From positions 248,001-312,000 of the forward strand of contig JAGYKX010000005.1 of assembly GCA_018401115.1 (NCBI GenBank): a stretch of DNA of 64,000 bases, in the 5' to 3' direction. Positions within the stretch are counted from its first letter, which is position 1. The number at the start of each line of letters is the position of its first letter. This DNA is from Flavobacteriaceae bacterium (GTDB lineage Bacteria > Bacteroidota > Bacteroidia > Flavobacteriales > Flavobacteriaceae). This document shows positions 1 to 64,000 of this stretch, in pieces. The notes below the pieces were generated by a model. That model did no database searches. It had not been told where the DNA came from and saw nothing but the letters and a program-made list of their open reading frames with translations. Both the position numbers and the translations under genes were made by a program.

Positions 1-260
1 CTCCACTAGAATTTCTTCATGGACCTGATTTATTCACAGCGGGACACCTTTATTTGGGTTTTGTGTGGGTTGTTCCAAGCCACAGATCGCTGGGCCTAGG
101 TGCTCAACTTTTAAACCACATTGCTAAAGCAGCCCCCAAATTGTGGCTCACTATAGAAGACCTATCACTTAAGAGTTTCTACATACCTTTGGGTTATGTG
201 GAATATGCAAATACTGCTCCAGAAGCAAGGCCTCAAGAAAAACTATTCACTATTGGATAG
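1..260 (+). CDS. GNAT-family N-acetyltransferase, C-terminal fragment
   Basis: The reading frame is open from the left edge (codons begin at base 3) to a TAG at 258-260, so only about the last 85 residues are in the window. The fragment reads as the end of a GNAT fold: a strand followed by a basic, Gly-rich turn (SHRSLGLGAQLL), which fits the acetyl-CoA pyrophosphate loop, then a Phe-Tyr near the end (LKSFYIPLGYVEY) typical of the last helix and strand of the family. The acceptor substrate cannot be told. Its last bases overlap the 3' end of the convergent hydrolase gene by 11 bases. Confidence 0.6.
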   Translation, partial: PLEFLHGPDLFTAGHLYLGFVWVVPSHRSLGLGAQLLNHIAKAAPKLWLTIEDLSLKSFYIPLGYVEYANTAPEARPQEKLFTIG

Positions 261-2310
261 GGTGGTAAATTCTTGCGGCTTCTTTTTCCCAATGCGCCCT
301 ATCCAAAGGCATGGCTTTGGTCTGGAAATTCATATACAAGGGTAACTGATCTGCATAATGGGGGGAATTGGGTCTATTGGAACTTCCATAAGGCACCACA
401 GACCTTATGCTAGCTCCTTCGCTGGTAAAGCGAACCAATTGAATGTAAGACTCTCCAGCGGTTACTTTTAGCTTACCATCTTTATAGGGTGCTCCGTGCA
501 TGGCGGTCAGTACATCTGGCAACCCAAAACTGGGCATTTCTTGGTCTCCTCTCACCACCTTAATAAAATCTCCTAAGGCAACTTCTGTACTGCCAAAATG
601 AGTATTCATATAGGCAAACGTTTCTTTAAGCACTGGCACCAAAGATGCTTCACTAAAAGTGGCATTGGGTTGTTGGTTTACATACTTTCTCACCAAATAA
701 TAAAATATGGCATAGGCCCCAGCACCTTTGCTACTAGGATCTGATTTTCTATCCCAATTTTGAATGCGCTTTACTAGTGATGCTACTTCCGGATAGGCAG
801 TCGGATCCATTTCAAACAAAGCATTTATATTCATGAAGGTGTACTGCAGTTTGCTAGGTAATTGGTTGTCGTATTTAAGGCTTAAAAAATCTTCATAGCT
901 CACTTTGTCAAAGCCACTAATCATTTCTTGAAAGCGTGCACTTCTATTGTTATTAAAACGCTCAAATCCCATGTCTGCATTAAATGTATCAGGATCTAAG
1001 TGGTTTTCTGGACCCGCAGAAATGAAAGGGGAGTGGTTGGTGTTATACACATAGCCTGAACTTGGTTGCAATTGCTGCGGCATGTCTTTTAGGGTATAAA
1101 ATTCTTTCCAAAGTGTTTTTTTGGTGTTTCCAGGCACTATTTTTTGCCAGTCATATCCCTTTGCTCTAATAGGCAACTTAGCATTAGATACATAGTAAAT
1201 GGTGTCATACCTGTCTGCGTAACTGATATTAAAGCCAGGAATATGTTGTGGTTCCAGGGCCTTGTGGAATTCTGTAAAATTCTGTGCTTTATTCATATGC
1301 CACCATTGTTCTATAGCACCCATACCGAAGAGAGAACCTGTTCTGACTGCATATACCCCAGTTTTATTTTTAAGCGTAGGCCCGAACATACTGCGGTAAA
1401 ATTTCTTTTTTACGCGAATACGGAGGCCTAAAAATTTTATAAATACTTTGGCTTTAAATTTTTCAAGTTGGTAGGATACGGCATCGACCATGTAATGGTC
1501 TTTATGGTCGGGATCCATTTCTAATTCAAAAATATCTGCTTTGTCTGGTTTGTTCACCGTATGGGACCAACCTAAATAATTATTTGAGCCTATTAAAATA
1601 ACCGGCGCACCAGGAAATAAGGCCCCTACAATATTAGTACCCTCCTCAGAGTTTAAATGGGCCTCGTACCAACCAGTTGGCCCCTCAAGGGGCTGATGCG
1701 GATTAATAACTAAGTACACGCTTCCGTCTTGGGTCTTATTAGAATTAAAGGCAAAGGTATTGGAGCCAGTAACGGATTCTTTTGGTCTTAAGTCTATTGT
1801 TTTGTTGCTCGCTATAGCAGCGACCAGTTTATCTGCGTCAGACATGACAAAAAGCTGCAAATAGGTATAGGTCATTAATTTTTTAGGGGTAAAAGGCAGT
1901 AAAGATTTTACCAATACTTCCTTAGGATACGCTTTCGCATAGGCATTGAGTCCGTCACAAAAGCCTTCCAAAACCTTTTTAAAATCATCAGATACCTGGG
2001 TCTCATAATTGGCTTCTACATAAGAAGCGCCTTGGATGAGTTGGGTCACAAAATCTGCAGAAGCCCCTTTTAATCCTAGATGCCTACTCAAGAGCGCATT
2101 GCCTGCTAAATAGCCCAGTTGCATGGTTTCAAAGTCGTCTTCTGCATTGGCCCAAGCCAATCCATAAGCGGCACCGGAATCTGTTTTGGCATAAATATGT
2201 GGTACCCCAAAAGTATCTCTAATGATCTCTACGTTTTTGGGGTTTACTTGTGCTTGTAGTGAAGCAGTGATCCATAATAAAAACAGGAAGATGAGTTTTT
2301 TCAATAACAT
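250..2310 (-). CDS. Penicillin acylase family (S45) N-terminal nucleophile hydrolase
   Basis: A 686-residue protein with a signal peptide (residues 1-20, ending SLQA). The S45 architecture is visible: a short alpha-chain region, a spacer, then a catalytic Ser at about 183 in TGSNTFAF, which would become the N-terminus of the beta chain after autocleavage. Further on are the family stretch around GAPVILIGSNNYLGWSHTVN and an IPGFNISYAD segment. Known relatives cleave amide bonds in beta-lactams, acyl-homoserine lactones and other N-acyl compounds in the periplasm; the substrate here is not predictable. It is transcribed alone, convergent with the GNAT gene and divergent from the DUF2237 gene. 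A quorum-quenching role is possible but unproven. Confidence 0.85.
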   Translation of the reverse strand: MLLKKLIFLFLLWITASLQAQVNPKNVEIIRDTFGVPHIYAKTDSGAAYGLAWANAEDDFETMQLGYLAGNALLSRHLGLKGASADFVTQLIQGASYVEANYETQVSDDFKKVLEGFCDGLNAYAKAYPKEVLVKSLLPFTPKKLMTYTYLQLFVMSDADKLVAAIASNKTIDLRPKESVTGSNTFAFNSNKTQDGSVYLVINPHQPLEGPTGWYEAHLNSEEGTNIVGALFPGAPVILIGSNNYLGWSHTVNKPDKADIFELEMDPDHKDHYMVDAVSYQLEKFKAKVFIKFLGLRIRVKKKFYRSMFGPTLKNKTGVYAVRTGSLFGMGAIEQWWHMNKAQNFTEFHKALEPQHIPGFNISYADRYDTIYYVSNAKLPIRAKGYDWQKIVPGNTKKTLWKEFYTLKDMPQQLQPSSGYVYNTNHSPFISAGPENHLDPDTFNADMGFERFNNNRSARFQEMISGFDKVSYEDFLSLKYDNQLPSKLQYTFMNINALFEMDPTAYPEVASLVKRIQNWDRKSDPSSKGAGAYAIFYYLVRKYVNQQPNATFSEASLVPVLKETFAYMNTHFGSTEVALGDFIKVVRGDQEMPSFGLPDVLTAMHGAPYKDGKLKVTAGESYIQLVRFTSEGASIRSVVPYGSSNRPNSPHYADQLPLYMNFQTKAMPLDRAHWEKEAARIYHPIQ

Positions 2311-2376
2311 TTTAAAAAAAATTATTTCTAAAAGTAACCAAAAAGTTGCTTTGCTGTACCTTTATAAAAAAATAGT

Positions 2377-2733
2377 ATGGCCAATAGCGTATTAGGAACT
2401 CCTTTAGAAACTTGTAATACGAATCCAATGACCGGCGCTTTCAGAGATGGTTGTTGTAATACAGACATGAGAGATATTGGCACCCATACGGTTTGCGCCA
2501 TTATGACGGATGAATTTCTGACATACACCAAATCAGTAGGGAATGACCTCCAAACACCCAGGCCAGAATATCAGTTTCCCGGTTTAAAAGCTGGTGATCA
2601 GTGGTGTTTGTGTGTGTCTAGATGGAAGCAAGCCTACGAGGCTGGCATGGCCCCTATGGTTGTTTTAGAAGCCTCTCATGAAAAATGCTTGGAATACGTA
2701 TCTTTTGAATGGCTTTTGGAGTTTAAGGTGTAG
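2377..2733 (+). CDS. DUF2237 family protein
   Basis: A 118-residue soluble protein. It has the DUF2237 hallmarks: an N-terminal NVLGTPL-like segment (here SVLGTPLETC), a Cys-rich stretch (TGAFRDGCCNTD), then GTHTVCA, the FPGLKAGDQWCLC block and a C-terminal SHEKCLEYV motif. Members are widespread in bacteria and have structures but no established activity; the conserved Cys and His residues suggest a buried ligand or metal site, which is inference. It begins 66 bases from the divergent acylase gene. No operon partner is evident, since the next gene lies about 80 bases away behind an inverted repeat. Confidence 0.85.
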   Translation: MANSVLGTPLETCNTNPMTGAFRDGCCNTDMRDIGTHTVCAIMTDEFLTYTKSVGNDLQTPRPEYQFPGLKAGDQWCLCVSRWKQAYEAGMAPMVVLEASHEKCLEYVSFEWLLEFKV

Positions 2734-2761
2734 TGATTTTTTAAATAATAGCGGCAAAGCT

Positions 2762-2793
2762 AATTATTTGCTATTTTAGTAAAACAAATAATT
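2762..2793. repeat. 9-bp inverted repeat upstream of the lipoprotein esterase gene
   Basis: AATTATTTG (2762-2770) and CAAATAATT (2785-2793) form perfect inverted arms 14 bases apart, ending 19 bases before the next start codon. There is no T-run after it, so it is a weak terminator candidate; an operator or mRNA hairpin is equally possible. Confidence 0.35.
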
Positions 2794-2812
2794 TGCTGTT
2801 ATCTAGAGAATT

Positions 2813-4543
2813 ATGAAAAAAAATCCACAGAATTACTTGCTTGTATTGTTTGCTATGCTGTCTATGGTAGGATGCGACAAAAAACCTCAAATTTTTACAA
2901 TTACATATGACAAAGCCTTAGGTACTGAGGGCTTTGATGGAAGGCTGTTAATCTTAATTGGTTCTGATGTAGACAAAGAGCCTCGTTTTCAAATTAACGA
3001 CTCTGATCAAACTGGTATTGTTTTTGGCATAGACGTAGAGAACTGGATGCCTGGAGAAACAATCTCCATAGATCCATCTACCTTTGCTTATCCAGTTGGA
3101 ACTGTTGCAGACATTCCCAAAGGCACCTACAGTTTTCAAGCATTACTTCACAAGTATGACACCTTTAATTTATCTTCTGGGCACAGCGTTAAACTTCCCA
3201 TGGATCAAGGGGAGGGACAACATTGGAATATAAGTCCTAAGAACATCTACAGCCTTCCTGTTCAGTTAGATTTTAATGAAAACTCAGGGCCTATTACGCT
3301 AAATATCACTGAGGAGATTCCACCTATAACAGCTGTTGCAGACTCTAAATATATTAAACACATTAAGATACAGAGCGAATTACTCACAGCGTTTTGGGGC
3401 AGACCCATGTATTTACAAGCCAATGTATTGGTGCCCCATGATTTTGACCCTGCTAGTTCAACACAATACCCGCTCATGGTTTTTCATGGCCATTTTCCAG
3501 ATACCTTTGGTGGTTTTCGCACAACAGCCCCAACGGCAGACAAAGATGACGGTGTATTGAACAGTCGTTTTGGCATTACAGGCTATGAATACATTCAGCA
3601 AAAGGAGTCATATGACTTTTACAAAGACTGGGTTTCTGAAGAATTTCCCCGTTTTATAGCTATTGAAATACAGCATCAAAACCCTTATTATGATGACTCA
3701 TATGCTGTAAATTCGGCTAATTTAGGCCCCTATGGCGATGCCATTACCTATGAACTCATTCCTCATATTGAAAATTTATACAATGGTGTTGGTGAAGGTT
3801 GGGGTCGCTTTGTATATGGAGGATCTACTGGTGGTTGGGAGGCCTTGGCAGTCCAAGTTTTTTATCCGAAGGAGTACAATGGCGCCTTTGCCGCATGCCC
3901 TGACCCAATTGATTTCAGGTCCTACACAGCAGTTAATATATACGAAGATGAGAATGCCTATTACTCAGATGGTTCATTTAGAAAGACCTTGAGGCCTGGT
4001 ATGCGAGACGGAAATGGCATGATTAAATCCAGTCTTAGAGATATGAATTACAAAGAGTTGGCCTTAGGTACCAACAGCCGTTCTGGGGACCAATGGGATA
4101 TTTGGCAGGCAGTTTTCTCTCCAGCTGGTGAAAATGGCTACCCTAAACCCATTTGGGATAAATTAACGGGAGAGATAGATAAAGAGGTGGCTCAGTATTG
4201 GAAAGAAAACTACGATTTGCGCTATATTATGGACCGCGATTGGGGAAAAATTGGTCCCGACTTGGAGGGTAAAATATTTTTATACTGTGGAGACATGGAT
4301 AATTACTACCTCAATAACGCAGTAAAACTGACTGAAGACTTTCTTGAAAGTACAAAAAAACCCTATTACAATGGTTTGGTAGATTATGGAGATGGTGCAG
4401 AGCATTGTTGGAATGGAGATCAAGAAAATCCAAACTACATATCCAGATTGCGTTATAACAGCATGTACCTTCCAATGATTACTGAGCGACTCAAGCAAAC
4501 AGCACCTGTAAATAACAGATTAAAAAATTGGAATTTTAAATAA
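2813..4543 (+). CDS. Secreted lipoprotein, esterase-like alpha/beta hydrolase
   Basis: A 576-residue protein with a lipoprotein signal: a hydrophobic stretch ending MVGC, Cys21. Residues about 25-175 look like a beta-rich accessory domain. The rest resembles putative esterases of the alpha/beta hydrolase superfamily: an oxyanion-type strand (LMVFHGH, about 221-227), a nucleophile elbow GGSTGG with Ser338, and a late His (AEHCWNGD) that could be the catalytic base. The acid is not assigned. It is probably anchored in the outer membrane or periplasm. The next gene starts 2 bases after its stop, so the two are surely cotranscribed. Substrate unknown; an ester on a sugar or peptide conjugate would fit the peptidase and sulfatase beside it, which is inference. 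Confidence 0.7.
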   Translation: MKKNPQNYLLVLFAMLSMVGCDKKPQIFTITYDKALGTEGFDGRLLILIGSDVDKEPRFQINDSDQTGIVFGIDVENWMPGETISIDPSTFAYPVGTVADIPKGTYSFQALLHKYDTFNLSSGHSVKLPMDQGEGQHWNISPKNIYSLPVQLDFNENSGPITLNITEEIPPITAVADSKYIKHIKIQSELLTAFWGRPMYLQANVLVPHDFDPASSTQYPLMVFHGHFPDTFGGFRTTAPTADKDDGVLNSRFGITGYEYIQQKESYDFYKDWVSEEFPRFIAIEIQHQNPYYDDSYAVNSANLGPYGDAITYELIPHIENLYNGVGEGWGRFVYGGSTGGWEALAVQVFYPKEYNGAFAACPDPIDFRSYTAVNIYEDENAYYSDGSFRKTLRPGMRDGNGMIKSSLRDMNYKELALGTNSRSGDQWDIWQAVFSPAGENGYPKPIWDKLTGEIDKEVAQYWKENYDLRYIMDRDWGKIGPDLEGKIFLYCGDMDNYYLNNAVKLTEDFLESTKKPYYNGLVDYGDGAEHCWNGDQENPNYISRLRYNSMYLPMITERLKQTAPVNNRLKNWNFK

Positions 4544-4545
4544 TT

Positions 4546-6624
4546 ATGAAGAAAACACTACTTCTAGCGGGTTTAACCATTGCATTTATTGGTTCGGCTG
4601 TTGCCCAAAATAGCACACAAAAAGATATTGAAAATGCTTATAAAAGCAGCATTGATCCTTCGAGTTTTAAAACGCATTTACAGCGTTTAACTGAACGTCC
4701 TCATGTGGCTGGCAGTGAGAACAATAAAATGGTTCAAGACTATATTTACAACATTATGGACAAAGCAACATTTAAGGTTGAACAGTATCCTTACGATGTT
4801 TATATACCCGCTACGCCAGGAGTATCGCTCATTGAGATAGTCACACCTAAACGACAAACATTAACACAGCAGGAAGATATTTTAAAAGAAGATCCCTTTT
4901 CTTCAGATACAGATTTATGGAAGGGTTGGAATTCATTTTCAGGCAGTGGAGATGTTACCGCAGAAGTGGTTTATGTAAATTACGGGACACGCGAAGATTT
5001 TCAGGAGCTCCAGACGCTTGGAATTTCAGTAGCGGGAAAAATTGTTTTGGCCAGATATGGTAAAAATTTTAGGGGATATAAGGCTAAGTTTTCAGAGCTA
5101 AACGGTGCTGCTGGTTTAATCATATATACAGACCCTAAGGATAATGGCTATGCTACCGGACTCACTTATCCTGAGGGCCCATATTTTAACGAATCTACCA
5201 TTCAAAGAGGCTCACTACTCACTGTAGACTATACTGGAGATCCTTTAACTCCATACGAACCAGCGCTACCTTTAAAGGGTAAGAAAAAAGTGAAACGTCT
5301 GGATCCCAGTAAGGTGGGCTTACATACCATTCCAGTATTGCCAATTTCTTATGGTGAGGCCCAAAAAATTATGCAACAGATGCAGGGTGATCCCGTGCCA
5401 GCATCATGGCAAGGGGGGCTTCCCTTTACGTATCGCATTCAGGGTGGGACAGATTTAAAACTTCGCATTAAAGTAGACCAACCCATCAATTATACCCCTG
5501 TGGCCAATATTGTTGGGACTTTGAAGGGGGCAGAATTTCCAGATGAATGGATTATTTTAGGTTGTCATTTCGATGCTTGGGGCTTTGGAGCTACAGATCC
5601 AAATAGTGGTACGGCTATGTTGTTAAGTTTGAGTGAAAGTCTGGGGAGATTGGCTGCGAAAGGTTACCGTCCAAAACGATCAATCATGATTGCGCATTGG
5701 GACGCAGAGGAGCATGGTGTGATTGGTTCTAGTGAATGGGTAGAGCAAATGGGTAAAGTGCTTGGCGCCAAGGCCATTGCCTATATGAATTTTGATGGTG
5801 GTGTTTCGGGTAAGAATTTTGGTGCATCGGCTTCGCCCACTTTAAAACAGCTTATAATAGACGCTTCAAAATCAGTTAATTATCCATATAATGATCAAAC
5901 ACTTTACGAATTTTGGAAAAAGCCGGAAGCCGCGCAAGTCAATATAGGTAATCTGGGAGGTGGGTCAGACCACATAGCGTTTTATATGCATGTAGGTGTT
6001 CCTTCACTAAGTGCTGGAGCTGGAGGGCCAACACCTTATCATTCTAATTATGATAGTTTTCATTATTATTCCACCTTTGTGGACCCTGAGTTTAAAATGG
6101 GACCAACCATAGAACATCTGGCTGGCTTAATGGCTTTACGCCTTTCCAATAAAACAATTATAGATTATGATATTAACCGTTATGCCATAGACTTAAAAAC
6201 ACATTTTTCAAATGCCACCAATAAAGTAAAATCCATTGCGCCTGATTTTGCTGGCTTTCTATTTTCACAAGAAGCCTTGTTAAGCCTTGAAAAAGCTTCT
6301 AAAGAATTATCCTTGTCTCTTAATATGCAAAAGGAATACGATGTTCCTGTAAAAAATATGAAAGCCATAAATGCGCAACTCATTGCACTTGAGAAAAGTT
6401 TTATTGAAGATGAAGGAATGGATTACGGAGCATGGTACCGGTCACTCTATGCCTCAACTGACCCATTTAGTGGGTATGCGTCATGGATGCTTCCCGGTAT
6501 TGAATATGAAGTGGCTTTAAAACGAAGTGAAAATTTAGGTGCATGGGACATACGATATGCCGCAGCAATTGATCGTTTAGCGGCTAAAATGAATGACTTA
6601 AATTCCTATCTAAGTAGCTTTTGA
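4546..6624 (+). CDS. M28 family metallopeptidase, glutamate carboxypeptidase II-like
   Basis: A 692-residue exported protein (signal peptide 1-20, ending AVA). It has the three-part layout of the transferrin-receptor/PSMA group: a PA insert (about 120-320), a co-catalytic zinc peptidase domain, and a C-terminal helical dimerisation domain (about 525-690). Zinc ligands fit by spacing with human GCPII: His341 and Asp351 (HFDAWGFGATD), Glu388/Glu389 (DAEEHG), Asp417 (NFDGG) and His499 (YHSNYD). It is likely to remove C-terminal residues from peptides in the periplasm; exact specificity is unknown. The gene lies 2 bases after the esterase and 50 bases before the sulfatase. Confidence 0.9.
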   Translation: MKKTLLLAGLTIAFIGSAVAQNSTQKDIENAYKSSIDPSSFKTHLQRLTERPHVAGSENNKMVQDYIYNIMDKATFKVEQYPYDVYIPATPGVSLIEIVTPKRQTLTQQEDILKEDPFSSDTDLWKGWNSFSGSGDVTAEVVYVNYGTREDFQELQTLGISVAGKIVLARYGKNFRGYKAKFSELNGAAGLIIYTDPKDNGYATGLTYPEGPYFNESTIQRGSLLTVDYTGDPLTPYEPALPLKGKKKVKRLDPSKVGLHTIPVLPISYGEAQKIMQQMQGDPVPASWQGGLPFTYRIQGGTDLKLRIKVDQPINYTPVANIVGTLKGAEFPDEWIILGCHFDAWGFGATDPNSGTAMLLSLSESLGRLAAKGYRPKRSIMIAHWDAEEHGVIGSSEWVEQMGKVLGAKAIAYMNFDGGVSGKNFGASASPTLKQLIIDASKSVNYPYNDQTLYEFWKKPEAAQVNIGNLGGGSDHIAFYMHVGVPSLSAGAGGPTPYHSNYDSFHYYSTFVDPEFKMGPTIEHLAGLMALRLSNKTIIDYDINRYAIDLKTHFSNATNKVKSIAPDFAGFLFSQEALLSLEKASKELSLSLNMQKEYDVPVKNMKAINAQLIALEKSFIEDEGMDYGAWYRSLYASTDPFSGYASWMLPGIEYEVALKRSENLGAWDIRYAAAIDRLAAKMNDLNSYLSSF

Positions 6625-6674
6625 TGGTGGAGTATTTTAGTGGCTTGAACATTTAATTGATTAATAATTTTTAG

Positions 6675-8222
6675 ATGAATTTTAGAAAATTTTATATATT
6701 TTTTTCCTTTGTAATTCTTTGGTCTTGCGGTATTGAAAATGATTTGAAAAAGCCCAATATTATCTTAATTCTTGCAGATGACCTTGGTTACGGAGAATTG
6801 GGCGCTTATGGTCAAAAACTTATAGAAACTCCAAATATTGACGCATTAGCTCAATCTGGAGTGAAATTCACATCATTTTATAGTGCAGCGCCTGTTTGCG
6901 CACCAGCCCGCTATATGCTTCTGAGTGGTAGACATGCAGGACACTCCTACATTAGAGGAAATGATGAATGGAATGAACGTGGTGACGTTTGGAATTATAA
7001 AGAAGTGATCAAAGATTCAACCCTCGAGGGGCAACGCCCTATTCCATCAGATACGCCGATGCTCTCCAGAAAACTTAAATCAAAAGGATATAATACTGCT
7101 ATTGTAGGCAAATGGGGTTTAGGAGCTCCTCATACAGCAGCCATACCAAATAAAATGGGTTTTGATTATTTCTACGGTTATAATTGTCAACGGCAAGCAC
7201 ATAATTATTACCCTGTTCATCTTTATGAGAATACCCAAAGAGTTTATCTTAAAAACGACACCCTAGTACCAGGAACAAAGCTTCCCAATGGTTTAAATCT
7301 TTTTGAAAATAAGTCTTTTGCCATTTACAATCAAACGGAATATTCGCCAACATTAATGTACAATAAAATTGAATCTTTTATTGATAATTCAAAAAACACA
7401 CCATTCTTTTTGTATTGGGCAAGTCCAATTCCACACAATCCGCTTCAAGCCCCAAAGAAATGGGTAGACTATTACATAAAAAAAATTGGTAAAGAAGATC
7501 CGTATCTAGGAAATAAAGGATATTTTCCAAACAAAACACCAAGAGCTACTTATGCAGCTATGATTTCCTACTTAGACGAGAATATTGGGAAACTTGTTGC
7601 CAAGTTAAAGGCCAACGGCACTTTTGAAAACACTTTAATCATTTTCACTTCTGACAATGGAGTGACTTATTCTGGAGGGACAGATGGCACTTATTTTAAT
7701 TCATCAGGCGTGTTTGGTGAGGCATATGGAAAAGCAAAAGGATTTCTTTATGAGGGTGGTATTCGCGTACCTCTAATAGTTTCATGGCCCGCTAAAATTA
7801 CCGCTAAAAAAACAACTGATCTTGTGTCTGCACAATATGACATTATGCCTACCATTGCAGAATTAACAGGCTTTAAATTGGAGGGCCCACAAGATGGAAT
7901 CAGTTTGTTGCCAACCTTATTGAACAAAAGCCAAGAGAAGCATGACTTTCTGTATTGGGAATTTCCAGAATACGGTGGCCAGGTAGCCATTAGAATGGGG
8001 GATTATAAGCTTATTCGTAGGAATCTTAAGAATTCAGAACCGCCTACTTTAGAGTTGTATGATATATTTGAAGACCCTCAAGAAAAAATCAATATAGCCC
8101 ATCTGCATCCAAATATTTTAAGTCGTGCTGAGAAAATATTTCTCAATGAACACAGCCCTCCAGAAATTGAATTATTTAAAATTCCCCTTCTGGAAAAAGG
8201 ATTATTTGCTACAGAGAAATAA
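6675..8222 (+). CDS. Lipoprotein sulfatase (formylglycine-dependent)
   Basis: A 515-residue protein with a lipobox (LWSC, Cys18). The N-terminal ILADDLGYG supplies two calcium-binding Asp residues (35 and 36). The modification motif C-x-P-x-R is Cys75-Ala-Pro-Ala-Arg79, with Ala at the fourth position where Ser is common; Cys75 would be converted to formylglycine by a maturase not in this window. A second Asp-Asn pair (FTSDNG) is also conserved. Flavobacterial sulfatases often desulfate algal or animal polysaccharides, but no glycoside hydrolase or SusC/SusD pair lies nearby, so this is not a classic polysaccharide utilisation locus. It faces mnmE convergently 16 bases away. Confidence 0.88.
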   Translation: MNFRKFYIFFSFVILWSCGIENDLKKPNIILILADDLGYGELGAYGQKLIETPNIDALAQSGVKFTSFYSAAPVCAPARYMLLSGRHAGHSYIRGNDEWNERGDVWNYKEVIKDSTLEGQRPIPSDTPMLSRKLKSKGYNTAIVGKWGLGAPHTAAIPNKMGFDYFYGYNCQRQAHNYYPVHLYENTQRVYLKNDTLVPGTKLPNGLNLFENKSFAIYNQTEYSPTLMYNKIESFIDNSKNTPFFLYWASPIPHNPLQAPKKWVDYYIKKIGKEDPYLGNKGYFPNKTPRATYAAMISYLDENIGKLVAKLKANGTFENTLIIFTSDNGVTYSGGTDGTYFNSSGVFGEAYGKAKGFLYEGGIRVPLIVSWPAKITAKKTTDLVSAQYDIMPTIAELTGFKLEGPQDGISLLPTLLNKSQEKHDFLYWEFPEYGGQVAIRMGDYKLIRRNLKNSEPPTLELYDIFEDPQEKINIAHLHPNILSRAEKIFLNEHSPPEIELFKIPLLEKGLFATEK

Positions 8223-8225
8223 TAT

Positions 8226-8237
8226 GCCTTTTAAGGC
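8226..8237. terminator. Possible short bidirectional hairpin between converging genes
   Basis: GCCTT-TT-AAGGC fills the 16-base gap between the sulfatase stop and the mnmE stop, with short T-rich flanks. The stem is only 5 bp, so it is a weak candidate. Confidence 0.3.
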
Positions 8238-8238
8238 T

Positions 8239-9636
8239 TTACTTTCCAATACAGAAGTTAGCAAAGATGTTTCCAAGAAGTTCGTCTGAGCTTATTTCTC
8301 CTGTAATTTCACCAAAGTGATACAGTGCTTGGCGAATGTCAATGGCCATAAGGTCAGAGGAGAGGCCTGCGGCTAATCCGTCTTGCACCTTGCCAATTTC
8401 TTCTTGGGCTCTGAGTAGGGCGTCATAGTGCCTGGAATTACTTACAATAGTGTCATTATTGTGAAGTGCTCCGGTATGTACTACGTTTAAGAAAGCCTCT
8501 TTTAGGGATTCAATGCCTTCTTTTTCCTTGGCAGAAAGCGGGGAGAGGTCTGTGATGGTTTCTTTGATCTTAGCAACTGCGTTTGCTGAAATAAGGTCTG
8601 CTTTGTTTCCTAAGACCAGCAATGGTTTTTTTGGATAAGTTTCTTTGAGTTTTTGAAGGGCTGCGGCATCGGCCGTGAGAACGGCCAAATCTTCATAACA
8701 CTTTTTTAAGTCTACCATATAAACCACTAATTGTGCCTGCTCAATTTTTTCAAAAGTCTTAGCAATTCCAAGCTGCTCAATCTGGTCTTTGGTATCCCTA
8801 ATTCCCGCGGTATCTATGAACCTAAATCCAATACCTCCAATAGAAATTTCATCTTCTATAGTATCCCTTGTAGTTCCCGCAATATCGGATACTATGGCGC
8901 GTTCTTCATTTAATAGTGCATTGAGCAAGGTAGATTTACCTGCATTAGGGGCGCCTACAATCGCTACTGGAATTCCGTTTTTAATCACATTTCCAAGGGC
9001 AAAGGAGTCTATGAGTTGCCTGAGGACTTTAGAGATTTTATCTAAGAGTGCTTTAAATGCTTCTCTATCTGCAAAGGCTACGTCTTCTTCTGCAAAATCT
9101 AATTCCAGTTCTATGAGCGAGGCAAAATTCAATAATTCTTGTCTGAGGGCCTTTATTTCTGAGCTAAACCCACCACGCATTTGCTGCATGGCAATTTGGT
9201 GGGCGGCAGCATTGTCTGAGGCTATTAGATCTGCCACCGCTTCTGCTTGGCTCAGGTCTAATTTGCCATTTAAAAATGCCCTTAGTGTGAATTCACCGCC
9301 TGCTGCCATTTTACAGCCTTTTCTTAGGAAGAGTTGTAAAATTTCTTGTTGTATGTAGGAGGAACCATGACAATTTATTTCCACCACATTTTCTCCTGTA
9401 TATGAATTGGGTCCCTTAAATAGGGAGACCAGCACTTGATCAATAATTTTACCTCCATCTGAGATGTGGCCCAAATGAATGCTGTGGCTTGCTTGTTTTA
9501 GGAGGTCTTTATCTCTCACAGATTTAAATTGTGCTGCCACAAGTAACCACGCGTCTGGTCCAGAGATTCTGATAATAGAAACAGCACCAGCTCCTGCAGG
9601 TGTAGCTATAGCAACGATGTTTTTTTCTTGTGACAT
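8239..9636 (-). CDS. mnmE: tRNA uridine-5-carboxymethylaminomethyl modification GTPase MnmE
   Basis: 465 residues, the usual MnmE length. Order: N-terminal formyl-THF-binding domain (start IVAIATPAG), central helical domain interrupted by a Ras-like G domain (GAPNAGKSTLLNAL, then DIAGTTRDTIED, DTAGIRDT and GNKAD), and the C-terminal FCIGK whose Cys is conserved for the modification chemistry. With MnmG it installs cmnm5U at wobble positions of tRNAs. MnmG is not in the window. It is a single gene, divergent from the DUF4870 gene. Confidence 0.97.
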   Translation of the reverse strand: MSQEKNIVAIATPAGAGAVSIIRISGPDAWLLVAAQFKSVRDKDLLKQASHSIHLGHISDGGKIIDQVLVSLFKGPNSYTGENVVEINCHGSSYIQQEILQLFLRKGCKMAAGGEFTLRAFLNGKLDLSQAEAVADLIASDNAAAHQIAMQQMRGGFSSEIKALRQELLNFASLIELELDFAEEDVAFADREAFKALLDKISKVLRQLIDSFALGNVIKNGIPVAIVGAPNAGKSTLLNALLNEERAIVSDIAGTTRDTIEDEISIGGIGFRFIDTAGIRDTKDQIEQLGIAKTFEKIEQAQLVVYMVDLKKCYEDLAVLTADAAALQKLKETYPKKPLLVLGNKADLISANAVAKIKETITDLSPLSAKEKEGIESLKEAFLNVVHTGALHNNDTIVSNSRHYDALLRAQEEIGKVQDGLAAGLSSDLMAIDIRQALYHFGEITGEISSDELLGNIFANFCIGK

Positions 9637-9736
9637 GGGGTAAAATTAGCTAAAAAATGGGAGTTGGCTTTGATTAGTTTAAATCCTTTTATAAGTTCAT
9701 TTTTTGTATTTTTAAAATCTAACCAATTTATATACT

Positions 9737-10075
9737 ATGCTTAGAGAAGACAAAAACTTGTTAATGGTCACTCATTTGAGTCAATTATTAGATTTAGTTA
9801 CAGGTTTTGGGGGCTTTATAGTGCCCTTGATTTTGTGGCTCACACAAAAAGAGCAGGTCTTGGGAATGGACGAGCACGGTAAGGCTGTCATTAATTTTCA
9901 AATATCGCTTTTCCTTTTAGCGCTCATATGTATTCCAGCCATTTTCTTACTCGGTCTAGGAATTTTAGGATTAATAGGGATTGGTATTTTAGGACTCGTT
10001 TATCCTATACTCAATGCGATTAGAGTGAGTAATGGTGAACCTATTTCTTATCCTTTCTTTAAATTTCTGAAGTAA
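9737..10075 (+). CDS. DUF4870 small membrane protein
   Basis: 112 residues with three hydrophobic segments (about 10-36, 55-80 and 80-97) and the DUF4870 signature pattern: an N-terminal HLSQLLD segment, an LWLTQKEQ turn, HGKAVINFQIS, and a C-terminal NGEPISYPFF. Function is unknown; relatives resemble Tic20-like four-helix membrane proteins. It is followed within 10 bases by a strong bidirectional terminator. Confidence 0.85.
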   Translation: MLREDKNLLMVTHLSQLLDLVTGFGGFIVPLILWLTQKEQVLGMDEHGKAVINFQISLFLLALICIPAIFLLGLGILGLIGIGILGLVYPILNAIRVSNGEPISYPFFKFLK

Positions 10076-10077
10076 AA

Positions 10078-10111
10078 CAAAACGGCCGCTATTAAAGCGG
10101 CCATTTTTTTT
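10078..10111. terminator. Bidirectional rho-independent terminator
   Basis: GGCCGCT (10084-10090), a 5-base loop and AGCGGCC (10096-10102), followed by a T-run to 10111. Reading leftward the stem is followed by TTTTGTTTT, so it can also end dnaN transcription, whose stop is at 10133. Confidence 0.9.
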
Positions 10112-10132
10112 CAAACAAGGAACTATTTAGGC

Positions 10133-11251
10133 TTAGTTATTAAGCATGACTGGCATGACCAGCATGGTAACGTGTTCTCCAGGGTCTAAACCGTCCGATG
10201 GGGTTAAAATCCCAGCTCTATTGGGTAAACTCATGGAGAGTGTAATTTCGTCAGAATTTAAATTATTCAACATCTCGGTTAGAAACCTTGAGTTGAATCC
10301 TATTTGGAGGTCGTCTCCTTGGTAGCTGCAGCTCAAACGCTCTTCTGCTTTATTGCTGTAATCCAAATCTTCTGCAGATATATTTAATTCAGCGCCGGCT
10401 ACTTTTAATTTAAGCTGATGCGTAGTTTTATTAGAGAATATAGCAATCCTTCTCACAGAACTTAAAAATAAGTTTCTGTTTAAGTTAAGCACATTCGGAT
10501 TTTCTTTAGGAATAACCGCTTCATAGTTTGGATATTTCCCGTCAATGAGCCTACAAACCAGTTCTGTCTGATCAAAACTGAATTTCGCATTACTGTCGTT
10601 GTACTCTATGGTCACTTCAGATTCAGAACCAGCTAAGATTCCTTTTAAAAGGTTTAACGGTTTTTTAGGCATAATGAATTCTGCAGTCTGTGAGGCTTGT
10701 ACGTCTGTTCTTTGGTATTTCACCAATTTGTGTGCGTCGGTAGCAACAAACGTTAGGCTCTCTGTATTGAATTGAAAAAACACCCCACTCATTACAGGTC
10801 TCAAATCATCATTACCAGCGGCAAAAATAGTCTTTGAAATAGCATTAGCTAAAATATCGCCAAGTATGGTTGTTTTACTTGGATTAGACAAGCTCACTGG
10901 ATTAGGGAACTCATTTCCGTCTGCATAAGCAAGTGCGTATTTTCCATTATTTGCGCTTATCTCAACAGTATTGTTGTCTTCTTTAATAAAAGTTAACGGC
11001 TGCTCAGGAAATGTTTTTAAAGTTTCTAATAATAACCTCGCAGGAATAGCAATGCTGCCATTGTCAGAAGATTCAACTTCTAAAACAGCGTGCATGGTCG
11101 TTTCTAAATCAGAGGCAGACACTGTAAGTGAATTGCCTTCTAAATGAAACAGGAAATTGTCTAATATGGGTAGTGTATTGCTATTATTTATAACCCCTCC
11201 TAATACCTGGAGTTGTTTGAGTAAATAAGCACTTGAAACTATAAACTTCAT
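10133..11251 (-). CDS. dnaN: DNA polymerase III beta subunit (sliding clamp)
   Basis: 372 residues from the ATG at 11249-11251 (MKFIVSSAYLLKQLQ), which matches family N-termini; an in-frame ATG 54 bases upstream would add an atypical extension and overlaps promoter-proximal DNA. Typical clamp features are the three repeated domains, an ATDAHKLV block and the C-terminal MPVML. It forms the ring dimer that tethers polymerase III to DNA. As usual in this phylum it is not beside dnaA, so its presence does not mark the origin. A TATCTTTG -7 box lies at 11312-11319. Confidence 0.96.
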   Translation of the reverse strand: MKFIVSSAYLLKQLQVLGGVINNSNTLPILDNFLFHLEGNSLTVSASDLETTMHAVLEVESSDNGSIAIPARLLLETLKTFPEQPLTFIKEDNNTVEISANNGKYALAYADGNEFPNPVSLSNPSKTTILGDILANAISKTIFAAGNDDLRPVMSGVFFQFNTESLTFVATDAHKLVKYQRTDVQASQTAEFIMPKKPLNLLKGILAGSESEVTIEYNDSNAKFSFDQTELVCRLIDGKYPNYEAVIPKENPNVLNLNRNLFLSSVRRIAIFSNKTTHQLKLKVAGAELNISAEDLDYSNKAEERLSCSYQGDDLQIGFNSRFLTEMLNNLNSDEITLSMSLPNRAGILTPSDGLDPGEHVTMLVMPVMLNN

Positions 11252-11311
11252 GAATATTAATTTTATGAATTGAATGTGATTGAACTTAAAAAGTTCCAAA
11301 ACCACTCTTCA

Positions 11312-11319
11312 CAAAGATA
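11312..11319 (-). promoter_or_regulatory. -7 promoter box for dnaN
   Basis: TATCTTTG on the minus strand matches TAnnTTTG. A TTTG at 11347-11344 could be the -33 box but the spacer (24) is longer than usual. Confidence 0.5.
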
Positions 11320-11394
11320 TTTTAATTGTACTTTTTTGAGAAACAAACTTATTAACAGAAAAATACCCTTAAATTCATATTTTTCATCTAAAAT

Positions 11395-11429
11395 GAGTTA
11401 TAAAGCACTTTAATTTTTTGACATAACTC
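11395..11429. repeat. Inverted repeat GAGTTAT-N21-ATAACTC upstream of dnaN
   Basis: Seven-base arms at 11395-11401 and 11423-11429 lie in the AT-rich 282-base gap between dnaN and the SAM hydrolase-type gene. No gene was seen in the gap. An operator is possible, but arms this short can arise by chance. Confidence 0.2.
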
Positions 11430-11533
11430 CTTTAAATATAAGTGATTCAAATGCTGCTAGATCTTTACGCTAATTTTGAGTTTCTTTTTAGCTGTTTTGA
11501 AAATTGTTTATAACTGAAAATCTTCAAAAATAT

Positions 11534-12364
11534 TTAATCAAATTCTAGACTAATACTGTCTAAATAATCTAAGCCTAAAAGACTGGAAGCGCCACCGCTT
11601 GTTTGAAGGTTGCTTTTGTATATGGCAATTTCAATGTAGCCAGCTTTATTGAAAATCGCCAATAATTCTCCATCTCCTTTCCGTTTTTCTTTTTCCAAAT
11701 CAAAACGAATAATGTCTGAATACCTATCGTGTATTTTAGTGATACTAGCGTGTCTAGCTCTTATCTTAAAACTCCTTCCTTTTTGGTATTCTTGAAACAA
11801 TTGCTGGCTAATATTAGTGACCACATTTCCGTAATTATCAATATAAATGACGCTACCGCGGATGCTCTTTTCGTCTGCGTCTATCTTGGGTTTAAAATCA
11901 ATTAATTCTTTTAAATCACTAAAAGGTTTTCCTATGACCTCTAAGGTGCCTCCCCTAACAATATGGCAAGCTACTTTGACAAAAACATCTAAGGTAGGGA
12001 AGGCTGTTTCTTTAGACTGAGGCAATTGAATACTCACTACTTTATCTGGTTTTATACTGGTACAGATTAAATGGACTACGCCAGTATTGGCAGAGATAAA
12101 ATAATGTCCGTCTACAAAGACTACAATATGTGGTGATTCTGGTGTTTTCTCACCATCTAGTCCAACAATATGAATACTCCCTTTTGGAAAGTGGGTATAG
12201 GCATTTTTTAAGATGTACGCACATTCCTGAATATTGAATGGGCTAATTTCATGAGAGATGTCAACAATAGTTGGACTATCAAGTTCGCTGTGAATGGCTC
12301 CTTTAATGGCGGAAACAAAGTGATCTTTTGTTCCAAAATCTGTAGTTAAGGTAATGATAGCCAT
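11534..12364 (-). CDS. SAM hydroxide adenosyltransferase family (DUF62/chlorinase-fluorinase fold)
   Basis: 276 residues with the family N-terminus ITLTTDFGTKDHFV, the VDISHEISPF block, a GLDG segment and a C-terminal beta domain. Most bacterial members hydrolyse S-adenosylmethionine to adenosine and methionine rather than halogenating it; no halogenation-specific insert was recognised, so a hydrolase is the likely activity. The physiological role is uncertain. It is transcribed as a single gene, divergent from phoH across a 121-base gap. Confidence 0.85.
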   Translation of the reverse strand: MAIITLTTDFGTKDHFVSAIKGAIHSELDSPTIVDISHEISPFNIQECAYILKNAYTHFPKGSIHIVGLDGEKTPESPHIVVFVDGHYFISANTGVVHLICTSIKPDKVVSIQLPQSKETAFPTLDVFVKVACHIVRGGTLEVIGKPFSDLKELIDFKPKIDADEKSIRGSVIYIDNYGNVVTNISQQLFQEYQKGRSFKIRARHASITKIHDRYSDIIRFDLEKEKRKGDGELLAIFNKAGYIEIAIYKSNLQTSGGASSLLGLDYLDSISLEFD

Positions 12365-12409
12365 ACACGCTGTTAATATTTTTATAAGATAACAAACTGT
12401 TTTTTTGCG

Positions 12410-12417
12410 TAAGTTTG
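12410..12417 (+). promoter_or_regulatory. Possible -7 box for phoH
   Basis: TAAGTTTG matches TAnnTTTG about 70 bases before the phoH start, but no good -33 TTG lies 19-21 bases upstream. Confidence 0.35.
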
Positions 12418-12485
12418 TGTAACAAAATTACACATTTTTACGGGCATTAAAAGATAGATTGTAGAACCTAAGTAAAACTTTTCAT

Positions 12486-13439
12486 TTGAACGAAATCATA
12501 ATTGAAATTACAGATGTAAGCCCAAGGGATTTTTTTGGGCAAAACAATGAAACAGTCGGTCTTTTAAAAGAGCATTTTCCAAAACTAAAAATCATTGCTA
12601 GGGGCAGTAAAATTAAAGCTTACGGTAGTGAGTCTGAGCTCAATGATTTTGAACAAAAATTCGATAAACTCACCGCACATTTTGCCAAATACAATAAAAT
12701 AGACCCTACTGCTGCAGCGGCGCTGTTGAGTGACACTTCCCCAGACGAACTAGAGGTGTTACAAAGTGTTGGAGATGTAATTCTTCATGGCGTTTCGGGA
12801 AGGTTAATTAAAGCCCAAACACCGAATCAGAGAAAGGTGGTGAACGCTATTGCTAAAAACGACATGGTATTTGCTATTGGCCCAGCAGGAACTGGTAAGA
12901 CTTATACTGGTGTAGCTATGGCAGTAAAGGCTTTAAAAGAAAAACAAGTTAAAAGAATCATTCTCACTAGACCAGCAGTTGAGGCAGGAGAGAATTTAGG
13001 GTTTTTGCCTGGAGATTTAAAAGAAAAATTAGATCCCTATATGCAGCCCTTATACGACGCCTTAAGGGATATGATTAGCCCTGAGAAGTTGGCTTTATAC
13101 ATAGAAAATGGCACCATACAAATTGCTCCACTTGCTTTTATGAGGGGTAGGACCTTGGACCATGCTTTTGTGATCTTAGACGAAGCTCAGAATACCACCC
13201 ATGCCCAAATGAAAATGTTCCTCACCAGAATGGGGAAAAGTGCTAAGTTCATGGTTACTGGAGATCCTGGCCAAATAGATTTGCCTAGAAGAATCACTTC
13301 TGGATTAAAGGAAGCCTTGTTAATCCTTCAAAATATTGAAGGGGTTTCTATTGTCTATTTAGATGACAAAGACGTTATAAGACATAAATTGGTTAAAAAA
13401 GTAATTGAAGCCTATAAAACTATCGAACACCAAAATTAA
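12486..13439 (+). CDS. phoH: PhoH family ATPase
   Basis: 317 residues starting at a TTG (12486-12488); the N-terminus [17 protein letters not shown] resembles homologues of this phylum and no ATG serves better. An N-terminal KH-like region (1-110) is followed by a P-loop ATPase: Walker A GPAGTGKT and Walker [10 protein letters not shown], plus the TRPAVEAGE block. PhoH-type ATPases are linked to RNA metabolism and phosphate stress in some bacteria, but the exact role is unsettled. purC begins 4 bases after its stop, so the two are probably cotranscribed. Confidence 0.93.
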
Positions 13440-13443
13440 TAGA

Positions 13444-14394
13444 ATGACCCATACCATTACAGATACCAATTTTAATTTTCCAGGACAAAAAAGTGTTTAC
13501 AAAGGAAAGGTAAGAGAGGTATACGCTTTAGAAAATGATTTATTAGTCATGATAGCGACCGATAGACTTTCGGCATTTGACGTTGTTATGCCAAGAGGAA
13601 TTCCTTATAAAGGTCAAATACTCAATCAGATTGCCACCAAAATGATGGAGGCTACAAAAGATATTGTACCTAATTGGCTTACGGCGACCCCTGATCCAAA
13701 TGTAGCGATTGGTCAAGCCTGTAAACCTTTTAAAGTAGAAATGGTTATTAGGGGATACATGTCCGGTCATGCGGCAAGAGAATACAAAGCTGGGAAAAGA
13801 ATCTTATGTGGTGTTTCTATTCCAGAGGGACTTAAAGAAAATGATGCTTTTCCTGCTCCAATCATCACGCCTGCCACAAAGGCAGAAATGGGAGACCACG
13901 ATGAAGATATTTCTAGAAAAGATATTCTGGCTAGGGGGATTGTGTCCAAAGATGATTATGAAGTGTTGGAAAAATACACTTATGCCCTTTTTGAGAGGGG
14001 TACAGCCTTAGCCGCACAGCGGGGGTTAATTTTAGTAGACACTAAGTATGAGTTTGGAAAAACAGCTTCAGGAGAAATTGTTTTGATTGACGAGATTCAC
14101 ACCCCGGACTCTTCGCGGTATTTTTATGCAGACGGCTATGAAGAAAGACAAGCTGCTGGAGAAGCGCAAAAACAACTCTCAAAAGAGTTTGTGAGGCAGT
14201 GGCTCATTAGCCACAACTTTCAAGGCTTGGAAGGACAGACGCTTCCTGAAATGTCAGATGATTATATCGCATCCGTTTCTGAACGTTATATTGAATTGTA
14301 CGAAAACATCACAGGGGAAACTTTTGTGAAAGCTCCAGTAGAAAATATTCAAACTAGAATTGAGCAAAAAGTACTCGATTTTTTGAAGTTATAG
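13444..14394 (+). CDS. purC: Phosphoribosylaminoimidazole-succinocarboxamide synthase (SAICAR synthase)
   Basis: 316 residues from the ATG at 13444; an earlier in-frame start would overlap phoH by 35 bases and add a non-homologous leader. Family motifs: YKGKVREVY near the N-terminus, [21 protein letters not shown] and the catalytic-site [12 protein letters not shown]. It adds aspartate to CAIR in purine synthesis. The length is the longer eukaryote-like form rather than the 240-residue E. coli form. A terminator follows 23 bases after the stop, separating it from the acetate genes. Confidence 0.96.
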
Positions 14395-14416
14395 TATTAC
14401 ATATTTACTAAATAAG

Positions 14417-14445
14417 AATCCCCATATTTTTGGGGATTTTTTTTT
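14417..14445 (+). terminator. Rho-independent terminator after purC
   Basis: AATCCCC (14417-14423) pairs with GGGGATT (14432-14438), followed by a T-run to about 14445. Confidence 0.9.
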
Positions 14446-14471
14446 ATATTTAGATACTTATCAAATCTATC

Positions 14472-14732
14472 ATGAATCAAAATATTTCTGCTCAAAAATA
14501 CTGGAGAATAAACTTAAAGTATTTGTCAATTCTTTTATTCATATGGTTTTTATGTTCATTTGGATTAGGTGTGTTCTTTGTAGACGCGCTCAATAGTTTT
14601 AAGATAGGTGGTTTTCCTTTGGGTTTTTGGTTTGCACAACAGGGTTCAATTTACATTTTTGTGGTATTGATCTTTACCTATGTCTTTTTAATGAACAGGC
14701 TAGACAAACGATTTGGGTTTGAAGATAAGTAA
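14472..14732 (+). CDS. DUF4212 small subunit of a sodium:solute symporter
   Basis: 86 residues with two membrane helices (about 16-38 and 49-72) and the DUF4212 pattern: YWRINLKYL at the start, FPLGFWFAQQGSIYIFV in the middle, and a C-terminal MNRLDKRFGFED. This family is found directly before ActP-like symporters of the VC_2705 type and is regarded as their small partner. The symporter gene follows 25 bases later. The gene pair plus acs indicates carboxylate (probably acetate) uptake and activation. Confidence 0.9.
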   Translation: MNQNISAQKYWRINLKYLSILLFIWFLCSFGLGVFFVDALNSFKIGGFPLGFWFAQQGSIYIFVVLIFTYVFLMNRLDKRFGFEDK

Positions 14733-14757
14733 ACATCGCACTAAATTCTTTTAAATT

Positions 14758-16458
14758 ATGAGTGTTCAAGTTTGGACTTACATTATTGTAGGCATCACTT
14801 TTGCCCTTTACATTGGGATAGCTATTTGGTCAAGAGCAGGTTCAACCAAAGATTTTTACGTTGCAGGAGGTGGGGTTTCACCCTTGGCAAATGGAATGGC
14901 TACTGCTGCAGATTGGATGTCTGCCGCTTCATTTATATCCATGGCAGGAATCATATCGTTTACAGGTTATGACGGTTCTGTTTACCTGATGGGTTGGACT
15001 GGAGGCTATGTGCTTTTGGCATTACTTTTGGCACCCTACTTAAGAAAATTTGGAAAATTTACAGTGCCAGATTTTATTGGTGACAGGTATTATTCAGATA
15101 CTGCTAGAATTGTAGCTGTGGTATGTGCTTTACTAGTTTCGTTTACCTATGTGGCAGGACAGATGCGTGGAGTAGGCGTGGTATTTTCAAGATTCTTAGA
15201 AGTAGACATTAATACCGGCGTAATTATAGGAATGATCATTGTGTTGTTCTATGCTGTTTTAGGTGGAATGAAAGGGATTACCTACACCCAAGTAGCACAG
15301 TATTGTGTACTTATTTTCGCTTTTATGGTGCCTGCTATTTTTATCTCCATTCAAATGACTGGAAATCCAATCCCGCAATTAGGTATGGGAGGAACTGTAT
15401 TAGATGGATCAGGAATGTATTTACTTGAAAAGCTAAATGGCCTTTCTACAGAACTTGGCTTTAATGAGTATACGGAAGGGTCTAAAGATAGGATAGATAT
15501 TTTTGCCATTACGCTTGCCTTAATGGTCGGTACGGCAGGATTACCACATGTAATAGTAAGATTTTTTACCGTTAAAAAAGTAAAAGACGCTAGAAAATCT
15601 GCTGGATTGGCCTTGTTGTTAATTGCTGTTTTATACACCACTGCACCTGCGGTAGCAGTATTTGCTAGGGTTAATTTAATAGAAACAGTGAGTGACAAGT
15701 CTTATGATGGTATGCCGGAATGGTTTAAAAACTGGGAAAAAACAGGATTACTAAGATTTGAAGACAAAAATCAAGACGGTAAGGTGCAATATGTAGCTGA
15801 CCCCCAAATAAATGAGCTAAATGTGGACAGAGATATAATGGTATTGGCCAATCCTGAAATTGCCAACTTACCTGCTTGGGTTATTGCCCTAGTAGCAGCT
15901 GGTTGTTTAGCTGCAGCATTATCTACAGCAGCAGGATTATTACTAGTTATTTCAGCTTCTGTATCCCATGATTTAATCAAGAAGATTTTTGTGCCAATCA
16001 TTTCAGAAAAAGGAGAGCTTATAGCTGCAAGATTATCTGCATTTGTAGCGGTTTGTATTGCGGGATACTTTGGTATAAATCCACCAGGATTTGTGGCAGC
16101 GGTAGTAGCCTTAGCCTTTGGAATGGCTGCAGCCTCTCTTTTTCCTGCAATAATATTGGGAATTTTCTACAAGAGAATGAATAAAGAAGGTGCTGTGTCA
16201 GGTATGATTGCTGGGATTTTATTCATGTTATTTTACATGGCTAAATTTAAACTAGGTTGGTTGGGAGACATACCACCTGCCTCAAAATGGTGGTTAGGAA
16301 TATCTCCTGAAGGATTTGGATCAGTAGCCATGGCAGTGAATTTTATAGTATCTCTAACAGTATGCCGCTTCACTGCTGCACCTCCTCAAGAGGTTCAAGA
16401 AATTGTAGAAAACATAAGAATACCTAGTGGCGTAGGTAAAGCTTCAGCAAGTCATTAA
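14758..16458 (+). CDS. Sodium:solute symporter, VC_2705/ActP-like (acetate permease type)
   Basis: 566 residues, about 13 membrane helices, SSS family. Recognised segments are the N-terminal AGGGVSPLANGMATAADWMSAAS, VAGQMRGVGVVFSRF and GTAGLPHVIVRFFTVKKVKDAR. A soluble insert at about 315-360 contains an Asp-rich DKNQDGKVQ loop that resembles a single calcium-binding EF-hand turn. The neighbours (DUF4212 before, acs after) point to acetate or a similar short-chain carboxylate, driven by sodium. Direct substrate proof is lacking. Confidence 0.9.
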   Translation: MSVQVWTYIIVGITFALYIGIAIWSRAGSTKDFYVAGGGVSPLANGMATAADWMSAASFISMAGIISFTGYDGSVYLMGWTGGYVLLALLLAPYLRKFGKFTVPDFIGDRYYSDTARIVAVVCALLVSFTYVAGQMRGVGVVFSRFLEVDINTGVIIGMIIVLFYAVLGGMKGITYTQVAQYCVLIFAFMVPAIFISIQMTGNPIPQLGMGGTVLDGSGMYLLEKLNGLSTELGFNEYTEGSKDRIDIFAITLALMVGTAGLPHVIVRFFTVKKVKDARKSAGLALLLIAVLYTTAPAVAVFARVNLIETVSDKSYDGMPEWFKNWEKTGLLRFEDKNQDGKVQYVADPQINELNVDRDIMVLANPEIANLPAWVIALVAAGCLAAALSTAAGLLLVISASVSHDLIKKIFVPIISEKGELIAARLSAFVAVCIAGYFGINPPGFVAAVVALAFGMAAASLFPAIILGIFYKRMNKEGAVSGMIAGILFMLFYMAKFKLGWLGDIPPASKWWLGISPEGFGSVAMAVNFIVSLTVCRFTAAPPQEVQEIVENIRIPSGVGKASASH

Positions 16459-16497
16459 AATAACAACAACCAAATAACCATTAAATAACCAAAAACC

Positions 16498-18405
16498 ATG
16501 AGTAATTACCACATTAAACACTTAGAAGAATACTTTAGTGTCTATAGAAAATCTGTCAGAGATCCTGAGCTTTTTTGGAGCGAAGTGGCAGAAGAGCATT
16601 TTATGTGGCGTAAAAAGTGGGATCAGGTATTGGATTGGGACTTTGACAAAGCAGAAATCTCTTGGTTTAAGGGTGCCCAATTGAATATTACAGAAAATTG
16701 TATTGACAGACACTTATATACAAGAGGAGACAAAACGGCTATTTTATTTGAACCAAACGACCCCAAAGAACCTGCTATACACATTACTTATAGGCAATTA
16801 CACGAGCGTGTTTCAAAATTTGCTAATGTCTTAAAAGATCAAGGTATTGGTAAAGGTGACAGGGTCTGTATTTACCTGCCTATGATACCTGAATTAGCAG
16901 TAGCGGTTTTGGCTTGCGCACGAATTGGGGCCATACACTCCGTTGTTTTTGCAGGCTTTTCTGCTACAGCACTTTCTACAAGAATTAATGATTGTGGGGC
17001 AAAAATGCTCATTACCTCAGATGGTTCATTTAGAGGGGCAAAATCTATTGACCTAAAAGGAATTGTAGATGAGGCCTTGGAAAATTGTCCAGGTGTTGCG
17101 GCTGTTTTAGTAGCCAAAAGAACCCATTCAGAAATTCACATGGAAGCAGGAAGGGATCATTGGTTACAGCCCTTATTAGATGGCGCTTATGGAGATTGTG
17201 TACCAGAAGTAATGGATTCGGAAGACCCATTATTTATATTGTATACTTCTGGTTCAACCGGAAAACCAAAAGGAATGATGCATACAACAGCCGGTTATAT
17301 GGTTTATTCTGCTTATACTTTTAAAAATGTTTTTCAGCAAAAAGAAAATGATGTGTACTGGTGTACTGCAGACATAGGATGGATTACGGGGCATTCTTAT
17401 ATTGTTTACGGACCCTTAGCTAATGGAGCTACAACTGTGATGTTCGAGGGTGTACCTTCCTATCCAGATTATTCCAGGTTTTGGGATATCATTGACAAGC
17501 ACAAAATTACGCAATTATATACCGCTCCAACTGCCATTAGAGCCTTAGCGAAAGAAAGTTTGGATTATGTTACATCTCATGACTTATCTTCTTTAAGAAT
17601 ACTTGGCACGGTTGGAGAACCGATCAATGAAGAAGCTTGGCACTGGTATAATGATCATATTGGAAAGAAGAAATGCCCTATAGTAGACACTTGGTGGCAA
17701 ACTGAAACAGGTGGTATTTTAATTTCTCCAATCCCATTTGTTACCCCTACTATTCCTACCTATGCCACCCTTCCAATGCCTGGTATACAGCCGGCCTTAA
17801 TGGATGAAAACGGAGAAGAAATTAAAGGGAACCAGGTAGATGGTAGACTGTGTATAAAATTCCCATGGCCTTCTATTGCAAGAACTATTTGGGGAGATCA
17901 CCAGCGCTATAAGGACACTTATTTTTCTGCTTTTAAAGGCATGTATTTTACCGGAGATGGTGCACTCAGGGATGAGGTGGGCTATTATAGAATTACTGGT
18001 AGGGTAGACGACGTTATTATAGTATCTGGTCACAATTTAGGAACAGCACCCATAGAAGATAGTATAAATGAACACCCAGCGGTAGCAGAATCTGCTATTG
18101 TAGGATTTCCTCATGACATTAAAGGAAATGCACTCTACGGTTATGTTATTTTAAAAGAAACAGGAGAGGGCAGAGATCGTGATAACTTGAGAAAAGAGAT
18201 TAATCAGGTGATTACTGAACACATAGGACCAATTGCTAAGTTAGATAAGATTCAATTTGTATCTGGACTTCCTAAAACCAGAAGTGGTAAGATTATGAGA
18301 AGAATACTCAGAAAAATAGCTTCTAAAGACACCTCTAATTTAGGGGACACCTCTACTTTATTAAATCCTGAGGTTGTAGCAGAAATAATGAAAGATGCCA
18401 TTTGA
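16498..18405 (+). CDS. acs: Acetyl-CoA synthetase
   Basis: 635 residues, the normal Acs length. The P-loop of the adenylate-forming family is TSGSTGKPKG (about 250-259); other blocks are WWQTETGG, FTGDGA and GRVDDVIIVSGHNLGT. Near the C-terminus KTRSGKIMRR carries the Lys that is acetylated in the regulated enzymes. It makes acetyl-CoA from acetate, ATP and CoA. It lies 39 bases after the symporter, completing a three-gene acetate scavenging operon, and converges with the exonuclease gene. Confidence 0.97.
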   Translation: MSNYHIKHLEEYFSVYRKSVRDPELFWSEVAEEHFMWRKKWDQVLDWDFDKAEISWFKGAQLNITENCIDRHLYTRGDKTAILFEPNDPKEPAIHITYRQLHERVSKFANVLKDQGIGKGDRVCIYLPMIPELAVAVLACARIGAIHSVVFAGFSATALSTRINDCGAKMLITSDGSFRGAKSIDLKGIVDEALENCPGVAAVLVAKRTHSEIHMEAGRDHWLQPLLDGAYGDCVPEVMDSEDPLFILYTSGSTGKPKGMMHTTAGYMVYSAYTFKNVFQQKENDVYWCTADIGWITGHSYIVYGPLANGATTVMFEGVPSYPDYSRFWDIIDKHKITQLYTAPTAIRALAKESLDYVTSHDLSSLRILGTVGEPINEEAWHWYNDHIGKKKCPIVDTWWQTETGGILISPIPFVTPTIPTYATLPMPGIQPALMDENGEEIKGNQVDGRLCIKFPWPSIARTIWGDHQRYKDTYFSAFKGMYFTGDGALRDEVGYYRITGRVDDVIIVSGHNLGTAPIEDSINEHPAVAESAIVGFPHDIKGNALYGYVILKETGEGRDRDNLRKEINQVITEHIGPIAKLDKIQFVSGLPKTRSGKIMRRILRKIASKDTSNLGDTSTLLNPEVVAEIMKDAI

Positions 18406-18443
18406 TCAAAAGTTAACAAAAACATATTTTCCAGACAATTGAT

Positions 18444-19121
18444 TCAATTAATGAAAAGCCTTTTAAAGGTCACTTGTCCTGTTTTTTCTTTTAGCTTCTT
18501 ATAAATTTTCAGGAACAACAGGGCAGTGATATAGGCATCTCCTAGAGCGGTATGCCGGTCTTTTTTTGATATATTGAATTTGTCTGCTAATTCGTCTAAG
18601 CTATAATGATCTTTTCGTTCTATTAGCGGACTTCTCAACAGGCTTTTTTTATACAGAGATACGGTATCTAAAAGCTTGTTTTTCAAAGGAGGAATTCCAT
18701 GCCTGCCTAAGGCTTTATTGATCATATTAACATCAAACATAGTGTGGTGGGCTATAATTGGTATATTGCCTATATAATTTAAAAAGTTTTTCAAAGCCTC
18801 AATTTCTGTAGCCTTATCTTTCTTTTCTTTTTTTAAGATTCCATGAATGGGTGTAGTGTCACTGTTGTAGTGTTCTTGAATTAAATACACTTCAAAACTA
18901 TTTTTTATCGAAATGTGACCTTTTTCTAATAAGACCGCGCCAATGCACAGTACTCTGTCGTTTTCATAGTCAAAACCAGTGGTTTCAGTATCTAAAACAA
19001 TAAATTTACTTTGAATATCTATGTTTTGATCCTTAGAAAATAGGGCCACATAATCTACCCAAAACTGGGGATGATTTGTAGGCGAATTGGTCCGTGTATT
19101 TTTGAAAAAAGAGAAGATCAC
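18444..19121 (-). CDS. DEDDh 3'-5' exonuclease (DNA polymerase III epsilon-like)
   Basis: 225 residues with the DEDDh motifs: ExoI VLDTETTGFD, ExoII around IIAHHTMFDVNMI, and ExoIII DRHTALGDAYIT. It resembles the stand-alone epsilon-like exonucleases that lie next to DUF294 proteins beside acs/actP in other bacteria. Its start overlaps the stop of the upstream cNMP/CBS gene by 4 bases, so the two are translationally linked. Whether it acts on DNA or on RNA or nucleotides is not known. It is unlikely to be the replicative epsilon subunit given this setting. Confidence 0.88.
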   Translation of the reverse strand: MIFSFFKNTRTNSPTNHPQFWVDYVALFSKDQNIDIQSKFIVLDTETTGFDYENDRVLCIGAVLLEKGHISIKNSFEVYLIQEHYNSDTTPIHGILKKEKKDKATEIEALKNFLNYIGNIPIIAHHTMFDVNMINKALGRHGIPPLKNKLLDTVSLYKKSLLRSPLIERKDHYSLDELADKFNISKKDRHTALGDAYITALLFLKIYKKLKEKTGQVTFKRLFIN

Positions 19122-21034
19122 AACAATTGAGATACTTTAAACCTAATATTAATTAGTTCTTGGATTTCTTTAATTGTTTTAAAGGTTCTTTTTAATTTTA
19201 CACGCTCTTCTTTACTCAGGGTATTTAAATCTAAATAGCGTCCAGAATCGTGGTGAAGAATGCCTTGTTTTGTTCTAAACTTAAGCAATGCTTTGGTTGC
19301 ATAAGAGCAAGAGAGGTACAATTCTTTATTATTGGGCTCTAGTGTTGCTAACTTTTCAAAGCGAGCAGCAGTATTGTTAATTCCTTTTATAAAATGAGAT
19401 AAAATCAATACTCTTGCAGCATCTGTGAGCGGCATAAGGGTTCTTCTCTTTAGATCAAAATTGTCTTTATTTGCGCCGTCATGCTCTACAAGAAAAGACC
19501 TAAAAAAACCAGATGGTGGTGGGCTTTGTAGTGCACCGCTTGCTAAATGAGTAGTGAAAACTGGAAAACTCTTCAGTGTTTCGAAAATAACGTCTGACAA
19601 TTCATCAGAAAGTTTGCTATTACCATATACAGCATTAAAGTCAAAAAAGATAGAAGACAGCAGTACTTCGTTTTTACCAGGATTACTAATCCAATAGCTT
19701 ACATTTTTTTTCCAACTATCAAGGTCTAAACACCATTTAGGATTAGAGGCCATCATGTCTGCAGGACAGTATTCGTAGCCAATTTTCATTAATCCTTTAT
19801 TGATTTTCTGAGCCAATTTCAGGAAATAGGATTTATGGGGTTCTCCGTCTCCTGTGCTTTCTTTTTCAAAAATAATAGCATTGTCCTGATCTGTTTGAAG
19901 CAATTGTTCATTTCTTCCTTGACTCCCTATTGCCAGCCAAACAAATGAACAGGGTGGAGGGGTCTCCATTTTTTTTAAATTCAGCTCAATCACTTGTTTG
20001 GTACATGCATTGTTGAGTTCTGAAATTATTTTTGAGGTAATAGTCATGGGAATTCCTTGTTGCAAATACCCCCTGAGCAATTTCATAATACTCAATCGAA
20101 TTCTTTTGATTTCTTTTGTTTTGGTGGCCCTTTGAATGGCTTTAATTAAAACAGATGGGTTATTTCCAACGGAAAGCATGATGTCGTGTTCAGAAACAAT
20201 GCCCACCGCTTTAGTATGAGGTGTCCCATCTTTGGTAATACATAAATGACTCACTCCAGATGCCATCATGCCCATTTGTGCTTGGGTTACGGTAAGTTCT
20301 TCACCATAAGTTATTACAGGGCTACTCATTATTTCTATTGCAGTTCCACTGATTGGAATTTCTCCAGTACCAATTTTATTTCTCAAATCTTTATCAGTGA
20401 TAATGCCAATAGGTAGTTTGTTTTTTAAAACCAGTATAGCACCAATTTTATTTAACTTCATAGCATTCGCTAGTTCAGTTATTGCTGTACTTGTTTCACA
20501 ACTGATGATGTTTTTAGACCATCGGACTTGTTGCACGTCAAACAAGGGTACTATTGCTTCGTTTTCTTCTCCGCTAGTCTCTCCATAAAGTTTTCCTCTA
20601 TGCTTTTTGGCATATGGATTTCTAGTATTAGAAGCGAAACTCTCCAATAAGAAATTTCCAATGGATTTGTTTTTTAAAGCATAAGGCTTAAAGACTTCAA
20701 TGGGAATACAGTACAAAATTGTTTCCTCATAGGCTTTGGCTTCCATTTTGTAATTCTCTTGAGCCATTAATGGTCTCAATCCAAAAATATCTCCCTCATC
20801 ACAAAGGTCTACCATCTCGTTTTGGGGCGCTTTACGTAAGGCAACAGCTCCTTTATGTACCACATAAAAATTAGTGTGAGGGCTGTCTCCCTCTTTAAAT
20901 ACTAGCCCATCTTTATCTAGGTATTGTATGTTTATTTCTACAGCAATATCTTCTAAAACCTCAATGCTCAACATATTAAATGGAGGGAAACCTTTTAGAA
21001 AGTCTGCTACTCTGTGGCTAATGGTGTTTTTCAT
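19118..21034 (-). CDS. cNMP-binding / CBS / DUF294 putative nucleotidyltransferase
   Basis: 638 residues. Order: cyclic-nucleotide-binding fold (about 20-135, with GDIFGLRPLM), a CBS pair (about 175-290, with IGIITDKDLRN and VGIVSEHDIM), a nucleotidyltransferase domain whose active-site signature GSQGRNEQ is at 370-377 with Asp382 and Asp384, and a helical DUF294 C-terminal domain (about 500-638). The acidic residues needed for nucleotidyl transfer are present. Proteins of this layout sit beside acetate uptake genes in many bacteria; a regulatory role sensing adenine nucleotides is plausible, but the target is unknown. Confidence 0.9.
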   Translation of the reverse strand: MKNTISHRVADFLKGFPPFNMLSIEVLEDIAVEINIQYLDKDGLVFKEGDSPHTNFYVVHKGAVALRKAPQNEMVDLCDEGDIFGLRPLMAQENYKMEAKAYEETILYCIPIEVFKPYALKNKSIGNFLLESFASNTRNPYAKKHRGKLYGETSGEENEAIVPLFDVQQVRWSKNIISCETSTAITELANAMKLNKIGAILVLKNKLPIGIITDKDLRNKIGTGEIPISGTAIEIMSSPVITYGEELTVTQAQMGMMASGVSHLCITKDGTPHTKAVGIVSEHDIMLSVGNNPSVLIKAIQRATKTKEIKRIRLSIMKLLRGYLQQGIPMTITSKIISELNNACTKQVIELNLKKMETPPPCSFVWLAIGSQGRNEQLLQTDQDNAIIFEKESTGDGEPHKSYFLKLAQKINKGLMKIGYEYCPADMMASNPKWCLDLDSWKKNVSYWISNPGKNEVLLSSIFFDFNAVYGNSKLSDELSDVIFETLKSFPVFTTHLASGALQSPPPSGFFRSFLVEHDGANKDNFDLKRRTLMPLTDAARVLILSHFIKGINNTAARFEKLATLEPNNKELYLSCSYATKALLKFRTKQGILHHDSGRYLDLNTLSKEERVKLKRTFKTIKEIQELINIRFKVSQLL

Positions 21035-21115
21035 TGATATAGATTGCTATACAAATATAATGATTGGGTAAAGAATGTACTCATTGTTAAGTCTTTATAT
21101 CTGAATATAAAGTAT

Positions 21116-21141
21116 AAAAAAACCCTAGTACTAACTAGGGT
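21116..21141 (-). terminator. Terminator after tRNA-Met
   Basis: On the minus strand the stem ACCCTAG/CTAGGGT (21141-21135 with 21128-21122) is followed by a T-run (21122-21116). It lies 7 bases after the tRNA 3' end. Confidence 0.88.
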
Positions 21142-21148
21142 GATTTTG

Positions 21149-21222
21149 TAGCGAGAGGGGGTCACGATCCCCCGACCTCCGGGTTATGAATCCGACGCTC
21201 TAACCAACTGAGCTACCTCGCC
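21149..21222 (-). tRNA. tRNA-Met (CAT), elongator type
   Basis: 74-nt cloverleaf: acceptor GGCGAGG with a G1-U72 wobble, anticodon loop TTCATAA, variable loop AGGTC and T arm GGGGG/CCCCC. The anticodon stem has an A31-C39 mismatch and lacks the three G-C pairs of initiator tRNA. CCA is not encoded. A tRNA-Ile2 (lysidine-modified CAT) cannot be wholly excluded from sequence alone. Confidence 0.93.
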
Positions 21223-21237
21223 GTGTTTTAAAGGCTG

Positions 21238-21270
21238 CAAATATAAAGTTTAATTTGTTGACCCTCCAAA
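21238..21270 (-). promoter_or_regulatory. Bacteroidota-type promoter for tRNA-Met
   Basis: TTTG (21270-21267), a 21-base spacer and TATATTTG (21245-21238) match the -33/-7 consensus of the phylum, 15 bases before the tRNA. Confidence 0.85.
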
Positions 21271-21354
21271 AAACTTCGTAAAAATATTACAATACAATAG
21301 TTTTTTTATCGTCTATAAATATATATATTGTGATTCAAAATTTAGAAACCAAAA

Positions 21355-21738
21355 ATGAGTGATAAAATTAAATACGAAATAGAATTTGTGATTCAATCTT
21401 CACCACAGATGTTATTTCAATACATAGCTACACCTTCAGGATTGTCTGAGTGGTTTGCAGATAATGTAAATTCACGAGGAGAAATGTTCACTTTTATATG
21501 GGATGCGTCAGAAGAACAAGCTAAGCTAGTCAAAAGAAAGTCAGATGAGTTCGTGAAATTTGTTTGGCTAGAATCAGAAGACGAAAGTTTTTTTGAAATG
21601 AGAATTATTGTAGATGAAATTACTTCAGATGTTTCTCTGTTTATTACAGATTTTGCTGAGGAAGACGAAGTAGAAGAATCTAAAATGCTTTGGGAAAATC
21701 AAATATCAAGTTTAAAGCAAGTACTTGGTTCTTCTTAG
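21355..21738 (+). CDS. START-like domain protein (SRPBCC/AHSA1-type fold)
   Basis: 127 residues with an N-terminal strand (KYEIEFVIQSSPQMLFQYI), a GLSEWFADNV segment and a final helix, the layout of small helix-grip proteins related to AHSA1. A conserved Bacteroidota family is recognised, but no ligand or partner is known. The C-terminal third is strongly acidic (EEDEVEESKM). The gene ends 29 bases before a hairpin terminator that also abuts the next gene. Confidence 0.82.
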   Translation: MSDKIKYEIEFVIQSSPQMLFQYIATPSGLSEWFADNVNSRGEMFTFIWDASEEQAKLVKRKSDEFVKFVWLESEDESFFEMRIIVDEITSDVSLFITDFAEEDEVEESKMLWENQISSLKQVLGSS

Positions 21739-21759
21739 GTCTATTCTTTTATAAAATAA

Positions 21760-21767
21760 TATCTTTG
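21760..21767 (+). promoter_or_regulatory. -7 box for the aminotransferase gene, abutting the terminator
   Basis: TATCTTTG (21760-21767) is a perfect TAnnTTTG box ending directly at the first base of the terminator stem (21768). No TTG at the right distance was seen. Confidence 0.45.
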
Positions 21768-21793
21768 AGCCTTGATTCATCAAGGCTTTTTTT
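21768..21793 (+). terminator. Rho-independent terminator ending at the next start codon
   Basis: AGCCTTGA (21768-21775) pairs with TCAAGGCT (21780-21787), followed by T to 21793; the next ATG is 21794-21796. Confidence 0.85.
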
Positions 21794-22627
21794 ATGGTTG
21801 TTTTTAACGGAAAATTATACTCAGATCAAGAATGTTTTATAGGTGTAGGCAATACTGCGCTTTCTTTTGGTCATGCTGTTCTAGAGGAACTTAGGATAGA
21901 AAATGGTCACCTATTATTTTGGGAGCCACATTATTTAAAAATAATGGCCAGTATGCGCATGTTACGTATTAGTATTCCTATGACCTTTACGCCAGATTAT
22001 TTAGAGGGTGTCATAAAGGATGCGCTTTCTAAAACAATCCATCTAAACAATTATGCTTTAGCAGTTTTTCAGGTATATCCAAGTGAAGATAAAATCACAC
22101 AGACCCATTACCATATATCATTTAGGCCTTTAGAAAATTTACACTTAGGTGAAATGTCCCATACGCCTTTTGAAATAGGGCTATACAAAGATTTTTATAT
22201 TGCAGACTCTTTACTGAGTACCCTTCCTACAAATTATAAATTAGTAGAACGTTTAGCAGGTGTTTTTTCTAATGAAAACGATTTTCAAAGTTGTTTTTTA
22301 CTCAACGAGAAAAAAGAAGTAATAGGCACTCATATGGGCCCATTATTTTTGGTTACCAATGGACAAATTCAGACACCTCCAATTACAGGGGGAACTCAAA
22401 ACAGTGTATTTAGAAAGGAAATTATATCGCTTTTAGCTAAGGATAGTGATTACGAAATCTCAGAAGACGTTATTTCACCATTTTCGCTTCAAAAAGCAGA
22501 TGCCTTATTTATTTTTAACCCTTCTAAAGGTTTTATTTCTATAAGTAAATACAGAAAAAAAATATATGATCAGCATGAATTTGTTAAGGCTATTGCTTTA
22601 AAATTCCAACACAGTATTTCATCTTAG
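21794..22627 (+). CDS. Class IV aminotransferase-fold PLP enzyme
   Basis: 277 residues of fold-type IV: N-terminal NGKLYSDQECFIGVGN and SFGHAVLEELRIENGHLLFWEPH, the Schiff-base Lys149 in NYKLVERLAG, and a late ITGGTQNSVFR block. Relatives are branched-chain aminotransferases and 4-amino-4-deoxychorismate lyases; this one is divergent, so no symbol is given. A lyase for folate synthesis is a reasonable guess. Its start codon follows a terminator T-run directly, so transcription must start in or just before the hairpin, or come from readthrough. It converges with yqgE, 3 bases away. Confidence 0.75.
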   Translation: MVVFNGKLYSDQECFIGVGNTALSFGHAVLEELRIENGHLLFWEPHYLKIMASMRMLRISIPMTFTPDYLEGVIKDALSKTIHLNNYALAVFQVYPSEDKITQTHYHISFRPLENLHLGEMSHTPFEIGLYKDFYIADSLLSTLPTNYKLVERLAGVFSNENDFQSCFLLNEKKEVIGTHMGPLFLVTNGQIQTPPITGGTQNSVFRKEIISLLAKDSDYEISEDVISPFSLQKADALFIFNPSKGFISISKYRKKIYDQHEFVKAIALKFQHSISS

Positions 22628-22630
22628 AAG

Positions 22631-23191
22631 TTAATTAAGACTTGGATTTTCAGGGGTATTAGACCATATAAGGTAATTTCCTCCCAGTGCTTTTATACGA
22701 TCTTTCCAAAGGGTTTGATTTTGTTGTTTTATAAGGGTTTTTATGTCTATGTCATTTACTGTAATCCAAGAATTAGATTTTATTTCTCCATCCAATTGTT
22801 CTTGAGACCAACCGGTATATCCCAAAAAGAATTTTATTTGATTTTCAGAAACCAGCTCTTGTTCTAAAGCCTCCAGTAAGGCGTTAAAGTCTCCACCCCA
22901 GTAAATACCATTACTTATTTCAATACTGCCAGAAATGACTTCTGGAGCAGTATGAATGAAATATATATTGTCTTGCTCCACAGGTCCACCATTGAAAACA
23001 GGAAAAGGATGATTTATATCTTCTATGAGTTCATCTAGAGTGTAGGTCAATGGTTTGTTAAGAATAAACCCAACTGAACCCTTTGGATTGTGTGCAGCGA
23101 TTAAAATTACTGCCCTACTAAATGACACATCTCCTGTGAGCGCGGGTTCTGCTAATAGAACATGTCCTTTTTGAATATGCGAATCTGACAT
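22631..23191 (-). CDS. YqgE/AlgH family protein
   Basis: 186 residues with the UPF0301 pattern: KGHVLLAEPALTGD, FSRAVILIAAHNPKGSVGFILNKP, a VFNGGPVEQDNIYFIH block and a GYTGWSQEQLDGE motif. No catalytic function is established for the family; AlgH was named for an alginate effect in Pseudomonas that does not carry over here. It follows the HU gene on the same strand, but a strong hairpin between them suggests separate transcription. Confidence 0.92.
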   Translation of the reverse strand: MSDSHIQKGHVLLAEPALTGDVSFSRAVILIAAHNPKGSVGFILNKPLTYTLDELIEDINHPFPVFNGGPVEQDNIYFIHTAPEVISGSIEISNGIYWGGDFNALLEALEQELVSENQIKFFLGYTGWSQEQLDGEIKSNSWITVNDIDIKTLIKQQNQTLWKDRIKALGGNYLIWSNTPENPSLN

Positions 23192-23234
23192 ATTTAAATA
23201 TAGTTAAATATTTAATTATTTGTAGAAAATTGAC

Positions 23235-23262
23235 ATAAAAAAGCACCTCAATTGAGGTGCTT
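23235..23262 (-). terminator. Terminator after HU gene
   Basis: The perfect palindrome AAGCACCTCA/ATTGAGGTGCTT spans 23241-23262; on the minus strand it is followed by a T-run (23242-23237). Confidence 0.9.
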
Positions 23263-23286
23263 TAAAATTTTTCTTGAAGATATATC

Positions 23287-23559
23287 TTAGTTTACAGACT
23301 TAGATAACTCAGCTCCAGCTTTAAATTTTACTACGTTTTTAGCAGCGATTTTGATTGTAGCACCAGTTTGTGGGTTTCTACCATCTCTCGCATTTCTTTT
23401 AGATACAGACCATGATCCGAATCCTACTAAAGAAACTCTTCCGCCTTTTTTAAGAGATCCTTCTACATTTCCTAAGAAAGACTCTAAAGCTTTTTTTGCA
23501 GCTGCTTTTGTGATACCAGCATCTGCTGCCATTGCGTCGATTAATTCTGTTTTGTTCAT
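23287..23559 (-). CDS. HU family DNA-binding protein
   Basis: 90 residues, the standard HU size: NKTELIDAMAADAGITKAAA at the N-terminus, GFGSWSVSKRNARDGRNPQTG spanning the DNA-binding arm (with the tip Asn-Pro that intercalates in DNA), and a C-terminal KAGAELSKSVN. It is a nucleoid-organising dimer. It stands alone between a clear promoter and terminator, fitting strong constitutive expression. Confidence 0.96.
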   Translation of the reverse strand: MNKTELIDAMAADAGITKAAAKKALESFLGNVEGSLKKGGRVSLVGFGSWSVSKRNARDGRNPQTGATIKIAAKNVVKFKAGAELSKSVN

Positions 23560-23601
23560 GATAATTAATTTAAATGTTATGTTTATAACTTATTACTTTA
23601 A

Positions 23602-23631
23602 CAAATTTATACGGATTATGCATAAACACAA
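23602..23631 (-). promoter_or_regulatory. Bacteroidota-type promoter for the HU gene
   Basis: TTG (23631-23629), 19-base spacer, TAAATTTG (23609-23602), with a leader of about 40 bases. Confidence 0.75.
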
Positions 23632-23735
23632 GTGTTCCCGCATGAAATTGCTCTTTTTGTTAATAACTTTGACTTTTTGTTTATAAAGGAGGGTGTTTTT
23701 TAGCTGTTTTCTCGCAAGGCAGTAGGAATAAGCCC

Positions 23736-24689
23736 TTAGAGTATGTAAGTATTTTCTTTCAATTGCAACCCATTGAGCACCTCTAAAACATTCATGACTC
23801 TTTTTCCTGGGAGTTGAATTTTTAGAAGCTCAATAAAACCGTCCTTCACAGCAATTTTTAGTTCTTTTTTGGATTTTATTATTGAACCAATTTTACGGTC
23901 GTGAATTATTTTTATGAATCTAGCTTCAAAAACTTTGAGAACGATTGTTTTACTCTCTTGATTCAAATGGGTCCAAGCAGTTGGATATGGACTCATTCCT
24001 TTGATGAAAGATTCTATGTCTTTTCCGTCTTTGGTCCAATTTATCTTACAGTCTTCCTTAAAAATCTTGGGTGCTTCTTTTAATGTGTCTTCATTGGCTT
24101 GACTTTTGGGGTTTATGGTGCCATTTTCAATATCTATAAGAGTCTTTTGAACCAAATCTGCTCCGAGTATCATGAGTTTGTCATGTAAGCTTCCTGCAGT
24201 ATCACTTTCTTCTATGGAAATAGCCATTTGGTCAATTACAGCACCTGTATCTATTTTCTCATCAATAAAGAAGGTAGTTACCCCTGTAGTCATTTCCCCA
24301 TTTATAATGGCCCAATTAATTGGCGCTGCTCCACGGTATTGAGGAAGTAATGATGCATGTAGGTTAAAAGTGCCCTTAGCGGGTATTTTCCATACCAATT
24401 CAGGAAGCATTCTAAAAGCCACCACAACAAATACTGCTGCATTTAATGCCTTTAAGGCTTCAATGAATGAGGGGTCTTTTAATTGGGTAGGTTGAAATAG
24501 CGTTAATTGATGTTTGAGCGCTATTTTTTTTACCTCAGATTCATTTAATTTTTTCCCCCTTCCAGCTGGTTTGTCAGCCACCGTAACTACACCTACTATA
24601 TTTTGTCCGTTTTCTACTAGCGTTTCTAAAATATGGGCTGCAAATCCTGGTGTTCCCATAAATACTATGGGCATATTATTTTTTGACAT
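23736..24689 (-). CDS. fmt: Methionyl-tRNA formyltransferase
   Basis: About 317 residues. Motifs: PIVFMGTPGFAA at the N-terminus, VADKPAGRGKK, the formyl-THF site with HASLLPQYRGAAPINWAI, and a C-terminal tRNA-binding domain. It formylates initiator Met-tRNA. I chose the ATG at 24689 (MSKNNMPIVF); an ATG two codons earlier (24695) is equally possible. Either overlaps the end of recQ by 14-20 bases, so the gene is translated with recQ in one operon. Confidence 0.95.
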   Translation of the reverse strand: MSKNNMPIVFMGTPGFAAHILETLVENGQNIVGVVTVADKPAGRGKKLNESEVKKIALKHQLTLFQPTQLKDPSFIEALKALNAAVFVVVAFRMLPELVWKIPAKGTFNLHASLLPQYRGAAPINWAIINGEMTTGVTTFFIDEKIDTGAVIDQMAISIEESDTAGSLHDKLMILGADLVQKTLIDIENGTINPKSQANEDTLKEAPKIFKEDCKINWTKDGKDIESFIKGMSPYPTAWTHLNQESKTIVLKVFEARFIKIIHDRKIGSIIKSKKELKIAVKDGFIELLKIQLPGKRVMNVLEVLNGLQLKENTYIL

Positions 24690-26568
24690 ATTCATTTTGA
24701 CTATTTATTTCAATGCACCCTTCTTTTAAAAGGTATTGAATGCAATTTAACACCAATTCTTTGGGTTTTTCTAAGGTACTCACTAATTGTCTTGAAGTGA
24801 AATTATTTTCATCTAAAAGTGATAATATAGCCTGACAAAGATCATTTAATACAAGCTCTTGTGGTATGGTTTTTTGACTACAATAATCACATATGCCACA
24901 TTCCTTTGATTTTTCATCAAAATAATCTAATAGTACTTTATTTCTACATCGGGTGGACTGTGTCACATAGGATATGATGGCATTTACCTTTTCGATTCTT
25001 TCTTTATAGGTAATTTCAATTCGTTTTGCGAATGGTGCTATGGTTCTTTCATCTTCCCTTGGCAGTAGGTAAAATACTTTAAGATCTGTTGTGTATGCAT
25101 CTAGCGCTATAAGGTGGTCTTTGTGTAATTGTTCTAAATCTTTCTGAATGTCGGCGACACTTTTAGCTGTTTTCTTCGATAAGAGATGAAGGTCTATTTT
25201 TGTGTCAAACTCAAAAAGACCTCCATAGGTTCTGGAAAGATTTAAAATTATTGGTTTCATTTTCTCATTGGAATCCATATAGTCATACAACTGTTCTTTG
25301 GAGCATACATACTTTATTGTGGTCCTTTTGTCAAAGTTTTCCTCTAAACGAATAATGCCAAATTGATCTAGGGTTTTTAACGCGTTGTAAGTTTTAAGTG
25401 TCTTTAGTGCATATTGAGATACAAATCCATTAAAAGAAAACTGATAGGTTAGGCCGTTACCTTCTCCATAAGGTATGCGTAAAAAGGCATTTAATTTTTG
25501 GTATACCAACTGAACTTCTTTGAGCGCAGCCATTGGATCTATAAATTGGTTTTTAAGCTGGGTGACATCGGGCTTAGCCCAAAGAATTATTGCATTTGCA
25601 GCTTTTCCGTCTCTGCCAGCTCTTCCAGATTCTTGGTAGTAATTTTCAAGGCTTTCAGGTATTTGAAAATGAATTACATCACTTACATTGCCCTTGTCTA
25701 TACCCATTCCAAAGGCATTTGTGGCAATCATTATTTTAGCGTGGTCTTTTATCCAATTGCTTAGTGCTGCTTCCCTTTCAATTTTTGAAAGTCCACCATG
25801 GTATGTGGCTACAGCTAATCCTGCGTTATTTAATTCATTAAAAAGCACGCTTACCATTCTTCTGCTATTGACATATACTATGACACTTTGAGAGGCTTTG
25901 AGACAAATCTCTTTGAGATAGTACAGTTTGTCTTCTACTTGTGTGACATGATAGGAAATATTATGTCTTAAAAAAGAAGCCTTGTGAGTTTTTACCGTTT
26001 TTAAAGATAAATTCGCAACAATATCTTCTTGTACTTTCCTAGTTGCAGTGGCGGTTAGTGCAATCATTGGGGCATCTGTAATAGCTTTCAATGAAGTGCA
26101 TTTGAGATATGCTGGTCTAAAGTCATGCCCCCAGCTAGAAATACAATGTGCCTCATCTATGGCAATGAGACTAATTTTCATTCTAGAAAGCCTTTCTAAT
26201 ACCATGGGTTGTTGCAATCTTTCGGGAGACATATATAAAAATTTCACTTCCCCATATTCACAGTTGTCTAGCAATTCAATGAGTCTGTCCCTTGAAATTC
26301 CAGTGGTGAGACCTATGGCTTTTATCCCTTGATTAGAAAGTCTATTCACCTGGTCTTGAATGAGCGCTATTAATGGAGAAATAACTACGCACAAACCTTC
26401 TAAGGCTAGTGCTGGAACTTGAAAACACAAAGATTTCCCTCCGCCTGTTGGAAGAAGTGCTAGTACATCTGATCCAGCTAAAACATCTTTAATAATCTCT
26501 AATTGATTCTGTTTGAAAGTGTCGTAGCCCCAGAACTTTTTAAGAATCTCATAGGGGTCTTTAGCCAT
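24676..26568 (-). CDS. recQ: ATP-dependent DNA helicase RecQ (short form without HRDC)
   Basis: 630 residues. Helicase motifs: LLPTGGGKSLCFQ (I), IDEAHCISSWGHDFRP (II), TATAT (III), and QESGRAGRDG (VI). The zinc domain follows with the Cys4 set in RCRNK...ECGICDYC, then a winged helix. It stops about 100 residues short of full RecQ proteins and has no recognisable HRDC domain. It unwinds DNA in recombination and fork repair. It starts 2 bases after the upstream AAA gene and overlaps fmt. Confidence 0.94.
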   Translation of the reverse strand: MAKDPYEILKKFWGYDTFKQNQLEIIKDVLAGSDVLALLPTGGGKSLCFQVPALALEGLCVVISPLIALIQDQVNRLSNQGIKAIGLTTGISRDRLIELLDNCEYGEVKFLYMSPERLQQPMVLERLSRMKISLIAIDEAHCISSWGHDFRPAYLKCTSLKAITDAPMIALTATATRKVQEDIVANLSLKTVKTHKASFLRHNISYHVTQVEDKLYYLKEICLKASQSVIVYVNSRRMVSVLFNELNNAGLAVATYHGGLSKIEREAALSNWIKDHAKIMIATNAFGMGIDKGNVSDVIHFQIPESLENYYQESGRAGRDGKAANAIILWAKPDVTQLKNQFIDPMAALKEVQLVYQKLNAFLRIPYGEGNGLTYQFSFNGFVSQYALKTLKTYNALKTLDQFGIIRLEENFDKRTTIKYVCSKEQLYDYMDSNEKMKPIILNLSRTYGGLFEFDTKIDLHLLSKKTAKSVADIQKDLEQLHKDHLIALDAYTTDLKVFYLLPREDERTIAPFAKRIEITYKERIEKVNAIISYVTQSTRCRNKVLLDYFDEKSKECGICDYCSQKTIPQELVLNDLCQAILSLLDENNFTSRQLVSTLEKPKELVLNCIQYLLKEGCIEINSQNEYVKK

Positions 26569-26570
26569 TG

Positions 26571-27101
26571 CTATATGTTTTCCAACACAAAAGAAATTCT
26601 GTTTTCTACAGTGTCTTTAGGTAAGATAATACTTTCATAGCCAAATCGGTCATAGGCTGCCTTTAAAAAAGGATAAATTTTTAAAGCTTCCTGGTAGTCT
26701 TCATATCGCTCATTGTCTGAAGCGTATATTTCTTCCCAAGGGGGAAAAATAAAAACATGGTCGTATTTGTGGTCTTCACAGGCCTCGCTGAAATAATTTG
26801 GGTAAGGGGTGTTTCCTCTGTCTAGATAAGCAACAACTTCAGGTAATCCTCGGTCTAAAAAAACCATTGAAGCTTTGTGTTCCTGTGCCTCCTTGTACTG
26901 GTTTATACGACCCTCTAATAGCTTTTCACTAAATAAAAGTGGGTCAGAAACAAAGAATTGTGATATGCCATTTTCTCTTGCTTCTAAAGTGACTTGTCTA
27001 GAAACTTCTTGAGCGCATGCATATCCCCTGAGTTCCAAAGCTTGGATCAATGTAGTTTTTCCAGTCGCTGGACCGCCAGCAAACACAATCTTTTTAGCCA
27101 T
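26571..27101 (-). CDS. AAA_28-type P-loop NTPase (NadR-kinase-like)
   Basis: 176 residues with a Walker A GGPATGKTT at the N-terminus, an EVSRQVTLEARENG segment, and FLDRGLPEVVAYL as the likely Walker B/base region. This is the AAA_28 family, related to small-molecule kinases such as the NadR ribosylnicotinamide kinase domain. The substrate is not known. It is the first gene of the AAA-recQ-fmt operon and is divergent from the DUF493 gene. Confidence 0.8.
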   Translation of the reverse strand: MAKKIVFAGGPATGKTTLIQALELRGYACAQEVSRQVTLEARENGISQFFVSDPLLFSEKLLEGRINQYKEAQEHKASMVFLDRGLPEVVAYLDRGNTPYPNYFSEACEDHKYDHVFIFPPWEEIYASDNERYEDYQEALKIYPFLKAAYDRFGYESIILPKDTVENRISFVLENI

Positions 27102-27175
27102 AAACAGGTCTGTAAATTAGGGATGCAAGTTACACAAAACACACTTAAATGGCTAAAAAACCTAAGATTTAGACG

Positions 27176-27183
27176 TATATTTG
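27176..27183 (+). promoter_or_regulatory. -7 box for the DUF493 gene
   Basis: TATATTTG (27176-27183) is a perfect -7 box. It overlaps the most upstream in-frame TTG (27181), which argues that this TTG is promoter and not a start codon. Confidence 0.5.
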
Positions 27184-27201
27184 CCTAAAATATTGATTGA
27201 T

Positions 27202-27489
27202 TTGGAAGACAAAAAGACCGCAGACTTTTACAAGAGATTAGAAGATAATCTCGCTTTAAATACCCAATGGCCCGCACCCTATCTCTACAAATTCATTGTA
27301 CCTACAGATACTGAAAAGGTTGCTGCTATTAAGACAGTTTTTAAAAATAAATCTGCAAAGATTTCTTCTAGAGTTTCTTCAAAAGGTGCTTTTACGAGTA
27401 TTTCAGTCTCGTTAGTGGTCAAAAATCCAGAAGCTGTAATAGCAAATTACAGGGCTGTTGCTCAAATTGAAGGGGTAATTTCTCTTTAA
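27202..27489 (+). CDS. DUF493 (YbeD-like) family protein
   Basis: About 95 residues from the TTG at 27202 (MEDKKTADFYKRLEDN). TTG codons at 27181 and 27193 are in frame, but the first lies inside a likely -7 box. The fold pattern is that of YbeD: WPAPYLYKFIVPTD, then a strand-turn SSRVSSKGAFTSISV and a final helix. It is a small ACT-like domain with a suspected allosteric role; no ligand is known. Confidence 0.82.
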   Translation: MEDKKTADFYKRLEDNLALNTQWPAPYLYKFIVPTDTEKVAAIKTVFKNKSAKISSRVSSKGAFTSISVSLVVKNPEAVIANYRAVAQIEGVISL

Positions 27490-27633
27490 TTTAAACATGA
27501 TTCCTGAACACTATTATGGGTGTTGTTTTTAAAATCAAATATTGCTCTAGCACTTAGGAGACTTTCTAATTTTTTAGTATTTTGCAGTCCATAAAGCATT
27601 GGCTTTGTAATCTTTCCCTTAATACCGTACAAT

Positions 27634-28299
27634 TTGGAATTAGTTTATAATTTAGAATACAACACAGAGCGTGAAAAGCTCATTATACCAGAATATGGAA
27701 GACATTTCCAGAAAATGGTAGACCATGCCATCACTATAGAAGATAAAGATGAACGCATTAAGGTAGCGAATGCTATTATAAGTGTGATGGGTAATTTACA
27801 GCCTCATTTAAGAGATGTACCAGAGTTTAATCACAAGCTATGGGATCAATTATTCATTATGTCTGATTTTAAATTAGATGTGCCTTCCCCTTTTCCAATC
27901 ACTTCAAAAGAACTTTTAGAGCAAAAACCAGAACCCTTAAATTACCCTCAAAATTTTCCAAAATACAGATTTTATGGTAATAATATTAAAAGGATGATAG
28001 ATGTAGCCACTAGCTGGGATAAGGGAGACAAACGCTCTGGTTTGGAATACACTATTGCGAACCACATGAAAAAGTGTTTCTTAAACTGGAACAAAGACAC
28101 TGTGGACGACAGTGTAATCTATAAGCATTTAACGGAACTGAGTAAGGGAGAAATTAACCTTGAAGCCTCAGGGGAGCTACTCACAGACACAGATATATTT
28201 TTGCAAAATAAAATTGTTAAGTCCGTACCTAACAATAGAAATAAAAAGCAAAGAAGCAACAGCAACAACAATAACAATAGGTCAAAAAAGCGCTATTAA
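27634..28299 (+). CDS. DUF4290 family protein
   Basis: 221 residues from a TTG at 27634 (MELVYNLEYNTEREKL). The DUF4290 pattern is clear: LIIPEYGRHFQKMVDHA, VMGNLQPHLRDVPEF and the FPKYRFYGNNIK block. The last 25 residues are an Asn-, Lys- and Arg-rich tail encoded by a run of AAC/AAT repeats, probably disordered and possibly RNA-binding. The family is Bacteroidota-specific with no known function. murA begins 11 bases later; the two are a conserved pair and likely an operon. Confidence 0.88.
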   Translation: MELVYNLEYNTEREKLIIPEYGRHFQKMVDHAITIEDKDERIKVANAIISVMGNLQPHLRDVPEFNHKLWDQLFIMSDFKLDVPSPFPITSKELLEQKPEPLNYPQNFPKYRFYGNNIKRMIDVATSWDKGDKRSGLEYTIANHMKKCFLNWNKDTVDDSVIYKHLTELSKGEINLEASGELLTDTDIFLQNKIVKSVPNNRNKKQRSNSNNNNNRSKKRY

Positions 28300-28310
28300 A
28301 AATTTAATTA

Positions 28311-29618
28311 ATGGGTACCTTTAAAATAGAGGGAGGACATAAACTCCAAGGAAGTATTCGCCCACAGGGTGCAAAAAACGAGGCTTTACAAATTTTATGT
28401 TCCGTACTACTCACCGAAGAGGAAGTGACTATTCACAATATCCCTGATATTATTGATGTGAACAAACTCATTTCTTTGTTAGAAGACCTTGGGGTTAAAA
28501 TTCAAAAGAAAGCTAAGGGCAGTTATACTTTTAAAGCAGACGACGTTAATTTAGATTACCTCCAAACACCACAATATAAAGAAGACGGAAAAGGTTTAAG
28601 AGGTTCTATTATGTTAGTAGGGCCATTGTTAGCGCGTTTTGGAAAAGGATATATTCCAAAACCAGGAGGAGATAAAATTGGCCGCAGAAGGTTAGATACC
28701 CATTTTGAAGGCTTTATTAAGTTGGGTGCTCAATTTAGATACAACCAAGAAGAGCATTTCTACGGTGTAGAAGCGTCTAAATTAAAGGGGGCTTATATGC
28801 TTTTAGATGAGGCCTCTGTTACAGGTACCGCTAACATATTAATGGCTGCTGTTATGGCAGAGGGAGTCACGACCATTTACAACGCAGCTTGTGAACCCTA
28901 CTTGCAACAATTATGCACCCTTTTAAATAAGATGGGGGCTAAAATTAGTGGTATTGGATCTAATTTATTAACTGTAGAAGGGGTAGAAACGCTTCACGGG
29001 GCTTCCCACACTATGCTTCCAGATATGATTGAAATTGGGAGCTGGGCTGGAATGGCTGCCATAACACAAAGTGAGCTCACCATTAAAGACGTAAATTGGA
29101 ATATGCTGGGACAAATCCCTGCAGTATTTAGAAAACTAGGCATTACTATTGAGCAAAAAGGAGACGACATCTATATTCCAGCTCACACAGATGGTTATGC
29201 GGTTCAAAATTATATAGATGGTTCTATTCTAACCATTTCAGATGCACCTTGGCCAGGCATGACTCCTGACTTGTTGAGTATTCTTTTGGTCACTGCCACA
29301 CAGGCAAGGGGAGAAGTACTTATACACCAAAAAATGTTTGAGAGCAGGCTGTTTTTTGTAGACAAACTCATAGACATGGGCGCTAAGATCATTCTATGTG
29401 ATCCGCATAGAGCTACAGTTATGGGACATGATTTTAAATCATTGCTCAAAGCAACCACTATGGTTTCTCCAGATATTAGAGCAGGAGTATCGCTTTTAAT
29501 TGCAGCGCTTTCCGCCAATGGGACATCTACTATTCACAATATTGAGCAAATAGATAGGGGTTATGAGAATATAGATGAGCGACTTAGAAGTATAGGCGCA
29601 CATATTGTTAGGTTATAG
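28311..29618 (+). CDS. murA: UDP-N-acetylglucosamine 1-carboxyvinyltransferase
   Basis: 435 residues of the EPT fold: the N-terminal LQGSIRPQGAKNEALQIL holds the conserved Lys-Asn, and the RGSIMLVGPLLARFG block follows. It makes the first committed step of peptidoglycan synthesis (UDP-GlcNAc plus PEP). In the catalytic loop, PGGDKIGRRRLD has Asp121 where most bacteria have the Cys attacked by fosfomycin (Cys115 in E. coli). Asp at this place is known from Mycobacterium and Chlamydia and makes the enzyme insensitive. The 3' end overlaps the convergent gene by 11 bases. Confidence 0.96.
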   Translation: MGTFKIEGGHKLQGSIRPQGAKNEALQILCSVLLTEEEVTIHNIPDIIDVNKLISLLEDLGVKIQKKAKGSYTFKADDVNLDYLQTPQYKEDGKGLRGSIMLVGPLLARFGKGYIPKPGGDKIGRRRLDTHFEGFIKLGAQFRYNQEEHFYGVEASKLKGAYMLLDEASVTGTANILMAAVMAEGVTTIYNAACEPYLQQLCTLLNKMGAKISGIGSNLLTVEGVETLHGASHTMLPDMIEIGSWAGMAAITQSELTIKDVNWNMLGQIPAVFRKLGITIEQKGDDIYIPAHTDGYAVQNYIDGSILTISDAPWPGMTPDLLSILLVTATQARGEVLIHQKMFESRLFFVDKLIDMGAKIILCDPHRATVMGHDFKSLLKATTMVSPDIRAGVSLLIAALSANGTSTIHNIEQIDRGYENIDERLRSIGAHIVRL

Positions 29619-30285
29619 TTTTGTCGCTGTATACTAAACTATATACTATACAGGCTTGAGCCAGTCCATAGCTTAACATGACAAGGAAGTCTACCTTAGG
29701 AAAGTGATCTAAAAACATGGATAGGGCCAGCAAGCTGTCCGATGCCAAAAACAATCTAGCTCCCACAATACCAAAGATATAGGAAGCTTTATTCACGCTT
29801 CCTTTTCTGATTTGTGCCGTGTAAGCCATGGCAGAAATAGCGATAATATACACTAAGACTGGTATTTTCAAATCCCCAGCTTTGGGTAGTATTAGATACC
29901 CCAAAATAAAAGCGTAGTTAGCCAATAATATGAATTGGAAGAGGTGTTTTTTTCTCCCTTTTTGTGTTAAAAAAATTACTGTGTATCCAATATGTGCCAA
30001 TAAGAATGCACCTAGTCCTGCTATAAAAAATAGCCCACTGTACTCCTGAAACATTAAAAAGACATCTCCAGCCCAAGAGGCTATTATGGCGAAGACACCC
30101 AAGGGATATAATTTTTCAGATATATGAGCCTTTTTGGAGATAAAATAAGCCAATAAGCTTATCATGATTAGTGGCTTTGTGGCATATCTGTAACTGCTTA
30201 AGTCAAAATGACTCAAGCTTGCGTCTATAAGCAATAAACCCCCAAAACACATAGAGAATTGGAGGTCTTTTTTAGATAATATCAT
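29608..30285 (-). CDS. YhhN/TMEM86 family protein (lysoplasmalogenase type)
   Basis: 225 residues with about eight membrane helices. The YhhN signature is seen in KPLIMISLL, SWAGDVFLMF and a late LFLASDSLLAL, giving Asp residues in the membrane that are conserved in the family. Some members cleave the vinyl ether of lysoplasmalogens; bacterial substrates are mostly untested. It begins 7 bases after the M20 amidohydrolase on the same strand, so they share a transcript. Confidence 0.82.
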   Translation of the reverse strand: MILSKKDLQFSMCFGGLLLIDASLSHFDLSSYRYATKPLIMISLLAYFISKKAHISEKLYPLGVFAIIASWAGDVFLMFQEYSGLFFIAGLGAFLLAHIGYTVIFLTQKGRKKHLFQFILLANYAFILGYLILPKAGDLKIPVLVYIIAISAMAYTAQIRKGSVNKASYIFGIVGARLFLASDSLLALSMFLDHFPKVDFLVMLSYGLAQACIVYSLVYSDKTIT

Positions 30286-30292
30286 ATTTATA

Positions 30293-31717
30293 TTACTGAT
30301 TTATAGGTGCGGGACCATCAATCATAGGCTCATAAACTTCATCTCCTTTTCGCATTTTGTATTCAGCTTTTACCTTAGCGACTAGTTTTGGGTTGTTAAA
30401 TAAATCTACCATAGTCATTCCCATTGCTTTGGCAGCGTGAATCATTCCTTTGTGGCCAATACTCATTCCGCCACAGGCAACCACAGCCCAAGAATGCCAA
30501 GGGGTGTCTTTAGGCGCAACAGTAACCCCTAAATTAATATTAGGAACATTCCAACTTACGTCGCCAACGTCGGTAGATCCACCTCCAGAATTTTCTCTGG
30601 TTTCTTCTAAAGGTCTAATAGCGCTATCCATACCTACTTGTGGTTTACCGGTAGCTGCTTGTATCTTTTTACCAAATTCATTTTCTCCCTCAGTGTATGA
30701 TATGGGACCTAATAATTCTAAGTTTTGCTGCATTACAGCACCACCAGTTCTATTGACCAGTGTTTCGTAAATTCCTGAAATTAGGGATATTTTGTAATCT
30801 ACATTGGCTAAAATAGCAGCCCCTTCAGCCATGGCTTGAACCCTCTCGTAAACTGGTTTCATTCCAGATCTTTTAGAGTCTCTCACCCGTACCCATAACC
30901 TTGAATAGTCTGGTACTACATTTACAACTTGACCACCGTCTTGTATGTGGTAATGTATTCTTACAGTTGGTTTAATGTGTTCTCTGTAGTAATTAATTCC
31001 TGAAGTGTATAATTCCAATGCATCTGACGCGGAACGTCCATTCCATGGATCTGCAGAAGCATGTGCCGCTTGTCCATAGAATTCTACTTTAAAATCAATC
31101 AATGCTAAAGAGCTCTGTACATCTGCTTTGGTATCTGCAGAAGGGTGCCAGCTAATGTTCACGTCTACGTTGTCCCAAAGACCAGCTTGGACCATCCAGA
31201 TTTTTCCGAAAAATTTTTCTTCAGAGGGTGTTCCCAAAAACCTTACGGTACCTTTTATTTTTCCTGCCTCGATCAATTCCTTAACAGCTATAGCTGCTCC
31301 TAGACTTCCTGCACCAAATAAATTGTGGCCACATCCGTGACCTGCCGCACCTTGATTCAAGGCTTCTTTTTCAGGTTGTGCTTTTTGAGATATACCGGGT
31401 AATGCGTCAAATTCTCCCAATACACTAATTACCGGGCTTCCAGAACCATAAGTAGCTGAAAATGCAGTGGGTATTCCAGCGACGCCTCTAGTGACATTAA
31501 ATCCATTTTTTTCTGCATAAGATGCTAGGATTTCTGCAGATTGGTCTTCTTGAAAAGCTGTTTCTGCTAGTGCCCAAATAGAGTCACTCACGGCAATTAA
31601 TGCTTGTTCATGTTTTTCTACAGAGGCTATAATAGCCTTCTTATGAGAAGTCATTTTTTGCGCAAAAATTGCTTGTGTAGTTAGGGCTAAAAGGCCTAGG
31701 ATAATTTTTTTTCTCAT
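30293..31717 (-). CDS. M20D amidohydrolase, AbgB-like, exported
   Basis: 474 residues with a signal peptide (1-19, ending AIFA). M20D features: GEFDALPG, the metal-binding AAGHGCGHN (Cys and His), the base in GTPSEEKF, NISWHPSA (His), and a dimerisation domain with FYGQAAHASADPWNGRSA. AbgB relatives cut p-aminobenzoyl-glutamate; others act on N-acyl amino acids or indole-acetyl conjugates. The substrate here is uncertain, though the gene is clearly periplasmic, unlike E. coli AbgB. Confidence 0.88.
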   Translation of the reverse strand: MRKKIILGLLALTTQAIFAQKMTSHKKAIIASVEKHEQALIAVSDSIWALAETAFQEDQSAEILASYAEKNGFNVTRGVAGIPTAFSATYGSGSPVISVLGEFDALPGISQKAQPEKEALNQGAAGHGCGHNLFGAGSLGAAIAVKELIEAGKIKGTVRFLGTPSEEKFFGKIWMVQAGLWDNVDVNISWHPSADTKADVQSSLALIDFKVEFYGQAAHASADPWNGRSASDALELYTSGINYYREHIKPTVRIHYHIQDGGQVVNVVPDYSRLWVRVRDSKRSGMKPVYERVQAMAEGAAILANVDYKISLISGIYETLVNRTGGAVMQQNLELLGPISYTEGENEFGKKIQAATGKPQVGMDSAIRPLEETRENSGGGSTDVGDVSWNVPNINLGVTVAPKDTPWHSWAVVACGGMSIGHKGMIHAAKAMGMTMVDLFNNPKLVAKVKAEYKMRKGDEVYEPMIDGPAPINQ

Positions 31718-31782
31718 GGTTGTTTGGTTGTTATTTCTTACTAAGGTAAGTTACAAAAAATACCTTATTAGAAAAGTTTAAC

Positions 31783-33258
31783 TTAGTTTGTTTTTTTACG
31801 GGGTTTTTTTGGGACTACATGTGTGCTTAAAATTCTTTTCCCTTCTAATTTGACTAGAGTTGTTTTTCTTAATCCCCACAACTGGTCTGCTGCATACTTT
31901 CTGCTCTTTTCGAGATCTATAATTGGTACTGGATAGTCGCTACCCAATGTAAAATTTAAAAAAGCCGCTTCTAATGGAGGCATTTTCCAAGGCTCGTGCA
32001 CGTAAGCTTCCGGTATTAAAGCCAATTCTGGCACCCATTTCTTAACAAAAATGCCCTTTGGGTCGTGGTCTAATCCATTTTTAACAGGGTTGTATATTCT
32101 AATAGTATTTATCCCTGTTTCACCCGCTTGCATTTGAAGTTGGGGAAAATGAATTCCTGGTTCAAAATCTAAAAAGTGTTGAGCTAAATGTGGTGAGCAG
32201 TCTTGCCAGGGTTGCCAGAGTAAATGGGTGAAGAAAGAAGCCAGCATGGCCCTGAGTCTAAAATTTACAAAACCCGTTTGAACCAAACATCTCATGGCAG
32301 CGTCTACCATAGGCACTCCTGTTTGCCCTTGTCGCCAAGCTAATTGATAGGTAGGGTTTACCGTTTTATTAAGCGATGCATAGCCTTTGTTTACTGCGTC
32401 AAACTCAATATTAGGCTCCATTTCAAATTTCTGAATAAAATGCGCCTGCCAGCTCAATCTAGATATAAAGCCATTGATATTTCGTTTATTGCTCACCTGT
32501 TTTTGATTTCTACTAACATATTGAAGCACTTGTTTGGTAGAGAGCATTCCCCAAGCCAGATAGGGAGAAATTCGGCCACTATGAAGTCTAGATTCCAATG
32601 GTTTAGAATAATACTTTTGGTACCCATTAATTCGTTTCGTGATAAAACTATTCAAGTATTTCCATCCATTTAAACTTCCCCCAATTTGAATACCTGATTT
32701 ATGATTAATGTTTAATTCCAAAGGGACCAGTTCTAGCCTGGCAATTAATTCATCTATCTCTTTTGAGCTATAATAGGTACCTGAAAGAAAGCTAGGGGTA
32801 TGAATAGGAGCTTTCATTTGACCCATCCAGTGCTCCCGCCATTTTTGACGGTTCTTTAGCGCCCTCCATAGACCATTTTGGGCAAATTCATACCAATGTA
32901 CCCTGTTATTATTACACCATTTTTTTACAGCTTTATCTCTTGTGTATGTAATATCCATTCCCACTTCCATATGAGAATATAGGGATGTAATAGGTTCTTG
33001 GGAATGAATTTTTTGAAGTATTTCTGGAATATAGTCGGAAAGGATTAAAATTTTGGTATCGTATTCCCTTAGCATTAATTGTATAGCATCTAATCCTTCC
33101 TGAATAAAATCTATATGTAATTTACTGTAATGTGGGTCTTGAGTCCAAAGTGATTCAAAAGAATAGAGTAGTAATACCTTTTCTCCACTAGCCAAAGCTT
33201 TAGTTAATGGTTCGTGATCATCTAGTCTTAAATCTCTTTTAAACCAAACTACAACCAT
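31783..33258 (-). CDS. Photolyase/cryptochrome-family protein with degenerate Trp triad
   Basis: 491 residues. An N-terminal Rossmann domain (VVVWFKRDLRLDDH) and a C-terminal FAD domain are present, including a SGRISPYLAWGMLS block and RIYNPVKN. By eye against E. coli PhrB the electron-transfer residues differ: Trp382 is Leu374, Trp306 is Lys298, while Trp359 is kept as Trp351. The N5-contact Asn378 is His370, Glu274 is Arg and Met345 is Ala. The protein is therefore unlikely to be a standard CPD photolyase; it may be a cryptochrome-like photosensor, a repair enzyme of other specificity, or use a different electron path. It starts 2 bases after the CPD photolyase gene. Confidence 0.85.
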   Translation of the reverse strand: MVVVWFKRDLRLDDHEPLTKALASGEKVLLLYSFESLWTQDPHYSKLHIDFIQEGLDAIQLMLREYDTKILILSDYIPEILQKIHSQEPITSLYSHMEVGMDITYTRDKAVKKWCNNNRVHWYEFAQNGLWRALKNRQKWREHWMGQMKAPIHTPSFLSGTYYSSKEIDELIARLELVPLELNINHKSGIQIGGSLNGWKYLNSFITKRINGYQKYYSKPLESRLHSGRISPYLAWGMLSTKQVLQYVSRNQKQVSNKRNINGFISRLSWQAHFIQKFEMEPNIEFDAVNKGYASLNKTVNPTYQLAWRQGQTGVPMVDAAMRCLVQTGFVNFRLRAMLASFFTHLLWQPWQDCSPHLAQHFLDFEPGIHFPQLQMQAGETGINTIRIYNPVKNGLDHDPKGIFVKKWVPELALIPEAYVHEPWKMPPLEAAFLNFTLGSDYPVPIIDLEKSRKYAADQLWGLRKTTLVKLEGKRILSTHVVPKKPRKKTN

Positions 33259-33260
33259 TT

Positions 33261-34577
33261 TTAAGCCAAAGCTTTTTTATAAGTTTCAAGACACCTTTCT
33301 CTGGCCATTTTATGGTCTACCACTGGACTAGGATAGGTGATTTCACCTAAATCTGACACCCATTTTTTAAGGTAAATATGCTGTTTGTCAAATTTGTCTA
33401 TCTGGGTAGTGGGGTTAAAAATTCTAAAATAAGGGGCAGCGTCTACTCCAGAACCAGCAGCCCATTGCCAATTTCCGACATTACTGGCCAATTCAAAATC
33501 CAATAATTTTTCAGCAAAATAAGCTTCACCCCACCTCCAATCAATCAATAGGTGTTTGCAAAGAAAACTAGCCACAAGCATGCGAACCCTGTTGTGCATA
33601 GTTCCAGTAGCATTGAGTTCTCTCATTCCAGCGTCTACTAAAGGATAGCCTGTTGTGCCATTTTTCCAGCGCTCAAATTCTGCTGTATTATTTCTCCATT
33701 CAATACGGTCATAGGCAGGTTTAAATGCCTTTGTAGGTGTGTGGGGAAAATGCCATAATATTTGCATAAAAAATTCCCTCCAAATGAGTTCACTCAAAAA
33801 TACTTGATTTTTTTGCGCTTTGGCTTTTTGTACAAGGGCCCTAACAGATACAGTTCCAAACCTAAGGTGAGGCCCTAATTTAGAAGTGCCGTTTTCTATA
33901 CTCGGGAAATTTCTTTTTGCTTCATACTCCTCAATGAGTTCTGTACTAACAGAATAATTTGGGACCTCAATTTCTGCCTCAGAATAGCCTAAGGCTTTCA
34001 TATCATGAAGGCTTGTATTTATTTTATAGAGGTTTTCAAGCGGCATCTCTAGTGCTTGAAATCCTTGGGGGTATTGTAGTTCAAAATTACTTAACCATCT
34101 ATTCTTGTAAGGCGTATAAACAAGATAAGGTTTGCCGTCTTCTTTAGTGACCTGATCTTTTTCAAAAATAACCTGGTCTTTAAAAGCGTGAAAATCGACT
34201 GATTTAGTGGCTAAATAAGCTTTAATCTCAAAGTCTCTTTGTATTGCATAAGGCTCATAGTCTTCATTGGTATAGACCCCACAAACTTTAAAATCGTGAG
34301 AGGGGTTTACTAAAGATTTAAAAACCTCTAATGGTTTGCTGTGGTAGGATTGCACACCAGATTGAAATAGTTTTTTAAAATGCTGGTTTATTTGTTGTAG
34401 CTGGTGAACAATAAATTGAAGCCTAGGGTCTTTATCCGGAAGCATTTCTAGTATGTCAGTATCGAAAATAAAGATAGGAAGCACTTTTTTACCACTTAAA
34501 AGTGCCTTAGATAATGCCGTATTGTCATTGTACCTCAAATCCCTTCTATACCAAAAAATGACAATTTCTTCCTTCAT
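33261..34577 (-). CDS. phrB: Class I CPD photolyase
   Basis: 438 residues. N-terminal antenna domain (VIFWYRRDLRYNDN) and FAD domain with all key residues by eye against E. coli: Trp294, Trp347 and Trp370 for the electron-transfer triad (306, 359, 382), Asn in SNVGNWQW, Glu263 and Trp266 in SELIWREF for dimer recognition, and the RIFNPTTQ block. It repairs cyclobutane pyrimidine dimers with blue light. It lies 42 bases after the SDR-like gene and 2 bases before the cryptochrome-like gene. Confidence 0.95.
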   Translation of the reverse strand: MKEEIVIFWYRRDLRYNDNTALSKALLSGKKVLPIFIFDTDILEMLPDKDPRLQFIVHQLQQINQHFKKLFQSGVQSYHSKPLEVFKSLVNPSHDFKVCGVYTNEDYEPYAIQRDFEIKAYLATKSVDFHAFKDQVIFEKDQVTKEDGKPYLVYTPYKNRWLSNFELQYPQGFQALEMPLENLYKINTSLHDMKALGYSEAEIEVPNYSVSTELIEEYEAKRNFPSIENGTSKLGPHLRFGTVSVRALVQKAKAQKNQVFLSELIWREFFMQILWHFPHTPTKAFKPAYDRIEWRNNTAEFERWKNGTTGYPLVDAGMRELNATGTMHNRVRMLVASFLCKHLLIDWRWGEAYFAEKLLDFELASNVGNWQWAAGSGVDAAPYFRIFNPTTQIDKFDKQHIYLKKWVSDLGEITYPSPVVDHKMARERCLETYKKALA

Positions 34578-34619
34578 AAATATATGAGTTGCGCTAAAAA
34601 TATATTTCTTCTACACGGA

Positions 34620-35309
34620 CTAATGTACGTTTAAACTTCCCATACCACCGTCTAATCCAATGATTTGTCCACTCATCCAGCTACTTTTGTCTGATAGTAA
34701 AAATACAGTCATTTCAGCAATATCACTGGCGGTACCCACTCTTTTTAAGGGGTGCCTTGCATCCATTATTTCTTTTTTCTTATCGTTATTTAGTAAGCGT
34801 CCAGCCAATGGGGTATTGGTTAAGGATGGTGCAATACAATTCACCCTTAGTTTGGGTGCATTCTCTGCAGCAATAGACTTCACAAAGCCTTCAACAGCTC
34901 CTTTAGCAGCTGCTATACTGGCATGAAAGGGCATACCCATAGCCACTGCTACAGTACTGTAAAACACCATACTACTTCCTTCATTCATTTTTGGCATAAT
35001 GGCCTGAACAATCGGCAACATAGCAAAGAAATTTATTTCCATGTCTGCTCTAAAAGCTTCGTTAGAAAGCATTTTAAGCGGTTTTAAGTTTATTGAACCT
35101 GGACAGTACACAAATCCATCTATGGGTGTATTGATTTGGTCTATAGGAAAGGCGTCTGTTAGCACATCAAATACGCTGTGGTTTACATGAGTCAATGAAA
35201 ATTCTGGAGCAGTTCTTGAGAATAAATGTATTTGGTGGTCTTGAGACAATATTTTTACTGTTTCAAGTCCAATGCCATGAGAGCCTCCAATAATAATAAT
35301 ATTTTTCAT
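34620..35309 (-). CDS. SDR-superfamily protein lacking the catalytic Tyr
   Basis: 229 residues. The Rossmann start is typical (IIIGGSHGIG), as are the catalytic Ser region (FYSTVAV) and C-terminal LDGG. In the active-site helix, HASIAAAKGAVEGF keeps the Lys, but the position four before it, normally Tyr, is Ile. The usual NNAG is replaced by YCPG. Either it is a binding protein or it uses other chemistry. It is 2 bases after the SRPBCC gene and part of the photolyase operon. Confidence 0.85.
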   Translation of the reverse strand: MKNIIIIGGSHGIGLETVKILSQDHQIHLFSRTAPEFSLTHVNHSVFDVLTDAFPIDQINTPIDGFVYCPGSINLKPLKMLSNEAFRADMEINFFAMLPIVQAIMPKMNEGSSMVFYSTVAVAMGMPFHASIAAAKGAVEGFVKSIAAENAPKLRVNCIAPSLTNTPLAGRLLNNDKKKEIMDARHPLKRVGTASDIAEMTVFLLSDKSSWMSGQIIGLDGGMGSLNVH

Positions 35310-35311
35310 AA

Positions 35312-35806
35312 TTAAATCTTTTTTAAACTTAGGGTTGTTGGGGTAGGTAATTGACCAAATAATTCTTTAAGTGCTTTTTCTCTGTGTGAAAATATCTTTT
35401 TTAACTGAGGCTTCACCAAAATGGGATGCACTATTTGGCCTAAAATTCCAAAAGGAATTTTGTAATCAATAATGTCTTCCATTTCTACACCGCCCTCAAT
35501 TTCTTTAATAAAATGTTTGTGGTGCCATAAAGCATAGGGACCAAAACGTTGTTCGTCTACAAAGTACTTTCCGTTTTCTACATGTGTTATCTCAGTGACC
35601 CATTTGGTGGTAACGCCTGGAAAAGGGCTCACCGTATAATGAATGACTTGGCCTGGAAACATTTTTCTGTCTGCACCGGCTAGGATGTTAAAACCCATGG
35701 CTTCAGGCGTAATTCTTTGAAGATTTTTAGGGTCTGACAAGAATTCCCAAGCAGTCTGCATATCCGTTTTAATACATTGTTTTGCGTGTAATTGGTATAG
35801 TTGCAT
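35312..35806 (-). CDS. SRPBCC family protein, first gene of the photolyase operon
   Basis: 164 residues from the ATG at 35804-35806 (MQLYQLHAKQCIKT). An earlier in-frame ATG at 35839 would start inside the -7 box, so it is rejected. Helix-grip pattern: CIKTDMQTAWEFLSDPKNLQRITP at the start and a final long helix (KIFSHREKALKELF). The fold binds hydrophobic ligands; related proteins are found beside photolyases in other bacteria, with no known ligand. The leader would be only about 16 bases. Confidence 0.85.
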   Translation of the reverse strand: MQLYQLHAKQCIKTDMQTAWEFLSDPKNLQRITPEAMGFNILAGADRKMFPGQVIHYTVSPFPGVTTKWVTEITHVENGKYFVDEQRFGPYALWHHKHFIKEIEGGVEMEDIIDYKIPFGILGQIVHPILVKPQLKKIFSHREKALKELFGQLPTPTTLSLKKI

Positions 35807-35828
35807 AGGTCTAATACATTTTATAATA

Positions 35829-35836
35829 CAAAGATA
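35829..35836 (-). promoter_or_regulatory. -7 box of the photolyase operon
   Basis: TATCTTTG on the minus strand, 22 bases before the chosen SRPBCC start. No standard -33 TTG is seen at the usual distance; an inverted repeat lies there instead. Confidence 0.65.
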
Positions 35837-35842
35837 CAATTT

Positions 35843-35873
35843 TGTTTAACTTTACGATTGTTCGTGTTAAACA
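35843..35873. promoter_or_regulatory. Inverted repeat TGTTTAAC-N15-GTTAAACA, probable operator
   Basis: Perfect 8-base arms at 35843-35850 and 35866-35873. It covers the -33 region of the leftward operon and lies 29 bases upstream of the -7 box of the rightward DUF2911 gene. Two half-sites with centres 23 bases apart fit a dimeric regulator or a pair of alternative sigma factor -35 elements. No regulator gene lies nearby. Confidence 0.55.
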
Positions 35874-35902
35874 TTTTAACCATTTATTCTTCAGTTTATC
35901 CC

Positions 35903-35910
35903 TATCTTTG
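35903..35910 (+). promoter_or_regulatory. -7 box for the DUF2911 gene
   Basis: TATCTTTG, identical to the box of the divergent operon, 35 bases before the ATG. Confidence 0.6.
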
Positions 35911-35945
35911 ATATTCATATTAATCAAACATCACTACATAATATT

Positions 35946-36788
35946 ATGAAAAAAACATTCTTTTTATTATTGATGATTACCTCTCTTGAGGGGTTTTCTC
36001 AAATCGTTGCGCCGCAGCCAAGTCCTTCAGTAAGTATTAATCAAACAGTTGGATTAAGTGAAGTGACCCTAAAATATTCAAGACCTGCCATGAGGGGTAG
36101 AGTAGTCATGGGTAATTTAGTTCCTTATAACGCCATCTGGAGAACAGGTGCCAATGCAAACAGTACTTTTACTGTGAATACTGCTTTTGAATTTGGTGGC
36201 ACTACTATAGAAGCGGGTACTTATGCCGTATTTACTAAGCCAGCTCCAAACCAATGGGAGGTATTTTTATACCGTAAAAACGATAATTGGGGTGCGCCAG
36301 CTGTTTGGGATCCATCATTAGTTGTGGCTACAGCTACCGTAAGTCCTCAGCAAACAGAAAGAACCATGACTTCTTTTTCAATGAATATTAATGAAATTAC
36401 CCTTAACGGGGCCCATTTAGAAATTCACTGGGAAAATACTTTATTGGCAGTGCCATTTAGTGTCCCAACGGATCAGATGGTGATGAATTCCATTGAAAAG
36501 ACCTTAAATGCTACACCCACTGCAAATGATTACTACACTGCTGCAGTGTATTTATTATCTGCAGATAAGGACCTAAAACAAGCTTTGTCCTATATGGACA
36601 CAGCCATGGCACAGATTGAAAAACCTGCTTTTTGGCAATTGAGACAACAGTCTTTATTATTCGCTAAAGCTGGAATGGTCAAAAAAGCCATAGCAGCTGC
36701 AGAGGCTTCTTTGGCTGGAGCTTTGGAAGCCAATAATATGGATTATGTAAAAATGAACACAGATTCATTGGCAGAATGGCGTAAGTAA
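35946..36788 (+). CDS. DUF2911 domain protein, exported
   Basis: 280 residues with a signal peptide (about 1-18). DUF2911 spans about 25-170: VTLKYSRPAMRGR, VPYNAIWRTGANANSTF and AGTYAVFTKP are its landmarks. A helical C-terminal part (about 185-280) looks like tetratricopeptide-type repeats. The family is common in Bacteroidota, exported, and of unknown function. The gene is alone on its strand. Confidence 0.88.
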   Translation: MKKTFFLLLMITSLEGFSQIVAPQPSPSVSINQTVGLSEVTLKYSRPAMRGRVVMGNLVPYNAIWRTGANANSTFTVNTAFEFGGTTIEAGTYAVFTKPAPNQWEVFLYRKNDNWGAPAVWDPSLVVATATVSPQQTERTMTSFSMNINEITLNGAHLEIHWENTLLAVPFSVPTDQMVMNSIEKTLNATPTANDYYTAAVYLLSADKDLKQALSYMDTAMAQIEKPAFWQLRQQSLLFAKAGMVKKAIAAAEASLAGALEANNMDYVKMNTDSLAEWRK

Positions 36789-36805
36789 ATTAATAATTTA
36801 ATGTG

Positions 36806-38503
36806 CTAAGGTGCTGTTTGTTTTTCCTTTAAAAAAACAGACAGCACATTTGCGCATACTACCACCAACACACAACCCAATACATTGAGCCATAGATAGG
36901 ACATGAGGTCTACATAAAAGCTTAGTATGACCAATATCTGTGTAATGATTGCTCCGTAGAACACGGCTTTTCCTTTAATGTACTTAAAGAAAAAAGCCAA
37001 CAGAAATATCCCTAATACATTGCCGTAAAAGATAGATCCAATGATGTTAACCAATTGAATGAGGTTTTCAAATAGGTTGGCTACACTGGCTATTCCTATA
37101 GCTATAATACCCCATCCAAAAGTAAACCATTTGGTCATTTTTAAATAGTGGCCTTTGTCCTTTGAAACTGGTGCAAAGCGTCGGTAAAGATCTATACTCG
37201 TTATAGTGCCTAAAGCATTTAATTCTGAGGCGGTAGAAGACATGGCTGCAGAGAGAATTACGGCCAATAAAAGCCCAATAAGCCCTTTGGGTAAATAGTG
37301 TAATATATAGTATATAAATACGTAGTCTTTGTCATTTTCTGCAATAGAGGGATCTGCTTTTTTTAAGAGTGTCTTGGTTTGAATCCTAAGGTCTTTTTCT
37401 TGTTTTTGCAAGTCCTTCAACATAAAGTTGGCCTTATTTGCCACTTCAGTTTTATGATCCTCCAAGGCATTTAAATAATTTATTTGCCAAGTAGCGCGCT
37501 CTGTCTGATTCTTTGAAAGAGATGTTTTAAGAGATTCGTATTGGGCAATGTACTCAGGGGCTTCCATGGCTTTTTGAGCGGCTGGATTAAAATGTATGGG
37601 ATTGGCATTGAACTGAAAGAATACAAATACCATTACTCCAACCCCTAGGATGAAAAATTGCATGGGAATTTTTAAGATTCCATTGAAGACTAGGCCCAAT
37701 TGGCTTTCTCTTTTGGATTTTCCTGAGAGGTATCTTTGAACCTGGCTTTGGTCAGTCCCAAAGTAGGAGAGCGCTAAGAAAAAACCACCAGTAATACCGC
37801 TCCAAAAAGTATATCGGTTGTTGGGATCTAGGCTAAAATCTAGGACGTCTAATTTACCAGACTGCTCCGCAATAATTAGGGCTTTACTGAAATTGACATC
37901 GGCCGGGAGGCCAGAAACAATCATGTAAAAGGCCACAAACATACCGCCCATAATGACAAACATTTGTTGCTTTTGTGTGACGTTAACTGCTTTTGTTCCC
38001 CCACTTACCGTATAAACAATCACTAAGCCTCCTATAATTAATACCAAGAGTTTGAGTGGCCAACCCAATACGGCAGAGAGAATTATAGCGGGTGCAAAGA
38101 TGGTAATTCCAGCGGACAGTCCCCTTTGTACCAAAAACAATAATGCGGTGAGTGTTCTAGTTTCTCCATTGAAGCGTTTCTCCAAAAATTCATAGGCTGT
38201 CTCTACCTGTAACCGATCGTACAAAGGAATAAATACTAGGATAATCACCAGCATGGCTAAGGGTAATCCAAAATAGAATTGCACAAATCCCATTCCGTCA
38301 TGATAGGCCTGCCCTGGGGTAGACAGAAAAGTTATGGCAGAGGCTTGAGTGGCCATGACAGACAAGCCAACTGTGGCCCAATTGGCCTCTTTCCCACCAA
38401 GTACATAGTCCCTTACATTTTTACTGCCTTTGGTTTTCCATAGTCCATAGCCCACTATAAAAAGAAGGGTGAAAATTAAGATACTCCAGTCTAGTAAGCT
38501 CAT
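36806..38503 (-). CDS. Sodium:solute symporter with a charged coiled-coil insert
   Basis: 565 residues of the SSS family: YVLGGKEANWATVGLSVMAT, VSGGTKAVNVTQKQQM and FGTDQSQVQRYLSGKS are typical of the Bacteroidota subfamily related to sialic acid/sugar transporters. Between membrane helices, residues about 300-395 form a hydrophilic, Lys/Glu-rich, probably coiled-coil insert. It starts 2 bases after a secreted PIG-L deacetylase on the same strand, so it may import that enzyme's product. The substrate is unknown. Confidence 0.88.
   Translation of the reverse strand: MSLLDWSILIFTLLFIVGYGLWKTKGSKNVRDYVLGGKEANWATVGLSVMATQASAITFLSTPGQAYHDGMGFVQFYFGLPLAMLVIILVFIPLYDRLQVETAYEFLEKRFNGETRTLTALLFLVQRGLSAGITIFAPAIILSAVLGWPLKLLVLIIGGLVIVYTVSGGTKAVNVTQKQQMFVIMGGMFVAFYMIVSGLPADVNFSKALIIAEQSGKLDVLDFSLDPNNRYTFWSGITGGFFLALSYFGTDQSQVQRYLSGKSKRESQLGLVFNGILKIPMQFFILGVGVMVFVFFQFNANPIHFNPAAQKAMEAPEYIAQYESLKTSLSKNQTERATWQINYLNALEDHKTEVANKANFMLKDLQKQEKDLRIQTKTLLKKADPSIAENDKDYVFIYYILHYLPKGLIGLLLAVILSAAMSSTASELNALGTITSIDLYRRFAPVSKDKGHYLKMTKWFTFGWGIIAIGIASVANLFENLIQLVNIIGSIFYGNVLGIFLLAFFFKYIKGKAVFYGAIITQILVILSFYVDLMSYLWLNVLGCVLVVVCANVLSVFLKEKQTAP
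36811..36847. other. Long hairpin in the 3' end of the symporter gene
   Basis: GTGCTGTTTGTTTTT (36811-36825) pairs with the AAAAACAGACAGCAC that ends at 36847, with one T-C difference tolerated as a G-U pair in one strand. It lies inside the last coding codons of the symporter and 23 bases after the convergent DUF2911 stop, so it may end transcription from one or both sides. No clean T-run follows. Confidence 0.4.
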
Positions 38504-38505
38504 AT

Positions 38506-41034
38506 CTAATTCTTAAGGGCTTGTTTTTCTATATTTTGTGGTATGGAAATCATATTGGTAAACAATCTATAGGCACCAGGAACACCGGCAGGCAATTCTC
38601 TAAAGAAACTCAAGCCTGTGTATATAAAGTGCCCTTTCCCATAAGGTGCTACTAATAAACTTCCTTGGGTAGGCGCCTCATTACCATCTTTCATTTCCAA
38701 TATTGGGCGGTATGCTTTGTCCCATTTGTTTGGAAAATACAGTCCTCGTTCCTGTACCCATCCCTCAAAATCTTTGGCGTCTATTTTATTGGGAAAAGAT
38801 AATAAGGGGTGTTTGGGATTTATAAAACTCACCGGCGCGTTTTCTCTGGTAACCCTATCTCTAGATAGGTAAAGCGGGTAGGGGGCTAATTTAAAAAGAT
38901 TGTCTGAGTTTCTGGCCGCTGTATTGTATTGGCTAATTAAAACACCACCATTTTTCACATATTCTCCAAGGATATTTTTATTTAATGCCAGACCATCTAT
39001 GACATTCAAAGCCCTAATACCTAGAATAATGGATTGATATTTAGAAAGGTCTAAACTCCCTAAATCTTCTGGGTTTAATAGGTGAACCACATAACCTATA
39101 GCTTCTAAACTTTCAGGAATTTTATCTCCTGCACCCATAATATAACCTATGTGGCTCCCTCTTTTTTGAATGTTGAGTCTCACAAATTTTGTAGTTGAAG
39201 TTTCAAGAACTACTTGTGAGGGAATGTGGTCATAGCTAATATTTACAATATTTTTGTTGAACTGGCTTTCTTTTGTTGCCGCTTCGAATAAGCCCTGAAC
39301 TTCACTGTCTTTTTCAGGAGGGTGCACGGTAAAAGTAAACAGGCTGCTTGCACCTTTTTCTTTAATATTAAAATTGTGATACAAAGGACTTACGGACCAA
39401 TTACTGGGGAGTGATAAAGAGACCTGACCACTTTGGTTGGCCGCTTTGGCGGTGAGGGTCATTTGAACTTCTTTAGATTCAGTATTTGAGAATAAGACCA
39501 CTTCTTGGGCAGGTTTTAAGGAGAGTTTTGGGACTATCTTGAAAAGTTCCCAAAGTTCTCCCTTGTCTGGTTTGGCATGTCTAAATATTAGAGGGAGTTC
39601 GTAATCTATTAGACTACCATTAAAATCTAATTCCAATGTCAGACTTACTGCAGCTGGAGTTTCGGCTTTTCCAACAAGCGTTGGATCGGTCACTTTGTAC
39701 ATTCCTAAAGTAGCGGGTTCATTGAGCCAATAAGGGTTGCTATAAGGGCTGTCTTTTGGAAATTTTATTGAAATGGATTGGCTATATTTTTGATTTTTAC
39801 TTAAAACCTTTGGAGAGAATGCGTTCAGCTTAATAGCGCCTTTTAGGCTGATGTTTTTGATATTGATGCCTTTTTCGTTTCTGGCCACCAATACAACATT
39901 TACTTCCATTTTCTCTCCAGGACTGCTATATGGTTGGGGACTTAAAAAATCCATATAAAGTCCAGAAACATCTGCGATGATTGTTTTTATTTGCGCCATT
40001 TTCTGCTCCTTCCAAAAAGGATCTTTAATCTCTTTAATGAGTTGGTAAGCAGCCAATAGGTCTTTTAAATGTGTTGCAGGATTGTTGAAATTAAAATTTT
40101 CTTGGATGGGTTTTAATAAGTTCTGAATTTCAAATCCTTCAGGGATTCTATTCCAAGTAGTGTCTACACCGTCAAAAAGAGATGCATTGTTTGGCAAATC
40201 CCCTTTTAAAAATTCTAGGTATTCATTTTCTGTCCCTCTTTGGTTTAATCTTCCAAATCCTTGACACAAGTGCTGGCTACTGGCCAAGGAGGCTATTTCA
40301 TTGTTGGAAATACCTAAACTCGGGTAGTAAACGCCTACATCTAAGGTAATTAATCCTTTTTTTGAAGCGGCGCTAAACTTTTCTTCAGAACCGTAAAACC
40401 ACCAAGAGGTATTGAAAAACACTCTTTTTGGTTGCCATGGATTTAGGGTATTTAACTGACTTGGAAATGCTCTTGTTGCGGCCAAATCAAATGCTTCCAT
40501 ACTCAATAAAGCACTAGAGGTGTGGTGGCCGTGCGTGCTCCCTGGTGTTCTGTGGTCAAATCTATTGATGATAATATCTGGCCTGAGTTGTCTGATGGTT
40601 TTTACCACATCTGAAAGTACGGCCTCTTTGTTCCAAATTTCTAAGGTCTCATCTGGGTGTTTAGAAAAACCAAAGTCATTGGCCCTGGTAAAATACTGAT
40701 GGCCGCCGTCTATATTTCTTGCCGCGAGCAATTCTTGTGTCCTAAGTACTCCTAAAAGGGCCCTGATTTCAGTTCCTATTAAGTTTTGTCCCCCATCTCC
40801 CCTGGTTAAGGAAAGATAGGAGGTGGTGGCATGACTATAATTGGATAAATAGGAGATGAGCCGGGTGTTTTCGTCATCTGGATGGGCTGCTATATAAAGT
40901 ACGTTGCCCAAAAAATTAAGCTGCTGAATAGATTGGTGTATGGCGGCACTACTTTTAGGAGTAAAGTCTTGCGCTTGTAAGGTAATTAAACCTAAAAACA
41001 TGGCGCAAATAGCCTTGTATATACTTATTTTCAT
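38506..41034 (-). CDS. Secreted large PIG-L family deacetylase
   Basis: 842 residues with a signal peptide (1-22). The PIG-L domain is N-terminal: AAHPDDE (His51, Asp53, Asp54) and HGHH (His168, His170, His171) supply the zinc site. The middle (about 330-640) looks like beta-sandwich repeats. The C-terminal part (about 650-830) resembles a glutamine-amidotransferase-like (ThuA-type) fold with SIILGIRALN and NGGVLISQYN. Typical PIG-L enzymes deacetylate GlcNAc conjugates and are about 230 residues, so this is a much larger, exported version. Operon: MscS, PIG-L, SSS symporter. Confidence 0.85.
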   Translation of the reverse strand: MKISIYKAICAMFLGLITLQAQDFTPKSSAAIHQSIQQLNFLGNVLYIAAHPDDENTRLISYLSNYSHATTSYLSLTRGDGGQNLIGTEIRALLGVLRTQELLAARNIDGGHQYFTRANDFGFSKHPDETLEIWNKEAVLSDVVKTIRQLRPDIIINRFDHRTPGSTHGHHTSSALLSMEAFDLAATRAFPSQLNTLNPWQPKRVFFNTSWWFYGSEEKFSAASKKGLITLDVGVYYPSLGISNNEIASLASSQHLCQGFGRLNQRGTENEYLEFLKGDLPNNASLFDGVDTTWNRIPEGFEIQNLLKPIQENFNFNNPATHLKDLLAAYQLIKEIKDPFWKEQKMAQIKTIIADVSGLYMDFLSPQPYSSPGEKMEVNVVLVARNEKGINIKNISLKGAIKLNAFSPKVLSKNQKYSQSISIKFPKDSPYSNPYWLNEPATLGMYKVTDPTLVGKAETPAAVSLTLELDFNGSLIDYELPLIFRHAKPDKGELWELFKIVPKLSLKPAQEVVLFSNTESKEVQMTLTAKAANQSGQVSLSLPSNWSVSPLYHNFNIKEKGASSLFTFTVHPPEKDSEVQGLFEAATKESQFNKNIVNISYDHIPSQVVLETSTTKFVRLNIQKRGSHIGYIMGAGDKIPESLEAIGYVVHLLNPEDLGSLDLSKYQSIILGIRALNVIDGLALNKNILGEYVKNGGVLISQYNTAARNSDNLFKLAPYPLYLSRDRVTRENAPVSFINPKHPLLSFPNKIDAKDFEGWVQERGLYFPNKWDKAYRPILEMKDGNEAPTQGSLLVAPYGKGHFIYTGLSFFRELPAGVPGAYRLFTNMISIPQNIEKQALKN

Positions 41035-41037
41035 CTT

Positions 41038-41553
41038 TTAAAGTTCTTGCTTTTTTAATAAAAGGACGCCTTTTTGTAAGAATAAATTATTGGGATAGGT
41101 GACCAGGGTGCCTTCTTCTGTTTTTAATTCTAAATAAAAGGCCCTTACATCTGTAATAATGGCTTCTAGAGGAAAATCGTTGTCCTGAATTTTTATCCTG
41201 TCACCAATTTTAAAAGGAAAGGAGAAAAATAATATAATTCCAGCACTAATATTACTCAGTATAGACCAGGTAGCAAATAGTGCCACCCCCAAAATAGCAA
41301 AAAAAGAAGAAAGTACTAGGCCCAAGTCTTCTAATTTTACCCCCCATATGATCAACAGGGAAACCAGACCAATGGTACTAATTCCAATGCTACTATACTT
41401 AATGATCAGCTTGGTTCTTGAAGTATTTAAATCACTTATTTTACCTACTTTTTTGATCGCTTTTGTGCTGATGAATTTAAAAAACAACAAACCTATAAGC
41501 AAGCCAATCGTACTGTAGATTTCTTGTAAATGGGACTGAATAAAAGCGTTCAT
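41038..41553 (-). CDS. Small MscS-type mechanosensitive channel protein
   Basis: 171 residues: three membrane helices (about 10-30, 50-70, 78-115) and a short beta domain. The pore helix and beta segment match MscS (GVALFATWSILSNISAGIILFFSFPFKIGDRIKI, where Gly and Ala spacing is typical). It ends soon after the beta domain, so it lacks the large C-terminal vestibule of MscS. Three bases separate it from the PIG-L gene. It may release osmolytes; a function linked to the neighbour genes is not evident. Confidence 0.85.
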   Translation of the reverse strand: MNAFIQSHLQEIYSTIGLLIGLLFFKFISTKAIKKVGKISDLNTSRTKLIIKYSSIGISTIGLVSLLIIWGVKLEDLGLVLSSFFAILGVALFATWSILSNISAGIILFFSFPFKIGDRIKIQDNDFPLEAIITDVRAFYLELKTEEGTLVTYPNNLFLQKGVLLLKKQEL

Positions 41554-41590
41554 TTGATGGAATTTTAGTGTTGTTGAAATATATTTTATT

Positions 41591-41626
41591 TAAAAAGAAA
41601 GCTGTGGCTGATTAGATCAGCTTTCT
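41591..41626 (-). terminator. Probable terminator after maf
   Basis: On the minus strand AGAAAGCTG (41626-41618) pairs with CAGCTTTCT (41604-41596) around a 13-base loop, followed by TTTTAAAT. It separates maf from the MscS gene. Confidence 0.6.
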
Positions 41627-41637
41627 TGCAAAAGTAT

Positions 41638-42237
41638 TTACAGGTACTCAGCTTCGCCCAAGAGTTTTTTTAGGGTGGCGTATACATTTTGAGTAGGAAG
41701 TCCTACTACATTATTATAACTCCCTTCTATTCTAATAATTCCAATTAATCCGAGCCATTCTTGAATCCCATAGGCACCTGCTTTGTCATAAGGCCTGTAA
41801 TGGTCTACATAATAATTAATTTCTTTTTGAGATAGAGCGTTAAAAGTAACTTCAGTGGCTTCATTACATAGGATTTTTTTGCCCTCAAAAGTAAAGCAAA
41901 CAGCGGTGTACACCCAATGCGTGTCTCCAGAAAGTCTAGAAAGCATGGCTATAGCTTCCTCACGGTCTTTTGGTTTTCCTAGGACTGCTCCTTTATGCCA
42001 AACAATGGTATCAGAGGTAATGAGGACAGCATTTCCAAGGTCTTCTTTACTAAAGGCGCTTGCCTTTAATTCAGCTAAATAAGTAGGTACTTTTTGGGCT
42101 AGAAGCTCATGAGGGTAAACCTCTTCCACTTTTCTTACTTGAATATCTACGGTAAACCCCATGTCTTCAAAGAATTTTTTTCTTCGGGGAGATCCTGAGG
42201 CTAAAATAATTTTATGATTTGGGTAGTGAAGCGGCAT
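41638..42237 (-). CDS. maf: Maf family nucleoside triphosphate pyrophosphatase
   Basis: 199 residues with the Maf pattern: IILASGSPRRKKFFEDMGF at the start, SDTIVWHKGAVLGKPKDREEA in the middle, and DKAGAYGIQEWLG later. Maf proteins hydrolyse non-canonical or modified NTPs (dTTP/UTP types) and were once thought to inhibit septation. The gene lies 29 bases after the KdsC-like gene, in a DUF2520-kdsC-maf series. Confidence 0.94.
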   Translation of the reverse strand: MPLHYPNHKIILASGSPRRKKFFEDMGFTVDIQVRKVEEVYPHELLAQKVPTYLAELKASAFSKEDLGNAVLITSDTIVWHKGAVLGKPKDREEAIAMLSRLSGDTHWVYTAVCFTFEGKKILCNEATEVTFNALSQKEINYYVDHYRPYDKAGAYGIQEWLGLIGIIRIEGSYNNVVGLPTQNVYATLKKLLGEAEYL

Positions 42238-42266
42238 TTATAAGGATTTTGAATTATAATATGGGT

Positions 42267-42788
42267 TTAATCTGTTTGAGCGTCTGTATTGCTCGTCCAT
42301 TTTCCTTGAACTTTAAGTACCTGTTCTATCACATCTCTCACGCAGCCGGCTCCACCATTGATATGAGAAATATATTCAGACACCGCTTTCACTTCAGGTA
42401 CCGCGTTTTGAGGACAGCTTGGTAGTCCAATGAATTGCATGGGTGGAATGTCTGGAATGTCGTCTCCCATATAAAGAACTTCTTTAGGGTCTATACCATA
42501 GCCGTCTAAGTATTCGTGCAAAGGCTCCATCTTATCATGGGCACCCATGTAGATGTCTTGAACGCCTAATGCCTTAAAACGTTCTCTGACCCCTTCATTA
42601 GTCCCTCCAGAGATGAGACAGATTCTAAACCCCTGATTTAAAGCTGCTTTTACAGCATAGCCATCCTTCACACTTACTTTTCTCAGTAATTCTCCAGTGC
42701 TTGTAATAAGGACTTGTCCGTCTGTGAATACTCCGTCAATATCAAAGATAAAGGTGGTGATTTTAGGTAACAATTTTTTATAACTCAT
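42267..42788 (-). CDS. KdsC-like HAD phosphatase (KDO 8-phosphate phosphatase family)
   Basis: 173 residues from the ATG at 42786-42788 (MSYKKLLPKITTF); a longer in-frame reading would overlap the upstream gene deeply and lacks homology. HAD motifs: FDIDGVFTDG (I), ISGGT (II), and MGDDIPDIP (IV). It is a C0-type HAD without a cap, as in KdsC, which releases phosphate from KDO 8-phosphate for lipopolysaccharide core synthesis. It overlaps the DUF2520 stop by 11 bases. Confidence 0.9.
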   Translation of the reverse strand: MSYKKLLPKITTFIFDIDGVFTDGQVLITSTGELLRKVSVKDGYAVKAALNQGFRICLISGGTNEGVRERFKALGVQDIYMGAHDKMEPLHEYLDGYGIDPKEVLYMGDDIPDIPPMQFIGLPSCPQNAVPEVKAVSEYISHINGGAGCVRDVIEQVLKVQGKWTSNTDAQTD

Positions 42789-43539
42789 GCTTGTATTTTT
42801 CTTGAATAGCGTTGCTAATATATTGGTAAATCTTTTTTTGATCCTCTGTGGGGAGTGATTCCATATGGGCATTCATGGTGTTGGTGTCTCCACGTCTTGC
42901 TGGTCCTGTCTGGGCTACTTCTGGACCTAATGTTAGGGCATTTTTAACTGTTTGCTTTATTAACGGACCCAGCAACTCAAAAGGAACCTCTTGATTTTTA
43001 CAGAATTCAGCGGCTTGTGTGTAAAGAAAATTAGAGAAATTATTAACCCAAACAGCTGCTAAATGAAGGGAACGTCTTTTAGAGGAATTCATCGCTAAAG
43101 AGCAGCTACTTACTTCAGTGGCCAACGAAAAGAGCATCTGAAAAACGGTTTCATTAACCCCTTCAATGAGAAGCGGGATCTCTTTAAAACTAATTTTTTC
43201 TGAGCTGCCAAAGGTTTGCAATGGATAAAAAACACCTCTTTTAGAGTGATCTTTTAAGGCCTCTAAGGAGACACTACCAGACACATGACATACAATACCA
43301 TTAGGAACATTAATACAACTAGACACCTCTGCAATCGCATTATCAGAAACAGCAATAAAAACCAATTGTTCTTTAATGGTTGCTTTGAAATCAGTGCTCG
43401 TTATGGTGTTTTTAAAAGCTTCCAAAGCCGGTTCGTTTCTGCCTAATACCAATGACACCGAAACCCCATCCAAACTGTTGAATAAATAAAACAATTGGTG
43501 TGCTAATCTTCCGGTTCCAATAATAGCAATAGAAATCAT
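42778..43539 (-). CDS. DUF2520 Rossmann-fold protein
   Basis: 253 residues from the ATG at 43537-43539 (MISIAIIGTGRLAHQ); upstream in-frame ATGs add a hydrophobic leader not seen in the family. The N-terminal half is a Rossmann fold (IIGTGRLAHQL, VFIAVSDNAI), with the GVFYPLQTF motif between; the C-terminal half is DUF2520, a helical domain similar to pyrroline-5-carboxylate or ketopantoate reductases (RRSLHLAAVWVNNF, ARRGDTNTM). An NAD(P)-dependent reductase is likely, substrate unknown. Confidence 0.88.
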   Translation of the reverse strand: MISIAIIGTGRLAHQLFYLFNSLDGVSVSLVLGRNEPALEAFKNTITSTDFKATIKEQLVFIAVSDNAIAEVSSCINVPNGIVCHVSGSVSLEALKDHSKRGVFYPLQTFGSSEKISFKEIPLLIEGVNETVFQMLFSLATEVSSCSLAMNSSKRRSLHLAAVWVNNFSNFLYTQAAEFCKNQEVPFELLGPLIKQTVKNALTLGPEVAQTGPARRGDTNTMNAHMESLPTEDQKKIYQYISNAIQEKYKHEL

Positions 43540-43672
43540 ACTCAAAAATAGCATAAATAAGCGGGTTAATAAGGACTTTAAATAGTTTTTATAAACCGTT
43601 TTTAGCATTCAATATCGAGGAAAAAAGAGAAAAAGGCCGTACTTTTACACACAAAAAATAGCAGCATTTATC

Positions 43673-46600
43673 ATGATTGAAACCCTAAAGAAAATACTCT
43701 TCTCCACCAGGCTCATGTCTGTACTGTTTATTGCGTTCGCCACTGCCATGGCTTTTGGAACTTTTATTGAAAATTGGTACTCTACCGAAACCGCAAGAAT
43801 ATGGATATACAACGCCACTTGGTTCGAAGCCATGATGGTCTTTTTTGTCATAAATTTCGCAGGGAACATCAAGAGATATGGATTGTTAAAATTAAAAAAG
43901 TGGCCTGTATTATTACTTCATATTTCTTGGATACTCATTATTATGGGCGCTTTTGTGACGCGTTATATTAGTTATGAAGGGATGATGCCTATTAGAGAAG
44001 GTGAAATAGAAAAAATCTTTTATTCAGACAAAACCTATGTGACTCTCATGGTAGATGGGGAAAAAGATGGTCAGCCAGCAAGGCGTACTTTTGAAGACCA
44101 GGCTATTTTTACACCAGAGGCTAAAAAAACCTCTCTGCCATGGCGATCCAATTTCGCAGACCAAGATTTTGACATTGCCTTTGTTTCTTTTCAGCAAGGG
44201 GCTAAACAAGGGGTTGTAGAAGATCCCAAAGGAACAGATTTCTTGAAAATTGTAGAAGCGGGGGACGGCAACAGACACGACCACTATTTAGAATCTGGTT
44301 CCGTGACCAGTATTCACAACATATTATTTGCTTTAAATGAAGAAACACCGGGGGCAATAAACATTAACACTACCGTAAGTCCTTACACCATTAACACTCC
44401 TTTTGAAGGAGATTTCATGCGTATGGCAGACCAATTTAAGGGGGCGGTATTAAAAGATAGTGTTCAAGAATTACAACTCAGATCCTTGTATAATGTAGGA
44501 GGGATGCAGTTTGTCATTCCTGAATTACCTATTAAAGGAACTAATGGAATTGTGGCGGTTTCTGAAGATGAAAAAACTCCAGAGACCAAAGACGCTTTAA
44601 CAGTTGCCATCACAACAGGAGGTGAGACCCAGCAAGTGACCGTTTTAGGTGCCAAGGGAATGGCTAGTTTTTCAGATAAGGTGCAGATAGGTGGCTTAGA
44701 TTTTACATTAGGTTATGGTTCTAAAGTGCATGAATTACCCTTTTCAGTGAAGTTAAATGATTTTATTGCTCAAAAATATCCAGGCACAGAAAAAGGCTAT
44801 GCCTCTTTTATGAGTAAAGTGACCGTAGAAGATACCCGTCCTTTTGATTACGATATTTTCATGAACCATGTCTTAGATCATGGAGGTTACCGATTTTTCC
44901 AATCTAGTTTTCACCCAGATGAGAAAGGGACCGTGCTCTCTGTAAGCCATGACTTTTGGGGGACCTGGATCACCTATGTTGGTTATTTTTTACTCTACAT
45001 AGGACTCATGGGAATCTTATTTTTTGGGAGTACTAGATTTAAAGACTTGGCAAGATCTATTGAAAAGGTAAAGGCCAAGAAGGCAATGTTGTCCTTAATG
45101 TTTTTGTTGGGGAGTATGAACCTTTCTTTGGCCCAAGGGGCCGATGACGCTTCTCAAGACACCCACTTACACAGTAGTGCCGCTCAATCAGATATTCAAT
45201 TGTCCTTAAATAAAACGACCGCCACTGCTGAACATGCGGCTAAATTTGGTGCCCTTGTAATCCAAGACGACGGTGGGCGTATGAAGCCTATCAATACATT
45301 TGCCTCAGAACTGTTGCGAAAACTGAGCTTTAAGACCAAATATGAAGGACTGAATCCAGACCAAGTATTGCTCTCCATGATGCTCAACCCAGCACTTTGG
45401 TACAATATGCCTTTTATTGCCCTAGACAAAAAAGGTCAAAACGATAGTCTTAGAAATATTTTAGGATTGCCTTCAGGGCAACGAATGGTCAAGGCAACGG
45501 ATTTCTTTGACACTGCTGGTGCTTATAAATTAGCGCCATTTCTTCAGGATGCTTATGCAACAACAAACCCTAATAAATTTCAAAAAGACTTCCAAGATAT
45601 TGACCTTAGGTTGGGCTTATTGAATAGGGCTTTAGGAGGAGAAATTATCAAAATATTTCCACTTTTAAACGATGAGAACAACAAATGGATCTCTGCCGTG
45701 GAATACCGTTCCGGTAAGCATGTAATTGGCGATAGTTTGTATGCAAATTTTGTCAAGAATGCGGTGCCTTTCTATTTGATGAGTTTAGAGAAAGCCATTG
45801 CAACTGGAGATTACAGCTCAGCAGATAAATTATTAGAAGCCTTTACTCAGAACCAAAACAATCACGGCAGTGAGATTATGCCTGCTCCTGAAAAGATTCA
45901 GGCAGAGATTTTCTACAACGAATTAGACATTTTCAATAAACTCTATAAATACTATGCCCTCATTGGAGTATTCATGTTCTTCTTTTTGGTTTTTCAAATC
46001 TTTAAAGACAGACGCTTTCTGCGCTATGGTATTTTTGGTTTTAAGGGCTTGGTATATCTATTGTTTCTGTCCCATACCTTCGGTTTAATTTTGAGATGGT
46101 ACATCTCTGGACACGCTCCTTGGAGTGACGCCTACGAGAGTATTTTATATGTCTCCTGGGCTACTTTAGCCATGGGAATAGCCTTAGGAAGAAAAAGTGA
46201 TTTAACCCTAGCAGCCACTACTTTTGTCACTTCTATGCTCTTATGGATTGCCCACCAAAGTTGGGTAGATCCCGCGGTGGCCAACTTAGTTCCAGTGCTG
46301 GATAGTTATTGGCTTATGATTCATGTAGCGGTGATTGTAGGGAGTTATGGACCTTTAACTGTGGGAATGATACTCGGTGTAGTGTCTTTGATTCTAATGA
46401 TTATGACTAATGAAAAAAATAAGCAGCGTATGGACCTCAATTTAAAGGAGCTTACCATCATAAACGAGCTAGCCTTAACAGTAGGTCTGATTATGCTGAC
46501 CATTGGAAACTTTCTTGGAGGGCAATGGGCTAATGAAAGTTGGGGTAGGTACTGGGGTTGGGACCCAAAAGAAACCTGGGCCCTGATTTCTATTTTGATC

Positions 46601-46852
46601 TACGCCTTTGTCATTCACACTAGATTAGTGCCAGGACTTAGGGGTCGTTGGACCTTTAATTTTCTCAGTATAGTAGCCTATGCCAGTATTATGATGACCT
46701 ATTTTGGGGTGAATTTTTATCTGGTAGGATTACATTCATATGCCAGTGGTGCTCAAGTCATTACCCCAAGCTTTATTTGGTATTGTGTGGTGGGAGTAAT
46801 TTTACTCGGAGGCATTAGTTTTTGGAAGCACAAGAAAATATTTAAAAAATAA
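43673..46852 (+). CDS. ccsBA: Fused cytochrome c biogenesis protein CcsBA (ResB-CcsA)
   Basis: 1059 residues. The N-terminal ResB/CcsB half (about 1-470) holds membrane helices with the His of LLLHISWILIIMG and a large periplasmic domain. The C-terminal CcsA half (about 750-1059) holds the heme-handling WWD-type segment WANESWGRYWGWDPKETW, flanked by His residues in SHTFGLILRW and VGLHSYASG. It exports haem and attaches it to apocytochrome c (system II). The CcsX/ResA thiol components are not in the window. The PLP enzyme and bshB1 follow closely. Confidence 0.96.
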   Translation: MIETLKKILFSTRLMSVLFIAFATAMAFGTFIENWYSTETARIWIYNATWFEAMMVFFVINFAGNIKRYGLLKLKKWPVLLLHISWILIIMGAFVTRYISYEGMMPIREGEIEKIFYSDKTYVTLMVDGEKDGQPARRTFEDQAIFTPEAKKTSLPWRSNFADQDFDIAFVSFQQGAKQGVVEDPKGTDFLKIVEAGDGNRHDHYLESGSVTSIHNILFALNEETPGAININTTVSPYTINTPFEGDFMRMADQFKGAVLKDSVQELQLRSLYNVGGMQFVIPELPIKGTNGIVAVSEDEKTPETKDALTVAITTGGETQQVTVLGAKGMASFSDKVQIGGLDFTLGYGSKVHELPFSVKLNDFIAQKYPGTEKGYASFMSKVTVEDTRPFDYDIFMNHVLDHGGYRFFQSSFHPDEKGTVLSVSHDFWGTWITYVGYFLLYIGLMGILFFGSTRFKDLARSIEKVKAKKAMLSLMFLLGSMNLSLAQGADDASQDTHLHSSAAQSDIQLSLNKTTATAEHAAKFGALVIQDDGGRMKPINTFASELLRKLSFKTKYEGLNPDQVLLSMMLNPALWYNMPFIALDKKGQNDSLRNILGLPSGQRMVKATDFFDTAGAYKLAPFLQDAYATTNPNKFQKDFQDIDLRLGLLNRALGGEIIKIFPLLNDENNKWISAVEYRSGKHVIGDSLYANFVKNAVPFYLMSLEKAIATGDYSSADKLLEAFTQNQNNHGSEIMPAPEKIQAEIFYNELDIFNKLYKYYALIGVFMFFFLVFQIFKDRRFLRYGIFGFKGLVYLLFLSHTFGLILRWYISGHAPWSDAYESILYVSWATLAMGIALGRKSDLTLAATTFVTSMLLWIAHQSWVDPAVANLVPVLDSYWLMIHVAVIVGSYGPLTVGMILGVVSLILMIMTNEKNKQRMDLNLKELTIINELALTVGLIMLTIGNFLGGQWANESWGRYWGWDPKETWALISILIYAFVIHTRLVPGLRGRWTFNFLSIVAYASIMMTYFGVNFYLVGLHSYASGAQVITPSFIWYCVVGVILLGGISFWKHKKIFKK

Positions 46853-46883
46853 GTACTTTTAAAAAAGATCAAAACACCACCTT

Positions 46884-48035
46884 ATGGAACTTAAAAAATC
46901 TGGTATAAATACGCTTTGCACCCATTATGGGGAATTAGATGACCCCCTTTACAAAGGAGCAGTTTCACCCTTATATATGAGTACTTCTTATGCCTTTGAA
47001 GACGTGGAAATAAAACGCTACCCGAGGTATTTTAACACACCTAATCAAGTAGCTTTAGCTAAAAAAATTGCGGCCTTGGAAAAGAGTGAAGCGGCCTTGA
47101 TTTTCGGAAGTGGTATGGCTGCAGTGAGTACTGCTATGTTGGCTTTTTTAAGTGCAGGAGATCATGTAGTATTACAGAAAACACTTTATGGAGGAACCTA
47201 TAATTTTGTTGTAGAAGAATTAGAACGCTTTGGAATTTCTTATACGTTTACGAAAGGATTGGCTCCAAATGACTTTGAAGCGGCCTTACAAGACAACACC
47301 AAAGTGATTTATATAGAAACGCCCTCTAATCCTTTGCTCACCATTACAGATTTAAAATCAGTAGGAACTCTTGCTAAAAAAGCGGGTATTGTGAGTATGA
47401 TAGACAATACTTTTGCCAGTCCAGTAAACCAAAACCCAGCAGATTTTGGAATAGATGTGATCATTCACTCTGCCACGAAATACATGGGCGGGCACTCAGA
47501 TATATGTGCAGGAGCTATAGCAGCCTCTCAGGCTCATATAGACCAGGTGTTTAGATTGGCTAAAAATTTTGGCGGTTCGCTGAGTGATTATACCGTTTGG
47601 TTACTTGAAAGAAGTATAAAAACCATGGGAATACGCGTAAAAGCCCAAAATGAAAATGCCATGAAAATGGCTACTTATTTGGAAGAACACCCTGAGGTCG
47701 CTAAGGTGTATTATCCTGGTCTCAAAAGCCATCCAGACCATGCATTGGCCGCTGCCCAAATGAGTGGTTTTGGAGGTATGTTGTCTTTTGAATTAGAAGA
47801 AGGTTTAAACGCGAGTGCGTTTCAAAAAGCCTTACAATTAATTAAACCTTCTATGAGTTTGGCTGGAATTGAGAGTACTTTACTCTCGCCAACCCTTACC
47901 TCACATGCCCTTTTGAGTCCTGAAGAAAGAAAGTACCAAGGTATTGCAGACGGCCTAATTCGTTTCTCTGTTGGGATTGAAGAAGTAGAAGCTTTACAAT
48001 CAGATATTGACCAGGCCATTAAAAGCCTTCTATAA
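46884..48035 (+). CDS. Cys/Met metabolism PLP-dependent enzyme (trans-sulfuration family)
   Basis: 383 residues of fold-type I. Lys199 in HSATKYMGGHSD is the PLP Lys; FGSGMAAVSTA and ETPSNPLL are family motifs. The early residues and the PRYFNTPNQ segment place it with cystathionine gamma-synthase, cystathionine beta-lyase or methionine gamma-lyase; these cannot be told apart with certainty here. It lies between ccsBA (31 bases) and bshB1 (9 bases), a setting that suggests low-molecular-weight thiol metabolism. Confidence 0.88.
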   Translation: MELKKSGINTLCTHYGELDDPLYKGAVSPLYMSTSYAFEDVEIKRYPRYFNTPNQVALAKKIAALEKSEAALIFGSGMAAVSTAMLAFLSAGDHVVLQKTLYGGTYNFVVEELERFGISYTFTKGLAPNDFEAALQDNTKVIYIETPSNPLLTITDLKSVGTLAKKAGIVSMIDNTFASPVNQNPADFGIDVIIHSATKYMGGHSDICAGAIAASQAHIDQVFRLAKNFGGSLSDYTVWLLERSIKTMGIRVKAQNENAMKMATYLEEHPEVAKVYYPGLKSHPDHALAAAQMSGFGGMLSFELEEGLNASAFQKALQLIKPSMSLAGIESTLLSPTLTSHALLSPEERKYQGIADGLIRFSVGIEEVEALQSDIDQAIKSLL

Positions 48036-48044
48036 AATAAAAAA

Positions 48045-48764
48045 ATGAAACTAGATATTCTCGCCTTTGGGGCACATCCAGATGATGTTGAATTAGGGGC
48101 AGGTGCTACCATTGCTAAGGAAATAAGCCTTGGCAAAAAAGTAGGAATCGTAGATCTAACAAGGGGAGAACTTGGTACTAGAGGAACTTCAGAAATTAGA
48201 GCGAGTGAGGCTAAGAAAGCAGCTGCAATTTTAGGTGTGTCTATTCGAGAAAATCTAGGTTTAGCTGACGGTTTTTTAAAAACAGATTTAGAAAGTCAAA
48301 TGCGTGTCATAGAAATGATCAGAACCTACCAGCCAGAGGTTGTTTTATGCAATGCCATTAGAGACCGCCATATAGATCACGGAAAGGGAAGTTCATTAGT
48401 CAGTGACGCTTGTTTTTTAAGTGGTCTTATTAAAATAGAGACTTATGACGCTCAAGGAGCTCCTCAACAAGCTTGGAGGCCTAAACAAGTGTATCATTAT
48501 ATTCAATGGGAAAATATCAATCCTGACTTTGTTGTCAATGTTTCCGGTTTTCTAGATCAAAAGGAAAAATCAATTTTAGCCTATGCTTCCCAATTTTTTG
48601 ATCCAACAAGTAAGGACCCAGAGACCCCTATTTCCTCTAAAAACTTCTTAGATTCTGTTCGCTACAGAGCACAAGACTTAGGGAGGCTTATAGGCGTAGC
48701 AGCTGCAGAGGGTTTTACAGCAGAAAGGCATGTAGCGATAGATCGCTTAGATGGATTAATATAG
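48045..48764 (+). CDS. bshB1: Bacillithiol biosynthesis deacetylase BshB1
   Basis: 239 residues of the PIG-L family. Zinc motif: AHPDDVELGAG (His11, Asp13, Asp14); substrate block LTRGELGTRGT; second motif IRDRHIDHGKGS. It deacetylates GlcNAc-malate to GlcN-malate in bacillithiol synthesis, which occurs in Bacteroidota as well as Firmicutes. BshA and BshC are not in this window. It is probably the last gene of the ccsBA-PLP enzyme-bshB1 transcript. Confidence 0.93.
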   Translation: MKLDILAFGAHPDDVELGAGATIAKEISLGKKVGIVDLTRGELGTRGTSEIRASEAKKAAAILGVSIRENLGLADGFLKTDLESQMRVIEMIRTYQPEVVLCNAIRDRHIDHGKGSSLVSDACFLSGLIKIETYDAQGAPQQAWRPKQVYHYIQWENINPDFVVNVSGFLDQKEKSILAYASQFFDPTSKDPETPISSKNFLDSVRYRAQDLGRLIGVAAAEGFTAERHVAIDRLDGLI

Positions 48765-48937
48765 CCTTCAAATGAAAGCCTAGGATAACAGCGGTTTTTG
48801 CCTTTTATTACTTTACTGATTAGGCGGGTATTATAGGACCTATTAACCCATTCTAAAGCCACTTTTTAAATATCTTTTCTTGTATTCTGTTGACTACCAA
48901 TTGGATTGATTTTTTTTAAAAATACCCTGTGATTTTT
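48765..48937. other. Intergenic stretch, no gene seen
   Basis: AT-rich DNA with T-runs between bshB1 and the tRNA-His promoter. No gene or strong terminator was recognised. Confidence 0.6.
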
Positions 48938-48969
48938 TTTGAAAGCTAGTAGGAAATAAATTATATTTG
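48938..48969 (+). promoter_or_regulatory. Bacteroidota-type promoter for tRNA-His
   Basis: TTTG (48938-48941), a 20-base spacer and TATATTTG (48962-48969), 15 bases before the tRNA: nearly ideal. Confidence 0.9.
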
Positions 48970-48984
48970 CAGCCAATTATAAAT

Positions 48985-49059
48985 GGTGGTTGTAGCTCAG
49001 CTGGTTAGAGCGCTGGTTTGTGGTACCAGAAGTCGCCGGTTCGAACCCGGTCTTCCACC
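48985..49059 (+). tRNA. tRNA-His (GTG)
   Basis: Anticodon loop TTGTGGT between CTGGT/ACCAG stems; T arm GCCGG/CCGGT. The extra G-1 (48985) opposite discriminator C73 (49059) is the tRNA-His identity element. The acceptor stem has two adjacent U-U oppositions at 5-68 and 6-67. CCA is not encoded. Confidence 0.93.
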
Positions 49060-49067
49060 CAGAATTA

Positions 49068-49097
49068 AAGCCTTACTTTTTGAGTAAGGCTTTTTTT
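49068..49097 (+). terminator. Terminator after tRNA-His
   Basis: AAGCCTTACT (49068-49077) pairs with AGTAAGGCTT (49083-49092), followed by T to 49097. Confidence 0.9.
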
Positions 49098-49117
49098 GTG
49101 GCTAAAATTAAGGACAC

Positions 49118-49146
49118 AAAAAAATCCCCAGCTTTCACTGGGGATT
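49118..49146 (-). terminator. Terminator after the M28 peptidase gene
   Basis: On the minus strand AATCCCCA (49146-49139) pairs with TGGGGATT (49130-49123), followed by a T-run to 49118. Confidence 0.88.
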
Positions 49147-49168
49147 GAATTCTTAAAATATTATGAGC

Positions 49169-50713
49169 TTATTTACCCACCTTGTCTACGGTAATCCTGT
49201 TAGCTCTATTCGCCAGTTCCCAAGCCGTATAAAATACCAAACGACTTCTGTTTTCTAATAAGTCATAGTTTATTTTATCTGGAGTATCTCCAGGTTTGTG
49301 ATAGTCATCATGGGTACCGTTAAAATAAAATATAATTGGAATATTATTTTTAGCAAAATTGTAGTGGTCAGACCTGTAATAAAAACGGTTTGGATCATTC
49401 TCATCATTATAGGTGTAATCTAACTCAACTTTAGTGTACTTTTCATTGACTTCTTCAGAGAGTTCATGTAATTCAGTACTCAGTTTGTCAGATCCAATGA
49501 GGTAAATGTAGTTCCTGTCGCCTTCTCTTTTTGGGTCAATTCTCCCTACCATATCAATATTTAGATTGGCTACCGTATTGGCCAATGGAAAAATAGGGTC
49601 TACATCTGTGTAATACTGAGATCCTAATAATCCTTTTTCTTCCCCAGTTACATGTAAGAAAACAATAGATCTTTTAGGTCCTTTTCCTTTGTCTGCAGCA
49701 GTTTTAAAAGCTTCTGCAATCTCTAATAAAGCTACTGTTCCTGAGCCGTCGTCGTCTGCGCCATTGTGAATTTCTCCCTTGCTGTTTACCCCTACGTGGT
49801 CTAGGTGAGAAGAGATTACAATATATTCCTCTGGCAATTCACTTCCTTTTAAGAAAGCCACTACATTTTCTGATTGTACTTCTTTATTGGCGCTCTTTAC
49901 CGCAAAAGACATGGGTAAGTCTAATACCCTTGCTTGGTGGTCCGTAGCAATATTTGAGAGCATTTTGTTGGCTAATTCTGTGTTCAAGAAAAAAGATGGC
50001 ATACTTTCTTTAGCCATAGCTTTAATGCCCATGCTGCCACTGTCATTATCTTTCATATAAGAAAACCTTCTTTGGTAGCGGTCAAAATTAGCTTGATCAA
50101 AGAAAAGCACTGCAACAGCGCCTTTTTCTTTAGCTACTGCCACTCTTTTTGAAAGGGCTTCAGAAATATTACTCCACTTACTGGCTTCTTCAGATCCAGA
50201 AAGTAGAAATTGACCGTTGGCATCTTTAGGTTCTCCAGATTTTACAAGAACTACTTTACCGGCTACATCTATATTAGCGTAATCTGAATACTCCCCTTCT
50301 TCAATTCCGTAAGCTGCATATACGATTTGATCAAAATCTCCCTCAAAAGAAGAGAATCCCATAAATCCTGATCCATTTTCAATAGAAATGTCACCCATAG
50401 TCAGTTGTCCGGTGGGCACTTTTCTAACTTCTAATGCAATGGGTTGGAAATAATCATCCCCACCTTTAGCAGCAGGAATGCCTAAAGAAACATATTGCTC
50501 CTTTAAGTATGCAATAGCCATTTTTTGTCCAGGTTCCCCTGTTTCTCTTCCTTCAAATTCATCTGAGGCATAAGTGTACAAATGTTCTTTGAGTTCCGCT
50601 TCAGTAATTGTTTTTGCAAAAGTCTGAGGATTTGCAACTTTAGACTTTACTTGCTTTTGTGCCTGTAAAGTACCCATGGTTAATCCAAGGGCTATTAAGA
50701 TTAATTTTTTCAT
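49169..50713 (-). CDS. M28 family aminopeptidase-like peptidase with PA domain
   Basis: 514 residues with a signal peptide (1-18). Order: N-terminal YASDEFEGRETGEPG segment, PA domain inserted (about 115-270), and an M28 zinc domain: SSHLDHVGV, GADDDGSGT, TGEEKGLLGS, NIDMVGR and a late HDDYHKPGDT. It is likely to cut N-terminal residues from peptides in the periplasm. It is divergent from the hydroxyproline genes over 190 bases; a functional link (peptide-derived hydroxyproline) is possible but not shown. Confidence 0.9.
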   Translation of the reverse strand: MKKLILIALGLTMGTLQAQKQVKSKVANPQTFAKTITEAELKEHLYTYASDEFEGRETGEPGQKMAIAYLKEQYVSLGIPAAKGGDDYFQPIALEVRKVPTGQLTMGDISIENGSGFMGFSSFEGDFDQIVYAAYGIEEGEYSDYANIDVAGKVVLVKSGEPKDANGQFLLSGSEEASKWSNISEALSKRVAVAKEKGAVAVLFFDQANFDRYQRRFSYMKDNDSGSMGIKAMAKESMPSFFLNTELANKMLSNIATDHQARVLDLPMSFAVKSANKEVQSENVVAFLKGSELPEEYIVISSHLDHVGVNSKGEIHNGADDDGSGTVALLEIAEAFKTAADKGKGPKRSIVFLHVTGEEKGLLGSQYYTDVDPIFPLANTVANLNIDMVGRIDPKREGDRNYIYLIGSDKLSTELHELSEEVNEKYTKVELDYTYNDENDPNRFYYRSDHYNFAKNNIPIIFYFNGTHDDYHKPGDTPDKINYDLLENRSRLVFYTAWELANRANRITVDKVGK

Positions 50714-50758
50714 ACGTATGATTAGATTAGTATTTAAGCGCCCCTAAAATAGTAAATT

Positions 50759-50828
50759 AAGCCTAATAGGCTTTGTTTTTAAGAAAATATTAAGGGCCTT
50801 GAACCCACAATAGAAAGGAAGCCTATTA
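50759..50828. repeat. AAGCCTA repeats in the divergent region before the hydroxyproline genes
   Basis: AAGCCTAATA at 50759-50768 overlaps its own inverted copy TAATAGGCTT (50764-50773), and AAGCCTATTA recurs at 50819-50828. They could be regulator half-sites; the 190-base gap holds no other feature that I can name. Confidence 0.35.
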
Positions 50829-50903
50829 AATGAATATTGGCTCATATGGATATGCCATTTTTTATGTTTATTTTAGTAGGCAACCAACCAAAAAATCAAT
50901 CTA

Positions 50904-51824
50904 ATGCAAACAATAGCATGGAAAGGCGTTATGCCAGCCGTCACTACAAAATTTACTTCAGAAGATCAGTTAGACCTTAAATTGTTTTCTAAGAATATTC
51001 AAGCACAATTAGCGGCTGGAGTTCACGGGATTATTTTAGGAGGCACACTAGGTGAAGCCAGTACTTTGAGCAAAGCAGAAAAAAACACTTTAATTTTGCA
51101 TACGGTACAGGAAGTAAACCAGCAGCTGCCTGTGGTCATTAATATTGCAGAACAAACTACTAAAGACGCCGTTGCTGCGGCACATGCGGCACAAGAAGCT
51201 GGCGCCAGAGGATTGATGATGTTGCCGCCCATGCGTTATAAAGCTACCGCAGCAGAAACTGTCGCCTATTTTGAGGCAGTAGCTGGCAGTACAGATCTTC
51301 CCATCATGATATACAATAACCCGGTAGATTACGGTATAGAAGTGACTATACCTATGTTTGAGTCGCTGTTAAAGCATCCTCAAATTCAGGCTGTAAAGGA
51401 ATCTACAAGGGATACGACCAATGTGATTAGACTTCAAAATGCTTTTGGCGAAAGATTGAGTATCCTATCTGGAGTAGACACCTTAGCGCTAGAAAGTATG
51501 CTTCTTGGCGCTCAGGGGTGGGTGGCAGGTTTGGTATGTGCTTTTCCAGCAGAAACAGTAGCTATTTATGCTTTGGCTAAAGCAGGGCGTATTGAGGAAG
51601 CTACAGATTTATACAAATGGTTTATGCCATTATTAGAACTAGATATAAACCCACAATTGGTGCAGAATATAAAAATGGCAGAAGTGGCCACCCGTATTGG
51701 ATCTGAATATGTAAGACTCCCAAGAATGCCTTTACAAGAACCAGAACGTTCAAGGGTTGCACAAATTATCACTACTGCTTTGGCCACTAGGCCACAATTA
51801 CCAGATTATAAGTCACTTTTATGA
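50904..51824 (+). CDS. DapA-family enzyme, probable 1-pyrroline-4-hydroxy-2-carboxylate deaminase
   Basis: 306 residues of the dihydrodipicolinate synthase superfamily: GGTLGEASTLS for carboxylate binding, Tyr137 in MIYNNPVDYG, and Schiff-base Lys165 in AVKEST. Members also serve as DapA or N-acetylneuraminate lyase. The next two genes are an alpha-ketoglutaric semialdehyde dehydrogenase-type enzyme and a hydroxyproline epimerase, so the deaminase of trans-4-hydroxyproline catabolism is the best call. Confirmation needs the D-hydroxyproline dehydrogenase gene, not seen here. Confidence 0.8.
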   Translation: MQTIAWKGVMPAVTTKFTSEDQLDLKLFSKNIQAQLAAGVHGIILGGTLGEASTLSKAEKNTLILHTVQEVNQQLPVVINIAEQTTKDAVAAAHAAQEAGARGLMMLPPMRYKATAAETVAYFEAVAGSTDLPIMIYNNPVDYGIEVTIPMFESLLKHPQIQAVKESTRDTTNVIRLQNAFGERLSILSGVDTLALESMLLGAQGWVAGLVCAFPAETVAIYALAKAGRIEEATDLYKWFMPLLELDINPQLVQNIKMAEVATRIGSEYVRLPRMPLQEPERSRVAQIITTALATRPQLPDYKSLL

Positions 51825-51919
51825 GACTATAGTCACTCAGATATAGCTTTAAATATCATCATTACAAAGTAATTAGCCTCTGTAACAAAATAAATAGTCG
51901 CATATTTAAATCATACCCC

Positions 51920-53500
51920 ATGAATATCATTACAAAGAACCTTATTGGTTACTCCTACAGTGCAGTAGGTACTGAAACTTTTTCTAGCTTCAATCCAATA
52001 GATCAATCAACCACTCCTTGGGTGTTTAAGAATGCTACGCTTGAGGAGTTAAAAAATGCTACGGAATTCGCAGCCAAAGCTTTTATTCCATATAAAACAA
52101 TGTCTGTCGCTAGAAGGGCTGCATTTTTAAGGGCCATAGCCAAAGAGATTCTAGCATTGGGAGAGTCTTTAACTAGTGTATATACTGCAGAGACTGGATT
52201 GCCCAAGGGCAGGGCAGAGGGAGAGCGCGCTAGAACAATTGGGCAGTTAGAAGCCTTTGCTAATGCCATAGAAAATGGCCAATATTTGCAACCTATCATA
52301 GACCACGCAGACGCCAATAGAACTCCAATCCCAAAAGTAGATCTTAGAAAAATTAATGAACCCATTGGTCCCATAGCGGTTTTTGGTGCTAGTAATTTTC
52401 CTTTGGCCTATTCTACGGCGGGAGGAGACACTGCCAGTGCACTTGCGACAGGTTGTCCGGTGGTGGTAAAAGCCCATCCCATGCATGCGGCAACAAATGC
52501 CCTAGTGGTTCAGGCCATTTTAAATGCCGCACAAGAGACTAAAATGCCAGAAGGAGTGTTTTCATGTCTATACAGCAACAATTATGAAGTAGGTACTCAG
52601 TTGGTTCAAGACCCTTTGATTAAAGGGGTGGGATTTACTGGAAGTATTGCAGGAGGAACAGCGCTTTATAAATTGGCCCAATCCAGAGCAACCCCTATAC
52701 CTGTTTTTGCTGAGATGGGTTCAGTTAACCCAGTAGTAGTTTTGCCAGAGGCATTGAATGAAAACTCTGCAGATTGGGCCAAAGCTTATGCAGGTTCCAT
52801 TAGCCTTGGTTCTGGACAGTTTTGCACCAATCCAGGACTGCTATTTGGTATAGCTTCTCTAGAACTAGATACTTTTATAGACCAGCTCTCTAAGGCATTT
52901 AATCAGTTAGAACCTCATTATATGTTACACCCCAATATTCTTAATGCTTATGAAAAAGGGAAGGCTGAATTTGACGCCCTAGCCACAAAAACCGCTGCCA
53001 CTGCTGCACCATTTTCTCCTAAAGAAGGCCTAGGTCATGGAGTTATATACAAAGTAAACGCAAGTACCTTTAAAACCAATCCAAGATTGCACCAAGAAGT
53101 TTTTGGACCGCTATCATTGGTGGTGGAATGTAAAAATGTAGATGAGTTAACCACACTAATCAAAGGATTAGAAGGTCAACTGACTGGAACAATTCTCGGA
53201 TCTGAAAACGCCTTAGAAACCAATGAAAATATAGTAATGACTTTACAAAGTAGGGTGGGAAGACTCATATTTAATGGGGTGCCCACAGGGGTAGAAGTCT
53301 GTGCAGCCATGCAACACGGTGGTCCTTTCCCGGCCAGCACCGATGAAAGATTTACTTCAGTAGGTGTAAAAGCAATGGACCGTTGGTTACGGCCAGTGTC
53401 TTATCAAAATTGGCCAGACAAGCTCTTGCCTAAAGCCTTACAAAATAATAATCCCTTAGGTTTGACCAGACTGATTAACGGGAACCTAATAAAAGACTAA
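51920..53500 (+). CDS. Aldehyde dehydrogenase, probable alpha-ketoglutaric semialdehyde dehydrogenase
   Basis: 526 residues of the ALDH superfamily. Catalytic Cys302 in GQFCTNPG and general-base Glu265 in FAEMGSVNP. The length and the FGASNFPLAYSTAGGDTASALATGCPVVVK stretch (split here in three blocks) match the type III NADP-dependent group that oxidises alpha-ketoglutaric semialdehyde to alpha-ketoglutarate, the last step of hydroxyproline (and pentose) breakdown. It is 95 bases after the DapA-like gene and 4 bases before the epimerase. Confidence 0.88.
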   Translation: MNIITKNLIGYSYSAVGTETFSSFNPIDQSTTPWVFKNATLEELKNATEFAAKAFIPYKTMSVARRAAFLRAIAKEILALGESLTSVYTAETGLPKGRAEGERARTIGQLEAFANAIENGQYLQPIIDHADANRTPIPKVDLRKINEPIGPIAVFGASNFPLAYSTAGGDTASALATGCPVVVKAHPMHAATNALVVQAILNAAQETKMPEGVFSCLYSNNYEVGTQLVQDPLIKGVGFTGSIAGGTALYKLAQSRATPIPVFAEMGSVNPVVVLPEALNENSADWAKAYAGSISLGSGQFCTNPGLLFGIASLELDTFIDQLSKAFNQLEPHYMLHPNILNAYEKGKAEFDALATKTAATAAPFSPKEGLGHGVIYKVNASTFKTNPRLHQEVFGPLSLVVECKNVDELTTLIKGLEGQLTGTILGSENALETNENIVMTLQSRVGRLIFNGVPTGVEVCAAMQHGGPFPASTDERFTSVGVKAMDRWLRPVSYQNWPDKLLPKALQNNNPLGLTRLINGNLIKD

Positions 53501-53504
53501 CACC

Positions 53505-54515
53505 ATGTCTGAACATATTTTTTCTTGTATAGACGCCCATACTTGCGGCAACCCAGTCAGGGTGGTAGCCAAAGGAGGTCCTCATCTGGTAGGAGACTCC
53601 ATGAGTGATAAAAGGCAACACTTTTTAAAGCAATACGATTGGATTAGAAAGGGGCTCATGTTTGAACCAAGAGGGCACGATATGATGAGTGGGAGTATTT
53701 TTTACCCACCTTCAGATCCTGAAAATGACATTGGGATACTTTTTATTGAAACCAGCGGATGCCTACCCATGTGCGGTCACGGGACCATTGGAAGCATTTC
53801 TATTGGTATTCAAGAGGGATTGATCCATCCTAAAATACCTGGTAAAGTGCGTTTGGAAACGCCTGCTGGTTTAGTGCTTATTGACTATGAAATGAATGGA
53901 GATAAAGTAGCCTGGGTCAAACTCACTAATGTCATGTCTTATTTGGCCGCCTCAGATTTGTCTGTGAGCCACCCTGTTTTAGGAGCCCTAAAGGTCGATG
54001 TCGCTTATGGGGGTAATTTTTACGCCATAGTAGACCCTCAGGAAAATTTCAAAGGACTAGAACACTATACAGCTTCAGACTTAATTTCTTTATCTGTAAG
54101 TCTCAGGAGTCTTCTCAATGATCACTACCCCAACCGATTCATTCACCCTCAAGACAGTAATATTCAAGGTCTGAGTCATGTATTATGGGCTGGAGCTACC
54201 ATAGACTCTAAGGCTACGGCAAGAAATGCAGTGTTTTATGGAGACAATGCCATTGATAGATCGCCTTGTGGGACTGGGACGTCGGCCAGAATGGCCCAAT
54301 GGCACGCCAAAGGACTTTTAAAGGAAGGCGAAAAATTCATTCACGAAAGCTATATAGGGTCCCAATTTATTGGAGAAATAGTAGGAACAGGAAGTCTTGG
54401 AGAATTTTCAGCTATTGTGCCTAGCATCCAAGGTTGGGCGAAGGTATATGGACACAATATAATTTCAATAGATGATACAGACGATCCATATGCCTATGGT
54501 TTTCAGGTTATTTAA
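53505..54515 (+). CDS. 4-hydroxyproline 2-epimerase (proline racemase family)
   Basis: 336 residues. Both acid/base Cys are present: Cys90 in PMCGHGTIG and Cys255 in RSPCGTGTSAR. Two Cys indicate an epimerase or racemase and rule out the Ser/Thr-type 3-hydroxyproline dehydratases. DAHTCGNPVRVV and EPRGHDMMSG are family blocks. It inverts trans-4-hydroxy-L-proline to cis-4-hydroxy-D-proline, the first step of the pathway whose later enzymes lie just upstream. No FAD-dependent D-hydroxyproline dehydrogenase or regulator is found next to it. Confidence 0.92.
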   Translation: MSEHIFSCIDAHTCGNPVRVVAKGGPHLVGDSMSDKRQHFLKQYDWIRKGLMFEPRGHDMMSGSIFYPPSDPENDIGILFIETSGCLPMCGHGTIGSISIGIQEGLIHPKIPGKVRLETPAGLVLIDYEMNGDKVAWVKLTNVMSYLAASDLSVSHPVLGALKVDVAYGGNFYAIVDPQENFKGLEHYTASDLISLSVSLRSLLNDHYPNRFIHPQDSNIQGLSHVLWAGATIDSKATARNAVFYGDNAIDRSPCGTGTSARMAQWHAKGLLKEGEKFIHESYIGSQFIGEIVGTGSLGEFSAIVPSIQGWAKVYGHNIISIDDTDDPYAYGFQVI

Positions 54516-54554
54516 GTGTGCCAAGATTCAGTTTTATAAGCAAGGTACTACTTT

Positions 54555-54570
54555 GGTAACAAATGTTACC
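54555..54570. promoter_or_regulatory. Palindrome GGTAAC-AAAT-GTTACC, possible operator
   Basis: Six-base perfect arms; the inner GTA-N8-TAC layout resembles sites of Crp/Fnr-family regulators. It sits 21 bases upstream of a -7 box, about where a -33 box would be, so it may be an operator of the first TauE gene. Confidence 0.45.
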
Positions 54571-54591
54571 TCTAAACTAATTCAGGGCCCT

Positions 54592-54599
54592 TATCTTTG
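54592..54599 (+). promoter_or_regulatory. -7 box for the first TauE/SafE gene
   Basis: TATCTTTG, 14 bases before the ATG, giving a very short leader. No -33 TTG is seen. Confidence 0.6.
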
Positions 54600-54613
54600 A
54601 ATTTTTACCGCTT

Positions 54614-55414
54614 ATGGAACTTCTAGAAATTTTTGGATATTTTGGTGCTTTGTTAATTGGGGTGGTTCTCGGTTTAATTGGGGGTGGAGGTTCTATCCTA
54701 ACTGTACCAATTCTAGTTTATTTATTGGCTGTTAACCCAATGACTGCGACTGCATATTCTTTATTTGTTGTAGGAACTTCTTCCTTATTTGGTGCAGTTC
54801 AAAATTTCAAAAAAGGTTTGGTAGACGTTAAAACTGCACTAGTATTTGCTTCGCCAGCTTTTATAGCAGTGTATATTACAAGGCGCTATATTATGCCTGC
54901 CTTGCCAGATACTTTTTTTAGCCTTGGAACTTTTGTGATGACTAAGAACATTGCTATTATGGTGTTTTTTGCAGCTATTATGCTGATTGCAGCCATTGCC
55001 ATGATCAGAGATAAAAAGAAAGACAACGAAGGGGGGGAAGGCCCAATTTCTTATAACTATCCTATGATTGTTTTGGAAGGTGGGGTAGTAGGTATACTTA
55101 CAGGTATTGTAGGCGCTGGAGGTGGATTCCTTATTATTCCTGCTTTGGTACTATTTGCAAAACTACCTATGAAAAAAGCTGTAGCCACTTCACTGCTCAT
55201 TATTGCCATTAAATCATTGTTTGGTTTTATTGGAGATGTACAAACTATTGCTATTGACTGGGTGTTTTTAGGAAGGTTTACTCTTTTATCTATTGCAGGT
55301 ATTTTCTTGGGCATTTACCTGTCTAAATTCATCCCAGGTCACAAACTTAAAAAGTCTTTTGGTTGGTTTGTACTACTCATGGGTGTGTATATTATCTATA
55401 AAGAATTGGGGTAG
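54614..55414 (+). CDS. TauE/SafE family sulfite exporter-type membrane protein (first copy)
   Basis: 266 residues with about eight membrane helices and the two-repeat TauE pattern: GVVLGLIGGGGSILTVPILVYLL in the first half (Gly-rich loop) and GILTGIVGAGGGFLIIPALVLF in the second. Members transport sulfite, sulfonates or other organosulfur anions; the substrate here is unknown. A single gene with its own promoter and a nearby palindrome. Confidence 0.9.
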   Translation: MELLEIFGYFGALLIGVVLGLIGGGGSILTVPILVYLLAVNPMTATAYSLFVVGTSSLFGAVQNFKKGLVDVKTALVFASPAFIAVYITRRYIMPALPDTFFSLGTFVMTKNIAIMVFFAAIMLIAAIAMIRDKKKDNEGGEGPISYNYPMIVLEGGVVGILTGIVGAGGGFLIIPALVLFAKLPMKKAVATSLLIIAIKSLFGFIGDVQTIAIDWVFLGRFTLLSIAGIFLGIYLSKFIPGHKLKKSFGWFVLLMGVYIIYKELG

Positions 55415-55494
55415 TAATTCTTTTGTCATTTGGTTTTAAAATGAATCCAAAAAGAATTATTTGATTATTCTTTTATAACTTTAAAAGAAAAATC

Positions 55495-55827
55495 ATGAAA
55501 AACCTATTCATTTGCTTTCTGATCTTTATCTCATGTTCTAATAATGACAAAGAATACGAGGGTAACCCAACAAAATTTAAAGATATCTCTTTTCTCACAA
55601 CTACTAATGAAAATGTTAACGGAGGTTCACAGTTTGCTTACTTAAGTACTGGATTACTCCAAGACGGTGTAGCCTACTGTTTTTGTCAGCTTCAATGTTC
55701 CAGAGACGGCAAAACAGTATTTTCACTACAATACAATGAAGACACTAATTATTTAAGGTATAGGGAAAGCCCTTCAGAAGAATATACATATTATGATACT
55801 TCTGATTGGTGTATTAAATATGAATGA
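55495..55827 (+). CDS. Small lipoprotein of unknown function with a CxC...C motif
   Basis: 110 residues. The signal ends at lipobox FISC (Cys14), and the N-terminus is typical of Bacteroidota lipoproteins. After a Gly-containing linker there is CFCQLQC (Cys62, Cys64, Cys68) and a lone Cys106 near the end; metal binding or disulfide formation is possible. I recognise no family. The ATG at 55495 is preceded by an AT-rich region without a clear promoter box. Convergent with tRNA-Ser. Confidence 0.6.
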   Translation: MKNLFICFLIFISCSNNDKEYEGNPTKFKDISFLTTTNENVNGGSQFAYLSTGLLQDGVAYCFCQLQCSRDGKTVFSLQYNEDTNYLRYRESPSEEYTYYDTSDWCIKYE

Positions 55828-55965
55828 AATGGATTCACACCTTCCAGTCGTGCATCCCTAAAAAGGAATCCAATACAATCATGAAAACCCAAAATAGCTG
55901 GTGTTATTTTTTGGTTTTTTTCCCAAAACCAATTACAAAAATAAGTTTTTGATGCTTTTGGGTAT

Positions 55966-55993
55966 AAAAAAAACCCACAACTTTGTTGTAGGT
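55966..55993 (-). terminator. Terminator after tRNA-Ser
   Basis: On the minus strand ACCTACAAC (55992-55984) pairs with GTTGTGGGT (one G-U), followed by a T-run. It lies within 12 bases of the tRNA 3' end. Confidence 0.85.
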
Positions 55994-56002
55994 TTTCTTT
56001 AG

Positions 56003-56087
56003 CGGAGAAAGAGGGATTCGAACCCCCGGAGGTGTGACCCTCAACAGTTTTCAAGACTGCCGCATTCGACCACTCTGCCATTTCTCC
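56003..56087 (-). tRNA. tRNA-Ser (TGA)
   Basis: 85-nt class II tRNA: acceptor GGAGAAA/TTTCTCC, anticodon loop CTTGAAA (TGA), long variable arm and T arm GGGGG/TCCCT region, discriminator G73. CCA is not encoded. Confidence 0.93.
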
Positions 56088-56104
56088 TTGCGGTTATGCG
56101 GGTG

Positions 56105-56112
56105 CAAATATA
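56105..56112 (-). promoter_or_regulatory. -7 box for tRNA-Ser
   Basis: TATATTTG on the minus strand, 17 bases before the tRNA 5' end. A good TTG at 19-21 bases is not seen. Confidence 0.65.
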
Positions 56113-56194
56113 GGAACCTTTTTCAATTATGAAAAGGTATTTTAATGTTTTTTTTATTTTATTAAAAAAGGGTGAATATCTAATGGATTGACAC

Positions 56195-56202
56195 TATTTT
56201 TG
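56195..56202 (+). promoter_or_regulatory. -7 box for the second TauE/SafE gene, nearly leaderless
   Basis: TATTTTTG (56195-56202) ends only 5 bases before the ATG at 56208, so the transcript would start at about the first codon. Confidence 0.5.
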
Positions 56203-56207
56203 TAGCC

Positions 56208-56966
56208 ATGGAAGAATGGTACCACTATCTGTTATTAGTAGTTGTAGGTTTTACGGTTGGCTTTGTAAATACTATGGCAGGGGGAGGGTCTTTGTTGTCC
56301 CTTCCAGTTTTAATTTTTTTGGGTTTACCTCCTTCAGTGGCCAATGGAACCAATAGAGTCGCTATAGTAATACAAACAGCGCTCGGTACTGCAGGTTTTA
56401 AAAGTAAAGGGGTGTCTACCTATCCATTTAATCTTTATCTGGCCATAACTGCTTTTATAGGATCCATAATAGGGGCTAATATTGCAGTAGATATTAAGGG
56501 AGAGACTTTTAATAAGATTTTGGCCATTATTATGGTGGCTGTGGTGTTGATTATACTTTTTAAACCTAAAATGAAGACAGAAGGCCATGAGGAGCGACTC
56601 AAGGGGAAATATTTGGTTTTTGCCATGATTGGTTTTTTCTTTTTTGGAATTTATGGCGGCTTTATTAACGCTGGATTGGGCTTTTTAATGATGATATTTT
56701 TACACGGCGTGAACCGATTGAGTTTGGTCAAAACGAATATGACCAAGGTTTCCGTTGTATGTCTATATACAATAGCCGCATTGGCTGTGTTTGCTTATAA
56801 TGACAAAGTAGATTGGCTCATTGGTGGAGTACTTGCTGTAGGTAATGGAACAGGTGCTTGGGTGGCGTCTAGGTATTCCGTAAAAAAAGGCGATGGCTTT
56901 ATAAAAAAGTTTATGGTCGCTATGATAGTCATTATGGCTATTAAACTTTGGTTTTTTAATACTTAA
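56208..56966 (+). CDS. TauE/SafE family sulfite exporter-type membrane protein (second copy)
   Basis: 252 residues, about eight membrane helices. First repeat: GFVNTMAGGGSLLSLPVLIFLG; second: NAGLGFLMMIFL. It differs clearly from the copy 1.6 kb upstream (which has GLIGGGGS and a charged DKKKDNEGG loop), so it is a separate subfamily and not a recent duplicate. The substrate is unknown. The nitroreductase gene follows 15 bases later. Confidence 0.9.
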   Translation: MEEWYHYLLLVVVGFTVGFVNTMAGGGSLLSLPVLIFLGLPPSVANGTNRVAIVIQTALGTAGFKSKGVSTYPFNLYLAITAFIGSIIGANIAVDIKGETFNKILAIIMVAVVLIILFKPKMKTEGHEERLKGKYLVFAMIGFFFFGIYGGFINAGLGFLMMIFLHGVNRLSLVKTNMTKVSVVCLYTIAALAVFAYNDKVDWLIGGVLAVGNGTGAWVASRYSVKKGDGFIKKFMVAMIVIMAIKLWFFNT

Positions 56967-56981
56967 ATAACATAAATCCCT

Positions 56982-57614
56982 ATGAATAATATATTAGATG
57001 CTTTAGAGTGGCGATACGCTGTCAAAAAATTTGACGATAAAGCAAGCTTAACAGCACAGCAAATTCTTGAAGTTAAAAAAGTATTTAATCTTAGTGCTAG
57101 CTCTTATGGGCTACAACCCTATAAGATGATTGTAGTTCAAAATCCTAACTTAAAAGAAAAATTGGTTCCTGCTAGTTACGGTCAGCAGCAAATTTCACAA
57201 TCTGCAGCAATTCTTGTCTTTGCTATTAGAACAGATTTTGGGTTGGCTTATATTGATCAATATTTTGAGGATGTGTCCGTGAAAAGGCAAATACCTTTGG
57301 AAAATTTAGAGGGGTATAAAAACTTTATGAAAGGATCTTTTGCCAATAAATCTCAGGAAGAAATATCGTCTTGGTCAGTGAATCAAGTCTACCTTACAAT
57401 GGGTCATATGTTAGCTTCTTTAGCTGCTATGAAAATAGACGCATGCCCTATGGAAGGCTTAGACCCTAATGCTTATGACAAAATATTGGATTTGGAAGCC
57501 AAACAGTTAAAAACAATCGTAGCTATGCCTATAGGGGTAAGGGCTATAGATGACGCTACAGCGTCTGCGTTAAAAGTCCGTAAAGATTTGTCAGAAATTG
57601 TTATTGAAATGTAG
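56982..57614 (+). CDS. NAD(P)H-dependent nitroreductase family oxidoreductase
   Basis: 210 residues. WRYAVKKFDDKA at the start and SSYGLQPYKMIVVQN provide the FMN-binding blocks; the late ACPMEGLDP and MPIGVRA match NfsB-type enzymes. It is a dimeric FMN enzyme that reduces quinones or nitro compounds with NAD(P)H; the natural substrate is uncertain. It is close behind a TauE gene, and converges with the ribB gene. Confidence 0.9.
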   Translation: MNNILDALEWRYAVKKFDDKASLTAQQILEVKKVFNLSASSYGLQPYKMIVVQNPNLKEKLVPASYGQQQISQSAAILVFAIRTDFGLAYIDQYFEDVSVKRQIPLENLEGYKNFMKGSFANKSQEEISSWSVNQVYLTMGHMLASLAAMKIDACPMEGLDPNAYDKILDLEAKQLKTIVAMPIGVRAIDDATASALKVRKDLSEIVIEM

Positions 57615-57635
57615 TTTACTGTTGAATATTAAAAA

Positions 57636-58766
57636 TTAGTACCCTATATAGTCTATAATTTCTAATCCATAGCCTACCATTCCAACTCTCTTAGTTTGTT
57701 GGGCATTGGATAGCAGTTTAATCTTAGAGATGTTTAAGTCGTGTAAAATTTGGGCACCCACTCCGTAATCTTTGCTGTCCATATCTATTGGTGGGGCCTC
57801 CAAAATTCCTTTGGCTTGGTTTTCCTTTAACTGACCCAATCGAGACACTAAATTTAAAACAGAAGACTCTTGGTTAATGAAAACCACAGCGCCTTTTTCT
57901 GCTTGGTTAATGGCCTTAAACATTCGATCTAATTTTTGGTCAGGATTATTAGTCAGTGTACCCAGGATGTCATTGTTTATTAAGCTTGAATTTATTCTGG
58001 TGAGAATAGGCTCTTCTTTTTTCCAACTTCCTTTTGTAAGGGCTATATGCACTTGTTTGTTGGTTGTTTGTTCATAGGCTCTCACTCTAAACTCTCCAAA
58101 ACGGGTTTGTATGTCAAAGTCTTCCTTTTTTTCGATGAGACTGTCGTGTTCCATTCTATAGGCAACTAAGTCTTCAATAGAAACAATTTTAAGATCAAAC
58201 TTTTTAGCAACTTCTAAAAGCTGAGGCAGTCTGGCCATGGTGCCGTCCTCATTCATGATTTCTACGATTACTCCTGCAGGAGAAAAGCCTCCTAATCTAG
58301 CGAAATCTATAGCAGCTTCTGTATGGCCTGTTCGTCTGAGTACCCCTCCTTCTTTAGCTACTAAAGGAAATATATGTCCTGGTTTAGACAGGTCATTGGG
58401 TTTGGTGTTTTTATCTGTTAGTGCTTTAATAGTTTTAGCCCTGTCAGCGGCAGAAATTCCAGTAGTAACACCATGGCCTTTTAAATCTACGGAAACCGTA
58501 AAGGCTGTCTCAAGTGGGTCTGTATTGTTTTGCACCATACGGTGAAGGGATAAGGTTTCGCATCGGCGCTCTGTGAGGGGCGCACAAATGAGGCCTCTAC
58601 CATGTGTGGCCATGAAATTAATCATGTCTGGTGTAACGGCTTCTGCAGCAGCTAAAAAGTCTCCTTCGTTTTCTCTGTTTTCGTCGTCTACAACGATAAT
58701 TACTTTTCCAGCTTTTATATCTGCAATGGCACTTTCTATGGTATTTAAGGCGCTATTCTCTTTCAT
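57636..58766 (-). CDS. ribB: 3,4-dihydroxy-2-butanone 4-phosphate synthase with a degenerate RibA-like C-terminal domain
   Basis: 376 residues. RibB domain (about 1-205): DDENRENEGDF, THGRGLICAPL, and GGVLRRTGHTEAAID are intact. The C-terminal domain (about 215-376) aligns in shape to GTP cyclohydrolase II, but the zinc Cys motifs (CLTGD, RCDCG in E. coli) are here LINND and TNNPD at about 262-276, and the RQEGRNIGL block is NQESSVLNL. So only RibB activity is expected; the second half is probably structural. A separate RibA is needed elsewhere. Operon with lptG/F-type gene, 1 base gap. Confidence 0.93.
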   Translation of the reverse strand: MKENSALNTIESAIADIKAGKVIIVVDDENRENEGDFLAAAEAVTPDMINFMATHGRGLICAPLTERRCETLSLHRMVQNNTDPLETAFTVSVDLKGHGVTTGISAADRAKTIKALTDKNTKPNDLSKPGHIFPLVAKEGGVLRRTGHTEAAIDFARLGGFSPAGVIVEIMNEDGTMARLPQLLEVAKKFDLKIVSIEDLVAYRMEHDSLIEKKEDFDIQTRFGEFRVRAYEQTTNKQVHIALTKGSWKKEEPILTRINSSLINNDILGTLTNNPDQKLDRMFKAINQAEKGAVVFINQESSVLNLVSRLGQLKENQAKGILEAPPIDMDSKDYGVGAQILHDLNISKIKLLSNAQQTKRVGMVGYGLEIIDYIGY

Positions 58767-58767
58767 G

Positions 58768-60225
58768 TTACTTTCTTTTTCTAACGAATATATTTTTAAA
58801 GAAATCTATTATACTTCCGAATTGAACCATTCCTTTGTCTTCAGTGGCTCTTTTGGTTAAAAATATCCCTAAAGGAAGCATAACTAGGGTAGGGATCCAT
58901 GCGCCAAAAAATGGAGATATATTGCCTTCTTTGGCATAATTATAGGTAAAAACGCCTAAGAAGTAATAGGTTAAAAACAATATAATTGCGATGACCATAG
59001 GGAGTCCTAGACCTCCTTTTCTTATAATTGCTCCAAGCGGTGCTCCTACAAAAAACAAAACAATGCAGGAGAGGGCAAGGGCGTATTTTTTGTGTAATGA
59101 CAAGGCGTGCATATTGTATATTTTATACCTGATCATGAGTTCTTTGCGTTTTGTTTGAATGGTGAGCGCAGACATGGTGATGGTATTAATAGCCTCAGAA
59201 ATTATTTGTGTGCCTTGAATAGGAGTGAATTGCGCTAGCATAGCATCTATAGAAGGTAAACTGTCTAAAGGCATAGCAACAAAAGCAGAGTCTTTAGGTG
59301 TTTCTGGGGCAATAGTTCTTAATTGAATTCCCATTCTTTCTGTGATATTTTTCGATAATGCTGCTACAATAACTGCATTGTTATTTGTGATAGAATCCAT
59401 GTCTCTTCTGAGTTCAATGACATTTTTCATCTTATCACTACTTCCCTCCGTTTGCTCATCCATGTCTACCATGTTAAGTTCTGTTAGGTCTATATTAATG
59501 GTATATGTTTCAAAATTAGAGACTGCGTATGGATGTTTTTGATGGTTTTTACTTGTCGTTACACTGAGGCTTTCATAGTAGTGCCCATCTTTTAACACTA
59601 GTTTTATGAGATTGCTGTTTTCTGAACTGAGCAATTCACCCTCTTTTGCTTTAATTACAGTAGTGTTTATTTGATTTTCTGTCTTTTTATGTATGGTTAC
59701 ATCCCTTAGGTATCGGTCATTTTCACCATACTTTTCTTGCACAAGAATGGTCATTCCTGTGCCTTCAAATTCACTAAATAATCCTTCTGCAATGGCTACA
59801 GCAGGTTTTACTTTAGCAATATTTTTTTTCAGACTATAAGATTTAAGCTCTGCTGCTGGAATGATCCTGTCTGCAAAATAAAAAGTAACTAAACCCAATA
59901 CACTCACTAAAACGATAAGTGTTCTCATGGAGCGTTGTAAGGATATTCCAGAGGCTTTCATTGCCGCAAACTCATAGTGTTCTGCAAAGGTTCCAAAGGT
60001 TAAAATAGAAGACAATAGTACCGTTAAAGGGAGTACTTTTTCTGTGAGATTTGGTAAAAGATAAAAAATGAATTTTCCAATAATGACTAAGTCCAATCCT
60101 TTCCCCGCCAAGTTATCTATATACAACCAAATGGATTGGAAGATGAATATAAACATCAGTATCACAAAAGCACTTAGGAAGTTGTAGACAAACCTAGTGA
60201 GTATGTATCTGTCTAGGATTCTCAC
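58768..60225 (-). CDS. LptF/LptG family permease
   Basis: 485 residues: membrane helices at the N-terminus (about 10-110) and at the C-terminus (about 375-465), with a periplasmic beta domain between. The start RILDRYILTRFVYNFLSAF is typical, as is EHYEFAAMKASGISLQRSM. These proteins form the inner-membrane part of the lipopolysaccharide export machine with LptB. Whether it is LptF or LptG cannot be decided; Bacteroidota often have two such genes apart. It overlaps lolA by 4 bases. Confidence 0.9.
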   Translation of the reverse strand: MRILDRYILTRFVYNFLSAFVILMFIFIFQSIWLYIDNLAGKGLDLVIIGKFIFYLLPNLTEKVLPLTVLLSSILTFGTFAEHYEFAAMKASGISLQRSMRTLIVLVSVLGLVTFYFADRIIPAAELKSYSLKKNIAKVKPAVAIAEGLFSEFEGTGMTILVQEKYGENDRYLRDVTIHKKTENQINTTVIKAKEGELLSSENSNLIKLVLKDGHYYESLSVTTSKNHQKHPYAVSNFETYTINIDLTELNMVDMDEQTEGSSDKMKNVIELRRDMDSITNNNAVIVAALSKNITERMGIQLRTIAPETPKDSAFVAMPLDSLPSIDAMLAQFTPIQGTQIISEAINTITMSALTIQTKRKELMIRYKIYNMHALSLHKKYALALSCIVLFFVGAPLGAIIRKGGLGLPMVIAIILFLTYYFLGVFTYNYAKEGNISPFFGAWIPTLVMLPLGIFLTKRATEDKGMVQFGSIIDFFKNIFVRKRK

Positions 60226-60869
60226 TCTTTAATAATGTAGTAACCCAGGTCAACATATTTTTTCTCTTCAAAAGAAAAAAGATTTGGCGCTAAGTTTGTG
60301 TTGGTTTCGTATTTCGTTATCGTGATGGTCGTTTGGGTACCGTTTTTACCTGTTTCAATGACTTTATATACTTCTTTTTTCTGGCTGTCAACACCCAATA
60401 AAATATGAGCAATGTCTGCATTACTGTCTATTGGGATAAGTTTAATGTATTGAATTTTTCTGTTCCCAACATTCTGTGCAATGTCCCATTGAAAGCGATA
60501 GCCTTCGTTATAAAAGCTCAATATTTTAGCTGGATTCATCTCTGCTCCTGCATCTTGATTAGAAACAATAGTGACTTCCTCGTTTTCTGGGACTATGGTA
60601 TAGGTGTTTTTAGCGTCATTTATTTGTATTATACCCAAATATTCGAAACGATATTTTTCCCCTTTGAGTTGAACCTTTCCTGAAGTTTCTTGGTTAATAC
60701 TGGCCTCTGCACTGTATAGGTTATAATTAAATTGAAGACTCACATTTTCTTGAGCTAAGAGCTTGTCTGAAACGTCTTTCAGTAGTCCCTTGGAAGCGTC
60801 TTGTGACCAAGCTAATGAGCAAACACTGAGTAATAATAAAAATATCTTATGCATCTTTTTGGTTTTCAT
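60222..60869 (-). CDS. lolA: Outer-membrane lipoprotein carrier LolA family protein
   Basis: 215 residues with a signal peptide (ending LAWS). LolA-type beta-sheet fold: VSLQFNYNLYS, GKVQLKGEKYRFEY, and a long strand series ending with the EKKYVDLGYYI motif. It would carry lipoproteins from the inner to the outer membrane. The ATG at 60869 overlaps ftsK by 23 bases; the ATG at 60854 (MHKIF) gives a better signal peptide and is an alternative. No LolB-like gene is nearby. Confidence 0.88.
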   Translation of the reverse strand: MKTKKMHKIFLLLLSVCSLAWSQDASKGLLKDVSDKLLAQENVSLQFNYNLYSAEASINQETSGKVQLKGEKYRFEYLGIIQINDAKNTYTIVPENEEVTIVSNQDAGAEMNPAKILSFYNEGYRFQWDIAQNVGNRKIQYIKLIPIDSNADIAHILLGVDSQKKEVYKVIETGKNGTQTTITITKYETNTNLAPNLFSFEEKKYVDLGYYIIKE

Positions 60870-63288
60870 TGTCTAATAATTGTTGTAAAGAGACCATGTC
60901 TTGAACAAGTACTTGTCTGGCTTTACTTCCCTCGAACGGGCCTACAATTCCTGCAGCTTCCAATTGATCTACAATTCTTCCCGCCCTGTTATACCCTAAT
61001 TTTAGTTTTCTTTGAATGAGTGATGCGGATCCTTGTTGAGCAATGACAATGACCTCTGCCGCCTCTCTGAACATGGCGTCTCTTTCAGAAATATTATAGT
61101 CTATAGTACTGCCATTTTCTTCTCCAATATATTCTGGGAGTAGATACGCTTCTGGATACGCCCTTTGAGAACCAATAAAATCTGTAATTTTTTCTACCTC
61201 TGGAGTGTCTACAAAAGCACATTGTATTCTGGTGACGTCGTTTCCTTGGGTATATAACATATCTCCTCTACCAATTAATTGGTCTGCACCTTGGCTGTCT
61301 AGAATTGTTCTAGAATCTATCTTTGACGTAACCCTAAACGCAATTCTCGCCGGGAAGTTGGCCTTTATGATTCCTGTAATTACATTAACAGAAGGCCTTT
61401 GGGTGGCTACAATAAGGTGAATTCCAATGGCTCTAGCCAATTGGGCCAAACGCGCAATTGGAGTTTCTACTTCTTTTCCAGCTGTCATAATTAAATCTGC
61501 AAATTCGTCTATGACAAGTACAATATAAGGAAGGAACTTGTGGCCGTCGTTTGGATTGAGTTTTCTGGCCTTGAATTTTGTATTGTATTCTTTAATATTT
61601 CGCACCATGGCGTGTTTGAGTAATTCGTAGCGGTTGTCCATCTCTATACAAAGAGAGTTTAAGGTGTGAATTACCTTGGTATTGTCTGTTATAATAGCGT
61701 CTTCTACATCTGGTAGCTTGGCCAAATAATGTCTTTCAATTTTATTGAAAAGGGTAAGTTCTACTTTTTTAGGGTCTACTAATACAAATTTCACCTCTGC
61801 GGGGTGTTTTTTATAAAGTAGTGAGGTTAGCACGGCATTTAGTCCAACTGATTTTCCTTGACCTGTTGCTCCAGCCATGAGCATATGAGGCATTTTAGCT
61901 AAATCTACTACAAACGTTTCATTTGAAATGGTTTTTCCAAATGCGATGGGTAATTCCATTGCAGCATTTTGAAATTTAGCAGAGGCTATTACAGAACGCA
62001 TTGAAACGGTACTTGGGTTTTTGTTAGGTACTTCAATTCCAATGGTCCCTTTTCCTGGTATTGGGGCAATAATTCTAATCCCTAATGCAGCTAAGGATAA
62101 GGCAATGTCGTCTTCTAAATTCTTTATTTTAGAAATTCTTACACCTGCATCAGGAACTATTTCATAAAGAGTCACTGTGGGTCCTATGGTCGCTTTAATC
62201 TGAGCAATACCAATGTTGTAGTTTTTAAGGGTCTCCACAATTTTAACCTTGTTCTCTTCTAATTCCTCCTCATTGATTGTAATTCCAGATTCCCCTCCGT
62301 GCTTTTCTAACAGATCCAAGGAAGGAAATTTATAGTTAGAGAGTTCTAGGGTAGGGTCAAAGGCCCCAAAGTCCTTGAGTAATTGGTTGGATAAATTATC
62401 AGTACTTTCCTCTTCCTCGTCAATAGCAGCTACCTCAATTTCTAAGTTTTCGGGAGCTGGCGAGCTTGTTTTTTCTTTGTGGTTGGATACATCCGAAATA
62501 GAGAACTCTTTTTCTACCGTTTCTAATCCAGAAGCTTCTTTCTCTTGTGCTATATCAGTTTCTAATATTCCAACAGTTTCCTCTTGCTCCTCACTTTCTT
62601 TTATCAATTTTCGCAAGGGAGAGAGCTCTTCTATATCTGATATGTGGGTATATGGATCTAGAATATCATTTTCAGCTTCCGTTTCTCCCACCATAGGTGT
62701 GGGCTTAAAACGGGCAAAAAACCTGCCTAGGGATTGTGGGTTAAAATTAAACACCCTCACTATGAATATGATAAAAAAGACAGAAAGAGACAATGAAAGT
62801 CCTGTACTTCCTATATAATCTAAGGCAATTTCCTTAATCTCATAACCCATTACACCTCCAAAAATCGGATAGCTGTCTGCAGTGAACCCTAATGTTATAC
62901 TTAGAAAGAGAGCGGAGTACAATCCCCAAAACCAAATCTTGTAAAGGGAGCTTTTTGGCAGACTTAAAAATATATAAAACCCACTAATGCAAATTAAACT
63001 GGACAATATTAAAGCGCTTATTCCTAAACCCTTATAAACGAAAAAATAGCCTAATGCAGCGCCTATTTTATTTAGTGCATTCCTAGTCGCTACCTCTCTA
63101 TCTAAAAAAGCACTTAAGACGCTCTGGTCTTCCTGCCAATGATTTAAAAAGGAAATAAAAGAGATGGACATTGCTAAGCCAATGATCAAAATAACAAAAC
63201 CAATAATGACTTTGTTTTTTTTTGAAATCTCAAGCTTTAATTTAGGGGTGCTTTTTTTATGTAGGTGGTCACTTGCCTTTTTAGCCAT
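60847..63288 (-). CDS. ftsK: DNA translocase FtsK
   Basis: 813 residues. Four membrane helices are at about 28-50, 75-105, 112-135 and 160-182; an acidic, Glu/Ser-rich linker follows (about 195-310), then the motor: GATGQGKSVGLNAVL (Walker A) and VLVIDEFADLI (Walker B). The C-terminal gamma domain (SLIQRKLKLGYNRAGRIVDQLEAAGIVG) reads KOPS-type guide sites. It pumps the terminus DNA to septal XerCD. First (17 bases) follows tpx; overlaps lolA. Confidence 0.96.
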   Translation of the reverse strand: MAKKASDHLHKKSTPKLKLEISKKNKVIIGFVILIIGLAMSISFISFLNHWQEDQSVLSAFLDREVATRNALNKIGAALGYFFVYKGLGISALILSSLICISGFYIFLSLPKSSLYKIWFWGLYSALFLSITLGFTADSYPIFGGVMGYEIKEIALDYIGSTGLSLSLSVFFIIFIVRVFNFNPQSLGRFFARFKPTPMVGETEAENDILDPYTHISDIEELSPLRKLIKESEEQEETVGILETDIAQEKEASGLETVEKEFSISDVSNHKEKTSSPAPENLEIEVAAIDEEEESTDNLSNQLLKDFGAFDPTLELSNYKFPSLDLLEKHGGESGITINEEELEENKVKIVETLKNYNIGIAQIKATIGPTVTLYEIVPDAGVRISKIKNLEDDIALSLAALGIRIIAPIPGKGTIGIEVPNKNPSTVSMRSVIASAKFQNAAMELPIAFGKTISNETFVVDLAKMPHMLMAGATGQGKSVGLNAVLTSLLYKKHPAEVKFVLVDPKKVELTLFNKIERHYLAKLPDVEDAIITDNTKVIHTLNSLCIEMDNRYELLKHAMVRNIKEYNTKFKARKLNPNDGHKFLPYIVLVIDEFADLIMTAGKEVETPIARLAQLARAIGIHLIVATQRPSVNVITGIIKANFPARIAFRVTSKIDSRTILDSQGADQLIGRGDMLYTQGNDVTRIQCAFVDTPEVEKITDFIGSQRAYPEAYLLPEYIGEENGSTIDYNISERDAMFREAAEVIVIAQQGSASLIQRKLKLGYNRAGRIVDQLEAAGIVGPFEGSKARQVLVQDMVSLQQLLDNENQKDA

Positions 63289-63305
63289 TTTGAGGTGTTA
63301 CTTTT

Positions 63306-63803
63306 TTAGAGTACAGCTAAAGCTGCATCGTAGTTAGGCTCATCTACAATTTCATTGACCTGTTCTGTGTAGATTACTTTACCTGAAGGGTCTATAACAA
63401 CTACAGCTCTAGAATGTAATGGAGCTAATGGTCCTTCAGTAAAACTGACTCCGTAATCTTGTCCAAAATATCCCGTTTTAAAATCAGAAAGGTTGACAAC
63501 ATTTTCTAAGCCCTCTGCACCACAAAATCTAGCTTGAGCAAAAGGAAGGTCTTTAGAGATGCAAAGTACTACAGTATTTTCTTTAGCACTTCCCATTTTA
63601 TTGAAAGATCTTACGGACTGTGCACAGGTTCCGGTATCTATACTTGGAAAAATATTAAGAATGATGTTCTTACCACTAAAGTCCTCTAATGTCTTTTCTG
63701 ATAAATCAGAGGCAGTAAGTGTGAAATCTGGTGCATGGCTTCCTACTGTTGGAAGTGTGCCTATCGTTTGTAATGGAGTTCCTTTTAAGTGTACTGTTGC
63801 CAT
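63306..63803 (-). CDS. tpx: Thiol peroxidase
   Basis: 165 residues from the ATG at 63801-63803 (MATVHLKG); an in-frame ATG six codons earlier is less likely. Peroxidatic Cys in [10 protein letters not shown] and resolving Cys in ARFCGAEG are both present, as is the typical GSHAPDFTL start. It reduces lipid and organic peroxides with thioredoxin. It leads the tpx-ftsK-lolA-lptG/F-ribB series. Confidence 0.95.
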
Positions 63804-63850
63804 AATTGAAATTTTAGACAATAAAAATACGCTATTTGGAGAAGACCAAA

Positions 63851-63877
63851 AAAAAAATCTCCCAATAGGAGATTTTT
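63851..63877. terminator. Hairpin terminator upstream of tpx
   Basis: AAATCTCC (63855-63862) pairs with GGAGATTT (63868-63875). On the minus strand an A-run (63848-63857) gives a long T tail, so it probably ends the gene to its right. Confidence 0.75.
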
Positions 63878-63929
63878 AATTTAATAGGAAAAATATGTAT
63901 TCCTTTTATAACACAAAACACTGATTGTA

Positions 63930-64000
63930 TTATTTATCAATTGCGCCTAAAACTCTTTTCATAAAGTTGTTTAAAGCATCTTTTTTAGGGGTCCCACCAG
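63930..64000 (-). CDS. C-terminal end of an unidentified gene
   Basis: The minus-strand frame is open from the right edge to a TAA at 63932-63930. The visible end reads GGTPKKDALNNFMKRVLGAIDK. I cannot name the family. It is followed by the hairpin at 63851-63877 and then tpx on the same strand. Confidence 0.5.
   Translation of the reverse strand, partial: GGTPKKDALNNFMKRVLGAIDK

Follow-up and report, generated by a model that had tools for sequence, protein, structure and literature searches.

A conserved and apparently unnamed CPF subfamily, with two triad tryptophans replaced, encoded beside a class I-type photolyase in a Flavobacteriaceae genome

The locus and its predicted product

The window, by which we mean the whole stretch of 64,000 nucleotides analysed here (contig JAGYKX010000005.1 of a Flavobacteriaceae genome), carries a co-directional run of genes (Table 1) that is transcribed in the order SRPBCC-like gene, short-chain dehydrogenase (SDR), class I-type photolyase (P0002) and P0001, the protein under study. 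Only 2 bases separate the stop codon of P0002 from the ATG of P0001. The product of the first gene, which we take to be an SRPBCC protein, has a homologue (L043:2479-2946) for which a Pfam search gave no match. The genes that follow P0001 on its strand (29608-31717) encode an M20-type amidohydrolase-like protein and a YhhN-like membrane protein, both named by eye.

Table 1. Features of the window (positions in the whole stretch) and photolyase-like fusion frames in Deinococcus plasmid loci (positions in each locus)
Feature	Position	Strand	Remarks
Inverted repeat TGTTTAAC-N15-GTTAAACA, candidate operator	35843..35873	none	36 bases before the ATG of the first gene
SRPBCC-like protein, first gene of the run	35312..35806	minus	ATG at 35806; ORF from TTG 35839
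Short-chain dehydrogenase	34620..35309	minus	homologue L043:2921-3646 is adh_short_C2; conserved neighbour in the same co-directional run
P0002, class I-type photolyase	33261..34577	minus	W306/W359/W382, N378, E274, N341, M345 and W384 kept
P0001, CPF protein, 491 aa	31783..33258	minus	ORF with DNA_photolyase and FAD_binding_7 domains
R267 codon	32458..32460	minus	at E. coli E274, lesion-pocket Glu; Arg in 127/127 relatives
K298 codon	32365..32367	minus	at W306, distal triad Trp; K 85, Q 22 of 127, rest others
F333 codon	32260..32262	minus	at E. coli N341; Phe in 127/127 relatives
W351 codon	32206..32208	minus	middle triad Trp W359, retained; Trp in 126/127 relatives
H370 codon	32149..32151	minus	at flavin-N5 position N378; H 124, N 2, D 1 of 127
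L374 codon	32137..32139	minus	at W382, proximal triad Trp; L 81, I 30, F 9, V 3, W 3, C 1 of 127
Deinococcus photolyase-like + UDG frame, L144	3932-6253		single frame
Deinococcus photolyase-like + UDG frame, L155	2447-4762		single frame
Deinococcus photolyase-like + UDG frame, L156	2198-4810		single frame
Deinococcus photolyase-like + UDG frame, L157	2219-4765		single frame
Deinococcus photolyase-like + UDG frame, L158	2339-4750		single frame
Deinococcus photolyase-like + UDG frame, L159	2270-4774		single frame
Deinococcus photolyase-like + UDG frame, L160	2111-4735		single frame

By its domains and its predicted fold, P0001 belongs to the cryptochrome/photolyase superfamily. Pfam finds PF03441 (209 bits) and PF00875 (63 bits), both far above the cut-off, and no domain beyond these two photolyase domains, with 31 residues lying C-terminal of the FAD-domain match. 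An AlphaFold2 model built on 42 aligned sequences has a pLDDT of 89.7 and a pTM of 0.88, and the best 50 rows of its structural comparison (VIA) are photolyases and cryptochromes matched over the full length (Z 39.2-33.7, rmsd 2.2-3.3), the Z score being 35.6 against E. coli PhrB (1dnp) and 37.0 against the Anacystis enzyme (1owl). Neither an FeS-BCP nor a class II chain occurs among the best 50 rows each of Foldseek and VIA, an absence that carries no weight. Two sequence searches of the PDB both put 1np7 first, with 6kii second in one and third in the other.

Replaced residues in a separate clade

We compared P0001 with its family in a MAFFT alignment of 136 family rows (9 of 145 ORFs having been dropped as identical to a kept row) and E. 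coli Phr from NC_000913.3, whose numbering and residue roles are used here as is usual in the literature. Removal of 3 rows that are the window protein leaves 133, and removal of a further 6 at 95% identity or more to a kept row leaves 127 relatives, mostly from Flavobacteriaceae and pairwise below 95% identity, the row of locus L147 being short. The four replacements that the sequence-only reading had made out by eye, W382 to L374, W306 to K298, N378 to H370 and E274 to R267, are all reproduced exactly. The same reading had held the Trp triad to be absent. The alignment places no tryptophan at the proximal or the distal site, but the middle one, W359, is present as W351, so that two of the three are gone. 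HMMER alignments of P0001 to 1np7 and 1u3c concur for positions 370 and 374. The distal site falls in a loop of variable length, where HMMER sets Ser295, not K298, opposite the tryptophan of 1np7; since P0001 has no tryptophan at all between W270 and W308, the distal loss does not depend on the alignment.

The rest of the FAD domain, which had looked intact, is so at its FAD contacts (Y222, S238, R344 and D372 kept, D374 replaced by Glu), but not in the lesion pocket. We take the CPD pocket to consist of E. coli E274, W277, N341, M345 and W384. P0002 has all five together with a complete triad, whereas P0001 keeps W277 alone (as W270) and has R267, F333, A337 and M376 at the others. The residue at E. 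coli R226 is replaced as well, by Y217 in P0001 and by Ile in 111 of the 127 relatives. A substrate-selecting pair, identified by alignment with M345 and W384, has been described as H/W in (6-4), M/W in CPD, Q/Y in DASH and V/Y in plant CRY proteins, and the A/M pair of this family matches none of the rows given there (PMC7560933).

These replacements are strongly conserved. R267, F333, Q373 and Y389 are invariant in the 127 relatives, M376 is found in 125, and position 337 is Ala in 119 and Ser in 8. At the FAD-contact positions, Y213, S231 and D364 occur in all 127, R336 in 126, and position 366 is Glu in 124 and Asp in 3. W270 and R334 (E. coli R342) are present in 127 and R387 (R397) in 126, the two arginines having roles in lesion and DNA binding. 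Moreover, among 17 members from other groups (16 non-Bacteroidota and Persicobacter), R267 and Y389 are kept in 17, F333 and Q373 in 16, W351 in 15 and H370 in 14, with Trp at position 374 in 3. Against two close relatives (L036 and L037), the dN/dS of P0001 is 0.138 and 0.091, and that of P0002 is 0.098 and 0.078. Because dN/dS lies near 0.1 and the replacement residues are invariant among the relatives, the changes in P0001, judged from these sequences, are not decay and are under purifying selection. A decaying or chimeric gene, or an error of alignment, would account for the loss of several class motifs at once, but dN/dS of 0.09-0.14, the invariant replacements, the confident whole-length model and a family present in 86 of 299 Flavobacteriaceae genomes make this extremely improbable. 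In-range stop codons were reported for matches in the Flavobacteriaceae genomes G050, G118, G122, G138, G066, G296, G268 and G046 and in G464 of the Bacteroidota set; they may be mere alignment beyond the C-terminus.

The FAD domains of 23 family members (L158 and L159 left out) form a single clade with UFBoot 100 in maximum-likelihood trees, separate from class I, class III, plant CRY and DASH; in a second tree, from which the aligned FeS-BCP rows were excluded, the Drosophila (6-4) sequences also fall outside the clade. Plant CRY clusters with class III and, as a control, the host Cry-DASH protein clusters with DASH. The earliest branches of the family are the Nostoc and two haloarchaeal members, which keep W374 and have Asp or Asn at position 370. 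Since these members keep it, the trees suggest that the canonical Trp at 374 was lost within the clade, the direction being read from their branching order. As the other members compared have lost both features, the family, if active, would be a natural experiment on the roles of the Trp triad and of the flavin-N5 residue.

P0001 falls far below the cut-off of all five NCBIfam class models that it matches: 137.5 of 506 bits for PRK10674 and 118.7 of 884.6 for TIGR03556 (both class I), 132.8 of 317 for Cry-DASH (TIGR02765), 138.4 of 603.85 for plant cryptochrome (TIGR02766) and 39.9 of 550 for the class II model phr2. The two class I cut-offs are strict and carry little weight by themselves, because the class I-type neighbour P0002 also falls short of them (309.3 and 322.6 bits); for DASH and plant CRY, the trees likewise place P0001 elsewhere. 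Class I enzymes (E. coli PhrB, Anacystis 1owl) share with P0001 the two-domain architecture, the fold, the FAD contacts and the W277 and W359 equivalents, but W382, W306, N378, E274, N341, M345 and W384 are all replaced in P0001, and the clades are separate. The His pair of (6-4) photolyases and animal cryptochromes, at the N341 and M345 sites, is H, H in the Drosophila (6-4) photolyase and F333, A337 in P0001. FeS-BCP, the PhrB-type (6-4) photolyases, also lack the classical triad, and their E-W-V-Q-L, set against H-F-P-Q-L in P0001, has Leu at W382 with Gln before it in both, a likeness that is uncertain at such divergence. Unlike P0001, which has PF00875 in its stead, they carry an N-terminal PF04244 domain, they have the PhrB Y391-W390 sites and His position that P0001 lacks in the alignment, and they coexist with the P0001 family in most carrier genomes. 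Cry-DASH, the ssDNA photolyase, has the same fold and supplies the best PDB sequence match (1np7), but P0001 has R, H and L in place of its E, N and W (positions 267, 370 and 374) and again falls in a separate clade. The host Cry-DASH protein (L171 3624-4907; C5:876 kb) has Lys at the distal triad site W306, where four other DASH rows differ.

Could P0001 still be a CPD or (6-4) photolyase of the ordinary kind that, in the cell, can do without the triad? FeS-BCP photolyases do repair without the classical triad (PMC4619345). Set against this, the CPD residues E274, N341, M345 and W384 have become R, F, A and M, both (6-4) His positions are F and A, and many carrier genomes already have a class I, DASH or FeS-BCP enzyme; we consider this reading unlikely.

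Like P0001, the PhrSph98-type bifunctional CPD/(6-4) photolyase of Synechococcus sp. PCC 7335 lies in an operon with another photolyase, but it is described as sister to class II (PMC9649867), and identity with it was dropped in view of the phr2 score of P0001. Three further proteins were set aside by their descriptions: Synechococcus Phr1, likened by its authors to the V. cholerae MTHF-type cryptochrome (PMC9426592), Halobacterium Phr1, with 42% identity to Phr2 (PMC10052015), and Pseudomonas CryB of the LitR regulon (PMC9758184). In open-access full texts, with subscription papers outside the scope, we could identify no named class or function matching these proteins, an absence of little weight. 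They are apparently a conserved, widespread and unnamed CPF subfamily.

Genomic company, electron supply and function

In a set of 296 Bacteroidota genomes the family has matches in 40, and a species-genome collection holds at least 513 confirmed stretches, of which 80 were kept for locus reading. Two arrangements recur at these relative loci. Type A cassettes run SRPBCC-like, SDR, class I photolyase and P0001 family, and type B cassettes run DUF2256, Cry-DASH, FeS-BCP, P0001 family and TIGR03643, often followed by SDR, SRPBCC-like and class I photolyase. Another CPF gene lies within 5 kb in 65 of the 67 loci with full flanks (the other 13 of 80 being excluded), namely class I in 58, FeS-BCP in 35 and DASH in 32; the assigned cassette genes in the 67 all share the strand of the family gene. 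The host has a second cluster at C5:875.3-879.0 kb with flavin reductase, DUF2256, Cry-DASH and FeS-BCP genes, where the PF04244 gene (C5:877473) is distinct from P0001. With class I and P0001 in the window and Cry-DASH and FeS-BCP in this cluster, the host genome encodes four different CPF proteins. The flavin reductase of the second cluster is the sole PF01613 match of the host genome; such a gene is nearby in just 25 of the 80 relative loci, and in both Vibrio loci it lies directly downstream of the family gene.

Co-occurrence is equally pronounced. In Flavobacteriaceae, FeS-BCP is present in 82 of 86 family carriers vs 78 of 213 others, and DUF2256 in 82 of 86 vs 75 of 213; in Bacteroidota, FeS-BCP is present in 39 of 40 carriers vs 61 of 256 others (all by Fisher tests that ignore shared ancestry). 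Of the 82 Flavobacteriaceae genomes with both genes, 78 have listed FeS-BCP coordinates, and in 57 of these FeS-BCP and the family gene are at most 4 kb apart, always on the same strand. Because the two co-occur across both sets of genomes, the data say that the P0001 family is a companion of the (6-4) photolyase and not its substitute. DUF2256 (PF10013) itself is found in 152 of 160 Flavobacteriaceae genomes with FeS-BCP vs 5 of 139 others, and from this near one-to-one presence it is probably a functional partner of FeS-BCP.

The family is also found on plasmids, in Vibrio, Salinivibrio, Pseudoalteromonas, Tritonibacter, Novosphingobium, Deinococcus, Duffyella, Marinobacter, Persicobacter, haloarchaea and Nostoc (123 records, ordinary photolyases among them, with 19 loci read). 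In 17 of the 18 non-Bacteroidota plasmid loci, within flanks of 2.5-4 kb, no second CPF gene was found; FeS-BCP is near in one (Novosphingobium, with DUF2256 beside it) and DUF2256 in three. On the Persicobacter plasmid, the family gene is closely preceded by a 404-aa frame (L150 2779-3990) that weakly matches class I photolyase (50 bits) and could be a further divergent CPF protein.

In all seven Deinococcus plasmid loci, PF00875, PF03441 and PF03167 lie in one ORF (Table 1). The uracil-DNA glycosylase (UDG) part contains the GQDPYH and HPSP motifs, which mark active family-1 UDG enzymes. The records annotate a single CDS over both parts in 6 of the 7, named merely 'uracil-DNA glycosylase', and the annotated D. 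gobiensis ung begins inside the frame. The Ung fusion was seen in this genus only, and that of Deinococcus sp. QL22 is neighboured by dinB and by a gene of the spore photoproduct lyase family. The main text of the D. gobiensis genome paper does not contain the word 'uracil' and treats other photolyase genes (PMC3314630). In other groups, the record names of the family are similarly generic, for example 'deoxyribodipyrimidine photo-lyase' or 'FAD-binding domain-containing protein'.

This company bears on what the protein does. The term cryptochrome-like, which had been applied to P0001, is unsupported in the sense of a photosensor, since gene context and Ung fusions point to DNA repair. A photosensory bacterial cryptochrome would set its flavin state through the N5 His and through W351 or other aromatics, and would regulate a photorepair regulon without performing repair. 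The replaced lesion-pocket residues are compatible with this, as is the N5 position, which differs in plant CRY also (Asp), and loss of photoreduction tryptophans can accompany altered photochemistry. In addition, 'bacterial cryptochrome and DNA photolyase' genes of Dokdonia MED134 are described as light-regulated, the source leaving unstated which cryptochrome is meant (PMC9040609). On the other side, P0001 has just its two photolyase domains and a short C-terminal remainder, in Deinococcus the family domain is fused to a DNA glycosylase, and the gene is coupled in an operon to a photolyase across a 2-base gap; a photosensor thus seems unlikely to us.

We think it somewhat more doubtful still that P0001 is a light-independent accessory which keeps the fold and the DNA contacts, transfers no electrons and passes lesions on to photolyases or excision repair. 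Loss of two triad tryptophans and of four of the five CPD-contact residues would fit such a protein, as would the tight association with FeS-BCP in Bacteroidota. However, near-invariant FAD-contact positions are unexpected if flavin chemistry is dispensable, and the flanks examined around the Ung fusions contain no other photolyase gene.

How would the flavin be reduced? With the W382 and W306 equivalents gone, the classical photoreduction chain is broken, and we infer that FAD photoreduction in P0001 would need another electron path, as the sequence-only reading had proposed. In PhrB of the FeS-BCP group the chain is Y391-W390-W342 (PMC5887102, PMC4619345). By alignment, in which the WY pair of the Bizionia FeS-BCP was equated by eye with PhrB W390-Y391, P0001 has L358/H357 at the Y391/W390 sites, so the first two sites are absent; position 358 is Leu in 124 of the 127 relatives, and position 357 is His in 87, Phe in 29 and Tyr in 8. 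The Trp pair of class II type, which we take to map to positions 339 and 346, is likewise absent from P0001 in the alignment. Photoreduction persists in PhrB when site A is Phe (PMC5887102, PMC4619345), and for this reason tunnelling from W351 through another aromatic is conceivable, with position 371 (F, Y or W; aromatic in 126 of 127) and the invariant Y389 as candidate relays. More likely than tunnelling, on the sequences at hand, would be dark reduction of the FAD by a cellular flavin reductase, an idea made concrete, though not proven, by the cassette-borne PF01613 gene with its 25 of 80 loci and single host copy.

The suggestion that P0001 has a function separate from that of the adjacent photolyase is well supported by its own clade (UFBoot 100), by an invariant alternative pocket and by genomic coexistence with class I, Cry-DASH and FeS-BCP. 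What sequences and a model establish is a predicted fold, a pocket that is both altered and conserved, a clade of its own, genes that occur and lie together with those of three other photolyase classes, and fusions to Ung. With about even confidence we read P0001 as the fourth member of a photorepair set, an FAD-dependent and probably light-driven enzyme for DNA photodamage; it looks like a separate tool for sunlight damage kept beside the ordinary photolyases. If active, the family would add a fourth light-driven repair activity in sunlit Bacteroidota, Vibrio and Deinococcus.

As such an enzyme, P0001 would bind folded FAD, as its relatives do, and use it as FADH-. As the proximal and distal tryptophans are gone, the reduction would come mainly from cellular reductants and not from intraprotein photoreduction, the flavin reductase of the sister cassette being a candidate. 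UV-damaged DNA is the probable substrate. With Arg/Phe/Ala/Met in its pocket and His at N5, P0001 may act on a damaged base that is neither the standard CPD nor the (6-4) product, or on one of these lesions in a different state; deaminated dimers that contain uracil would be an example and would account for the Ung fusion. As all the CPD- and (6-4)-specific pocket residues but W277 are changed and R226 is not kept, loss of repair is as possible as changed repair. It is tempting to speculate further that Arg for Glu, His at N5 and the missing triad amount to a new chemistry that repairs a lesion other than CPD or (6-4), for example Dewar or deaminated dimers, coupled in Deinococcus to uracil removal, but we regard this as an unlikely extension.

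An inverted repeat near the cassettes

The inverted repeat ahead of the run (Table 1), in its exact form, is unique in the host genome. The four next-best host sites have 2 mismatches, and one of them (C5:875326-875356) shares bases with the GTG start codon of the flavin reductase gene in the second cluster. At up to 3 mismatches the repeat is not above chance in the window (1 observed, 0.90 expected), and the whole host genome has 33 sites vs 26 for a reversed control, so its weight comes from exactness and conservation only. The N14 form was searched in the host genome at zero mismatches only. The LitR/PplR consensus T(G/A)TACA-N12-TGTA(C/T)A does not match the repeat. A TetR_C_23 gene follows the repeat in L106; its sole host copy, at C5:803111, has no N15 repeat nearby at up to 3 mismatches, and neither was taken as the regulator.

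With N14 or N15 and up to 2 mismatches, the element is found in 55 of the 80 relative loci. In type A cassettes it mostly lies 11-37 bases ahead of the first ATG; in many of type B it separates the family gene from the gene that follows, and in L058 it immediately precedes the family gene. Across 92 loci, the N14 element has 54 matches vs 4 in shuffled sequence. Finally, the exact TGTTTAAC-N14-GTTAAACA form is present in 101 of 299 Flavobacteriaceae genomes vs 2 of 299 for the reversed control (a hand count), which argues that the element is real and is not confined to photorepair genes.
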